A stretch of 64,000 nt of DNA from Cryptococcus deneoformans JEC21. Taxonomy: Eukaryota; Basidiomycota; Tremellomycetes; Tremellales; Cryptococcaceae. The number at the start of each line of letters is the position of its first letter. The first letter of the stretch is position 1. The stretch spans positions 1,234,701 to 1,298,700 of the forward strand of contig NC_006685.1 of the NCBI RefSeq assembly GCF_000091045.1, read 5' to 3'. Positions 1 to 64,000 of this stretch are shown here, in pieces. The position numbers were made by a program, and so were the translations under genes. The notes below the pieces were generated by a model. It was not told the DNA's origin, did not search any database, and worked only from the letters and a program-made list of their open reading frames with translations.

Positions 1-1375
1 TCTGTAGATGCTAGAGACAAGGTACATCACAGTATATTGGATGATCTTGATGATGTTATAATAACATGTATTGGTATAACATGGGAAGTGCAAATCCAAA
101 TCCATTGTAATGCCTGAAATGATAAACACAACAGACGCTTAGCAGATAAGATGACGGGGTTGTAGGGAGTTCGTTATATGCTATAGCATTTTCAGTATGA
201 TGAGTACTACTGTGAGGTAAACTTTCTGTTGATCTCTTTTTCCATGGGCCGAGAAAGTATAGGCTCGCGAAGATGTTCGCTATACCCTTCTTCTATACGG
301 TATACAGCTATCATATGGCGACAACGTTCGAGGACTGACATGTGTTCAATCCGCGATCCGCGAACTACGTAATTATTAATATTGCGTACTGAAGCGTGTG
401 TGCAAAAGCCATTCGGTCATCAGTAATGATCAGCCGAGGTCTACTACCTACACAGCGAGAGTCGATTGAGGCCCCAATGACAAAAACATTACGGCGCGGT
501 TTGTGATTGCTACAACGATTGACCTCTCCTCTCATAACAGCCTGTCGTTTGAGGGCGTCCTTTGAGTTTCTTGGGAACGCTACGGCATTACAGGGGGCAA
601 TAACCCTGCAATACTGTGTACGGGGAGGGTGTCACCGGCACCGCGCGGCGAGTAGTGGTGATTCGTTATTGGCAGAAACTGTACTTCTATGTTCTTCTGG
701 CCTCCTGTTGTTGGGTTATTACCGGTATGATTATTGCCGCACATCCCCAGACGCAAAGATCCAAGTTCGAGGGCAAGATTTATTCCAGGCAGAAAATCGG
801 TAGAGTCTGAGACGACATGTATACAATAAAACAGGTTGATTTACTGAAGAAGAAGAAACAAAGAGAGAAGTAGTAGTAGTGGAGAACTTGTCGACGACAA
901 CCTTCTTCATTCTGAACTTCTCCCGGAGTCCGACAAACAGCTGTTCCTTTGGCACGTCCAATATGGACCTAGCACGAGAGATAGGCACATAAGAAGAGTT
1001 TAAAGGCCCCACTGCACCCCGTTCATTCTTCAACCGCCCGCACCAGTTACCTCACACATTCAATTCCAAACAACACTCCACAGGCAACAAATCATTTTAT
1101 TTATCTCACAACAGACATCCACTGAAGCCATATAAGTAAACCTGTAAAGCTCATTTCTAAACTTTTTCATCTTGTCTTCCTTCTTCCTCGTCGCGCCTAC
1201 CATATAATTCGTCACTATCACTTTTCCATTCATAGTATCGGCCCCTTAGGAATCATCATTAAATCGAAAACTTCCAAGGAGGTAACAGCAGTAGGTTTAC
1301 CTCCTTTGTAAGTAGTTTTCTTGTTCCAGGCTAACTCGGTAAGACCTAACTAGGGCTCAGACAATTTGGATCACT
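1..1375. other. Stretch with no recognised gene
   Basis: AT-rich sequence with only short overlapping ORFs on both strands, none resembling a protein family I know. No tRNA-like cloverleaf or rRNA was seen. The one structural element is a perfect 10-bp inverted repeat with an 11-nt loop (1276-1285 pairing with 1297-1306). It may be gene-poor intergenic DNA, or the 3' flank of a gene to the left of the window. Confidence 0.5.
1276..1306. repeat. Perfect 10-bp inverted repeat (hairpin)
   Basis: AAGGAGGTAA at 1276-1285 is matched exactly by its reverse complement at 1297-1306, leaving an 11-nt loop. It lies 70 bp upstream of the possible small gene at 1376. No run of T follows it, and fungal transcription does not use bacterial-type terminators, so its role is unknown. 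Confidence 0.6.
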
Positions 1376-1848
1376 ATGCCTCGGTCAAGCTCATCCGCAA
1401 TCTCCAACTTACGCCCGGGAGACACTCTTCACCCTCAACCAGCACCCATTAGTCCCTTAACACCGAGCGGTGGGAAGTAGTGATTGGCTTGGTAGCTTTG
1501 TAAACTACCTGTACGTCGAGCCATGCTGCTTCTCTATCATGCTGACTTTAACGATCCAGCCTTGATCACATCCCTATCTTCATCTTTGTAAACGACGTTC
1601 TCATGACACAGCATTCTCATTCACATGTACTGTACTACTAGCAACAATCACGAGTTTTCCTGGCTGTCTTTTTCTAGGGCCCTAATAACATATCAGTGAT
1701 CGGCACGATTGCTCGGTTACCTTCTGAGTTGTACAGTCAGTTTCTCAAAGCAATAACAAGTCGACCATGTTCAATCTTTCGGGTCTCGCGTGCGCTGTCC
1801 GATGCAATTGTCATCTCTGCTGTTGCAATGTTGCATCGAATATTGTGA
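1376..1848 (+). CDS. Possible small three-exon gene, unknown function
   Basis: I do not recognise a family. An ATG at 1376 opens a Ser/Pro-rich exon. If introns 1477-1559 and 1588-1677 are removed, one frame runs through to a TGA at 1846-1848 and gives about 97 residues. The first intron has CTGAC followed by CAG, and the second ends in a pyrimidine run plus TAG, both normal for this genome. The last exon reads as a plausible coding segment (IGTIARLPSELYSQFLKA). It would end 32 bp from the stop of the convergent BNA6 gene. The first donor (GTAGTG) is weak and no homology supports it, so it could be chance. Confidence 0.22.
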
Positions 1849-1879
1849 AATCAGGTTTGGCCATAATGCAATAAAACAT

Positions 1880-3054
<1,175 letters not shown>

Positions 3055-3388
3055 AGTTGGACGATTGTTCCGGTATTAGGCGACTAATTTTCAGATAGGC
3101 TTGAAATCCTGGCGGTTGTCCTTAGTTGTCTGGCGATTATTGCCCTGTTAATAGTAGTCGCTATTGGGATGCTGATCTGCGCGCTGCTCCGGAACCTCCG
3201 GTCCATACGATCAAAGTGTACTTTACGTAATTGTTCTAAAAGCGGATTTAACGTTTCATATTGGTGTTCGTTGCGTCTTGCATGGGTCGAACAAGAAAGA
3301 GGACGAATTAGCAAGCACGGAGACTGATATCATAAACGACCGGAATCATACATATTCAGCGTTCAAAGAAAACCATAAAACTTTGACC

Positions 3389-3468
3389 ATGTCCAATGAC
3401 CTACCCACCAAAAAGGATCTGGTCAAGTGGGACCAGGAAGATGCTCTCAACTGGACTAGAGGAGAATA

Positions 3469-3511
<43 letters not shown>

Positions 3512-3746
3512 CAAAGAAGTTAGGCTCCAATTTGTGCTCGCATAATGCTCAAAATAGACCAGATGGAAAGGCAATTTACTTCTGCGGCAATTCTCTAGGT
3601 CTGCTCAATAAGAAAGCCAGACAGCATATAATGGAAGAACTCGATGTCTGGTCCACGAGGTGAGTTTCCACACTTTCGTGCCGTCAAGCTGATGTTAAGC
3701 TGATGTATGACGGATCAGCTCTGTGACTGGTCATTTCAATCATCCC

Positions 3747-3802
<56 letters not shown>

Positions 3803-5065
3803 CGTCGGAGCTCGAGAAGAGGAAGTTGCGCACACATCAACTCTCACGAGCAACATGCACAACCTTTTTACCAGCTTCTATCAACCCACGGAAAAAAGAT
3901 GGAAGATAGTGATTGAGAAGGGCAGTTTCCCCAGCGACTGGGTGAGTACTGAAGCATGATTCTACGAACCTGAGACTGATATCTTCGTAGTACGCAGTTC
4001 ATTCCCATCCGAGACTGCATGATAAAGTCCTCCGCCCTGAGCAGATTGACAATGCCATTATAGCATTGGTGCCGCGTGAAGGAGAAGACACTCTCCGGAC
4101 TGAAGACATTCTTAAAGTGTTAGATGATAACAAGGACTCAGTGAGCATCACTCTACATAAAAATTGAGTATACTCACTGATTATTGATGGCCAGATTGCC
4201 ATAGTCTGGTTGCCTCTAGTCCAATACTATACGGGCCAGTTATTTGACATTTCTTCCATTTCACCGAAAGTCCATGAAATTGGTGCTCTCTTAGGGCTTG
4301 ATATGGCACATGGCATTGGCAATGTGGAATGCAAACTGAACGAGTGGAATGTCGACTTTGCCGTCTGGTGCACATACAAGTATGTTCAGATAACTGCCTC
4401 TGGGTTATATCTCACAATGTGCGTTAGGTACTTAAACGCAGGTCCTGCTGCTATTGGAGGATTTTACATTCGCTCAGGATTGGAAGATGGTGGCCGTCGG
4501 TATGTCCAGATTTATCTCAAATCCGTTCTCCTTTTTGATACCCTTTAGTCTTGCTGGCTGGTGGGGCAATGATGCTCGCACGCGCTTCCACATGTCCCCT
4601 AACTTCCAACCCACACCAGGTGCTAAAGGATATCAGCATTCTTGCACGCCTGTATTCTCATCTATCCCTCTCCTAGCAACTCTTCAGCTCATTGAAGCTG
4701 TGGGGTTCTCTAATATGGTTGAAAAAGCCCGTCGGCTCACTGGTACACTTGAGGCCCTTCTCAAAGCTTCACGATACCATGTTCATCCTGCGGATCCCAA
4801 AGGGAAAATCGGTTTTAAAATTATCACACCAGCTGCTCCTTATCGCGGAACTCAGCTGTCCTTAGTGATACTGCCCGAAGAGGAACATGTAATGCCAAAA
4901 GTCTTCGACAGAATGTTGAGAAAGGGGCTAGTGGGTGATGAAAGGAAGCCAAGTGTCATCAGACTTAGTCCTGTCGTGCTGTATAACACGTTTGAGGAGG
5001 TTGGGAGAGCAGTGGAGATTGTCGAAGAAGCTTTGGAAGAGGAGGAGGAAGAAAGGAAGAGGTGA
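3389..5065 (+). CDS. BNA5: Kynureninase
   Basis: PLP-dependent hydrolase that cleaves 3-hydroxykynurenine (and kynurenine) to 3-hydroxyanthranilate (or anthranilate) and alanine in the cytosol. Start MSNDLPTKKDLVKWDQEDAL is in the first long exon. Family landmarks in order are YFCGNSLGL-like residues near 3570-3600, GHFNHPYQRPW, the PLP region AVWCTYKYLNAGP (the lysine codon is split by an intron ending near 4430), GGFYI, WWGNDARTRFHMS, and a C-terminal segment ending in a Glu/Lys-rich tail (EEEEEERKR). At least seven short introns interrupt it. It is divergent from BNA6, two steps further along the same pathway, and upstream of both stands BNA4 at about 29.5 kb. Confidence 0.95.
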
Positions 5066-5328
5066 AAACAGCCTCCAGAATTTCATTACCTGCGATCAAC
5101 ATAAATGCCCTATCTAGATGGTTTGTTAATTAAGCGGGGGATGGGGATGAAAGTTCGTCATTATTATATGCCATATCATCAAATGCGAGGGATAAAATAA
5201 TTATCTTATCAGTGCATAAGGACATTCACCGTCATTATTAAGTCTACCCTCTCCTTTCGGGGCCACACCACATGACATATCATATATATACTAGCAAAAA
5301 TGACCTGTGAAGGTTTCCAGTCTCCAGT

Positions 5329-6005
5329 TGTTATGTGACGAAATTTTCGGTTCACTACCGAAATAATTCGGTTTCGGTTTCTTCCATGTATCTTCCGACC
5401 TTCGGTGGCGTCGGTCGCCCGGTGGGTCTTCGGCCCTTCGCGCCAGTCAGTCGTTCACTTATTATTACTATGGTTCGTGCGGGTTTGGGTGTTGTTTTAT
5501 AAACAGATTTTCTATATAGCATCATTTGCTACATTTATGTGGTAGCTTGTCGGTCAAAATGGTTAACAATCAGTAGTAATTACTGGGAGGTTATTAGTCA
5601 CGATGCAAAGTTTATACTTGGTACTTTTTAGCGTCCTTCGGTTCACGGCCCGTTCCTTCTGCTGTCTGCTGGCGTTAGCCTTCAAGGGACGTTCGGTCGG
5701 TCGGCTAACCAGACGGCACCATGTGTCGAGTTCCGGTTCTCGTAAGAGCAATAGCGGGATTGCTCGTTGGAAATGTAGGACTAACTGCAGTAGATAGAGT
5801 AGTATACAAATCTACCGAATACAAATCAAGACATGAGATTGCTGAATACAGGGGCATGATAGGATATATGCCGAGCAGCAATAATTGTGTGGTAGTAGCT
5901 GCCACTCGTATTTTTTATATATAGCCCTGCCCCTTTGCTGTTGATATTTTAGTCCACCCTCTATTGTATCATTGTTCTCTTCTTTTTGTACAATATTTGA
6001 TAACA
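5329..6005. mobile_element. Possible solo LTR-like element
   Basis: This 677-bp stretch begins TGTTAT and ends ATAACA, as LTRs often do with TG...CA inverted ends. The first half is unusually rich in TTCGG/CGGTC motifs against AT-rich surroundings. The second half holds a TATATATA box near 5918 and pyrimidine-rich sequence. There is no clear 5-bp target duplication (CCAGT before, TAACT after) and no internal retrotransposon ORF. It ends 40 bp before the aldolase start codon, so it could equally be an unusual promoter. A hairpin GAGCAAT/ATTGCTC sits at 5746-5765. Confidence 0.3.
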
Positions 6006-6045
6006 TAACTCTGCTTCATATCACGACTGCTTATATCATCCCGAC

Positions 6046-7349
6046 ATGCCTGCCGCTACTATTAGCCCTAAGACCTTGCCTCCTGGCGTTTATTGTCCTA
6101 CTATCACCTTTTTCGAACCTACTGCCGAGCAGAATTTGGATGTCGAGACTCATGTGAAGCACATGGAGTTCCTCGCAAAATCTGGATTAGCTGGTGTCGT
6201 CGTCCAAGGATCGACTGCGGAGGCTGTAACTCTGGACGACGAAGAGAGAAAGACTGTGCGTATTAAGACAATGGTCCCACCATGATCCCACTGACCTTCC
6301 AGACAGCTTATCAGAACTGCGAAAGAGGCTTTCAAAAGATGTGGGAACCACGGACCTGTGATTGCGGGTACAGTTGGTGCTCAGTCTTCTCGCCAAGCTC
6401 TTAAACTTTGCCAGGATGCTGCCGAAGCTGGCGCCGATTTCGCACTCGTGCTCCCTCCCTCTTACTACCCAGCTGCCATGTCAGCTGACGCCATCCAGTC
6501 GTTCTTTGAAGAAGTAAGTAGCTATATCTAGATCACTTCGTATATATTCGAGGGTGAGCTGACTTAGCCCCGAATCTCTTTAGCTTGCCAGCGCTTCTCC
6601 AATTCCCATCATCATTTATTCCTATCCCGGAGTTTGCAGCGGGATCAACATGGACACCGACTTGATTTGTCGACTTGCTCGACACCCTAACATTGCTGGC
6701 GTAAAGCACACTGATCATGACGTCGGAAGGATTGGGCGGGAGACTGCTCAGTCTATGGGCAATGCCTTTGGTTGTGAGTATAGTTTACGGAACTTCGGAA
6801 AGTGTAGCTGATTTTGCCCTCTCTCAGCTCCTTTCACAATTTTGGGTGGTGCCTCAGACTATCTTCTGGGCACCGTTGCTGTTGGTGGCCAAGGCGCCAT
6901 TACCGGCATGGCCAATGTCGCTCCTCGCGTCTGCGTCAAAGCTTTTGAGCTCGCACGAGCTGGCCGATACGAGGAAGCTTTGCAGTATGCCAGGGTGATT
7001 TCTACTGCCGAATGGGGCATGGGCAAGGGTGCCATCCTCGGGACCAAGGTGAGCATTTCGAATAGTCGACTTTGACGATAGTTAACATTTCAATTAGTAC
7101 ATGACTGCCTGGGCCAATGATTACGCCCCTACAGCGGCTCTTGCTAGAAAACCGTTGCCCCTGTGCCCTGAATCAACCAAGCAACATGTCCGAGCGGTTG
7201 GGACCGAGATAGTAGCTCTCGAACGCTCATTGGAACAGCAAGGATGGGCTGGAGCAGCTATGAGGGGAGAAACGCAAAGCGAGAAAGTACTTGCTCCTTC
7301 GAAGAAGATCAACGGCATTGTGAACGGTGCGGAAGAAGTGGCCATTTGA
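6046..7349 (+). CDS. DapA-superfamily aldolase (dihydrodipicolinate synthase/NAL family)
   Basis: TIM-barrel class I aldolase that uses a Schiff-base lysine. Seen in order: GVYCPTITFF, the pyruvate-binding loop VVVQGSTAEAVTLDDEERK, the YxxP-like IIIYSYPGVCSGI, and IAGVKHTDHD carrying the likely catalytic lysine. The C-terminal exon ends VNGAEEVAI. Four introns are apparent (near 6256-6305, 6513-6583, 6771-6827 and 7049-7097). Fungi make lysine by the alpha-aminoadipate route, so a lysine role is unlikely. Fungal relatives act as 4-hydroxy-2-oxoglutarate or 3-deoxy-hexulosonate aldolases, and the true substrate cannot be told from sequence. The promoter overlaps the LTR-like stretch. Confidence 0.85.
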
Positions 7350-7469
7350 TTAATTACTTTAGCCTCAAGGTCCTGGAAGATCTGCGATCACAGTCTGTAG
7401 TTTTTATCCGCTTTCTATATGCATTTAATACTCCGATGATAGTGTCTGACAATACACGAATCGGATAGC

Positions 7470-9101
7470 CTATGAACAACAAGGGCATCCCCCCATACCC
7501 TCATCCATCAAACTCTCTATCCGTTCAATACGATCAGAAAGCTTATCCATGGCAGCATTGAGTATGTCCATTTGACCTATACTCTCAGAGTTAGTTATGG
7601 TCATAACCGAAATGCTCGTGTTTTACCTTGCCGATACACGGCGCACATCCTCCGCACCTCCTCTCTTGCGTCCACCACTTTAATTTGGCTCCCGGTTCTA
7701 AGTTTCTCCAATTTATCCTCCAGCATCCCGCCCAGCATGCCTAGCACATCAAGCTCAAGCTGCATTTCTCTCTCCTCCTTTTCATGCAAGGCATGTTCAT
7801 CATCATCATCCACTTCATCTTCTACGTTCCCACCACCTAATAACACCCTCATGATTTCCAACAAACGCTTATCGACCTCCCCATTTCTTCTCAGCTCAAA
7901 TCGCTCTCTGGCATCGAGACCTTTGGACTGTAGCCTTTCATTAATGGGTTCTGGTAAGGAAGCAATTCCTAATCGAAGGTTGACAATATCGTCCGGATTA
8001 GAGTCAAGTACGAAACCATACCCAAGTAAAAGTTCTTCGTTTGGCTTTGCACCATAATTGTTGAACAACTGTGAACCAGATTCACAAACTGATGAAGAAA
8101 CAAGGGAAATTGAAGGGACCCCTCGCGAGCCGTTGGGAATAGACACCAATGATGAGAGCCAAAGAATGGGTTGGCCACGAGCGTCTGTTCTGTATTAGCA
8201 ATAGCCTGAAATCCCAGATGAAGTCTCACGATTGAAGATATCCACACCGGGGAGAAGAGCAGGTTTCGAAACCCCGTCAATTCTGGTGGGCTGAGGAGTC
8301 ATCTCACCGTCTGGAGGGAGATCGAGTAATTTAGAGGGGAATGCTCGTGAGGACATATAAGTAGCAGTGGCCAGATATCTCTCCCTGGGCGGCAAAAATA
8401 AGTTCAACGGTGTTTGGATATGGCGTTCGAAGATTGAAAGTACTCACCATGTCAAACCATCCTCTTTCAAAACGGACCTCAACGCTGCTGACTCAGCAGA
8501 CCACTCTTTCCTGCGATCCTCTACTGCGCCGAGAAGATTACTGCCGGACAACAACTGCAGTTCTGATTCGGTGAAGTACAACGGTGTAGATAGATTTGAC
8601 GCTGGGGGCAACGATGCCAAGTATGTCTTATGCACCAATGATCGCGGCCATTCTCTACGCCGAACAACGATTAGGACAATATGCAAGTCTACTGACTTAC
8701 GTCTCGGGTCTCTCCTGATAAATCCAATGAAACCCCAGATATGCACCGATTCTCATCCTTTCGTTCCATGGCTTCCCTTCTTTAGCATGGCCTTTGGGCC
8801 AAATCAGCTGCCCTTTTTCAACTCCTGCAATCTCGCACACGGCTTGTGTGGCAAGCTCAGAAGTCACAGCAAGGGAAAAAGGACAGGATACTAATTTCTC
8901 CTCAGGCTTTATGGTATTGTCTGCGAATACAGACAGTCCTGTTGACTCATCTACCTAAATCTATTAATTCTGGGACTGGGTCTGTCTGGGGATAGGCAGA
9001 AGGAAATGTCTCACTTGGAGCTTTGCAGAGGGATGGAAATAACCTCCGTTCGAGACAATCCAGTCAATTAGCTCTGTGGCCTGTGTCATGTGAGGTGGCA
9101 T
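7470..9101 (-). CDS. SET-domain protein lysine methyltransferase (Rubisco-LSMT/EFM1/RKM type)
   Basis: The start MPPHMTQATELIDWIVSNGG and the early HPSAKLQ are typical of fungal SET proteins related to Rubisco LSMT, SETD3 and yeast Efm1/Rkm enzymes, which methylate translation factors or ribosomal proteins using SAM. The SET core is split: SCPFSLAVTSELA and RIGAYLGFHWIYQERPE lie at the N side, and the C-terminal SET motif is FNNYGAKPNEELLLGYGFV (cofactor-binding Asn and Tyr). After it comes the helical substrate-binding half. The last exon, joined by an intron ending near 7572, encodes a short coiled stretch and ends GGCPCCS. The substrate cannot be assigned. About four introns are visible. 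Confidence 0.85.
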
Positions 9102-9151
9102 GACTGTATAATGTTAGGTCTTTGAGGTTGTTTCGAGAGGTTGTTGAATTA

Positions 9152-9187
9152 TTAGTAGTAGTAGTAGTAATAATTAATAATAATAAT
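9152..9187. repeat. TAG/TAA trinucleotide microsatellite
   Basis: A run of TAG triplets passes into TAA/TAAT repeats in the 250-bp divergent promoter region between the SET gene and RCF1. A short poly-A run follows near 9214. No coding potential. Confidence 0.8.
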
Positions 9188-9351
9188 GAGTTAAGAAGCA
9201 ACAAGAAGACTAAAAAAAAAGGTGGAGGAAATGACGTGTGATTTGATTGTGATCGCGGGCGAACGAGGAGTACGATACATCCATTCAATAATCACGGTGG
9301 AGATCGACTACATGACTCTCCTCACCCGAGACCTCTCCGCTACGGCCAGCA

Positions 9352-10022
9352 ATGTCCATCCCCGTATCATCAGACCCCTCCAAGAGAAGCTGGCCCCAAA
9401 AGATCTTCGACAAATGCAAAGAACAACCTTTTGTGCCCCTCGGTACGCCTAGCCCTCACTACTCCGGCCCAACGTCCAGCTAATGTCTTCGTCTAGGTGC
9501 TGGTGCGACCGTAGCTGCACTCCTCGGGGCCAGCTACCATCTGAGAAAAGGTAATAGGACGCGATTCAATCAGTTTTTAAGATTCCGAATCTAGTAGGTC
9601 ATTTCACTCTTTACCATGAAGAGGAAGACGAGTTTATTGACTTGTCTATAGTGCTCAAGGTGTGACCGTTGTGGCCCTATTGATCTATGGAAGTCAAGAA
9701 CTTGCTGCCAGAGAAAAGGCTGGCGTTGTAAAGCGCAAGGATGACCGCAGTATGTTGTAAATGAGCACATGCCTCATGACTGACTCGTAATATTTCAGTT
9801 GTTGTCTACCCGCAAACGTCTCCTTCCCCGGCTGCTCCTGAGCCCTTCGTGCGCTCTGATGAACCTTCTGCCTTACCGGAATCACTATCTTCTGCTGTTG
9901 ACGCTAAGTCTAATGCCTACCCTCTGAGGAAGGAGGAGAGAATGAAGGTGTCTGAGTTCGCGAAGAGGTTGAAGGAGGCAGAAGCGCTGCAAAAAGAGGA
10001 AGATGTATCGAGACGCCGGTAA
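9352..10022 (+). CDS. RCF1: Respiratory supercomplex factor 1 (HIG1 domain)
   Basis: Small inner mitochondrial membrane protein that helps complex IV assembly and its association with complex III. The ATG at 9352 gives a short lead, then the HIG1 signature KIFDKCKEQPFVPLG. After a 54-nt intron come GAGATVAALLGASYHL (first membrane segment) and a basic loop. A second membrane segment, VTVVALLIYGSQELAAREKAG, is followed by a Pro/Ala-rich stretch and a charged helix ending RLKEAEALQKEEDVSRRR. Four introns separate the pieces. I prefer 9352 to the longer upstream reading because HIG1 proteins begin just before this motif. Confidence 0.9.
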
Positions 10023-10454
10023 GGGATGACTGTATAATTGTGTGAAAATTCGAATGAAGCAAAATGAGGTTACAAGCTACACATATGTACCAGTACAGAC
10101 CATAGAATCTAGCATGCATCCGCCACCATTCATCTGCTGTTTCACTGTCTGGCCGGTGTGACTTTTGAGTCAAGTGACCCAGGGATCAGGACCACACTGT
10201 TGGTATGCATTTTTCGTACGTAGCAAAAAAAAGAGAATATAGGTCAGAGGAAATGACATTACATCTACTATTAGTAGATGGATGCGGTGGTGGAGGTTGA
10301 CCACAAGTCGCCAGTCATCGGTCCCTCAGTCGCAACGACGCTTTCGCTTGAATCATTCGGCCTTCTTTCTTGATCCTTGACTTGTTTTTAAAGCGTGTCT
10401 CTTCTTTCAACAACTATTCCTCGGGTCTTCACATTTGTTTTTGTAAACTTTATC
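10023..10454. other. Intergenic/promoter of METTL16-like gene
   Basis: 432 bp between RCF1 and the methyltransferase gene. It holds the RCF1 3' flank, a short A-rich run near 10225 and a pyrimidine-rich stretch (TTTCTTGATCC to TCTTCTTTC) that probably contains the transcription start. No other feature was seen. Confidence 0.5.
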
Positions 10455-12388
10455 ATGCATCAAAACAACCCATACCTGAAGCAGAAGCCAGATTTCGCTC
10501 GATTGGCTTCTAGATACCCAAAATTTGCTCCCTTGTAAGTCTTTTGTCTTCTGTGATTGAAAAGGGTACTAATCAATAGAACCACTAAGCGTCAGCGTTT
10601 CCGAGGATGGATACACTTCTATCAACTTTCAGGATCCAACTGCTTTGAGGGAATTGACCAAGTGCTTGTTGAAAGAAGATTGGAATCTGGATGTAGATTT
10701 GAGAGAGGACAGGCTTTGCCCAACTGTGAGCTTCGTGTCAGTTCGAATTGTGCGACATCAACCTTACTTCCTATGATAGATACCCAATAGGTGGGTCTTA
10801 TTTCTCTACTTCACACAGTGGATATTATTCAATAAGTGCAGGCTAGATTATATCTACCACGTGCTCGACCTCGAACCACACCTCCCGTCCTCTTCTTTGA
10901 GACCTCTACGAATCCTTGATATGTGAGTACTAGCAGCCATCATAGAATTAAGGAAAGCTGACACCATTCTTCAAATAGAGGAACAGGAGCGACGGCTATC
11001 TACCCTATTTTACTGGCTCGACTCCGCCCAGATTCTCGTATTGTTGCTACAGGTGGATTGTACTTGAATAGGTCAAGTATAGGCGCTGACTACTGTCAGA
11101 GATCGATGAAAGTTCCTACAACCATGCCAAGGCAACACTTGAGAAGAACAATATACCTCCGTCTTCAATCACCGTACTGAAATCACCTACACCTGATCCA
11201 ATCCTCTTTCCATTATTGGAATGCAAGGGCAAGTCTGAGGACTGGGACCTCACAATATGTAATCCTCCCTTTTTTGCGTCCTCACAGGAAATGCTGCAAG
11301 GGATGGAACTAAAAGATAGACAAGCTCATGCAGTGAGTCGTATGCACGCCCCCAAATGAGCGACATTTACTAACAAGCACCCATTTAGGCCCCGACTGCG
11401 TCTGATAATGAACTGATTACCAGAGGAGGAGAACTTGCTTTCATAACAAGTATGATACGAGAAAGTATTGACATAGGGCACAAGTGCACGTACGTTTCTC
11501 AAGAAGCACGAGCATGTTGATCAAGGCTAATACTCATAGGCTAGGTGGTATACAACACTAGTGGGAAAGTACTCGTCTTTGCAGCCCCTCATAGAGACTT
11601 TGCGGGAATTCAAGGTATTTAGGTAATGTGCGGTTAATGCAAGCGAGACACTTATGTCAAAACCAGATTGACAACTACTTTGTCATCAATATGAAGCAAT
11701 CCCGGACTTCTCGATGGATACTTGGCTGGTCTCACACCATGACACGACTTCCTGATGTAAGGACTTATTATTTGCTATCGCAGAGGAGAAATTAACATGT
11801 ACTGCGCCGTCTCAGAGCATAACCAGACCCTATGCGATCATGGAAAATACGACATTTGCTCAGCTTTTACCATCTTCAAATACCGTGCGATTCAATGCCC
11901 CACCACCCGTATCGCTTACGACACTGAAAGCCAAGGTGCTCGATGTCCTTCGAACTGTCGCTTTAGACCCCTCGAAAGATAGTCCGGATCCTTCACAATA
12001 TGAGGGTGAGACGCAGAACTCCGTACTGATCTCCCCCAGGATCAATACGTGGTCCCGGGCTGCTCGCCGAATGGCCGCAAGGCAAGAAAGCAAAGCGGAG
12101 CCAGAAGGTCAAGGGGAAGCGAGCAAACCACTTACCCTCTTTCGCTGTAGAATTAAGTACGTCAATAGCCACACGAGGCCAATGGACGGATCACCATCTT
12201 TAGAGATTGACTGGCTCGAAGGGAGACGAGAAGATCGAGAAGTTTGGGAAAGTTTTTGCAATTTCTTGTTAAGCAAATTAGGATTAAGCAGAAAGCGTCA
12301 AGCGGAAGCCGAATCAGATGGTCGTCCTCTGAAAAGCTCAGGAAGACGGTTCCAGGGGAACTATGCAAGGGGCCGCATGGCGATGTAA
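10455..12388 (+). CDS. METTL16-type RNA N6-adenosine methyltransferase
   Basis: SAM-dependent class I methyltransferase of the METTL16/YbiN family. The human protein modifies U6 snRNA A43 and MAT2A hairpins. The start MHQNNPYLKQKPDFARLASR matches the family N terminus, which carries RNA-contacting basic residues. Then come the VERL-like segment, YIYHV, and motif I residues DMGTGATAIYPILL across an intron near 10920-10980. The catalytic motif is seen in DLTICNPPFFASSQEM (NPPF). The K-loop/TTLVGK-like segment is near 11540-11570, and a basic tail rich in Arg/Lys ends GRRFQGNYARGRMAM. About eight short introns are present. The tail is shorter than the vertebrate VCR region. U6 is the likely target by family knowledge only. 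Confidence 0.88.
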
Positions 12389-12479
12389 CAAGAGCGGGAT
12401 GGCAAGACAACTAGCGAAAGAGCCGTTTGAATTAAAATCGAATATGCGCTGCATGCATTTGATGACTAGTTAGTGAGCA

Positions 12480-14998
12480 CTAAAGGAGTGTCTTGCCCAA
12501 CCACTCCTGGAATGCTTGACATTCGACCTTCGGATCCTCATCGAATGCGTGATCTGCCCCTTCAACCCTTTCGATTACGAGATCTCCACTGGCCCTACCC
12601 AGTGCCTCAATCGTCTTCTCCATGGGTTGCACTTTATCGTCAATGGTGCCATACACAAAGAAGATTGGAACGTGATACTTTGCCTTGCTCGACTTGGAAG
12701 CAATTTCCAGGCGATGAGGGATGGACAAAGAGAGAGGAGAGGGACGGAACGCATCGAGACCTTGTCCAACTGAACGCTGAGTAAGGAACAGGAGGGAAGG
12801 GAAAAGAGAATGTTGAAGCATATATGGATATAGGATAGATCGAGGTCCACCGGAGACAGCAGAGCAGACAGGCGCTGCTTTGGTGTCGATATGAGGCTTC
12901 GCTTGAGCGTGCGAGATGCTATGATTTGTCGATTTAGAAATTATATGTCACTATGGGCTCACTTACCTGTTGCCATTCATCCATGGTACTGGATTCGTCT
13001 CTGTCGCCCAGAATTTGTCCGTGAGATCAGTGATGGGATAGAAAGGTGCGAGGCATTTGATGGCCTCATTCTTCAATCCTCTATAAGCTCCAATCTCTTC
13101 GTCGCCAACTTCATCAGGTACTCTCAAGCCTGCTATCAATGCCAGATAGCCCCCCGCGGAACCCCCTGAAAGGCAGATCCTAGAAACATCTATCTTATGA
13201 TCACCCTTTCCATCCTTGACCAATCTGTCGTTGAGCCTGGTTTGAATGTAGTCGAAGAGAACAGTAACCTCAGAGAGGATATCAAGGATAGAGACCTGAG
13301 GAGCGAGGCGATAGTTGGGCGAAATGATTGCTACACTTTCATCAGGGCGTCCATCGCCTCTGGTGTAAGCGTGTGAAGGCAATCGCCTGAAATGAGGAGG
13401 AAGATTTTCTTTATTTCCCTGTAGCAAACCACCGCCGTGGAACCAGATGACAAGGGGGTGGCCAGAAGGGCCGGCAGGGGTAGAAGGAAGATAAAGATCG
13501 AAATCAACAGCCAGAGGTTCCGAGTCGAACGTGGCTGCTGGAAAAGTGCGGTAGACAATAGTAAGGTCAGGCTCCGGAATAGGTAAAGTATGTTCATCAT
13601 TCGCCGCAGGTCCTGTTTCGACAGCCGAGCTAGCCTTGTCTTGATTATCTTCGACAGTGGATGTATCTTCATGGTTGAATGAAGGAGTGGCTTGGCGTAA
13701 GTTGCATCCTATGGTATCAACCTTAGCAGCCGATGCAATGGTACCAATGAGGCCGCGGATATTGATATTTCCGGAGAGAACAAGGTGAGAGAGCTCCGGC
13801 ATGGCCTTCTCACTGATCCCAAGACTTTGAACATCAAGAACACCCGAAACGTTGTTATTTTCTATGTTGAGGACCCTCATATGCTTAAGATTGACACTGG
13901 CCAGTGCCTTCAGACCCTCCTGAGTGATGGTATTGCTCCCAAGACTCAAATGACGAAGCACTGGAAGTATAGGTCTTTCTGACTTGAGAGCGGTTTGACG
14001 TTGGATGGCGGTAGTGAAAAATCCAGAGCCATAGCGGAGGCCTTCTTCAGAAGGCCCTATGGGTGAATCAAAAGATAGGGTAGTAATTGAATTGTGCGAG
14101 ATATCCAGAACCTGAAGTTGGGGAAGCAAAAGGACAGAACGAGGAATGGATGGTAGCGAATTGTGGCTTGAAACCAGTTAATGCTTGTCCAAAACAAAGC
14201 GAGAAGACCCACGAAAGATCCAGAGAGCTCAAACGAAGGAGGTCAGAGAGGGCATCGGGAACCCCTTTGAGAAGGTTTTTGCTTAACTAAAGTACATATG
14301 AGCACGCGAACAGGTGAGGAATATTGAGAGTTGCACACATCCAGGATTTTCAATCCTCCAAACATTCCAATTTCCCTGTCAATCTCCACGAGCTTGTTAT
14401 TCCCAATTCTCAGGGTGGTAAGTTCCTCTGGTTCTGACCAGATATCTTCTTCTTTCCTCCAAGTGCGAAACGCCAAGCCCTGCTGACTATTGTCTACGTC
14501 TATTTCATCATCTACAGCAAAAGGGCTAGTACCGATTGCAGTGCGTGAGCGTGAGGCAGCTAATGATTCCCTCGGCGGGGAAGGAGGAGGGGGAGGATTG
14601 GAAAGGTCGGTAGTCGAAAGCCCCAGAAGGGATATGTACACTTTTGGGGGGATGCGCTCAAGCTCAAGGGAAGCAATATCTAATTTACCTGAACACCCAA
14701 CGTTAGCCGAACATCAGCTTCTTTACTTTCCCGTGCATAGTTTTCACCTGAGCTTACCTGATTTAGCGGCCTTCTTCAACTGCCCTTCCACAGTCTTGTC
14801 CTCTAGCAGATCTGCCCCACTCCCGTCTAAGTGAACAAATCCTCTGGGAGTACCCGCTCTTTTGCCAGCCGGGCTACCGTAAGTTTGGAGGTCGCCGGTT
14901 CTCTGAGATTTGGGAGTGTTGCGGAGTTCTGCACGACGGGCCGCTATGGTTTCGCGAATAGAAGGCCGAGCTGGGGAGTTTTGTGCTGAGACAGGCAT
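12480..14998 (-). CDS. Leucine-rich-repeat protein fused to alpha/beta hydrolase
   Basis: One gene joins two modules. The N-terminal part (start MPVSAQNSPARPSIRETIAA at 14998) is followed by LRRs, for example LTTLRIGNNKLVEIDREIG, LQVLDISHNSITTLSF and LRHLSLGSNTITQEGLKAL. The C-terminal part is an acetyl-esterase/HSL-type hydrolase. It has the oxyanion motif VIWFHGGGLLQGNKENLPP, SPNYRLAP, the nucleophile elbow CLSGGSAGGYLAL (Gly-x-Ser-x-Gly), IFFVYGTIDDKV with the acid Asp, and the histidine in EGADHAFDED. The catalytic triad looks complete. The large exon 12963-14129 carries both LRRs and hydrolase in one frame, so the fusion is not a prediction artefact. The substrate is unknown. Confidence 0.85.
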
Positions 14999-15272
14999 CT
15001 TGGTCAATCTGATGCCGATGGGAATATGCAAACAGAAAACGAGAAAGTGATATTTGATGATGTGCGTGGTTTGTTTGGTGCGACAAACATTCCAGCCTGA
15101 AATCAGACACCGGTGCTTAAAAAGTGGAGGTCTCATAACTACCCAAGTCTTACGTAACAAATAATTAACAAAGCGATTGTTAGGATGGACAGCAGCGGAA
15201 CGGGAAAGCACTCATCCGAGTCATTCCTGTCATTCCCATGCATTATTGCCCATATATCTTTAGCAGAACCTC

Positions 15273-17652
15273 CTACTCTGCATCCCTAATAGCACATGCC
15301 ATTTTTACAACTTCAGCCATCTCTCTAGGCTCATGGACTCTTAAGATGTCCACAACTCCACTGGAAGCGCACCAACCGCTGACAGCCGCATCTCCAAAAC
15401 TCCTCTCTTTTGGTACAGCCCGTTTTATGGTCTGACCTACAAATCCCTTTCTGCTGGCACCTACTAACATCGGAAGTCTCTCCAGTCCGGTCCCTGGAAG
15501 GACAAGATCAGGCAGGTGTTTGAGCAATGTTAAGCTTTGAGAGGAAGACTTGGCAAAGCCCAAGCCAGGATCGAGGATGATATTCCATCGTTTGACGCCA
15601 GACTTCAAGGCCTGCTCTACCAAGACCCTCATCTCCTGTATCACACCCTTGATGACACCTCCGTGGCTATCATAATCCTGGACATCCGCTGCAATCATGG
15701 TTTTTGAATCACCCCTAGAATGCATCAGAACAACAGGAACGTCTGCTTCTGCCATGACCCGCAACATTCCTGGCTCTTGTCCGCCACGGACGTCGTTAAT
15801 GATGGATGCACCAGCTTCAACAGCAGCCTTGGCAACTGACGGTCGATAAGTGTCAACTGATATCGGAATCGATGCAACGATGGGATTACTTGATGATCGG
15901 ATGGCTTTGACAAGTGGGATAACGCGACTGAGCTCGTCTTCCTCTGAACAGGGTTCAGAACCTGGGCGCGTGGACATTCCCCCAATGTCGAGAATAGCCG
16001 GAGGCTCAGGTCCTTTTAACAGCTTTTCGCAAGCGGCGAGCGCATATTCGACATTCGTCCTGGCGGGATCGCCATCAGAAAATGAATCTGGTGTTGTATT
16101 GAAGATGGCCATGATGTATGGGGAGGCAGGGATGGAAAGCCTAAGGGGAGAAGAGTGAGAGTGTAAGGGGATTATAGGTGAAAGAGATGGCGGAAACGTG
16201 GTTGGAAGACTGGCGAGAAGCTGGCCGACGGATCGGCGAAGCGCAGGGTGCGTGAACTCTGGATCAATGCTTTGGAGATGGTCAGTCCCTGGAACTTCCA
16301 CCTTCAAAAAAGCAGTTTTAAACGTACTCGGCCAGCGGCCTCAAAACAAACTCTCGCTCACGTAGTCTTTTGTGAGGGCATTCTAACCATTTGATCCCAT
16401 GTTCATCTTCCTCATCAGTTTCGTTGCCAATTTTAACCACTCGGTGACCATAAAAGACCAAATCTAGATCGATGACTCGAGGACCATTCGTGAATGTCTT
16501 TGTACGCCCGACAGCTTTCTCTATGTGTTTGAGCAATCGAAGAACTTCCAAGGGCTCAAGTGGTGTAGCTAGCTGCGGGGAAGTTAAACAGATATCTTCA
16601 CAGATACGTCCGCAGTAACTTACCTCAATGACACCATTGATGAACCGGTCCTGATCTTCCACATACATCGGTTCACTCTCGTACAGTCTACTAGTACCTA
16701 GCAATTTACATCCAGCCTCCTCTAAAAGGCTTACGGCTCTTGTGATGTTGGCTACTCTGTCACCGATATTGGAGCCGACAGCCACGAATACCCTCTCAAG
16801 GGCTTCGCGTGGCGCATTGCAAGCGGTGCCAGATGGTAGACTTGGCGCATAGTCGGCCTGTGAGCGATGAATCGTGATGCTTGGAGTAGCGAAAGGTATT
16901 GCCGATGGTTTCCTGATTGTAATTTCTAGATGAGATTGAGTGGGATCCCCCAGATAGCGACTCTTCAGAAGATGTTGTCCCAGTTCGTGGTTCAGCGATT
17001 CGATAGTTCCGTAAGCCGAGTTGCTCACAAACTGTCACCACGTTTTGTTAGTGATGGAAGATAATTGAGCACAAGTGCTGCTAGCACAACTTACGTCGTA
17101 TATTTCATCTGCAAATCCCTTGTGTCCCCAAACATTCCAGTCGCCTCCTCTGACCTTGACATCCAACTCCAGCCTCTGCTTCTCTTTTCTCTCATGCTCA
17201 TGTAGTCCCACAATACACACTACCTTCAAGTCCCGGATTGTACAGCTCCTGCCGGTTTCTTCGCCATTTTTGGCATAGGACGCCTTGTACACAGCTTCTA
17301 GAGCATGTAGCAGTGCCTTTGGAAGGCCTAGACGGATATCTACGCTCTGGACATCATCAAACCCTAGCGGGATGGCACTGACAGCGCGCATCAGCTCCCA
17401 TGGTCCGCTCCATACCTTTTCGGCATCATTCGCAAGGGCATATACCGCTTTGGATACTGAAGAGTAGTTTACTCCAAGGCCTGCCATGGAGTCCCCTGCG
17501 GCGGTGGCAGAGACAGAGTTGGGGACGAGGTGAATTGTGAGGGAGAGAAGGGCTGGACAGGGAGGGGACGGGGTGAGGTGAAAGGCGGACGGACCTAGGC
17601 CGTGTGGCAGGTGAAGTGTGAGAGATGAGATGGTTATCGTATCCGGGGGCAT
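15273..17652 (-). CDS. FOL1: Trifunctional folate synthesis protein (DHNA-HPPK-DHPS)
   Basis: Makes dihydropteroate through three fused activities. The N-terminal dihydroneopterin aldolase has two FolB-like repeats; the second contains DLKVVCIVGLHEHERKEKQ and FADEIYD. In the middle is 6-hydroxymethyl-dihydropterin pyrophosphokinase (VFVAVGSNIGDRVANITRAV, LLGTSRLYESEPMY, and GPRVIDLDLVFYG). The C-terminal dihydropteroate synthase has MAIFNTTPDSFSDGD, ILDIGGMSTRPGSEP, SIINDVRGGQ, IILDPGLGFAK and the sulfonamide-site LVGASRKGFVG. The start at 17652 (MPPDTITISSLTLHL) is chosen over an upstream in-frame ATG because it begins the aldolase fold. Introns lie near 17040-17095, 16572-16622 and 16270-16325. 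DHPS is the sulfa drug target. The gene is divergent from CAB5 with a 216-bp gap. Confidence 0.96.
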
Positions 17653-17868
17653 GCTTGAAGAGTTATGCAAGCGGTTGTGGTTCAAAATAATGTACTGCAG
17701 ATTCCCAGATCGGTGTCGAAGAAAGCGAAATAATAATAATGTAAGAATGACCTCCACCGCGCTGCTCGACTGCTATTGATTACTACGCATGTCGGTACTG
17801 GTTCGTCCGTCCGTTCCGGGTCTCTGCTCATCTTCTTCTCTCCCGCTTTAATACAAGAATCATTCAGC

Positions 17869-18902
17869 ATGTTGAGTGAGTCGGCCCACAGAGCAATGCC
17901 ACTGTATCGTATCCGTCTGCTCACAACTCACAGTCGTCGGTCTTACCGGCGGCATCGCTTCCGGTGCGTCTCTCCAATTCGGCTGCTCTTGGCCTTCCGG
18001 TCTCACACAGCTGATCTCTCAAAGGCAAATCAACCGTCTCCAAACTGCTCTCTGAAAGACATCATCTTCCGATTATAGATGCTGATCTCATTGCTCGCGA
18101 GGTCATTGAGCCTGGCACATCCGGTTACTCCCTCGTTGTCTCACACTTTGGCCCTGACCGCATCTTGCAGGAAGACGGAGTATCGCTCGATAGAGGAGCT
18201 ATAGGTGATATCATATTTCATGATCCTGAGGAAAGAAAGTGGTTGAATGGGGTCGTGCACCCGAGGGTGAAGAAGGAAATGGTCAAACGGATCATAAGAT
18301 ATTGGCTAAATGGGGAATGGTGTGTGATCGTCGATGTGCCGCTATTGATTGAAGCGGGTATGTGGAAGTGGGTGGGGGATACTGTCGTGGTATATGTGTA
18401 TGTTCTTGATGGCGCGCCAAGGCTTACATGGAAACCATTTCTAACCGGGTGTCTGTGTAGCAATGAGCGTCTCCAGCTGTCGCGCCTCCTCGGTCGCCAA
18501 TCTAATCCTCCTTTGACCCAATCCCAAGCTTCAAGCCGAATTGCATCTCAGTTACCACTGTCGGCCAAGCTTTCCTACGCCACGTCTGTCATTGACAATT
18601 CCGGTTCATTTTCAGACCTGAACGACCAGGTCGATAGGACGGTTGCCAAGTGGAAGGCACAGCAAGGCGGAGATTCAGGTTGGTGGTGGAGGGTTTGCTG
18701 GTTAGTACCGCCCGTGGGGCTAGCAGCTGGTGCATTGAGCTTGCTAGCTGTTTGGAGGAAGGGCAAAAAAGACAGGAGGAGAGGGAGAGGAGAGGTCTCA
18801 AGGAGGGACAATTCCGAGCAAGCATCAGAAAGGATAGAGCTCATGGAACTGAAGGGGGGAAGACGGAGAACTGCGAGTGGGAGTGTCACGGACGAAGAAT
18901 AA
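17869..18902 (+). CDS. CAB5: Dephospho-CoA kinase
   Basis: Phosphorylates the ribose 3'-OH of dephospho-CoA, the last step of CoA synthesis. The first exon is only 7 nt (ATGTTGA). Splicing to the next exon gives MLIVGLTGGIASG, and a second splice adds KSTVSKLLSE, rebuilding the P-loop GGIASGKST. Further landmarks are IDADLIAREVIEPG, the helix before DRGAIGDIIFHD, LNGVVHPRV, VPLLIEAGMW and, after an intron at about 18400-18460, VYVNERLQLSRLLGRQ. The C terminus adds a membrane-like segment (WWRVCWLVPPVGLAAGALSL) and a basic tail, as in eukaryotic DPCKs that sit on the outer mitochondrial membrane. Stop at 18902. Confidence 0.92.
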
Positions 18903-19201
18903 ATGTTACATTATGGTAGTCACGTTAAATGCTTGCATTAATGCAGGATGAAATGCTGCCCTGCATTTTACGAATGATAATGTCGCACAGTGGTGGTGTC
19001 GCTTCGTAAATGTTGCATGGCTGATATCAAACAGCCGCATATCGTACAAACAGCCAAAATCATACTGGTGGTAGAAAGTCCACGACTAAGATCAAACGCC
19101 CCTACAAGGCACAATATACTCTATCGTTGAAGACATGTATATATGCTAGATTAACAGTACAACTTCCGACAAGACAACGCATCCCACTTTTACCCAGACA
19201 C

Positions 19202-20472
19202 TCAATCGAGCTTTCCTCCCAAACCTTGCACTAATGCCTGCACCATGTTCCTTCTTATTGACAGCCCTTCACGGTACCTGCACGAGATCCAGCCGCCGGC
19301 ACCACGCGAATGAGCCGCACGGACCACCAACTCTGCTGCCATCTTGCCAGTATTGATCCTATTTTCCCCGTCAGCGTCGCCTCCGGGATCTAGAGTCGCC
19401 TTGAGAGCGTGCCATGCATCTTCGAGGGTAAGGTTTTCAGCATCGCTCCGAGGATTGGCTTCCGTGTGCGTGCCACCGAACGAACAACCGAATGACTGAC
19501 AGAGACGCGTGGCAAAGACCAAAAGGCCGGGGTCATTGACGACATGAGAATCTGAGACATGGCAGCAGCTCTTGAGACGGGTGAGAAGGTCGAGTTGAGA
19601 AGGAGATGGGGCATGGGGAGGATTGGTCAAGGGTGGAGAAATGGGAGAAGGTTTATTAACACCGGAGCCATTGGCGCTGCTGTCGCCATTATGATCCGCG
19701 GATGAGAACATGCTGAACATGCCGCCAAAGTTGGGTGTAGCAGAAGTGGTGTTGTTCTTGTAGAGAGAATTGTCAATGTTGTTGGTGAAATCAGCGAACT
19801 GTGTATCGGGAGACACGGGGAGGTTGAAGGGCATGGGGAGCTGGTAATTGAATGGGGCGGGAGAGACATCGGCGGGAGAGTTGAAAAGAGCAGGAACGTT
19901 CTGAGGGTTGCTCAGGTGAGGAACGTTGGGTTGCTGCTGCGCGGTGTGGGCGGCAGCAGTGGCATTGGATGGACCGGCGCCGCTTGTCGCACGAGGGGAC
20001 AGTGTCGCGCTGTCCCTGCCGTTTCCTCTCTCGGCCTCGCTCATGTCTGTGGTGTCAGCTTCTGGCAGCCCCAAGGCTCTCCTCTCCCTCTCCCTCGCTT
20101 CTTTTCTTGCGCGGACTCTCTCGCTCATGGGGACACCACCCTCCTTGAGGGCCTTGCCGCGCCCGGTGGGCCCTGAGCCGATCTTTGGCCTGTCTGCTGC
20201 GGGAAGACTGAGGAGTGCGCGCAGCTGGGTGTTTTCCGTCTCTAGCTGGAGGATGCGTTCTTCGAGCGAGGCGAGATGCTCTGCACGACGGAGACGGAAG
20301 GCGCGCTGGACCTCGCGTGCGCGGGATGGGGGAAGCTGGTCATTTGGCTTGCGGCCTCTGGGCTCGTGGCGGTCCTGCGAGGGGGTCAGGATGCGGATGG
20401 GAAAACGTGTGGGATTGTGCGTACTTTTGTTGCGTTTGACTGGGGCGTGGACGCTGAACCTGCCTCTGACAT
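19202..20472 (-). CDS. bZIP transcription factor (Yap/AP-1-like)
   Basis: Predicted nuclear DNA-binding regulator of 406 aa. Exon 1 (20472-20425) encodes MSEAGSASTPQSNATK, then an intron, then exon 2 from 20374 (48 + 1173 nt, in frame). The basic region SRAREVQRAFRLRRAEHL matches the Yap-type QxxxRxxAFRxR pattern and is followed by a leucine zipper (LEERILQLETENTQLRALL). The middle is Ser/Pro/Asn-rich. The C-terminal region has clustered cysteines (SCCHVSDSHVV, LCQSFGCSFGG), reminiscent of redox-sensing Yap1 domains, but ends in an unfamiliar RRNMVQALVQGLGGKLD tail. An oxidative-stress role is inference. It is divergent from NPR2 (414-bp gap). Confidence 0.85.
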
Positions 20473-20886
20473 GGTGGTATCTAATCTGATCTGGGCCGGT
20501 GGTGACTGACGCAAGGATGGTGTGTGATGTTATTATCAATTTGAAAGAGGAGAGGGAGAAGGTGAAATGGTGCACGCGGGGAAATGAAATAAGACCAATC
20601 CGCTTGCAATCTGCCAGAATCGGAAATCCCCAAAACCAGATATGTGCGATCCACCCCGCCCGCCGCTTATTGTATTGTCAATTTTCACCTCTTCCAAATC
20701 GCCGACGAGGCGGTTGATTTCGTAATAAGAAGCCGCTTCGGGACAAATACACGTCACCCGCCAAAGCTCCACGTCACCATTTCTTCCACACCTCCGCCCA
20801 ACACACACTCGGTCCTTTGGACGGTCGGGTGCCGGTTCGCGTTGCAAGAGTAAGCCCATCCTTTCGAACACGGCACCGAATCTGCT
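20473..20886. promoter_or_regulatory. Divergent promoter bZIP / NPR2
   Basis: 414 bp between two start codons facing away from each other. It contains both 5' leaders. A short GC-rich stretch near 20690-20830 adjoins the NPR2 side. I see no confident binding site. Confidence 0.4.
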
Positions 20887-23099
20887 ATGGGCGCCACTGG
20901 AGAGTGAGTGCGCCGCCGTACTGATGCACCGTCTCCACGCCCGGCTGACTCACCTTGCCACCGCTAATGACTCCCAGGTCCTTCCTTCCCCAGGTAGTCG
21001 GAGTAAGTCCCCGCCCCGCCGTGCATCCTATAACCATCGCAGCTCTTCTACGCCACCTTCGACCCGAGCCTCGGCCCTGTCGTCCGGTACCAGGTGCCCG
21101 AGAACCTCATCTCAGACAGCACGACCGAAGAGGCACGCTCACCCTCAAACTCCCGCTCGCGCTCGCGCTCTCGGGCATCCCGCTTCGTCTCCCCGTCCCC
21201 CTCTCCGTCTCCCCTGCCAAACAGGACCCTTCTCAACTTTGGGCCCATCTCCGAATACGTCATCCCCAAAAAGTCGCTTCACGGCCGTCTCGTCACGCTT
21301 CTCACCACCGGCACGGGGTGCGACGAGGATGAACAGGCGGGGTACAGAGTTATGGGTTTCCCCAATGTCATGACGGCGCCAGAAGGCACATATACACGGA
21401 ATGAGTATATGTGGAACCTGTGTTTCGTGTTCCATTCTTCGAGCTCGCTGGAGGCCTTTGAGCCGGTCGTGAGGAAATGCGCGAGGATTCTGAGAAGCGC
21501 AGAAGTAAGCATCGATCTCCGACATACCTACCGCGATATCTGACCCGTCCATACCAGCGTGATTCTGCCTATCTTTCAAAGCCATCGCCCGACCACACAG
21601 CACTGCCTGCGGTTCTAGAACAGCTGTTTGAGGACCTAAACTCTTACTCCGAGACAAGTATACCTTTAGACGGTTTCAACTCTCTGGAGCTCAAACTCTT
21701 TCCTTTTTATCGTAGGTGCCATTTCTCTGTCATTTCCGCCTATGAAGACCAACGCCCAACTGCACAGCAAATCCTCCCGATTGCGACGACTGGCATGTTC
21801 CTGTCGCTCTTGTTGACCTCAATGCGCACAAAGACGACAACTGGGATATTACGGCTGCAAGGGTCTGTCAGTTTATCGATGGGGTCAATCATGTCAAGAA
21901 GATTGCAGAGCTTGCCAAGGCGGACGAGGCTTTGACTCGAGAGACATTACGACATATGCTGTAAGCTGGTCACACCAATATATAAAGAGCTTCTTCTGAC
22001 GAGAGCTCTAGGTATTACCAGGTGATCATGATGGCACGTCGAGCACCACCCCCTCATCAAATGCGAAAGCTGACCTTTATTTATTTTTCAGATTGACATC
22101 TTCCAATACTCCAATATGTACACCCTCAAACCAATAATATCCCGATTGTCTGCCGATGAAACCATCATTTCCGAATGCGCCTGCTATGTTACACGCTCCG
22201 GTTTTCCTTTACCCGATTGGCCCACACTTCTGCAGCTTTACAGCCGCTTTCAACCCGGCATCACGGTGCATGACTGGATAGAAGCGCACGAGGTTCTTTC
22301 AATGGGTATAGACCCCCGGAGATTCGTGTCTTTCGGTATCATCAAGGGTTTTCTCCGTCGAGTGAACCGTTGGCCAAAGCTGGTGGAAAGGAGAGAACCG
22401 CTCATCCATGTCCCAGAGCATCGAAAAAGAGTGGGGTTCGATGACTCTGTACGGGGGAATTCCAGCGGGTTTTATAGAGACCGTGACCGCTCTCAATCCC
22501 AGATACATCTTTATCAGCAAGGTCATCAGCATACCAGTGGCTTTCACCCCAACGATTCTGCCGCGTCTCTCAGTCGAGGCATTCTTGGCGGAGAATCAAC
22601 ATTCACCCTCCGCTCCGTCGGATCCAATGCCTCGCTAGGCGTTTCTCCTTCCTCAATACCTACACGTACTCCGCCATCACTGCACGGAAGATCCCCTCGC
22701 CGGCACCCTTTCGCCCCCTCTACCGCGGGAACTGGCAGCACACATACTGCACTCCCACGTTCCCACGTTTCCGCCGCCGAGTCACATCCATCGACGTCCT
22801 CCCGCCGGGCGATAGGTGGAAGTATCACGGGAACCAACACCACAGGCGGTCTCGTCCCGGGCGGTAGCGGCTTCAATATCAGATACGGCTTGAATACCAG
22901 ACAGAGGGAGGAAGCCGCTGCAGTCAAACAGGCCGAGGAGCTGGAGGAAGAGTTGATAGGATTTTTAGATGGGAGTCATCATGCAGATGAGATCCAAGTG
23001 AGATTCGGATGGAGCTGGGGCCAGCTGGAAAAGATCCTTGGACTGGACGAAATGACTGGAGGCATGGGAAGAAAAGGTGTAACAGTAGTCTATCGTTGA
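20887..23099 (+). CDS. NPR2: Nitrogen permease regulator 2 (NPRL2), SEACIT/GATOR1 subunit
   Basis: Subunit of the Npr2-Npr3-Iml1 complex that inhibits TORC1 on amino acid limitation at the vacuole. The short first exon (MGATGE) is spliced to SFLPQVVG and then to LFYATFDPSLGPVVRYQVPE, the NPR2 N-terminal longin-like signature. Next come GPISEYVIPKKSLHGRLV, YRVMGFPNVM, YTRNEYMWNLCFVF, the C-terminal region IFQYSNMYTLKP, and near the end LEEELIGFLDGSHHADEI and KILGLDEMTG, the winged-helix part. A Ser-rich insertion (about residues 30-60) and a long Ser/Pro-rich linker (22540-22850) are low in complexity. About six introns. Convergent with the GT8 gene. Confidence 0.93.
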
Positions 23100-23268
23100 T
23101 CACTTGTCACATTATAAAATTTGTTTCTTTAGACAATCGCCCAAAAGGTGACGGACAACTGTTTGTTGGCATTCTCCGAATAGGGATTTCCATTACAACT
23201 ACAATCATCTGTATATCTAATAGACCCTACGGGTACATGCACGCCATATCCATTTCCAAACGAAAATC

Positions 23269-23285
23269 AAAAAAAAAAAAAAAAA
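23269..23285. repeat. Poly-A run (17 A)
   Basis: Homopolymer in the convergent 290-bp intergenic stretch between NPR2 and the GT8 gene, likely in the NPR2 3' region. Confidence 0.7.
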
Positions 23286-23389
23286 TGCGGGACAAAAGTA
23301 AAATGGTATAGAGCCTATGGCAGCTATAATTCTTTTACAATTTACTCTATGTGAACATCTATCGGCCTAACGCGCTGGAAATCAATTTT

Positions 23390-24763
23390 TTATCGAGTAA
23401 CCCATTTATCAACAGCCTCCCAATCCACGCCTCTGGCCTTCAGATCGTCTAGAAGATCTTCATACACGATCCACCACCAGGCATCTACTTCGCTATAATC
23501 CGTCAAACTCTTTTGCGGTGGTGAATTTCGAACGGCGTCAAGTAGACCGGATGGCAAAGGTCGGCGGCGAATTTGTGGTTTTACATGGTAGGATGCTTGA
23601 CCGTCATCGCTTCCGTCTAGAGAAGCAGGGGAAGGCGGCAACGCGGGCGAGGGGTGTTGATGCGGCGGGAGTGAAGGGGGACGAGCCGACCACGGCTTAT
23701 CCAGACTGCTCGTGTAGATGATCAGCGCTGATCGACGGAAAAAAGAGCCGTTTGGGTGACACATGATATAACATTCTTCCAAAAGGAAGCCCCATCTTGT
23801 CTGCACTCACATGTAATGTATGATTCCAACCTCCTCGTCCCTCCACAGCGGCTTGTGGACAGCTCGCAACGTCTTCAACGCGTTGCACCACCACGGTAAC
23901 GGCCTCCATCTTCCCTTAAAAGCTTCGGCAATGACATCCTGATCGGCAAATTTGACATGGGCGATGGTAGGAGACGTGTTGATAAAGTCTATCAGAGATG
24001 CAAGGACAGTTGATGAAGGGTGTAAAATTACAAGTCCCGAATTAAGCAAATGAGCTGTACGTGGGGCGGACGGGGATGGGATGGGGGGAGATGTAAGAGA
24101 AGTGGGAGATTGCTGCATGGATAGGGAGCAGTTGGCGGGGATCCTATGAGCATCATGCGGCGAAACGTACGATTCGTAAGCAAACAAATCCCAAAGAGCG
24201 GAGAAACAAACTTACCAGTCCTTTGGATAGTGTCCAAGTTTGAGTGGATTACATACACAGGCAGGAGAAGCTCCGATCCAATCTCTTCCTGGTAGCTCAA
24301 AGTCAAATAATTCGTCCATATCCTTGAGGAAGATCATATCGCAGTCTATCAGAATGACCTTGTCGTACTCTGTAAGCCCAAACACTTGCAGCTTGGTCCA
24401 AGCATCATTGAATCGAGAAAATGAAGGATCAAATCCAGGATGTTGCGAAGAAGACGGCGAGAGGTGAGATACCGGAACGAGATTCAGACCAAGGGAACGA
24501 AGAAGTGACGAATGAGTGGCAGGGAGTGAAGGAGTAGTCATCACCAAGAGTGGGTACGCGGAAAGAGACGACAGGGTACGATGAAGAGTAAGTAAACCTG
24601 TCATACATAATTCGAGTCAATATATCAACTAGTGCCCTTGGAAATGCGAAAGAAAGCTCTGTGAGCAATACCACTTACCGGCCACATACGCAGGGTTGGT
24701 TACGAGCGTCACCCACGCTCGGGATCCTTGCACACCAGGAGTCAAAGGCGGACTGACGACCAT
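23390..24763 (-). CDS. Glycosyltransferase family 8 (glycogenin/galactinol-synthase-like)
   Basis: Retaining sugar-nucleotide transferase. Start MVVSPPLTPGVQGSRAWVTL at 24763, then VTNPAYVAG after which an intron falls. The GT8 signature follows: FNDAWTKLQVFGLTEYDKVI, then VILIDCDMIFLKDMDELFD with the DxD metal site (DCD), then FNSG-like LLNSGLVILHPSS, FADQDVIAEAFKGRW and a HxxGxxKPW-like IIHY/LDKPW split by an intron. No transmembrane anchor is visible, so it is likely cytosolic and glycogenin-like, although the C terminus (VDAWWWIVYEDLLDDL) is not that of glycogenin. Donor and acceptor are unknown. Four exons are likely. Confidence 0.87.
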
Positions 24764-26322
<1,559 letters not shown>

Positions 26323-26953
26323 TCATGAAGATTGTTGCTCCCCCTGCCCGGCTTCAGAGTTTTGATTGTTCTTCTGAAGTTTGGACACATGCCGATGTGG
26401 ATAACGCTCTTGAATGATGCGCATTTGTGCTAGCTCTTTCCGTCTAGCTCTGTTGCAAGTCTCCCTGCCGGCGTTCTTGTCAGCTAAAACCATTAATTTA
26501 AAACCGTTGAGGATACCATTGAAAGATAGAAATTGCAATGAAGCTACCAACAGCCCAGTTGGCTGCCAACCAGGGTTCTGGCACATCACGAAGTATTAGC
26601 AATGTCTCAGTTGTATATAAGTCCTTATCTTACTCCGTGATCCGAGAAATCGCACAGCACCAACACCGACACCACCTGCTATCCCGTACAATAGACTGTT
26701 TCTAGCACAAGGTATTTTACCGATATTCTCTAGATCTTGCCTGGGATCTATCCGCTAAATATCAGGATGTTCAGGTAAGCGTCTAGAGGTAGAAAGTGCT
26801 AGGACGCTGACGTACGCGCAATGCGGCCTTGAAGTCATGAAACTTGTCTCCACTCAGAGTCTCATCCGGTTTCAAAGGCTCAGGATCGGGAGTGATCTGA
26901 CTGTTGCCGGAAGGAATATTGAGAGGGGGACTAGGGGGTTTTGACTGGCTCAT
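26323..26953 (-). CDS. COX20: Cytochrome c oxidase assembly protein COX20
   Basis: Inner mitochondrial membrane chaperone for Cox2 in complex IV assembly. Four exons: 26953-26816, 26754-26634, 26562-26517 and 26464-26323 (138+121+46+142 nt, 148 aa, frame closed). Family landmarks are the motif IPCARNSLLYGIAGG across the first membrane segment (GIAGGVGVGAVRFLG), then TNWAVGSFIAISIFQW as the second segment, then the charged RARRKELAQMRIIQERYP and a Gln/Ser tail. The third acceptor is TTGGCAG, not the nearer CCAG, because only that gives the NWAVGSF frame. It is divergent from BCS1, another respiratory assembly factor. Confidence 0.92.
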
Positions 26954-27297
26954 GGCGTCAAGATATGAACCTAAAGAGGTTGATCAAATCGAATTTTTGA
27001 ACTTTAGGAGATACTGCAAGCATCTAATGTCAAATGTGTACATTCTTTGCTCGCTCCGTTCGTCGCCGGTGCAATTCGCGCTGACTTTCGGAACAGCAAG
27101 CAAGCTTGAATGATGGTTATTTAACGGTCACGTGACGAACGATACGACGAAAGTTCGGATGTCAAGAAGCTTGCAGTGATTGAGACCATGATTGAGGCGT
27201 GTTCTACCGCTACATAATAATAATACCTCTGCCACTGCGGTAGGGTCACCAACATAATTACCGATACTGCATACTCCAAATAACACGACATTTCACG
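26954..27297. promoter_or_regulatory. Divergent promoter COX20 / BCS1
   Basis: 344 bp separate the two start codons. Two genes for respiratory-complex assembly share it. No specific binding site is called. Confidence 0.4.
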
Positions 27298-29113
27298 ATG
27301 TTTAGATCATCCTTACCTCAGCGGACCAGTCATAATTCTGCCTCAGAAGCTGGGCCCTCGATCCCTACACCGATACCGACAGATGGAGATGCTGTCACAC
27401 TTGAAAATGCCAGTAACACAACTGGGGAAGCTACTTTATCCTCAAGTGGCTCATCCGAAGGAGAGTCATTAATATCCAAGATGATGGCGGATAAGTGAGT
27501 GTCAGTGAGCTAAAGTCGGCCTCCACTCTAACGCCCAATAACAGTCCTTACTTCTCAGCAGGTGCTGGACTTATGGTAGGCTCGGAATTAGATGTAGTAC
27601 CAATTTCCACTGATTTTATTCGGACACAAAGGGGATTGGTGTGGCCCTGACAGCATTGCGTCGCTCTATAACACTAGGAGCTACCATGGCTCAACGAAGA
27701 ATGTTGGTGACTCTTGAAATCCCTTCCAAAGATCGGTCATACCCATGGTTCCTCGAGTGGATGGCCCATCAGTCAGCGGCCCAGACCAGAGGAAATGTTA
27801 AACCACCCGGTCTGTTTGGTTGGGGTCAAGGCATGAGAAGTCACGAGCTAGCTGTGGAAACAAGTTACAAGCAGCACGAAAATGGGGCCAGCGAAGCCAT
27901 TTTCAATTTAGTGCCAGGGCCGGGTACACATTACTTCAAATATGGAGGGGCCTGGTTTCAAGTATGTGATATCCAATGATGGGCATAAATATGTCAGATT
28001 ATTGACGTATAAATACATCAGGTAAAACGCGAGCGGGATTCTAAACTCATGGACCTGCACTCCGGAACGCCTTGGGAGACACTGACTCTGACAACACTCT
28101 CAACTTCGCGAGACCTCTTTTCATCTCTCCTTGAGGAGGCACGAACGCTTGCTGAAGCCTCGACTGAGGGTAAGACTGTTGTTTATACTGCGTGGGGTGT
28201 CGAGTGGCGTCCATTCGGCAAACCAAGGAGAAGAAGGGAAATGGGCAGTGTAGTCCTGGGTAAAGGAATTGCCGAAGAAATCGAATCCGATCTGAAGGGC
28301 TTTTTGGGTCGAGGGAAATGGTACGCGGAAAGAGGTGGGTTGTATATGACTCCTGATAATTCTCTTCCTAAACGCTTGTCTAGGTATTCCCTATCGAAGA
28401 GGATACCTCCTGCATGGACCTCCGGGATCTGGTAAAACGTCGTTCATCCAAGCTCTCGCAGGGTCCTTGAACTACAATATCTGTCTCATGAATCTTAGCG
28501 AGAGAGGTCTTACAGATGATAAACTTAATCATTTGCTGGGCCTTGTACCTGAGCGGAGTTTTGTGCTGCTAGAGGATATTGATTCGGCGTTTAACAGACG
28601 TGTACAAACGAGTGAGGACGGGTGAGTGGGTTATGAGTCATGCGTTGCGATGGTATCTTACGACTCTCTAGCTATAAATCTTCTGTCACCTTCTCCGGTC
28701 TCTTAAATGCTCTTGACGGTGTCGCATCATCGGAAGAACGAATCATCTTTATGACCACCAATCATTACGATCGCCTTGACCCGGCACTTATTCGACCAGG
28801 TCGAGTTGATATTCAACAACTTCTGGATGATGCTGCTGGTGAACAAGCCAAACGACTGTTTGTCAAGTTCTATGGCAATTCAGTCAATGAGGATGGCACA
28901 AAGGGTAGAGTGTTGAGGGAAGGAGAGCTTCCGCTAAATGACGAGGAAGTAGAATCTTTAGGCAACTCGGTGCAACGTATCGTGGACGATGAGCGGGCTC
29001 ATGGAAAGGTCGTTAGCATGGCTAGTCTGCAAGGGCATTTTATCCGTACCGGAGCGAAAGAGAGCCTAGATGGGATCCGTGAGCTGTGTAGGCCAAGGGA
29101 AGGGCAAGCATAG
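27298..29113 (+). CDS. BCS1: Mitochondrial chaperone BCS1 (AAA ATPase)
   Basis: Translocates the folded Rieske iron-sulfur protein across the inner membrane into complex III. The order is a Ser/Thr-rich N terminus, a membrane segment near [19 protein letters not shown], and the BCS1-specific domain ([41 protein letters not shown]). The AAA module follows: [20 protein letters not shown] (Walker A), [13 protein letters not shown] (Walker B), [40 protein letters not shown]. Introns lie near 27494-27543, 27575-27632, 27962-28020, 28335-28383 and 28622-28670. Length is close to the yeast family at about 500 aa. Confidence 0.96.
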
Positions 29114-29483
29114 GGACATTTCTATTGATGCATCAACACTACTGCATGATAGACAATATTACTCGGTTGATTAAGTTACACAATTCACATGCAGTCTGAT
29201 CAGGATGTGACTCGTCAAGATACTTGTTGGTCGTCCGTCGGTTGAGTGACTATCATGATGATCTACGGTCTGCTCAGTCTTGGGGCACTTCGATTGCTCG
29301 AGTCGCTCCCGACCATTCCGATGACGATAAATCCGTACGACTGATACAGCAGTCATATGTAGTTGTTGGTTTTTCTTTCCATTATTCTTTTATTTCCGCA
29401 AGTGCTATACCGATACTGTATATACCAACTCAACGACTGACAGGACTCATTCAACATCTTCTCACTTGCGCTCTCAAATAATC
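29114..29483. other. BCS1-BNA4 intergenic region
   Basis: 370 bp between two genes transcribed in the same direction, holding the BCS1 3' flank and the BNA4 promoter. No further element was recognised. Confidence 0.4.
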
Positions 29484-31442
29484 ATGTCGCAATCACGAGC
29501 TCGCAAAGTTCTCATTGTTGGCGCTGGTCCTGTCGGTGCTCTGACGGCCCTGAGCCTTCATCGTAGGGGTTGGGAAGTGGAGGTCTGGGAAACTCGCGAT
29601 GGTCAGTCAATCTCCTATCTATTGCCCATTAGAGGTCGCTGAAATGGAAGCTGATGGTGGCTGTAGATCCTCGAGGTCAAGATGCTGCTCCGAGTAATCT
29701 CCGTTCTATCAATCTCGCCATATCGTCGCGAGGTCTCGAAGCACTACGAAGCGTTGATCCCTCGATTGCCGAGAACTTTTTGGAGGAAGCGATACCGATG
29801 AAGGGACGGATGATCCACCATACAGACGGGAAGCAAGAAAGTCAACTTTATGATCCAATCGGCGGCCAGGTCTGTTCGTTGATGATGGAGGATGGGAGCA
29901 TTGGCTGATAGATTAAGCAGTCTATCAACTCTATCAGTCGCCCAATTCTCAATCAGCGACTTGTTCAATCGCTTCCCGAAGCAGTCAAACTCAGGTTCAA
30001 CACCAAGCTCAAGCACATCGATTTCAAGAACCGTGTTGCTTATGCGTCTCATAAACAAGAAACGAGTCTATTACCCGGTGAAGAAAGTGAAAAGGATAAG
30101 AAGCAGAACACAGAGGATGAAGATGGGACGGCGTTTGATTTAGTCATTGGATGTGATGGCAGCTGGTCCAAAGTCAGAACTGCAATGATGCGGGCAGAAC
30201 GGTTGGTATACCAGTTACAGTATCCCATTATATAAGAAAGACTAATTATCGCTCAGGATTGACTTTTCACAAAGCTTTATTCCTCATGCCTACATTGAGC
30301 TCCATATGCCTTCTGACCCAGCTTTCCCAGGTGGCTACGCTATGGATAAAAACCATTTGCACATCTGGCCTCGCCATGCTTTCATGCTTATCGGTCTTCC
30401 CAATAAGGTATGCGTTTTTTTTCTTTCTTCCATGCCTGGTATTCAAAAACTCATTCTACTTTGTTTAGGATGGTTCCTTTACCCTGACTTTATTCATTCC
30501 ATTTTCTTCTCTCGAGTTACTCGACACACGCGAATCTGCTGCGGCCTTTTTCAGAGAACATTTCCCTTCCGCTGTGGACATTGTGGGTGAAAAGGTGCTT
30601 CTTGATGATTTTGAAAAGAATCCAAGAGGTAACCTGGTTACTATCAATGCAAGTGTTTAATTCTTCTCTCTTTGCTGCAAGGTGTGACTGATAAGAATGG
30701 GGTCTTTCAGTGTACACCCTCCGCATGGTCATCTCACGCCATTCTTCTGGGCGATGCATCCCACAGTATGGTTCCGTGCGTAACTTTCCAGTGTCTCTCT
30801 CAAGCAATTTCAACTTGCTGATGGCCTGTATACGTTTTTAGTTTCTATGGACAAGGCCTCAACTGCGGTCTTGAAGACGTTCGGGTGCTCAGCTCTATCC
30901 TTGAGCGACACCACATCTCACCCACAACCACACTTGCGCTTGGCGAGACGGATCCTGAGCTGGAACTAGCTCTAAAGGCCTATTCTGATGAAAGGCAAGG
31001 AGACTTGAAGGCGATTTGCGAACTGGCCTTGCAAAATTAGTAAGCCTGTGAAACCTTTAAAAGTTTTTTTTTTTGGATACGGATTATTAGTAGCTTAACG
31101 CATTGTCGTTTTGTCAGCACTGAAATGCGCTCGCACGTGCTTTCTCCGCTTCACCATCTCCGTCGTCAGGTTGACAAGGTTTTCACCACCTTGTTCCGAT
31201 CTGCGCCTCAAGCCACCTTGTCGCTAATGGAACCTTTCCCTACCAAGAAAGTGCGAGGGTGGACGAGTCTTTATGAGATGGTGACTTTTAGGCCGGATGT
31301 AGGTTATTCGGAAGCGCTGAGGAAGGAGAGGTGGCAGAAGGATGTCGTGGGTTATGCTGGGTGGATCGGGGGTGTGGTAGGTGTTGGCGCGGCAGGCGTT
31401 TTTGCGGCAACTATGGCGAAGAAGTGGTTGGAAAGGAGATAA
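29484..31442 (+). CDS. BNA4: Kynurenine 3-monooxygenase
   Basis: FAD- and NADPH-dependent hydroxylase of the outer mitochondrial membrane that makes 3-hydroxykynurenine. Start MSQSRARKVLIVGAGPVGAL with the FAD dinucleotide fold GAGPVG. Then RSINLAISSRGLEALRSVD, PILNQRLVQSLPEAVKLRF, the DG motif [58 protein letters not shown] (second FAD motif GD) and GLEDVRVL. The C terminus has a membrane segment (VVGYAGWIGGVVGVGAAGVF) ending in KKWLERR, as expected for outer-membrane anchoring. About seven introns; some exons are short. It feeds BNA5 and BNA6, both at the left end of this window. Confidence 0.96.
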
Positions 31443-31546
31443 GATAGGTTTCCTGACAGGCTGCCATTTTTAAAATGATGATTTATGCCAATGCATTTTA
31501 AATTGCAGATTTTGATTCACTTCTTCTTGGAAACCATCCCCCATTC

Positions 31547-33465
31547 CTAGACTAACCTCTTTGGCCCAGCCTTGACTGCCTGCTTCCACTCATTGTCCCT
31601 TTCCCCACCCTCCCTCCTGTCGTCAACATTGTCCTTCTTTTCCTCCAATACTACAATGGGTGCAAGATCGACTTGCGGCACGGGCTCAGCGATCAGTGCC
31701 TCTCCTATCGATGGCGCACCGACGCCCTCAATCCCAAACCCGCCGCCTTGTGAAGGGACTGCCGCCTGTGGAGGCAGGGACGGCATCGTTTCATCGACTA
31801 CCGTTGCGGCACTCGCTGCCCCATCCTTTTCTTTCACTATACCCAACGCCCTCTCCGCGTCCTCGATGAGCTTGGCCGTTTCTGCCTTGTCATTAGACTG
31901 TCGCAAGAGCTCTGCCAGCCCGTTGGCCTCGTCGACAAGCGCTTGGCTTTCTTGCTTGAGACGGTTCTCGTCCCATCCCATCGGTTGGCCTGAAGACGCC
32001 CAGTCGCGGCCTACGTGAGTCTTCCATGATTCACCCTTGAGGTGCTCTGTAATCTCATCCTTGATCAAACGGGGGGTACCTACACCGCGGAAGCCGAAAG
32101 AGGTGTAGACTTGGACGATGGAAGCACCGGCGTTGGCCATGGTGAGGGCGTCGGAGCCGGAGGAGATACCGCCACAGCCGATGATGGGGATAGACGGAGG
32201 GAGAAGCGGGCGCAGAGTCTTGAGAGCATTGAGAGCGTAAGGGAAGAGGGGCTTGCCGGAGAGACCGCCGATCTGGTCTTGGTTGCCTGTGGTATCCGTC
32301 AGCTTGACGAGAAAAGAGAAGCGGGCACTTTACCGGAAACAAGATTGAGCTCTTTCCTTCGGATGGTAGTGTTGCTAACAATGACGCCTTCGACACCACT
32401 ACTTCTCACCGCACTCGCCACATCTGCCAGCTCGTCCTCGCTCAAGTCTGACGCGACTTTGACTGCAATCTTGGGCAGTCCGGTTCCCTGGGCGATCTTG
32501 TTCCTTTCTTCGACGACATCGTTCAACAATCGCTCGAGCTGCTGCTTGCCCTGGAGAGCGCGCAATCCTGGGGTATTCGGGCTTGACACGTTGATCACGA
32601 CCACGTCCGCAAAAGGTCCCAGCGTCCTGACGCCTCGAACGTAGTCGTCGTTTGAATCAGGGTCACTGGCCTTGTTCTTGCCCAAGTTGACTGCAAGCAG
32701 CTGTCCGGCTCTCAATGACCTCGGCAAACCCGCGGGTGGGACGAGGTTTGCAGGCAGAGGGGACGGAAAGAGGGAAGGATGATCCTGAGCAAACTTGGCC
32801 AGACGGAGACGGAGTCGGGCGAGGGCGTGGCCGTGTCCAAGAGAGTTGAATCCATATCGGTTGATGCAGGCATCGTCCTCTTCGAGACGGAAAAACCGAG
32901 GTTTGGGGTTACCGGGCTGCATGGATCAGGATATGATACGATTCCATAGTCTGCACACATACCTGGGGTTCGGGAGTGACACTTCCGACTTCAACATAAC
33001 CGAAACCGAGGTCAAAGAGACCATCGATGGCCTCGGCGTCCTTGTCAAAGCCGGCCGCGATGCCGACAGGATTTTTCAGATGCATGCCGAAAAGCTGCAC
33101 AGTGTCCGTTTGAGCGCTGCGCATACGGTTTACAGAAATCTTACCTCTGCTTGCAGCTCGGCGCCGTCGACACCCATGTCTCTCGGCCGGGCCCACTTGT
33201 CCCATGCGAGGACCCTGACGGCGAGCTTGTGGCCCTGTTCGGGGTCTGCGACGAGGCGCATAAGCGGCATGGCGACGTGCTCGTGCAGGAGAGACCTGGA
33301 GTCATAGTAGTACGCGACGAGGAGGACGCTGCCGCCGAGGAGGAGGGCGGTGGAGAGGTAGTGGCGGCGCGGGGGCGGCGCGGTGGAGGCGAGACGGCGG
33401 AGGGGGAGGGGGTGTGGGCGGGGGAGCGCGGCCCTGAGGGCGGGGAGGGGCAGCGGGCGGGGCAT
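31547..33465 (-). CDS. Dihydroorotate dehydrogenase (class 2, mitochondrial)
   Basis: Oxidises dihydroorotate to orotate with ubiquinone as acceptor (URA9/PYRD type). The N terminus is an Arg/Pro-rich mitochondrial presequence, then a membrane segment ([18 protein letters not shown]). Catalytic core: [83 protein letters not shown] (class 2 catalytic Ser), [16 protein letters not shown], and the FMN phosphate site [15 protein letters not shown]. Beyond the normal end there is an extra C-terminal tail of about 150 residues rich in Ala/Glu and ending KAGPKRLV. Start at 33465 ([17 protein letters not shown]) is preferred to a longer His/Tyr-rich reading. Four exons are visible. Confidence 0.95.
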
Positions 33466-33635
33466 GGCGGTGACTGGGCGATGGCAGAGAATGCGATGTC
33501 GGTAGTAGTAGTGGTGGTGGTGCAAGTGCCGCGGAAATTCCACGTCACGCGCTGATTTTGTCGATCATCATCCTCTCTAGCCGCAGACTAATAAATGATG
33601 GATGTCTCACAGCCTCTTGGCAAGCCGCTAGCACG
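33466..33635. promoter_or_regulatory. Divergent promoter DHODH / ADE8
   Basis: Only 170 bp separate the start codons of a pyrimidine and a purine biosynthesis gene. It contains a repeated GTAGTAGTAGTGGTGGTGGTG-like trinucleotide tract near 33500-33523. Bidirectional control is inferred from spacing. Confidence 0.5.
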
Positions 33636-34536
33636 ATGCCCCGCACCCGCCGCATCACAGTCCTCATCTCAGGCTCAGGCAAGTCCTCCTCCCCCACTCC
33701 CCCACGCCCGCTCACGCCCCGCAGGCACAAACCTCCAGGCGCTGCTCGATGCGGCCGGCACGCCCCGTCTCCCCGGCGCCGCGATCACCGCCGTCATCTC
33801 CTCCCGCTCAAACGCCTACGGCCTCACCCGCGCCCGCACGCACGCCCCCCCGATCCCCGCCGCCGTCTGCGCCCTCAAGACGTTCCTGAACCGCAACCCG
33901 GGCGCCACGAGGGAAGACTACGACGCGGAAGTCGCGAGGCAGGTTCTGGACACGAGGCCGGACATTGTCGTCCTCGCCGGCTGGATGCACATTCTCTCAG
34001 ACCGCTTCCTCGATATACTCGACGGCAAGAAGGAGCCCCCGCCCGCGCCCGCCCTTCCGCCGCCCGCACCGAGCAGCCTGCCCACCCAGACCGAGCCCAT
34101 CCCCTCCCACGCCCCCGGCGCCGTTTCGCAAAACGCACAGGCCACGTCCGAGCTTCCCCCGCCGCCGCCGAGCCAGTCGTTCCCCGTGCCCATCATCAAT
34201 CTCCACCCAGCGTTGCCGGGCGCGTTTGACGGCGCGCATGCTATTGACAGGGCCTTGGAGGCTTTCCAAAAAGGCGAGGTCACGCGCACAGGCGTCATGG
34301 TTCACAGGGTCGTGGCCGAGGTAGACAGGGGGGAGCCCTTGCTCGTCAAAGAGGTTGAAATCAAGCCCGAGGACAGGCTGGAAGATCTTGAAGAGAGAAT
34401 ACATTCGGCGAGTTTACATGCTCGTGGGTATGTCGCCTTGCACAGCGCTGATATGTTACTACAGGTTGAGCACGAGATTATCGTTGACGGCGCGCGACTC
34501 ATTATTGAACAACTCGACAGACAGGGCCGACCATGA
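33636..34536 (+). CDS. ADE8: Phosphoribosylglycinamide formyltransferase (GART)
   Basis: Transfers formyl from 10-formyl-THF to GAR in purine synthesis. Three exons, 33636-33678, 33725-34407 and 34465-34536 (798 nt, 265 aa). Both introns use GC donors (GCAAGT and GCGAGT). Splicing rebuilds the substrate motif SGSGTNLQALLDAAG at the first junction and the usual RIHSVEHEIIVDGA end at the second. Other landmarks are VISSRSNAYGL, DIVVLAGWMHILS, INLHPALPGAFDGAHAI (catalytic His), GVMVHRVVAEVDRGEPLL (catalytic Asp). A Pro/Ala-rich insertion of about 50 residues (34021-34185) lies between the LAGWMHIL strand and the NLHPALPG loop, and the stretch is very GC-rich. Confidence 0.95.
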
Positions 34537-34657
34537 TATGCATAGACTATACTGACCATGAGATGTGACATGCACTTATCCAAAGCTGCTGCTGCTGAAC
34601 CGAGTTCTGACATGAGAAGCGCAAAAGGCGAATCGGCATGATGGCATCAACGCCCAC

Positions 34658-36936
<2,279 letters not shown>

Positions 36937-38101
36937 TGGAGAACGTCAGTAGGGGGGGCGGGTTTAGGAATGTGAAGGCCAAGTATGCAGAAAAGACGAT
37001 CGGAATATGTATGGCTTGCCGTCGTCCCCGCCGTCATCGTACTCGAACCGCCTCCACCACGACATCATTTTCGACTCATTGCTTGGAGCCTTACGTAAAC
37101 AAAGAACAGTTCGTTCATAAAGTGGAATGTGCAAACAAACGTGGGCGTGGCCACCAACATCCGCCGGCTGTAAATAAAGTTTCCCGGGGTGACGTTATAT
37201 GAAAACAACAAACGTCTTCACCAAACCAAAGCCCGGCCATCCAAGGCCGTGCCTGGAAAGTCTTCTCATCAGCCGGCTGAAGGAAGGAGGCCCCAGCCAC
37301 TCGTTCAAATTTACCGAACAGTCCTCAACAAGTAATGCCGATAAATCGCATAAAAGCCTTAACAAGGCCAAATATTAGATGACACCGGACGCTAAGGAAA
37401 CCTTGTAGTTTGCTGCCCTGAATCGTCTCTGGCGCGGCTGCTGCGGAGCGAGCACCACCACGCGTGATGTGGCATTGTTTGGGGGTCTTTATGGCAGGTT
37501 CTTACCTGGTCTAATGCTTTTCCTGGAAATGCTCCAGCTAGCTGGGCTGTGGGCAGATGTTTACATATGCAGTGGTGGAACAGCGCCCCCACACAGAATT
37601 CCCACTCGCTGCGATTGACATTTCGTCTCTTCACAATCCCACAAACAACAATAGAAACAACAACCCAGCGTCCAGCGTCAAGACGCGTTAAGAGACCAAG
37701 AGAACTGAAAAACTCCGTTGGTCCCTGAGATTCACTAGGCATCTCCTACTTCCCATCTCGCATCGCTCCATCTCCCCACTCGCCAGACGTCAAAACAGCT
37801 TTTCTTTCCTCTACATCGTTTCTTCAGCCTCCTTACTTGTATCCATTCTACTACCAATCTCCATCCCACGCCCCACGCGCAACGCTCTTTCGTTTTGTCA
37901 GATACCCTCGCCCACACTCGCCGTCTCCAAAGTACCCTCCGTGCCCCTTCGCAATCAGTTCCTCGGACCCTTCAGTTGGGCCTTGCGTGTTATCTGCCTG
38001 TTTATTCAACCCGGCAGTCGTAAATCACACCCAGTCTATATCCAATCTTCAAAAACTTGCCAAAAACTCTTCCCCCCGTCCTTCTCTCCAACAGCGTTAT
38101 C
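36937..38101. other. Long divergent intergenic region, DAHP synthase / Cpl1-like
   Basis: 1165 bp between two divergent start codons. Short ORFs only, none family-like. A pyrimidine-rich stretch at 37740-38060, just before the secreted-protein gene, probably forms its core promoter and 5' leader. Nothing else recognised. Confidence 0.5.
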
Positions 38102-38765
38102 ATGCTCCCTGTTCCTCCCTCTGTACACCGCCTGGTCATCCTCTTCCTCGTCGCCGTCCCTCTGCTCTCCATCATCCTCCCCGTGACAGCTGCGGCCGCT
38201 GGCGTAGATGCTCCCTCCAAACTCCAGCCCCGCGCTCCTCAACCTTCGCGTCGTATGGGCGCCACCAAGCGATCCAAAAAAATCGAGCCCTTGAAGAAGA
38301 AGGACTACTCGTCATTTCTTTGCCCAGGGGGCTCTGTGGCTTGCCCCATCCCAGGCGATGAAGTTTCTCCATCGAGTGTCGAGGCCTTGGAGAAGAGCCT
38401 CAATTCCCTCGCCGACTGGTTCAAGGTTGGCTTCGAGTGTGTGGAGCTTGAAACAGAATTGAACTCTTGCGGCGGTTGCTTAGCACTTGGTTCTGGGTAC
38501 GTTGAATTTATTGTTTATTTCATTCATGTGTTTTTACTCACACAATGCCTTTTATAACAGCCAAGATTGCGCTCTTATCGAAAACGCTCGTACAACCGGC
38601 TGCGAGAGTGGCTCATGCCAAGTATACTCATGCTTCGATGGCTATGTCGTCTCGCCTGACAGGACATCTTGCGTCAAGAAGGGATCTACCATTCCAGCTA
38701 CGCCCGTTACCGCCGTCAACGTCGAAGAGCTTGTCGCCGACGATCAGCTCCCTTTAGGGCAATAA
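38102..38765 (+). CDS. Secreted cysteine-rich Cpl1-like protein
   Basis: The N terminus is a clear signal peptide: MLPVPPSVHRLVILFLVAV followed by PLLSIILPVTAAAAG. Then come a basic stretch and the Cpl1-like cysteine-rich domain (FLCPGGSVACPI, FECVELETELNSCGGC, GQDCALIENARTTGCESG, SCQVYSCFDGYVVSPD). The domain is split by one intron after ALGSG (near 38498-38560), which makes SGQDCALI. The tail ends EELVADDQLPLGQ. It matches basidiomycete proteins sharing the C-terminal domain of Cryptococcus Cpl1, a capsule-linked secreted protein; several paralogues exist, so I do not assign CPL1 itself. No enzyme motif. Extracellular or wall location is inferred. Confidence 0.85.
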
Positions 38766-39264
38766 TTTTTAGAATCGAGGTGTCTTTATAGAAGCCACCT
38801 TTTACTTGTAGCAACAAACCTTTCTCCTATTATGGACTATTCCTCTTTATTTTTTATTTCCTTTGGTTTTGTTAGACAAATATTTGTATTTTATAATTGG
38901 ATATCCCAGTCGCTAAAATACCATTGCGCTTGATGGAGACCCAGGTAGTAAATATCTTTACCAAATGTTGAGGGGGCAAGCAGGATACATAGAATTTATT
39001 AATTGTCGGATACCAGCAGTACATGTATCGATGGTGTCTATATATTCCTTTTCAGAACATAGGACCTGCGTCTCTGCATACAAAGACAAATAAATGTCTT
39101 TCTAGATGTTGGGAGGCTTACACAAACCCAGAAGCCGGTGAACGGGGGGAGCCGACGGAATGTGGTTCTTCTATTCGGTAATAACGAATCCTTCAGCCCA
39201 TTTCGTCCTTTTTCTTTCTCTCCCGCGAGCCTTTCCTCGTCCAGCCATCTCTCAACTCGCCGCA
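38766..39264. other. Intergenic between Cpl1-like and HAD genes
   Basis: 499 bp with the 3' flank of the secreted-protein gene and the HAD promoter. A pyrimidine-rich stretch (39195-39240) precedes the HAD start. Nothing else seen. Confidence 0.4.
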
Positions 39265-40513
39265 ATGACTGCCCTACTCGCACAGCGTGTCCTGCCTCAA
39301 ATCGAGTATGCCATCTTCGACATGGATGGTCTTCTTAGTACGTGATCCCATGCTCACAGTCATGTCCTCTCGCTCATCAATTTGTGTGAACAGTGTAAGC
39401 TGCTTGATTCGCTGTCAAAACGCCGCTCGTCATAGCATACTGACCACTGATACGTTTGTTTGATTCTAGTGACTCCGAGGTTCGTTCGCTCAACAACATT
39501 CCTGTTGGGTTCCATTTACTGACTTGCTTACGTCCCAGAGGATCTACACAGAGGTGACCAGTACGACGCAATCCGCTTTTGACGTAGAAGATTAACTAAT
39601 AAAGTTCTCAAAGATGCCATTCTCGGTCGCTATGGTCATACAATGACCTGGGACATCAAAGCCGGTGTTATGGGCAAACCCCAACGTATCGCTGCAGAGT
39701 ACATTCTCTCGCATTTCCCCGACATTCTGGAGAAACTGACCGTCGAAGAATTCATCGCCGAGGGTGTGCAGAGGAGAGAAGAACTCTTCAAGCGGGTTGA
39801 GCCTATGAGAGGAGCTGCAGAATTGGTCAAAGGTTTGGTGAGTACTGAAGCAGCACTAGGCATAGACACGGGGGGCTAAATATGAATAAAAGCATGCCGC
39901 TGGAATCCCTATCGCCCTGGCTACGGGCTCTACCATGCCAAATTTCATTCATAAAACAGTGAGCTAGACACTTTATCGACTGCGCAATCCCACGCTTATA
40001 CCGGACGGTTGCAGACACATCTTCCCCACATCTTCTCTCTTTTCCCGCCGACGTCAATTCTCACTGCAGACTCTCCCGAAGTCAAGCGTGGTAAACCCAA
40101 CCCTGATATATTCCTTGCGGCCGCCCATTCTCTCGGAAGGGACGTGGGCACTGCTGACGAATGTACCGAAGAGCAAAAGGCGGAAAGAAGTCGAGGATTG
40201 GTGTTTGAGGATGCCCGGCCAGGTGTCTTGGCTGGCATCGCGGCAGGGATGAATGGTGAGTCCATGCGACTGGAGCATCTTTGTGGTTATCTAATCATAA
40301 ATAGTCATCTGGGTTCCTGATGCCGAATTACTTGCACTTAACCCGGGAGAGACATACGGCGCGACGGAAGTCCTTACTCATCTGGAGGAATGGGATCCCA
40401 CTAGGTGGGGCCTCCCTCCTTTACCCGGTTTCAATGTAAGTCATCACGCTTTTTGAAACATGTGCGCATAGATAACCTCTTGATTATCACAGCACATTCC
40501 TGCCCAACCCTAG
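39265..40513 (+). CDS. HAD-family phosphatase (pseudouridine-5'-phosphatase/HDHD1-like)
   Basis: Phosphomonoesterase of the haloacid dehalogenase superfamily. N-terminal FDMDGLL carries motif I (nucleophile Asp and acid Asp). Splicing of 39265-39337, a single T at 39394, 39470-39479, 39539-39560 and 39614-39837 restores DMDGLLIDSERIYTEV and then TNAILGRYGHTMTW; the sum of these five exons is 330 nt, phase 0. Then GVMGKPQRIAAEYILSHFP, HAAGIPIALATGSTMPNF (motif II Thr/Ser), GKPNPDIFLAAAHSLGRDVG (motif III Lys), LVFEDARPGVLAGIAAGMN (motif IV) and the last exon HIPAQP. Pseudouridine phosphatase or a sugar-phosphate phosphatase are the nearest functions; the substrate is not certain. Confidence 0.88.
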
Positions 40514-40586
40514 ACATTTTTGGGATACATCATCATGCATAAAGTTTAACCTTATTACCCTTCTAAAAGTTCTTTCCACTTCTCTT

Positions 40587-42850
40587 TTAAGCCTCAAAAC
40601 CTCGCAAGCCATCCAAAATTCGCCAGATACCCCAAGCTCCAGGGTCGGGGACTTCACGCTTCTTCAAATCCTCCTGATTCACATATGCTCCTCGACCAGC
40701 CTTAGCCACAAGCTCCTTGGTCTTGTCAGCTGCTGCAAGAGCGTCCTCCGCCGCGGAGGAAAGTCCTTTTGAAGGTAAAGAGGCAACAAAGGCATCAAGG
40801 GGGTCAACGAGGGTTCGAGAAGGAGGCCGGGCACGAGTGTCTATGATGGAGTTTGTATTAAGCATCCAGATTGCCTGTATTAACTTTGGACTTACATTTG
40901 TAAAGAGTGGCCAGGGCTTCAGCAGCAGCTTTGCTCCAAACCTCGGGGGATGTGCTCTTGGCACCATTTGTAGCAGCATCTCTCAAGGATTTGCCCAATC
41001 CCGCAAAGAATATCCTAAGACTATATAAGCTTACGAACCTTCTTCGCCTTCGTACAACTTACGAGTAGAGGGCACCCGAAGTGCCGCCCATGTCATCCTC
41101 CACGATTTCGGCAATAACCTTGACATCCTGCACTACATTCTCGCCCTTCAATCGGCCCTCCTCAATCGCCTTCAACACACCCTTGGCGCCGGCCTCCAAA
41201 GTGAGACCTGCATCCCCATCTCCGGCGATCTGGTCTTGTTCAGTGAGTTCAGGTTCGGCGGCAATAAGAGCCTTGCACGCCCGAGCGATAGCAGCAAGGA
41301 AGCCTTTTGCATCAGTGGCTGTTTACTCCAATCAGTATACGTCTCGGTTTCAATCACATTACTTACAGGGTAAAACAGCGTTGTCTTTTTGCACGGGGAT
41401 AGGTGCCTCTTCAGCCTTCACATCAAGCGTTCCAGGTTCCCTACCCGCATGCCACTTCCAACCTGGAGCACTAGCGGGAGTGTCAAGGTACTCAAGGATC
41501 TCATTGGCAGAGTAAGGTGCTTTTTCAGAAGCAGAAGGGAGGAGAAGAAGAGTAAGGGAGAAACCAGGCATGTTGAGAGATGTCATATAAGTTCCAGCAA
41601 GGACTCGACGAACTTTGATCTTCCTTGACTGAAGCCACTTGACAGCTGGTTGTTGTTCTTAGCGACCCCCTTTGTGTGGTAGATCTAGAAACTTACCTTC
41701 GTTTGTGAGGCCACCCATTTCAAGCTCACTTATGGCTCCCAAGTCGTTCACCAACAACACCACCTCATCAGAGCCATCGCCTTTGAAAGGCACGAATGAC
41801 TTGTCCTTGTCGGTAGTATCAGTGATTTGGGTGAGCATTCTTCCCACAAGCTCAGATGCAGTCGTCATCTCAAGCTTGTAAGTACCAGCTTCGTTGTGAA
41901 TACCCATGCCCTACATCGGAATGGGATGTTAGAATATGCGGACGAAGCAAATGCAAAGGGGATTACATACAACTTCAACTTCGTTGGCTCCAAGGTGGGA
42001 GGTACCAGCACGAGTTCCTGGGACCTACGATAAATGAGCTTTTGTTTTTGTCGTATGTGAAATGCACTTTACGTGACAGTGTTCAAGGCCGACACCAAGA
42101 GTCCCTAGCCGAGAAGCCACATATTTGGCAATGTTTTCTACAGAGTCAAGATCGGCGCCTTTATCGGAAAGAGCAGCAGCCACTTTGTACACCAGAATCG
42201 TACCGGCGAGCCCTCTAAGCCTTCTGGTCAGCCGGTGATTGATCGTGACAATAATTTGAGGACTCACCGTCTACCAACGATGCTTCCCTGTTCCCTGCCA
42301 ACAGCCACATCATCCCCAACCATCAAGACTCGAACATCCCCAACTTTTCCTGCACTCCTGTGCTGCTCGGCAGCCAAGCCAAAGTGCAAAGCGTCACCCG
42401 TGTAGTTCATGACTACGACAAGACCACCCTTTTCGCGTGTCACCAACTCGAGTCCTCGACGGATCTGAGCGACGTTCGGAGAAGCAAAGATGTTTCCGCA
42501 GATTGCAGCCGATAACAATCCAGGTCCCACAAAAGCGGCATGGGCGGGCTCATGACCGGACCCCCCTCCCGAGAGAAGAGCGACTTTAGGTTCAGTCGGA
42601 GGTGTGTAGATTACTGGGTAAAAGATCAACAGTTTGTATTTGGAATAAACTCGTTCTACCCACCTCTTTGGGCCTCGTCAAGTTTCACGTTGGGATTGAG
42701 GGTGGCCAGGCCCTTGAGTGAATCGACCACAAGGGTCTGAGGAGTGTTGAGAAGGTGTTTCTCTGGAGGTGGTATTGTGGTGAGGTCGTCAGTTAGCACT
42801 GCCAGTTTTCACAAATTCATTGAGCTGAAGCACTCACGAGCGGGAGCCAT
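40587..42850 (-). CDS. DAK: Dihydroxyacetone kinase
   Basis: ATP-dependent kinase of dihydroxyacetone (and glyceraldehyde), used in glycerol use and methylglyoxal/DHA detoxification. The start exon is only 13 nt (MAPA, then intron), followed by KHLLNTPQTLVVDSLKGL. The DhaK domain has KVALLSGGGSGHEPAHAAFV, GLLSAAICGNIFASP, VVVMNYTGDALHFG and DDVAVG. The covalent-binding histidine region GSGHEP is intact. GIHNEAG and VLLVNDLGAISELEMGG complete DhaK. The C-terminal DhaL-type domain includes the DAGLTLE-like region near 41150-41215 and GTSGALYS-like residues near 41070-41090, partly broken by introns. Ten or so exons. Which paralogue (DAK1 or DAK2) is unclear. Confidence 0.93.
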
Positions 42851-43424
42851 TATTGGTAAGAGCTGATAACCAGTATTTCGCGCAAAAAAGCCGTCTATAA
42901 AATAGAAACAGCAGCAACTGAGTTATTATATACGTGCGCGAAAGATGGGTTGTACTAACGGACTATAGTCGGTACAAATAGCAATCACCAGATGCGTCCA
43001 AGCCGCTTCGGCCCGAAGGCGATTGAGCGGTTCCCAGTTCCCACGACGGAGATTATAGGCATTTACCGGCACAAAGCGGCATTTTCGTCCACTATTTTCT
43101 TTTCAGAAGTGCAGAAGAAGAATGACACCGAAGCAATGCCACACTAATTTAGAGCAATAACGGTGAGCACTATAATTGGAGCAGCAAGCAATTGATACAT
43201 ATATACATAAGCGGTTTAAGAGCTGTCGTTACTATGATGAATTTCTCATGAAATGTGAGATGAAAGCAATGCGATTGTAAAAATATGGACAATGAAGAAC
43301 CAGCAATGGGTATGTAAAATATTGTGTCAACAATCCACGATTATAGACTATTTGAGTTAGGAAACGAACAACTGATGTCAATGACGGGGAAATAACGATA
43401 TAATAACTGCCAAACCTTCTAATC
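42851..43424. other. Intergenic upstream of dihydroxyacetone kinase
   Basis: 574 bp between two minus-strand genes, holding the DAK promoter and the arrestin-like 3' flank. AT-rich on the arrestin side. No recognised element. Confidence 0.4.
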
Positions 43425-45458
43425 TTATCTTCTCATATCTATATGCCCCTTGTCTTCAGGTAAAGCGAATGCGAACGTCGCTGCATCCTCTTCCTCCCTC
43501 CAGCCTCTTGATGCTCCCGCACTTGTCATTGGCCTTTGTCCCAATTGGTCTCCAGACATTGGTCCCCCAAACGCCCCGCTCAGCGGTGGCGGCACACCAT
43601 TTTTTGACATAGCAAATGTAGAATGTATAGGGGCTGTTCTTGGGCGCGATCTTGGACGATGATCTTCCGGCACGTGAGGTAGCCCCAGACCCAAAGTATC
43701 AAGGGAAGGTAGAGATGGCCACTCAAACTCTGCAATGGTAGTAGGCGGTTCTGCACGCAGTTTTTGACGGGACCGAGAGGGTTGCACTTCTTCCTCTTCA
43801 GACGTTGTAGTCGAGATACGACGGCCCGACCCTTGGACGTGAAACAGCCGAAGCAAAGATCCAGACTCCGGATCCGCGACTACATCAAGTGAACTTGGAC
43901 CTTGGCGAGTAGGAGGGGGTGATGGGAGTTGATGGTTCGAGGATGATTTGGAGGTTTCCGGATTGAGAAGGGATTGTATAGGGAGAGAACGGACAGTTGG
44001 AGAACGCTGCGAAGGCGAAGGGAAACTGAAAGAGATCGATTGCGACGGTGGATGTTGCGACTTGTCCGGAGGCAAGAGGATAGGTTTAATGTTAGTTGCA
44101 ACACCAATGACTGTTGACAATGCAGGAGGCTCTTCGGGGTGAACAGGATCCCGAGAATCAACGATGCTGCTATTCTCTCCGTGAAGATACAGGCCTTTCC
44201 CTAATGACCCTAGCTTCTTTCTTTTATGTTCAGCCGCTGCAACTGCATCTAATCTCTCTGTGGTCGAGGTGGAAATGAGGGTGATAGGGGCAGTAGGGAG
44301 GATGAATGTCTTGGAGGGTGATGAGCGACGAACTCCTTTGAGTGTGATTGAGGCTCTGAGCTGATAAGACATTGATACCAAGCCGGTCTGGTGGGTTTCG
44401 CCTAAAGCCCATTTGCCTGTTCGACGTGGAAGGGACATAGGTAAAGAACATCGAAATCCCGCCCCTCCCGAAGTCATGTCGGTAGTGGACGATTCTGTAA
44501 TTTTGTCACGAATGACTTGGCCCTCGTGTTGAACAGAAGGACCGACCGAGGTATGTGGATCAGATTGTAGCCGATGGAAAGGCGGGCGAGGCGATAGGCT
44601 TCTGCGGAGAATGGAAGTGAGCCTCGAAGTCTGCGTAGGAGAGTAAGATCGAGAAGAGTGTACATGGCGCCTTTTCGAGGGCGATCGGTCGTTGAAGGAA
44701 TCCCGTCGACTAGCGGATTTGGAGTCAACCAGTTCTATAAGGCGTTCCAGCACCACCGTGACCTTCTTTACCATAGTAGTAGGATTCTCCGGCTTGATCA
44801 GCAAGGCAACGTGAAACGAGTCACCAGGTCCGAAAACGCCGTGCGGGACGTTAAGACAGGCTTCGGAAACGTAGGCATCCGAGCCAATGCATAAAGACGG
44901 TGAAGGGGAAAGAGGTCTCAAAGGAGGGGCCTGATGATTTTGCAAGTTGAGAGCAAAAGCTTTGGTGATACTTGTACCCACATAGTGGATCGGCTTGTGT
45001 TCGATAACGACCTCCATTCTCCACACGACCTTGTACTCCCTTATGCACATCGTACTCCTCCCTTGTGTTGCCGCTTCTATAGGGATAGCCATTTTAAACT
45101 GCTGATCCCAATCACCTACGTTAAGATACTTTTCGCCGTCTGGCGGTGCAAGGAGTAATTGCGATTGTTCCCATAGCGTGTTTTGCAGGTCGCCTTCGAA
45201 TGCCCCGCCAGTGCGGTACTCGGTGCATTTGATGCGCAGGGAAATACTCTTGACGAGAAGAGGATCGCACACAGGCGGGAGCTTGGTTGCAACCTTGCCT
45301 TGGACTACCACCGGACTTACGCCAAGATGGCCTGCGTGGTGTCAGCACTGGACTTATCCTCGTACAGTTGAGCACTGAACACAGATGGACTTGCCTGTGT
45401 GGGGAAAGTAACGACCGCCTGCATTTCCGTGCTTGGGGGTAACGGAGAGGTCGAGCAT
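43425..45458 (-). CDS. Arrestin-like domain protein
   Basis: Predicted alpha-arrestin adaptor of 656 aa, of the kind that couples membrane cargo to ubiquitin ligases. Start MLDLSVTPKHGNAGGRYFPH at 45458 is the first ATG after an in-frame TGA. Exon 1 (64 nt) is joined to exon 2 (45331-43425) across a GC-AG intron at 45332-45394, giving THTGHLGVSPVVVQGKV-type sequence and closing the frame (1971 nt). The arrestin N half has SISLRIKCTEYRTGGAF and WDQQFKMAIPIEA; the C half has GVFGPGDSFHVALLIKP and VTVVLERLIELVD. A long Ser/Arg/Pro-rich stretch and a C-terminal tail follow. No PPxY motif was seen in my reading of the tail, so ligase binding is not shown. Confidence 0.8.
45332..45394 (-). other. 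GC-AG intron in the arrestin-like gene
   Basis: The donor is GCAAGT and the acceptor CACGCAG. Reading through gives a stop (TAA), and removal restores frame, so splicing is required. No GT donor nearby does the same job. Confidence 0.8.
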
Positions 45459-45865
45459 GCCGCCAGTTGCTGAGGCATGTCAGGGCGTAAGTGGGGGGGG
45501 GATTGAAAGTGGAGGTGTGGGCGGGCGAGCGGGCGGGTGGAACCGGACTAAGGATGGACAGAGTAAGGAGTGAATATGAACATGTCAAAGACAAAAAGTG
45601 GGATGATGGGAATATAAATATTTGTCGGCGGATCGCTAGGCTGATCCATAGTGTACAGTAGTACTGGAGCTAGCATGGCGAGTCTCATTTTTGTGTCTCG
45701 CGGGGATTTGCACTAAGAAAGCCGCTAGGCAAAACAGAGCCGCCAACTAGATCATGTCGGTCACACTACTGCTAACACATTTCGGACCTGGCGGCACCCG
45801 TCACCCGGTTTCATTACCCGATCGAGAAATAACAGAAATAACAACCACAAGCATCAAGGACCCAT

Positions 45866-45935
45866 GCGATCAGGAACCAAAGATCAAAGATCAAAATTAA
45901 TTGATCAAAAAGATCATCAACGATCATCTTCTATA
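45866..45935. repeat. Cluster of GATCAA-like repeats
   Basis: Short copies of AGATCAAA and its neighbours recur here (GATCAGG, AGATCAAAGATCAAA, TTGATCAAAAAGATCATC), including the palindrome TTGATCAA. Unit length is not constant, so it is a low-complexity patch rather than a clean tandem repeat. Confidence 0.6.
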
Positions 45936-46047
45936 GCTATCCATGCATCCATGAAGGATGCAAACATTTTTCAAAGACACGAGTACAAAGCGCAAGATAA
46001 ATACCAAGCCATTAGTCATTTCCATAGTCCGTAGACGGCAATCGATA

Positions 46048-46091
46048 GCAGGCAATATGCAGGCAATATGCAGGCAATATGCAGGCATTAT
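46048..46091. repeat. 11-bp tandem repeat, four units
   Basis: GCAGGCAATAT is repeated at 46048-46058, 46059-46069 and 46070-46080 without mismatch; a fourth unit at 46081-46091 has one substitution (GCAGGCATTAT). Confidence 0.9.
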
Positions 46092-47231
46092 CACTAGTCA
46101 TTAGGACGTTAAGTATTGGGTATGTATTAATAGGTATTTATGTATATAGGCGCCGCGGCGCCAAGGCACCCCCCAAAGCAACCACCAACAACGAACCTTC
46201 GCGTTCATCCCCTATCCACCACCACATTCAGCCGTCTTTCAACGTCCATCATTCTCAAATACAGTATGGTACTCGCAAACCAAAAACCGGTCTGGCACGC
46301 CCATTAGATCCTTTGAGCATTGAGCTGTGAAAAGCCGTTTAATTTAGGTTTTTCTCCTCTCGCCTTCGCTGATCGTCGGTCATTGCGTACTACAGCGGTA
46401 TTATACTATGCATGCAAGCAACAAGCTGCAGGTTGCACAACGCATATAGCCATATTTTGAACTCCTTTTTATCCTTATTCCTCATTCCTATTATTACCTC
46501 TCAAGGGTTCTCGAGCTTCTTTCAACTCTCAACGAGTTCAACCACTAGTTTTATTATGGCTGCCTAGTGCTGGACGACTAATTTATTGATTACAGTTACG
46601 GAAATATGAATACAAAACTGCTACTGTACCTGCCTCACTGCTGCTGTACAGACAGTACTCGTAGATTTGTGTGTCTTCTGTTGCCTGCTGCTTCATGTAT
46701 TATTATATCGAAATCGTCGTTTTCGTCTAAAAGTGGAAGTGGCCGCTTGTGGCTTGTTGTGCCACACATTCCCCGGCTCAGAAATGCCGAGTGACGTGTT
46801 TCTGCGGATTCTGCCCACTACTCACCATCATCAGTCATCAAACCAAGCCACCGCCGGCCGATGGCGCCACTTACTCGAAGAGATCCGGACCACTTACTTC
46901 CACGCCACATCGCAACAGTCGCAGCAACTTCCAAGAGTGCAAGAAAGAAACAGCTTAATCATCAGCTTAAGTCTATCATCTTCCAACATTGATTTCTGAC
47001 TCAACGACGTAGCATACTCGTAAGTTCTTTCCGAATTATTTATCATCAATTATCTGCTGGAATCGTCATGACTCAGCGATGGCAATGGGGAGCTCGTTGT
47101 ATAAAAACGAGAACCAACGACCCAAAAGCCCATTTTGTCAAATATCTTTGCTTTCGCTGTAGTTAGTTTTGGATAATCAACTAAACAGTTAGTTAATAGT
47201 GTCACCAACCCGCATTACACAAAACATTAAA

Positions 47232-47716
47232 ATGGTCAAGGCTATTGAATCTTACGACGAGTGGAAGACTCTCGTAAGCTCCATCCCTTAGAATTGTGGT
47301 CGCTATCCGCTAACCCGTCTCACACACAGACTTCTGGCTCCGATGTCGTCGTCGTCGACTACTGGGCGACTTGGTGCGGTCCTTGCAAGATGATCTCTCC
47401 CCACTTTGCCAAGCTTGAGGGCAAGTTTCCCAATGTCAAGTTTGCCAAGGTCGATGTTGAGGAGCAAGAGGTTCGTTACCTCCCGCTGTGCAGTTGGATG
47501 GAATACTCACCCCTTGCCTTTCTGCAGGACATTGCCAAGGAGGCTCAAATCAAGGCCATGCCTACTTTTGTCGCCTACAAAGACGGCAAGGTGATTGAGA
47601 CTGTTACTGGTGCTGTCCCCGCAAAGATCAATGTGGGTCTATACTCGTTTTTTTGCGATGTCTTAGGTTTGGCTGACTGTTCCGTCCAGGCTTTGCTCGA
47701 CAAGGTCGCGGCTTAA
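47232..47716 (+). CDS. TRX1: Thioredoxin
   Basis: Small cytosolic thiol-disulfide reductase. Start MVKAIESYDEWKTL at 47232. The active site is DYWATWCGPCKMISPHFAKL with the CGPC redox motif. KFAKVDVEEQEDIAKEAQIK, then AMPTFVAYKDGKVIETVTGA (the cis-proline TxP motif), and the end is ALLDKVAA. Length is about 105 aa after removing three introns (47273-47330, 47471-47527 and 47633-47689). It reduces ribonucleotide reductase, methionine sulfoxide reductases and peroxiredoxins in fungi. C. neoformans has two cytosolic paralogues; TRX1 is my best guess. Confidence 0.93.
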
Positions 47717-47849
47717 TTACATAGATTGATCGTGCATGTCAGAAGTTGAATGTATAAAATGATCAATTCTCGCCAGGTGTCTTAAGTATCGCATGGTTTT
47801 TGGAATCATCTAGTGGAAATATAGAACCGTCGAGTTCCAAAGCTGCATT

Positions 47850-49102
47850 TCAGAGCTCTGCTGTATCATCGCACCGAGTGGTCGTGGAGCGGTAGGATTG
47901 CAAGTAATTGGCTCTGTCTTTTAGCAGCTTGGACAACGTCTCCAATCCATCGTCAACGCCATCCGGAGGCAGCTCGTCGTTGTGCTCATGCGCATGCGCA
48001 AAGTCTATTAAAGCACATCTGACTTCTGTCTTCCCCGTAAACTCGGACACACCATGCGCGATGAGCAGCGAACTTCCTGGATAGCTCCATCCTGATTCTT
48101 TCATAGCTGTTCTTATATCGGTAACGCTTTCAATGGTCTTTAAGGTCCTACTTAACATGTCTGCCATGCAATCCGACGACGGTTTTCTTTGCAGCCTACT
48201 GCTCGGGTCAGTCCGTAAAGTCAGATGTGGTTTTTTAGAAAAAAGATGCCAATCGGTAACGCTTGGGAAGACACATGCCATAGAATCGCTCAAATTGTCA
48301 TCTCGAAGGCTATAGCCGTAGCTTTTGGTAGTCGAAACGCAGGTTTCTTTACCAGGGACCCATGTCTGCGGATGGGAATGTGATCCAATTGATAAGCCTG
48401 ATCAAGTCTGATCTTATACAACTTACATGTGCCCCTGCAAACATAATACCTGTTGTACCACTTGTCGTGGCCGCGCATGACTTATCATGCCTAAGACGCT
48501 TGGCCCGTCCTGATCGACTTCCCCACCATCGTTTCCCTAGTTTGAAATCGGCTACGATAGGGTTCAGCAACCCGTATAACAAGTTTGAAAGTACAATTGA
48601 CTGCGTATGGCAATGAGCTTCGAAGCCGCAATTTTTGAAATAACATCACGATCGACGTACCTGAGTGTGCTTCTTTGCAATGTTTTCCTTGTATCCGATC
48701 ACTTCTCCACCTTCTCCGTACACAGGAACCTCTTCTGCATCTTCGGTTTGTATGGAATCATCGGACCTGATATATGAGGAGCGATCAACACATCCCTTGT
48801 ATGTTGGAATAAAAGGCTTTATCTTGACTAATCCGGGGTGTTCAATGAGGAAGTCGAAATCGTTAATATTCTCATAGAACTGGATTTCTTCTTGGGTCGT
48901 GGGCTACATCGGATGGGTATTAGGTACAGGTGGAACCGATGTAATGAATTTAACAAACTTTGTACAAGTTCCTGTGATCCAAAGACGCGTCAATTGTGCC
49001 ATCGTGGCCTGCGGCTTGCAAATGGAAACGGGCGACATCTAGCGTATCTGGTGGGGATCGCTGGGTACCGAGAGTTAAACTTGCTCTTTGATTAATGTCC
49101 AT
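47850..49102 (-). CDS. Inositol polyphosphate multikinase (IPK2/ARG82 type)
   Basis: Phosphorylates inositol trisphosphate toward IP4/IP5; in fungi this family also regulates phosphate and arginine genes. Start MDINQRASLTLGTQRSPPDT at 49102. N-lobe: LQAAGHDGTIDASLDHRNLY and PTTQEEIQFYENINDFDFL. The IPK family signature PxxxDxKxG is present as NPIVADFKLGKRWW. C-lobe: LSDSMACVFPSVTDW, MKESGWSYPGSSLLIAHGVS, and the catalytic ALIDFAHAHEHND with DDGLETLSKLLKD. About five exons with introns near 48905-48962, 48604-48662, 48363-48424 and 48290-48350. Loss of the classic SSLL motif is not seen (it reads GSSLL). Which yeast function it has is inferred. Confidence 0.87.
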
Positions 49103-50225
49103 ATCGAAGATAGCTTGAGAGGTTGGGCTTGAACATCAAAAGCTGCCGTGGTGAAGAGTAGTTATTACCGTACTAGACAAGGAACCGATGCGGCATGCAC
49201 GATAGATCCTTTCATAAGTCCGAAGCGAAAGGAGCGAAAATCTCACGGCTTTCGGACAAAGGATGCAGTAACCTCTGAACAAACGTTTTTGCAGCCTTCT
49301 GGTGCGCATTGCATTCTTCATCGGAGGCCCAGCTGGACGTTCACTTCTTTCTTCGGAGGGAGGTCCAGCTGGACTTCCACGTCTCACCTCCATCTGTTAC
49401 GTAACTCCTTATTCTTCCTTAGTAACTGCTCCGCCACTGTCATCAAAATCCCGAAGTTCCGACCTCCACACCTGTCCTCCTCCCGTCCACATAAATTTCT
49501 CAAACGACCATCCAATCTTTCTTTTCCTCTACTAGGGCCCGGCTCGATCTTCCTTCTAGGAAGCTCTCAGCATTTTCGACTGATTGGAAGCGTCCTTCGG
49601 TCTTGTATCGAACTCGGTTGACGTATATTTCCGGTCGACGGGACACGGCTTCCCCGAGATAGACTGCTGTCGTTGACCTTGCTGATTCCCTAACTGCTGG
49701 CCTTTCGGCGGGCGGTTGGGTTGAGTCGGCAGTATAGGACAGTGATGGTGGCAACCGTTATTTCATATCCTTGCCTAGGCGATTCGCCCATTAGGAGTTG
49801 GGAGAAACCAACGGATTGACATACATTTCCTCTGTAATTACCACACATGAACAATTATTTTTATGGCCCAGCAAGTCTGTTTCGAGTTCATTTTTTCTGC
49901 TGTGTATCGTTATGCGATCGTGTGCTTCGTATATCGAACGTTCGCAAGTCTGTCTTAAAGTATCGATTATTCGTGCACACAGATTTTCAAAAGCGGTTTT
50001 GTAGTCAGGGTCAGGCATCAATAACGATTACTTGAACTTTGTCGCAGTCACCGCCGCTGGTGTAGTTGAATCTAGATATTTTACCAAAGTGCAGCTCCTT
50101 ATCCCTTGGCAACGACATCAATTACAGTTAAAACTGTGAATTTGACATTGTGAACCTCAACTTGGAACGACCTCAAGAAGCATGGCAGTATATCACCGTG
50201 TCCGTTAAATAAAGCAATCAACATC
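49103..50225. other. Intergenic stretch with decayed coding-like segment
   Basis: 1.12 kb between IPK and LYR genes. Minus-strand ORFs at 49791-50118 and 49500-49754 look coding-like but are short and broken; the plus-strand ORF at 49148 is not family-like. A CCAGCTGGAC-type motif occurs twice (near 49328 and 49368). Confidence 0.4.
49791..50118 (-). pseudogene. Possible gene relic, unknown function
   Basis: From ATG 50118 the minus strand reads MSLPRDKELHFGKISRFNYT and on to a stop near 50011 (VQVIVIDA-stop), and a frame shift there gives a second, smoothly coding-like run (YKTAFENLCARIIDTLRQTC onward, with alternating charge and hydrophobics) that ends at 49791. I do not recognise it. Either there is an unseen intron or the gene is degraded. 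Weak evidence. Confidence 0.2.
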
Positions 50226-51224
50226 ATGACTCTTCGCTATCGCCCAATCCCTCTTCGCCCAATCCTTCCTCCTTATCTCTCACTTTCAACCCATTTGCCC
50301 ATTAATCGAACTCCTGCCGTCCCTTTTTATCGCGACTCCAAGCATACTGTGCCCACCAAATGGAGTCTCTATAGGTCACTTCTTCGGTTTTCCAAGTCCT
50401 CCAAACCAGGGTATCCAGCCCATTACCCGGAAATTAGAAATGAGATCAAAAGACTTTGGAAGAAGCACAAGAGCTTGACGTCTATCCCCAGAGTGCAGCA
50501 GTTCCTCAATGGGCAGTACGATATCCTGTCTGCGTTTCAATTAGGCGAAAGTTCCAAGCTGAGTGAACTAGAGTCTCGCTTGGAAAACAAGCGTGTCCTA
50601 CGGGATCTCTCCAAATCCCGAGACAGAGCAGACCAAGCTTCTCAACCCGACAGCAAACCTCCTCGATTGACGGGAGGATATCTGCGTCCCACGTTGTTCA
50701 ACCCCCCTCTTCCTCGTCTCAAACCTCAACCCATTGGGCTTTCAATGATGATTCACAATAGATTACGAAAGAGAGAGCGAAGAATGGAAAAGCGCCGAGT
50801 ATATGCGTCCTTGAGAACTGATCTCAAACTTGAAGTCGCCTTCTGGAGGGCAACTGAGGGCAACGACACGGATTGGTCAAGGCGGAAAGATGAGAGGTCA
50901 CATTTTGGCTGGGATAAGCTCTTACGGGAAGAAATAATTTTGATGGATAAAAGATTCATAAAGGAGAACATGAGGTCAGACATGGTTTATGACAGCAATA
51001 TGATGAGAAGAGTAGAGAGAGCAAAGACCAGAAAATTGGTGTGGTGGAAAGGAAAGAAAGAGGAGGCAACATCGGCGAAGCGCGAAAAAGGCATGGAACA
51101 ATGCAACGTGACATCCAGTACGTATACAGAATTTGATTTCGTACAAAGATCTGACTATGCCTCTTCAAGATCAGCCATAAGGGCCCGGCCCACAGCGGCG
51201 AGGATCTCAGGCGAGGGATCCTGA
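50226..51224 (+). CDS. LYR-motif (Complex1_LYR-like) protein
   Basis: Single-exon gene of 332 codons. The LYR tripeptide stands at residues 48-50 (WSLYRSLLRFSKSS), followed by a helical segment (HYPEIRNEIKRLWKKHKSL) as in LYRM proteins, which bind acyl carrier protein and serve Fe-S cluster transfer or respiratory-complex assembly. The N terminus is rich in Arg, Pro and hydrophobics and could be a mitochondrial presequence. A long basic region follows (RLRKRERRMEKRRVYASL). It is longer than most LYR proteins (about 100 aa), so the precise subfamily is open. Its last 70 nt overlap BCD1 on the other strand. Confidence 0.75.
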   Translation: MTLRYRPIPLRPILPPYLSLSTHLPINRTPAVPFYRDSKHTVPTKWSLYRSLLRFSKSSKPGYPAHYPEIRNEIKRLWKKHKSLTSIPRVQQFLNGQYDILSAFQLGESSKLSELESRLENKRVLRDLSKSRDRADQASQPDSKPPRLTGGYLRPTLFNPPLPRLKPQPIGLSMMIHNRLRKRERRMEKRRVYASLRTDLKLEVAFWRATEGNDTDWSRRKDERSHFGWDKLLREEIILMDKRFIKENMRSDMVYDSNMMRRVERAKTRKLVWWKGKKEEATSAKREKGMEQCNVTSSTYTEFDFVQRSDYASSRSAIRARPTAARISGEGS

Positions 51225-52427
51225 TCCTGTGCCTCCTCAGCACTCACATCATCTGCTTCCTCTGCTCCATTTTCTGCATCGCTGCCCTCCTCCGAATCAT
51301 ATTCCCCCAATGCAAGAAGCCCTTGATTGCTTTCAGACTTTAACCTCTTGGTACCATTATGTTGGACCTTCCCTTCTGCGACTTCGTTCAATCTTCTCTT
51401 TGCTCCCCAACCGGAGTCTCGCTCTCTGCCGGAGACTTGAGATATCGCTTCTATCTCAGTAATGATAGCTTCCCCCTTATCCACCATCTCTTCCCAATTC
51501 TCTCTTGCCATCAACTGTATCTCAGGGAACTCTACCCATGCTGAGCCTTTCAGCACATCTTTGAGCGGTTTATTGGCATCGAGTGGAGGGTAAAAGATCT
51601 TTTGATTGGGTTGATGGGAGGGTGCAGGTCTGAAAGGCGTTGAGTGGAAAGGTTGGCAAAACCGAATCTCAGACAAGGGGATGGTTAAAGATGGTAATAA
51701 GGAGGAGATAGTGGGCAGAGATTCGGCTTCACGAGCATGGAAAAGAACACGGGGATGAGTGATAGTCTTGAAGGATGTCGAGGTGATAATTGTAGAATCG
51801 GGAGAAGGCAGGATGAGATTGCTTGGTATAATGAGGTGAACTGTGAGGTGTAGCTGTTCTGTTCTATATTAAAGTAGTGCGTCAGTCAAGATACAGCGTA
51901 TAATTATTGAAAGGGACAGACTTGGGGTTCCAACTCGACTGATTCGTCTTCTTTCTGCCCATACCTTCTGGCATGAATTCCGCCCTGCAGCCATACCTCT
52001 CAAGTTCCCTTCTTAATCCATCGGTCTTACTTCGCCGTTGGCCCTTGGGGGCTCTGGATCCTCTGCCTCGTCCTCGAGAGCTGACAACTCCGCCGTTGAC
52101 CTCCTCAATTTTGATACCCTTGCCCCATCCTGCGATTTGACGCCTCCCTTCTTCCAGCAAAGTGTAATCACTGGACCATACTCCTTGGCCATACTGATTC
52201 AGCGGCACAAATTTCGCGGGATCGCGAATGCCTGAGCATGAATCACGGCTCTTATGAATTTGAGAGCAGTTGAGAGAACATGAGCGAGCAGAGCAGCGAG
52301 GGCAAGTGTATTTTGCAGGAGAGGAGCATACGGCGCAGATTTTTGATGGGCCTGCAGCTGAAGATGATTGAAAGGTATTTTCTGTGGGCTTTTGCGGGAG
52401 AGATGACATGATCGGGTAGAGGGACAT
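51155..52427 (-). CDS. BCD1: Box C/D snoRNA protein 1 (zinc-finger HIT)
   Basis: Nuclear factor for box C/D snoRNP assembly. Start MSLYPIMSSLPQKPTENTF at 52427 (a second in-frame ATG is at 52409). Zinc-finger HIT: ICAVCSSPAKYTCPRCSARS then CSLNCSQIHKSRDSCSG, with all cysteine and histidine ligands. Then GVWSSDYTLLEEGRRQIAGW, LERYGCRAEFMPEGMGRKK, QSSWNPK, an intron ending near 51864, EQLHLTVHLIIPS, HPRVLFHAREAESLPTISS, WVEFPEIQLMARENWEEMV and an acidic tail that ends ALMADLEEA. Two exons. It is convergent with the LYR gene and the coding sequences overlap by 70 nt (51155-51224). Confidence 0.9.
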
Positions 52428-53181
52428 GTATGGTAGTTCGTTGGACTTCGATGAAACCAGTTAACCGGCGGCCCGAGGCAAGATTTTCTACAGCCCGACG
52501 GACATGGCCGCCTGCGTTCATTGGTGGACGACCGTTTCTTCTTTTTTTTTGTCGCTTTCGGGGTTCGCTTTCTCTCCACTCCGTCGGGTCCTGGCATCGT
52601 TGTTCCCCGCACGGGCCTCCTCTTATCCGCATACACAACCCTCTGCTCCCATGATCGGTGGTTAATTGCTGATTGATCGCCGTTTGCGCCATGGCCTCCT
52701 CCTGTCGGCGGGGTTTCATTACCTCTTCTGCCATCACAAAGGCACGTTCCACATACCCCACACAAATAAATCATCCATCAGTAGATATGGCTTACGTCGG
52801 CTTCCACCCATCATCAACGCCTCCAGCTTCCGTCGGTCCCTTATGCAGGCCATTTTCGATGAACAAAGACACTCTCAGATAGCACAAGGGAAGTAGAACG
52901 TGATGGCTGATTGTTTCAAGTGATGGTCACTTTCATCTGAGTGACAGTCGTATTACATTAATGACCAGACTGACCGCATCCCGCAAGCCAGCGGACGGAT
53001 ATATAACATAGCACGAAGTGACTTCTAATCCGTCAGCCTTTCGTTATCATCTCAAATTCAGCCTCCATTCATCGAATTTAGACTCCAGACGAAGGCTTTG
53101 CCTCTTCCTGTACTATTCACCCCATAACTACCCCTTATCACTCTACACGACAAAACGGAGATCTCTGAAACCTCCAGCGAA
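52428..53181. other. BCD1-carbonic anhydrase intergenic region
   Basis: 754 bp. It includes the BCD1 promoter, a GC-rich patch near 52460-52620 with a T8 run at 52542, a possible 63-codon plus-strand ORF (52691-52882), and the promoter of the carbonic anhydrase gene. Confidence 0.4.
52691..52882 (+). CDS. Possible small protein, mitochondrial-presequence-like
   Basis: ORF of 63 codons from MASSCRRGFITSSAITKARS, a run rich in Ser, Arg and hydrophobics with no acidic residues, as expected for a mitochondrial targeting sequence, then YPTQINHPSVDMAYVGF and a Pro/Ser stretch ending MNKDTLR. I find no family. It may be exon 1 of a spliced gene, a leader in the carbonic anhydrase 5' region, or chance. 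Confidence 0.25.
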   Translation: MASSCRRGFITSSAITKARSTYPTQINHPSVDMAYVGFHPSSTPPASVGPLCRPFSMNKDTLR

Positions 53182-54353
53182 ATGAGTCATTCTAGTCTCG
53201 ACTACCCGGAGATGGTATGTCTCATCCGCGGTTGTATTCTTTTATGGTCCTGATTGTCCTATTCGTTGCAGAAGGAGCTTTTCAACCGCAATCTTAAATG
53301 GTCTGAAAATGTCTGGGCGAGGGACCCTTCTGTAAGCGCTGCGTGGAGTCCCCTCCCTCGGTATTGATGTTCTGACGAATGTCGATAGTTCTTCCCGCAC
53401 CACTTTCCTGGCCAACGACCGGAAATCTTGTGGATTGGTTGTAAGTATCCTTCTGCGTCTTAACGTTACAACATGGGCCCCTGCATTATGTCTCCTATTC
53501 CCATCTTTGTACTATACCATGAACATCTGCAGAAGCTCACGTTTTGATCACTATCTTTACATCATTAGGCTCTGACGCGCGCGTTCCCGAGACGACCATC
53601 CTGGGCTGCCAGCCTGGGGATATTTTTGTGCACCGAAACATTGCAAAGTGAGTAGAAACTGATCCGAAGCATTGTCCAGTCTCCCCCTTTTTGGATCAAA
53701 TATCTTTACTGGCCTAAATTTACTTTATGCTGAAAATACGTCAGCTTGTATTCACCTCAAGATGATTCACTCAACGCGGTGTTAATGATAGCTTTGTTCA
53801 ATTTCAACGTCAAGCACATTGTCGTCACAGTAAGTCGTGTTAATCTCACAATGCAAACGTTCCATCAATATCCGGCTAATGTATATAGGGCCATACAAAC
53901 TGCGTAGGCTGCCTTACAGCTCTCAATGTTTCTCGTCTCCCGGCCACGCCTCCTACAACCCCTTTGCAGCGTTATGTCAAGCCGCTCGCCACACTCGCCC
54001 GAACATTGTATACTCCTGACGGCCCTCCTACTTTGGATCTATTAGTGGAGGAAAATGTGGTGCAACAGGTGAAGAACCTAGTAGAAAGTGATATAATCAA
54101 GGGCGTGAGTGGAGTGTATATACAGTTGAAAAGGAAAAATGCTGATATATCTCTTCAGAACTGGAAGAAACGAGGTGCCGATGGCGTTGTCATCCACGGT
54201 TGGGTATATCATCTTGAAGATGTACGTTTATCTCTTCTCGAAGATTTGATTAGTACTGATAAGCATTCATTATAGGGAACTATTCGGGATCTCAACGTCT
54301 CCGTGGGACCATCTGGGCATATCCCAGGTAAAAAAGTGAAGAGCTTATTCTAG
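53182..54353 (+). CDS. Beta-carbonic anhydrase
   Basis: Zinc enzyme hydrating CO2 to bicarbonate. Start [20 protein letters not shown] at 53182, then [19 protein letters not shown]. Zinc ligands: [18 protein letters not shown] (Cys and Asp/Arg dyad of beta enzymes) and [13 protein letters not shown] (His and Cys, H-x-x-C). [12 protein letters not shown] lies between. The C-terminal region has [20 protein letters not shown], and the stop is at 54353. Eight short introns, several very close together. Cryptococcus has two, Can1 and Can2; Can2 supports growth in ambient CO2 and I cannot separate them by sight. Confidence 0.93.
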
Positions 54354-55758
54354 GGCCAGATGAGTGAAAGCGCCTTGTTCCATGTATCGCTTTCGGGTGA
54401 ATATCTGGCCCCATTATCATCTATTCGTAAAGTTGTTGTTCGTCATTGTACATCCCGTAGAGCTCTTGGTTTTCTTTTAATGATGTGATAGGAATGATAC
54501 CAAAACAGATTGTATGCATGCGGCGAAATGTATGAAAACCTTATTATGAAAAGACCCTCAGAAGAATATACTGTCGCTCCGTGCTTCGAAAAGTCCTTGT
54601 ATAACCGATGTCAGGCGGTCAGACTTCTCGAGCTAGCGATGAAGAAATTCAAACAACATCACTGGGTCATCAAAACTGCTCAGGCCGACGGTTCGCGTAA
54701 CCAGACGCAGCTACAGTCATTACCAGATGTGTGGGCGGTAAGACCGTAAAGAATAAAGATAAAAATGAAAATGAAATATAAAGGTGAAATGGAAGCAGCC
54801 CAAAAGCACAGAGTAAGCCCCATCGAGTTACCTACCCCACCACACCACAAGGTGGATGGGTAAAACAGGCAATCGCATGACTATAGCTATGAGCGCATTT
54901 GTTTCATCCCCCATTGTCAACCCGCCCTCCTTCATGCAGCCATGACAACCGACCAAGGCTCATATCTTCGCCTGAAGCCAGCAGACCGCAAAAAAAAAGA
55001 AACTCCAGTCCAGACCCAAGCACTGGCACCTCCCATGCTCCACCGGATGAACCGGGTGGCCTACACAGAAGGAAAGAAACCAGTGGGACGCCAAGGCCAG
55101 CCAAACAACCATTTGCCACACCCTACACAATATACCTCAACTATCCAAACCAGACCGTTCACTTACCTCCCCATCACACACCCTCAATCCAACTACAACC
55201 GCCACTCTGTAGTCTTAGATACAGCGCTTTCCCGGCAGGAGTGTCAAATTAAAGCAAGGGGGTGATGGTAAAGGGGCTAATAGGAAGGCATAAAGAAAAG
55301 CTGAAAATACCGTGCGTCTGGGCGGGGAAGCAGAACGAATAGCGGAGAGGATAGGAGTAAAGACGAGATGGGGGAGGCTCCGGGGACTTTCGACCCACAG
55401 TGTGAGATCGGATGGTCGCAATGCCAACCAGTGCGTGAACTGCAAAAGCGATTCTTGTGTTTGGGCTGATTGAAAAGAAAGGGAAACAAAAGGCAAAGCG
55501 AGGATAAAATGAAATTTTGTTCGTCGACAAACGAAGCGGAATCAAATTTTAACTAACCATTTGATGCCGCTCTGAAGATCCCGCTGCATCAAGGAACTTT
55601 TTATCTGATGTTCGCCGCTGTGTATTGGTGCATAGCCGAGCGCTGATGGCCAGTGTTCCACCAGTTCATGTACATACATAGAGGTCTAGTGTAGTATCGT
55701 TCCGTATCTTATTATTATGTAGGTTCTGCTCTCATATGATTTTGCTTTTTAAAAGGCC
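54354..55758. other. Convergent region with unidentified ORFs
   Basis: 1.4 kb between two genes that run toward each other. Plus-strand ORFs at 54510-54749 (MYACGEMYENLIMKRPSEEY onward) and 54899-55265 show no family signature. The size is large for two 3' flanks, so a small gene or a non-coding RNA may be hidden here. No tRNA was found. Confidence 0.35.
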
Positions 55759-57631
55759 TTAATGCTCGTGATCATGTCCGTTCCCTTCATCACCTTCTGG
55801 GCCGGTGATCTTGACGCCTGGAGGGCAGCAAGTGTCACCGCTACATTGTCCTGGCGGGCAACGGATGAGACAGGCCTCGGTATCCTGGGGATCAGTCTCC
55901 TCGCAGTAAAACCTGACCAGCATGTTAGAACAAATCCATAATATAAATATCCCTTTTGAGTACTTACTCTGGTTGGATGGTGACGCTGTGGATTCCGTGG
56001 CTATGCATCCTTTCCCTAATGCCGCTAGCTACCACCATGTAGTCTCTGCCGGCCTCGATCATAACATGAACACTGGCAACGACTGTTGATTCTGACAATT
56101 GCCAGATATGTAATTCGTGCACAGAGTCAACACCAGGGACTTCATAAATACATTGACGCACAGCGTCTAGAGAGACGTGGGAGGGCACCCCCTGCATGAG
56201 GATGTAAGACGCGGACTTGACGAGAGGAAGAGCGGAGGAGAAGATGATGCAGGTGATGACAAGAGAGACACCTGGGTCAAAGTAGAGAGTCCATCGGCCT
56301 TGGCAGCTAGTTGCACGTTAAAACCAGAGTCGTGTATAGTAAACGGTAGTGCACTTACAACCAGATAACCAGACCAGCAGAGATAACACCGACATTACCA
56401 AGAGCGTCACCCACAACATGCAGAAAGACGCCACGCATGTTCATAGCACCGTGGGAGTGGCCATGGCCGCCATGCCTACCGTGTTCAGCAGGTGAGCCAT
56501 GGGTATGACCTGATTCAGCGTCGCTGGCATTCCCGGCGAGCTTCTTGCCGCTGTCGCTTCCCTGCTCGCGCTCACGGCCGTGGTCTTGATCATGGTCATC
56601 CTTCTTAGACGCTTTCTTCTTGCCATTATCAATAACTGTAGAACTTGAAGTAGAGTTACCATCGCCACCTACGGGAGGAAGCACGTCGTTCTGTCCGGGA
56701 ACAGGAGGTACAATGTTGGCACTGCCCAGTCTGCTGTGGCCTCCAGCGCGGGAGAAACTTCCTCTCTTTGTTCGTCTACTGGCGCTACCAGTTCTACCAT
56801 GGCCGCCTGCATTGGGCGATTTGGCCAAATGACCTGCGCGGGAGTCAAGAGACGATGAAAGCTGAGTACCGCCGTACCCGAATTCTTGGGCAGTTTCAAT
56901 GACCTGTGCGCGGGTTTGAGCAGGGTGCTGATAAAGCTCAGATACGGAATCGTCACGAGAGATGAGGGACGACGTCTCGTCCTCATCGTTGGGAAGTGCG
57001 ACAGCACCGTGAGTGTGTCCGCCATGAGAATGACCATGGTCTAAAGAAGTAAAAAAAAAGAAATTTATCCTATCAGCGGCTATCCAGCGGCAATGGACGG
57101 CGGGCGGAAACTTACCATGAAAAAGGAAAAGGCCGACAATGTTACTCAAGAGACCCAAGCTGCCCACGACAACGATCAACTGGGCGTTGGAAATTTCCGG
57201 GGGAGAGAAGATCCTGCCAACAGCTTCCAAACCGATGGAAACACAGAGGGCAACAAGGAAGACACCGTTAATGAGAGCACCAAGAATTTCAGCACGCTGC
57301 CAGCCATAAGAGTTGGCAGACGAGGACGGGGAAGTAGCAAGCCTAATTGTGTAGAGAGCTACGATGAGAGAGAGGACATCGCTATTGTTTTAAAATGATC
57401 GGGTTAGTGGGTCCTTTGTGATGACAAGAGGGATGGTGAGAGCTTACTTGAGCATATGGAACGAGTCGGCAACAAGTGCCAGAGAGCCGACAGCGTATCC
57501 GGTAATCAGTTCCTACTATGGTCAGTCTGGCCGAGGCATGAAAAGAGTGGGCTAAAAGTACATACGATCAAGAAAAAGACGGAATCGATCACCAGAAGGG
57601 TGATGATGCGCGCCTGTCTTGAGAGCCCCAT
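55759..57631 (-). CDS. ZRC1: Zinc/cation diffusion facilitator (ZRC1/COT1 type)
   Basis: Vacuolar or ER membrane antiporter that moves zinc out of the cytosol. Start MGLSRQARIITLLVIDSVFF, with membrane helices in VIDSVFFLIELITGYAVGSL, ALVADSFHMLNDVLSLIVAL (the HxxxD zinc site), WQRAEILGALINGVFLVAL and LIVVVGSLGLLSNIVGLFLF. A long cytosolic histidine-rich loop follows (HDHGHSHGGHTHG, then a Ser/Gly linker, then HGRHGGHGHSHGAMNMRG). FLHVVGDALGNVGVISAGLV is the second HxxxD site. The C-terminal cytosolic domain (HVSLDAVRQCIYEVPGVDSV, HELHIWQLSESTVVASVHV) ends with Cys-rich CPPGQCSGDTCCPPG and EGNGHDHEH. Six exons. Confidence 0.94.
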
Positions 57632-58134
57632 GTTGTGCTAACTTTATCAAAGATGGCGAATGGGCGGCGGGTGTTGGGAGGGGGTTGGGGGACGGTGTTC
57701 TAAAGAGCGGAGCTGGGTGGTTGAAGGTGTCACCTGAACTGATAGAACGATAACTGGAGTCTGAAAATTTCGCTAAATATGGAAATGAATTGAGGGGCTG
57801 AAAACGACGCCACCCTGTAATAAAAAGTATTCGGTAGTACTCCCTCGGCCCGTTTTCTAATCGCATTGTAATCAGGGAATCTCCATTTTTTGTAATCCAT
57901 CGGACATCGCCTGCGATCGCATCATCGACCCTGAGGAACAATAACGTAATTATCCCTCGGGGCGTGTGGCCCTCGGCTGGCATGCCTTCCAAATAGGCAA
58001 GCGGATAGAGGTGGAGGGATAGGCTCGTGGTTACGTCATTAGGGTTGTTTGTTATTGACCGAAGGAGCAACGATAGACGGCGCATGGAACGATTTTCTGC
58101 ACTCTCCCCCCCCCCCCAAGTCCCCCGAGACAGC
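57632..58134. promoter_or_regulatory. Divergent promoter ZRC1 / SEC2
   Basis: 503 bp between the two start codons. A run of 12 C stands at 58106-58117 just before the SEC2 start. No zinc-response element was identified. Confidence 0.4.
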
Positions 58135-60542
58135 ATGTACCCCATCCACACGGCCCCCGTCTACTACTCCTATTCCCGCCCGCCCTCCCCAAGCAATGGC
58201 CCCGCGGCCCCGCCCTTCGAGTTCTCCGGCGTCACAATCCCCCCAAGACTCAAGAGCATTGGCAGACAGCTGAGCCAGCTGGGCAACGACTTTCTTACCA
58301 CGCAGCCAGACCAGGAGCCCAAGTCACAGCCCAGAGGGGACGGGAAAGCCCCAGATATACCAGGCATGGGCGATGATCCCATCCTCTGCCCGTATTGCGA
58401 CAAGCCGCTGCCTCCCAGCCTCTTTGCCCAGGTCGCGGAGCACTCACATCGTCACCAGACACTGGGTCCGTCTCGGCCCTCTTCAGTTCCATCGTCTGCC
58501 GTATCCGCCAAACTAGGACCCACGCCTGGGCATAAAAGTGCGGACAAGACTACGTCAGATGCTTTGAGTGCAACAGTAAGGAATGGTGATGCAGCGAATC
58601 ACTCTGCAGTCGTTAATACCATCTCGCCTGCAGACATTGCTAGGTGGTCGTCCCTTGCGGGTATTTCCATCACCATGCCGGAGCCATCAGGGCCGTCACA
58701 AGGTATTCACAAAGCCAAAGATGCAGACGCAAAGCCGTTTCCAATGATACCGCCCCCGCCTCCGCCTAACAAGCTCACCCGACCTCCTCCTGCTTCGCGA
58801 CACAACTCTGCTGATTCCGGATCGAGGTTTGGGTTTTTCCGAAGAGATTCCAAAAGAGAAGACGATAGTGACGGAGAGGGTGAGGATAGAGGAAGCGGTT
58901 ATGCAAAACTGGGCGCGGGTGGGAGTGACGACGAGGAAGAAGTGACGTCTGGCAAGAAAGAGCAGCATGATGGTGTCAACGAGGGAGATGACGATGCCAA
59001 AGTGGAAGACAACGCTAGCCTTGACCTCGGAGATCAAGACAAGAACGGACAGGTTGAGGATGAAGGACGGCCTGAATCCACGGCTAAAGACCCCGGAGAA
59101 GTTTCGAGCGTTGACTCTAACAGCGACTTGAAAAACGTGATGCAAGAGATTCTTACCAAGGTGAATCAAATGGTAAGTCGCCCCCATTGAAGTATGCATT
59201 AGGGACTGATATCCTCAAGACCGCATCCCATAATCAACTCCTCGACTCCCATTCTTCCTTGCTCACGTCCCTCAAAATTGCCCGTTCAAATCTGGCAATG
59301 GCGGAAGCAAACTCTGAAATGCTCGAAGAACAATTGAAACGGCAGCCCTCTACCTCCAGCGCCCGAGTAGTCTCGGGCCCTGCTGCAAGTCCAGTGACAT
59401 CAAACTTTACACACGCAAGTCGTCCGTCTAGCCCCATGCCTGGCAACATATCAGACCAACGGGCACGACCGTCAAGCTTAAATCTGACGTCATTGCCCAC
59501 CAATTCCGCTCCATCTTCAGCTGCGCCCGAAAGCAGCAAGTCATGGTTCTGGTCCAATAACAAGAAAAGACCCAACGAAGCCCCTGTTACAGGCGGCAGA
59601 ACGAGCGGGGAGTATTTGAAGGGACTGACAAGCCCACCTATGGCTGTGCCGTACGGTGGAGCACTGCCTGAGGGGAGGCCTATGCCAGCTAGATCGGCCA
59701 CACATTCTGGTCAGTTGGCTACTGGAGTCAGTAAATCGCTTGGCGCGGATAGCATTCTCTCCAAACAATCATCTACTCGCCCTAGTACACCTACCCAAAC
59801 ACCGGGGCCTGTACCCGTCTCGAATGCGGAACTTGCCTCCCTTCGCACTGCCTACTCGTCTGCCCTATCCAAGCTCTCTTCTTTGACCGCTGAGCTCACT
59901 GATTTGAAGCGCACCAACTCTGCCATGGAGGCTGAGCTTGAGTCTCTTTCCCAAGCACTGTTTGAAGAAGCCAACAAGATGGTGGCGGATGAGAGAAAGA
60001 GGCGGGCAGAGATGGAGGAGAATCTGAAGGAGGTTAGAGAGGAGAGAGAAGCATTGAAAGAGACCGTTAAAGTGCTGGGAGGGAAGGTGAGCCCGCCCAA
60101 TGAAGATGCGGATGCCAAGCCACCAAAGAAAAACGAGCCAGAAGAAGTGGAGGAGGAGAACATCATCCCCAGAGACCTTGATAAACACTATGCCGCTCTT
60201 CGCAAGTCCATTCACAACGTTGCCTCCCCTCCCATCTCGCCACCCGCCGACGCATCCCGCCTTCCGGCTACCTTTGAACTGCCTGAATCGGGTCTTGCTT
60301 CGCGTGCATCCCCAGAGGAAGTGGGTAGGCCGTTGTCAGTCAGTTTGCCTGACGAAAGTAACCCCTGGGCGTCTTCGGCGAATTCTGCCGCAGCAGCAGC
60401 AGCAGCAGCACCGGTTGGTCTTGGACTAGGTGTTGATGAAGAAGGAAGCGTACCAACAGAGTTTAGATTAAGCGTAGTAACGCCTAGTCCCAGGAAGGAA
60501 AAGACAGGGGAAGGTTTGGAATCCGGGGCTGGATTGAGTTGA
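58135..60542 (+). CDS. SEC2: Rab GEF of the Sec2/Rabin family
   Basis: Exchange factor for Sec4/Rab8-type GTPases on secretory vesicles. The Sec2 signature coiled coil is in exon 2: LASLRTAYSSALSKLSSLTA, MEAELESLSQALFEEANKMV, ADERKRRAEMEENLKEVREE. Start MYPIHTAPVYYSYSRPPSPS at 58135 follows a 12-C run. Exon 1 encodes a Pro/Ser-rich region with a CPYCDKPLPPSLFAQVAEHS zinc-ribbon-like motif, then charged, low-complexity sequence; it joins exon 2 by a GTAAGT intron at about 59173-59219. The C terminus is Ser/Pro/Ala-rich with an Ala8 run. The Cys pair at the N terminus is unusual for Sec2. Confidence 0.85.
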
Positions 60543-60861
60543 ACCGGGGATAATTAGCGTATATACATTATAATCCGAGTAGTTCATGGTAGATGTACAT
60601 ATAATGAGTAGCTTCGTTAAATGGGAAATTGTTACATTTATGGGTTTATTCATCTCATCACTCGCGCAATCAATCATTGTTGCTGGATCGTTTTTTTTTT
60701 TTTTTTTTTTTATAATTTTCTGGCGCATCGAATTGTTTTCATTTTTATTTCTCTTCCAAAATTTGGTTACGAAAACTAATCTGGACAACGCTGCAAAAAG
60801 ACCCCCAGCACCACCCCAGCCACCCGTATTCCCCCACTAAAACGTCGCCCCAGAAGAATTC
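60543..60861. other. Intergenic SEC2 / SET-TAD3 region
   Basis: 319 bp with a run of 21 T at 60691-60711. It contains the SEC2 3' flank and the promoter of the SET-TAD3 gene. No gene. Confidence 0.5.
60691..60711. repeat. Poly-T run (21 T)
   Basis: Uninterrupted T homopolymer upstream of the SET-TAD3 gene. On the plus strand it may act as a nucleosome-free promoter tract, as poly(dA:dT) does in fungi. Confidence 0.85.
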
Positions 60862-63028
60862 ATGCACAAAAATGAGACAACCAGCCATCCACCGCCAGAA
60901 ACTACTAGCAGTACTATCCACCAGGCCCTCCCTCCAGACAGCCTGCAAGACCACCCCGATACCCACCCTGTGAACCCCCTTGGTCTCTTCATCCGCCCGC
61001 ATCCAACGCGCGGCAATGGTCTCTTTTCGCCCCGCCCGATTCCAGCGGGCACTGTCGTCGAAGAGTCTCCCGTCCTAGTCCTTACCAAGGAGCAATGGGA
61101 ACAAGGCCAGATGGACGGGACAATTTTGGGAGAATACGGGTTTTGCTGGAGTGCAGGCGGGATGGCTATTGGACTTGGATTAGGTGAGTCCCCAATTATT
61201 TGCATGACAGAGAGGCATAGGCATTGAAAGGAAATGTAGCTTCACTGTTCAACCATTCTTCCAGACCCAACGTCAACTTTATCCGTTCCCCTTCCACAAA
61301 AACGATACGATTTGTGACTGCCAAGCACATATCACCAGGAGAGGAGCTCTGCATTTGCTATACAGCCGATGAGTCCAAGCTTTGGTTTACTCCCGCGAGA
61401 GGAGAGGAAGAGGACGAGGTGCTGGGCGGGGAGAGCGAGGGTGAAGGCGACGGGTTACCTGACGACGTCGATGGGCTGGTGGAGGATGTGCAACAAGCAA
61501 AATTGAATTCCTCGGAACCAACACTTCAAGCTCCTCGTCCTGTACACATTTCTTCTTTACCTTCTTACCCATCTTCCTCGTCATCTTCTCCTGCACCTCA
61601 ACATACAATTCCTCCCTCGTCTCTCCCTGCCCCTTTACATTCGTCCGGGCACAAAGCGTCGGGCCAACGTCACCTTTCGAAGCATCGACAACCGGCTACT
61701 CTGGTTGACGATCTTGCTTGGCAGGAAGACGAATGGAAAGATGAAAAGGGAAGGGATCATGTGGGTGAGGGAAAAAAGGCGGGAGAGGATTGGGGCGAGG
61801 TTATTCGAGTGAAGGGCCCCGCAGAGCGAGAGAATGACGGGAATGACAGAGAGTTGAGTAAGTCCATTTTGTTCTCGTCCGATATGGACTGGGAAGCGCT
61901 GACTCGGTATCAGTGCAAGTCTGGATATTAGAATTTTCAGACGCCAAGTTGACAAAGACGGCTCTAAAGTGGGTTACACTATTGATCACATAATCGAGCT
62001 AGTAACTGACTGACTGCTTTGTAGTTTTTCCAAAGAGATTTGGCCCAACGACGTCAATGAACGGTTACGACACCTCAAGAGAGTCTGTAGGCGTAACGAA
62101 GATGGCAAAGGTATGAGCACTAGTCAGGCATGAAAACGGTCGAACCTGCTGACAGATACATGTAGAAATATGCAGAATAGCGCTCTGCCCTCTTGACGAA
62201 CACTCTGCCGATTCCCTCTCTAGTCTCATGACCGCTTTCTCCCCTCTTCTTTCGTCTCTTACGCCTAAATCTTGGTCTGTCCCATCTTCGGGTGCTCGCA
62301 CTCAAGAGCAACTCAAGTGGAAGCACCACATTTGGCCTGTATCCTTTTCTCCAGCTCCCATAATTCCCGCCGATTCGTCCTCGTGGCCAATCTCCCGTAA
62401 GGCTTGGGTTGCAGCAGGTATCAAGCGAGTCTTGAAACTTGCAGTCAATGCAAAACAGAAAAGCGAGCTTCCAGTGGCCACTTTTTGTACGTCTGCACCC
62501 CCCTGTTTTTGGCCGACAATGGATGGTTTCATCCCGCCTACCCTCAACCTCCGGGCTTCATCCTGTGATACTCGAATTTCTGAATCTCATCCCTTGCGGC
62601 ATGCCACTCTCAATTGTGTTGCCTCCATTGCTCACCTTCGCACTGTGCCACCTTTTACAGATGTTCCCCCTACAAGGAACGGCGCGGATTACCTGCTGAC
62701 AAGTCTGAGCTTATTTATCAGCCATGAACCTTGTGTAATGTGTGCAATGGCATTATTACATTCTAGAGTTCGAGAAGTTTTTTATGTTTTCCCCAGGAAA
62801 AAAGGGGGAGGTTTTGAATATAACGAGGGTAATGAATATGGGGAGGGGTCCCCAGTGCATCAACATGATGAAGGAGCAGGTACACGAGAGGATATAAGTG
62901 GACAAGGAGGATTTGGGATCCACGCCAGGAGGGATCTCAACCATAGATTTGAGGTCTGGAAATGGAATGGGCATGTCGATGAGGATGTCAGGAAAGAGCT
63001 AGAGATTGACGAGAACCTCCAACTGTAG
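60862..63028 (+). CDS. TAD3: SET domain fused to tRNA adenosine deaminase subunit TAD3
   Basis: One frame joins two modules in 650 aa. Exons are 60862-61183, 61231-61857, 61914-61968, 62025-62110 and 62166-63028 (1953 nt, divisible by 3). N-terminal SET: GNGLFSPRPIPAGTVVEES, GLGLGNVASLFNHSSRPNVN, RFVTAKHISPGEELCICYTA; NHSxxPN and ELxxxYT are the SAM-binding signatures. After an acidic, Ser/Pro-rich linker, exon 3 gives MQVWILEFSDAKLTKTALN, exon 4 WPNDVNERLRHLKRVCRRNE, then ICRIALCPL. Deaminase: HPLRHATLNCVAS (HAx in place of HAE), HEPCVMCAMALLHSR (PCxxC zinc ligands), and the end IHARRDLNHRFEVWKWNG. TAD3 is the inactive partner of TAD2, which makes inosine-34 in tRNA. A SET fusion is unusual. 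Confidence 0.88.
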
Positions 63029-63768
63029 TCTGTTTTGCTTGCGTGGTCAAGAGGGAGAAAGGGAAGGGACTTGCTCCAGTCTCGTTCCTCAAGACTTCTG
63101 GTGATGTTCAGTTGTCTTTTGGAAAGCATCGAGTACCCATCATTCCTTTATGTAGCTGTCTTTCGTCTCCCGTCCATCTGCTTTTTGGTTGTTGGAGAGG
63201 TATATAAGGTACATCATATGACACACACCAGGATGCATACAGATAGATATAGATAATCCTTTTCTTTTCTCACAATCCCTATATAACCAACAACGGGGTT
63301 CCCTTCCTGACGTATTTTGCCCATAGAAGCTCACCAAGTTTCCAACTCTAGAAAAAACCTACCACTACGTACTAAAGTATATAATTATCCACACAAGGAA
63401 AAAGGTGTATCTCGCCTCAAATGCTGGGTTACAGTCGCTTCCCTCTCTCTTACCCCCTATTCTGATAACCTAGCTGCCAGGGCAGTTTGGACGATCGGTA
63501 AAGGGAGATTCAAGAGGGAAGAAAAAAGAAAATGAAATACTATGCGACAGAGTATGTATATGTGGGTCGGTAATAAAGAATGTAGTCGATAGGAGGGAAA
63601 AAAAGACTATTTGTTTTGAAACAGACGACGATCAACAAGCAAAGCCTAGCCTCTATATATGCAAAAGAAAAGGAAAAAAAAGGGACAGCGCCCGGGTATA
63701 TTCAACTCCAAACTCCCAGCCAACTTCATCCGCTCTTCAGACAAACAAGACCAGCAGGATGACATTCC
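63029..63768. other. Convergent 3' region
   Basis: 740 bp between the SET-TAD3 stop and the stop of the partial gene at the right edge. Contains an AGATAGATATAGATA-like patch near 63240 and scattered A-rich runs. No recognised gene. Confidence 0.5.
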
Positions 63769-64000
63769 TCACATCATCGGAACGTGAGAAGGCCCGTTGT
63801 AGAACCCTCCGCTCTGGGGATCCTGCCACGCACCCGCACCAGCGCCGACCTGCAATCCTTCTTCCTCTCCAGCGCCAACAGCACCCCCTGCTTGAGCGCT
63901 AGCACCTGTCATCTGAGGGTTCATGCCGCCAGGCAAAACACCGCCGTGGGATCCGTCCTGCGACAAGTGCCAGTTGGGAGCTGGACCACCGCCTGGTCCG
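63769..64000 (-). CDS. C-terminal end of a Gly/Ala/Pro-rich protein (partial)
   Basis: The window holds only the last 77 codons, reading in from the right edge and ending at 63769. It contains GPGGGPAPNWHLSQDGSHGG, GGMNPQMTGASAQAGGAVGA and WQDPQSGGFYNGPSHVPMM at the end. The composition is that of a flexible, low-complexity tail such as is found at the end of RNA-binding or transcription proteins. No domain is visible, so no function is assigned. Confidence 0.6.
   Translation of the reverse strand, partial: GPGGGPAPNWHLSQDGSHGGVLPGGMNPQMTGASAQAGGAVGAGEEEGLQVGAGAGAWQDPQSGGFYNGPSHVPMM

What the first reader, a model, noticed from the sequence alone, without database searches (positions are those of the whole stretch)
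60862..63028. SET methyltransferase domain fused in frame to TAD3 deaminase subunit
Five exons with good splice signals (first intron after the SET ORF: GTAAGT donor, CTGAC branch, CAG acceptor at 61858-61913) close one 1953-nt frame from a SET domain into the Tad3 N-terminal motif LRHLKRV and the deaminase domain. Without that splice the SET ORF ends at 61931 with no deaminase. Sequence shows: frame and motifs. Known: TAD3 pairs with TAD2 for A34-to-I editing. Inference: the SET part may methylate a translation-related protein or act only structurally. How widespread the fusion is I cannot judge.
Basis: partly seen in the sequence, partly recalled or inferred. Interest (0 to 1): 0.75.

Follow-up and report, generated by a model that had tools for sequence, protein, structure and literature searches.

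The report
SET methyltransferase fused to tRNA editor Tad3
In this yeast, and in relatives from three main branches of the basidiomycete fungi, a protein-methylating (SET) domain is built into the same protein as a subunit of the enzyme that edits transfer RNAs, which suggests an old and unexplained link between protein methylation and tRNA editing.

Summary
Window 60862-63028 (+) encodes one five-exon, 647-residue protein: SET domain (about 36-158), a linker predicted largely disordered, and complete Tad3 (about 292-647). The spliced length is 1944 nt, not 1953. The annotated Cryptococcus neoformans protein P0001 has the same length, 39 substitutions, no gap. Three unnamed-source proteins read from SET into Tad3 with no insert at that site. 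All 120 listed relatives of a fusion profile (469 found; the profile favours SET-bearing proteins) carry SET, from three Basidiomycota subphyla. SET and Tad3 trees broadly agree, as one old fusion would give. The SET part is closest to S. pombe Set7; its catalytic Tyr is invariant in 139 of 139 fusions, so it is probably an active methyltransferase. Its substrate, and any coupling to A34-to-I editing, are untested. Ten text searches found no paper describing the fusion. It is a new variant: an apparently phylum-wide fusion of two known families.

The parts
60862..61183 (+). Exon 1: start codon, variable N-terminus, first half of the SET domain (residues 1-108; GNG motif at 51-53)
61184..61239 (+). 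Intron 1 (56 nt, GTGAGT..TAG), inside the SET domain
   Evidence: P0030-P0033 begin just before ASLFNHS and P0068-P0070 end shortly after GLGLG, as unspliced gene calls would
61240..61857 (+). Exon 2: second half of SET (FNHS, EELCICY), the linker, and the first Tad3 residues (residues 108-314; Tad3 alignment starts at 292 by structure, about 305 by profile)
61858..61913 (+). Intron 2 (56 nt, GTAAGT..CAG); splits the codon of Met314
   Evidence: acceptor 61913 preferred over 61940 because P0001 reads ELMQVWILEF
61914..61968 (+). Exon 3: Tad3 N-terminal domain
62025..62110 (+). Exon 4: Tad3 N-terminal domain with LRHLKRV
62166..63028 (+). Exon 5: rest of Tad3, inactive deaminase domain (HAT in place of HAE; HEPCVMC zinc ligands), stop

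Best explanation
The gene makes a bifunctional protein. Its C-terminal part (about 292-647) is an ordinary Tad3: the catalytically dead subunit that pairs with Tad2 and, through its N-terminal domain, holds tRNAs for A34-to-I editing. Its N-terminal part (about 36-158) is a complete, probably active, SAM-dependent lysine methyltransferase of the S. pombe Set7 kind, hung on a flexible linker from the first strand of Tad3, which in mouse ADAT3 lies in the deaminase core. Shown here: one frame, domain identities and folds, presence in three subphyla, conserved catalytic and zinc residues. Inferred: that the two were joined once, before the Basidiomycota diversified; that SET is active (about 0.75); that pairing with Tad2 holds it at the editing complex (about 0.8); and that its substrate is histone H3 (about 0.35), a component or partner of the editing or translation machinery (about 0.3), or something else (about 0.35).
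Against: No transcript or protein data. Activity is inferred from residues alone; SAM binding was not tested. Some fusions alter SET motifs: G51 1 and G53 2 substitutions in 139, and P0190 has Arg for His113. Four named proteins (P0051, P0056, P0061, P0065) start inside SET and lack its first half in their gene models. The Tad3 N-terminal domain is hardly more conserved (0.47) than the linker (0.44). The linker varies from 53 to 263 residues by my measure, and AlphaFold gives pTM 0.59 with 151-253 nearly all below 50: no packing of SET on Tad3 is predicted with confidence. The Agaricomycetes branch of the SET tree has support 52.
Confidence: 0.8

Rival explanations
1. Two neighbouring genes (a Set7-like gene and TAD3) are wrongly joined by splice prediction.
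For: Without removal of intron 2 the SET frame stops at 61931. In 97 of 136 measured fusions the linker holds at least one Met, so internal starts are not excluded in general. Gene models can be wrong: P0040 joins SET to a beta-lactamase-fold part and lacks the deaminase core.
Against: Exon 2 itself encodes SET half, linker and Tad3 start. P0030-P0032, from unnamed sources, run from the second half of SET to the end of Tad3 with no insert at the intron 2 site. All 120 listed hits carry SET, though the query profile favours such proteins. In the window no Met lies between M101 and M314, and the M314 codon is split by intron 2.
Confidence: 0.04
2. The SET part is a dead or purely structural module, for example an extra tRNA- or protein-binding surface.
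For: Tad3 itself is a dead deaminase kept for structure; a few fusions have altered GxG or motif His, and four named gene models lack the first half of SET.
Against: Catalytic Tyr and Asn invariant in 139 of 139 and in the 46 rows of A1; SET is as conserved as the deaminase core (0.67 and 0.69).
Confidence: 0.2
3. The fusion is incidental: SET is an active histone methyltransferase (Set7-like, H3K37) that merely shares a polypeptide with Tad3, with no functional coupling.
For: Closest solved relative is S. pombe Set7, reported as an H3K37 methyltransferase (title only), whose PDB chain is a short separate protein. The H3 VKKPHR context is present in this genome. The linker is long, variable and mostly low-confidence in the model.
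Against: All named basidiomycete hits seen carry Pfam SET, which suggests selection for linkage, though the searches favour fused proteins and it does not prove coupling.
Confidence: 0.35

Closest known systems
Tad3 / ADAT3 (yeast Tad3 7bv5, mouse ADAT3 7nz7, T. brucei ADAT3 8aw3)
   Same: Nearly whole length: N-terminal strand, N-terminal domain with HLKR, dead deaminase domain with zinc ligands
   Different: The solved Tad3/ADAT3 chains are 317-369 residues and match only the Tad3 part; here a SET domain and linker precede Tad3
Schizosaccharomyces pombe Set7 (5h6z)
   Different: Set7 is a short separate SET protein (PDB chain of 169 residues); here it is fused to Tad3. Table 1 of PMC9692433 lists S. 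pombe SET7 (NP_588361) alone in Group 19; its section on Cluster 3 gives the same accession the name Set11. A term search of that text found no 'deaminase', 'dCMP' or 'fusion'; its supplement and figures were not seen
vSET of chlorella virus PBCV-1 (3kma, 1n3j)
   Different: Separate viral protein, named an H3-Lys27 methyltransferase in its record; less similar
Tad2-Tad3-Ame1 mRNA editing complex of Fusarium (PMC11087585)
   Same: A fungal lineage adding a partner at the Tad3 N-terminal domain (passages)
   Different: Ame1 is a separate DUF726 protein that binds Tad3; here an enzyme domain is covalently attached. Reports on mRNA editing in basidiomycetes conflict: reviewed as present in Polyporales (PMC7306014, passages), no evidence found in five Polyporales during vegetative growth or in Coprinopsis cinerea (PMC9723688, passages)

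Membership tests
Tad3/ADAT3 | Catalytic Glu of the deaminase motif replaced by another residue | tested here: met
   HAT in the window; 0 of 139 fusions have Glu at that site
Tad3/ADAT3 | Zinc ligands H..PCxxC | tested here: met
   139 of 139
Tad3/ADAT3 | Eukaryote-specific N-terminal tRNA-binding domain with HLKR | tested here: met
   Profile A4 aligns to mouse ADAT3 from chain residue 37, E 1.4e-38; structural alignment 292-647
Tad3/ADAT3 | Heterodimer with Tad2 and A34-to-I editing | not testable with these tools
   A Tad2-like HAE deaminase exists in the genome
Cytidine/dCMP deaminase domain (Pfam PF00383), general model | Score above the curated cut-off on the joined protein | tested here: not met
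   23.0 bits against 25; the genomic six-frame match scores 26. A general deaminase model, not one for Tad3
SET-domain lysine methyltransferase | Pfam SET above cut-off | tested here: met
   54.1 bits against 22.4
SET-domain lysine methyltransferase | GxG, NHxxxPN and ELxxxY with catalytic Tyr | tested here: met
   Present in P0001 and the window; motif names and roles recalled
SET-domain lysine methyltransferase | Methyltransferase activity | not testable with these tools
   needs biochemistry
S. pombe Set7 family | Sequence and fold closest to Set7 among solved SET proteins | tested here: met
   best SET match in the PDB by sequence and by structure
S. pombe Set7 family | Methylates H3K37 | not testable with these tools
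   the H3 site is present

The most novel reading that the evidence does not exclude
Basidiomycota have covalently joined a lysine methyltransferase to the essential wobble-editing enzyme so that methylation and tRNA editing are coordinated: the SET domain, held at the Tad2/Tad3 complex, methylates the complex itself or a partner in tRNA maturation or translation, or conversely carries the editing complex to chromatin, with S-adenosylmethionine supply as a possible common signal.
Probability: 0.3. Interest if true: 0.8.

Novelty: new variant of a known kind. Interest (0 to 1): 0.55.

Why it matters
Tad2 and Tad3 are reported as essential for viability (PMC11087585, passages) and in Fusarium graminearum (PMC11156358, passages), so in these fungi a chromatin-type enzyme rides on a gene that cells probably cannot afford to lose. 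If the SET part is active, basidiomycetes offer a natural test of whether protein methylation and wobble editing are linked, and point to a candidate setting for the little-studied Set7 group. It also warns annotators: the same kind of protein is named histone methyltransferase Set7, SET domain-containing protein 7, cytidine deaminase-like protein or tRNA deaminase 3 in different genomes, and deleting this 'SET gene' would be expected to remove Tad3.

Tried and rejected
Acceptor 61940 for intron 2 also closes a frame; rejected because it would drop the stretch MQVWILEFSD that P0001 has. Internal-start test for a separate Tad3: informative for the window (no Met between M101 and M314) but not in general, since only 39 of 136 measured rows lack a linker Met (154 rows examined, 18 could not be measured). 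A motif count with strict patterns gave 134 of 164 proteins with both domains, 8 SET only, 20 deaminase only, 2 neither; 14 of those 20 carry Pfam SET in the listings, so the pattern was too strict. The search with the SET part alone (34 hits) returned no hit from a named organism; most are single-exon pieces from unnamed sources, and it reaches only close relatives, so it does not show that stand-alone Set7 is absent from basidiomycetes. The searches used queries that contain SET, so they favour fused proteins, and proteins under about 356 residues were no candidates: Tad3 without SET in some basidiomycetes is not excluded. The script stopped with an error after printing the region means and most of the window table; its later part was rerun. 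NCBIfam gave only sub-threshold matches. Ten literature searches (listings and abstract starts) and passages of nine papers gave no description of the fusion; the library lacks most subscription papers, and one deaminase survey that I recalled (PMC3239186) is not held, so the fusion may have been noted elsewhere. The second AlphaFold model (P0042) was not used in a fold search.

Full report
What is in the window. Position 60862-63028 on the + strand holds five exons that join into one frame of 1944 nt including the stop. All introns are 55-56 nt with GT..AG ends; three of the four have CTGAC 15-19 nt before the acceptor, intron 1 has no CTRAY match. With exons 1 and 2 fixed, 32 site combinations close a frame; the one given is chosen because the annotated Cryptococcus neoformans protein P0001 has the same 647 residues with 39 substitutions and no gap.

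The fusion is exonic. Exon 2 encodes residues 108-314. The structural alignment with Tad3 starts at 292, at mouse residue 25 (only first and last aligned residues are printed); mouse residues 25-33 form a strand of the deaminase core (PMC8216470, passages). The sequence profile starts to match mouse ADAT3 at its position 13, which I read as about residue 305. Both lie upstream of the end of exon 2. So one uninterrupted exon holds the second half of SET, the linker and the first part of Tad3. In unnamed-source proteins P0030-P0032 the reading runs from FNHS to the end of Tad3 with no insert at the intron 2 site, while P0033 and P0036 carry extra residues there that look like a read-through intron.

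Spread and age. Of 67 proteins found with the window protein, 59 carry Pfam SET; the eight without are six unnamed-source proteins that begin inside or after SET, a louse deaminase and one unnamed deaminase. Eight of the 59 are SET pieces or models without the deaminase core. Of 469 proteins found with a profile of ten fusions, the 120 listed all carry SET; the other 349 were not shown, and both queries contain SET, so they favour fused proteins. Named hits include Agaricomycotina (Cryptococcus, Desarmillaria), Pucciniomycotina (Microbotryum) and Ustilaginomycotina (Sympodiomycopsis; one row). Four named gene models (P0051, P0056, P0061, P0065) start inside SET. Separate trees of the SET and Tad3 parts of 39 fusions (chosen from the 139; S. 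pombe Set7 added to the SET tree; the Tad3 tree rooted by me on Pucciniomycotina) both put Tremellomycetes, Agaricomycetes and Pucciniomycotina each on one side of a branch; support for Agaricomycetes in the SET tree is only 52, 22 of its 37 inner branches are open, and the Ustilaginomycotina row sits beside Tremellomycetes in the SET tree (83) but outside Agaricomycotina in the Tad3 tree (94). This fits one fusion before the phylum diversified, passed on vertically, but the SET tree is weak.

Is the SET domain alive? Across 139 fusions (25 of 164 rows left out as truncated, mis-joined or unrelated) Tyr148 and Asn112 are invariant, His113 differs in one, the GxG glycines are substituted in one and two (gaps apart). 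In the 46 rows of A1, which include truncated ones, Asn112, His113 and Tyr148 are invariant. Mean column identity in A1 is 0.67 for SET, 0.69 for the deaminase core (500-580), 0.61 for 441-647, 0.47 for 313-440, 0.44 for 159-312 and 0.30 for 1-36. Between window and P0001 there are 6 changes in the first 36 residues, 6 in 122 SET residues, 15 in residues 159-312, 3 in 313-580, and 9 in the last 67. This is purifying selection on SET including its active site, though between these two close species less strict than on Tad3. The own genome has no other SET close to this one among nine Pfam SET matches, one of which is this gene.

How it may work. Tad3 binds Tad2, and its N-terminal domain holds tRNA; removing that domain abolished deamination by the mouse enzyme (PMC8216470, passages). 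A Tad2-like deaminase is present. Through the linker, 53-263 residues long by my measure in 136 rows (median 83), the SET domain would be tethered near the deaminase core while free to reach a substrate. Candidates: histone H3 (S. pombe Set7 is reported as an H3K37 enzyme; title only; the VKKPHR context is in this genome), the editing complex or its partners, or an unknown protein. Nothing here decides among them. In Fusarium a separate protein, Ame1, docks on the Tad3 N-terminal domain and enables mRNA editing (PMC11087585, passages). Reports on mRNA editing in basidiomycetes conflict (PMC7306014, passages; PMC9723688, passages), so an mRNA-editing role for the fusion is open and not favoured.

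Novelty. Both families are known, and databases already hold the fused proteins under conflicting names. Ten text searches found no paper that describes the fusion, and a term search of the fungal SET survey PMC9692433 found no deaminase (its Cluster 3 section was read; its supplement was not seen). Subscription papers are mostly not held.

Noticed in passing
window 54799-55466 (-): RNase MRP RNA (RF00030, 59.6 bits against 50) spread over 668 bases, against a model of 266 positions.
   Followed up: no
window 59121-60542 (+): Upstream neighbour on the same strand has a Sec2p domain (GDP/GTP exchange factor, Pfam 40.5 bits); its frame ends 319 bases before the fusion's start codon.
   Followed up: no
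window 60872: A second ATG lies 10 bases after the start codon in another frame, which stops at 60973; leaky scanning there would give a short peptide.
   Followed up: no
protein P0040 (Tremellales sp. Uapishka_1): Annotated as a phosphodiesterase: a beta-lactamase-fold part joined to the SET part, with the deaminase core missing; probably a gene-model error over two neighbouring genes.
   Followed up: partly
proteins P0134, P0166, P0183, P0190: Single fusions with substitutions in the GxG motif or the SET motif histidine; sequence or annotation errors, or lineages with a weakened SET domain.
   Followed up: no
database names; PMC9676040 (passages): Members are called histone lysine methyltransferase Set7, SET domain-containing protein 7, cytidine deaminase-like protein, transcription factor or tRNA deaminase 3; in filamentous ascomycetes the name SET7 is also used for the unrelated PRC2 enzyme KMT6.
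   Followed up: no
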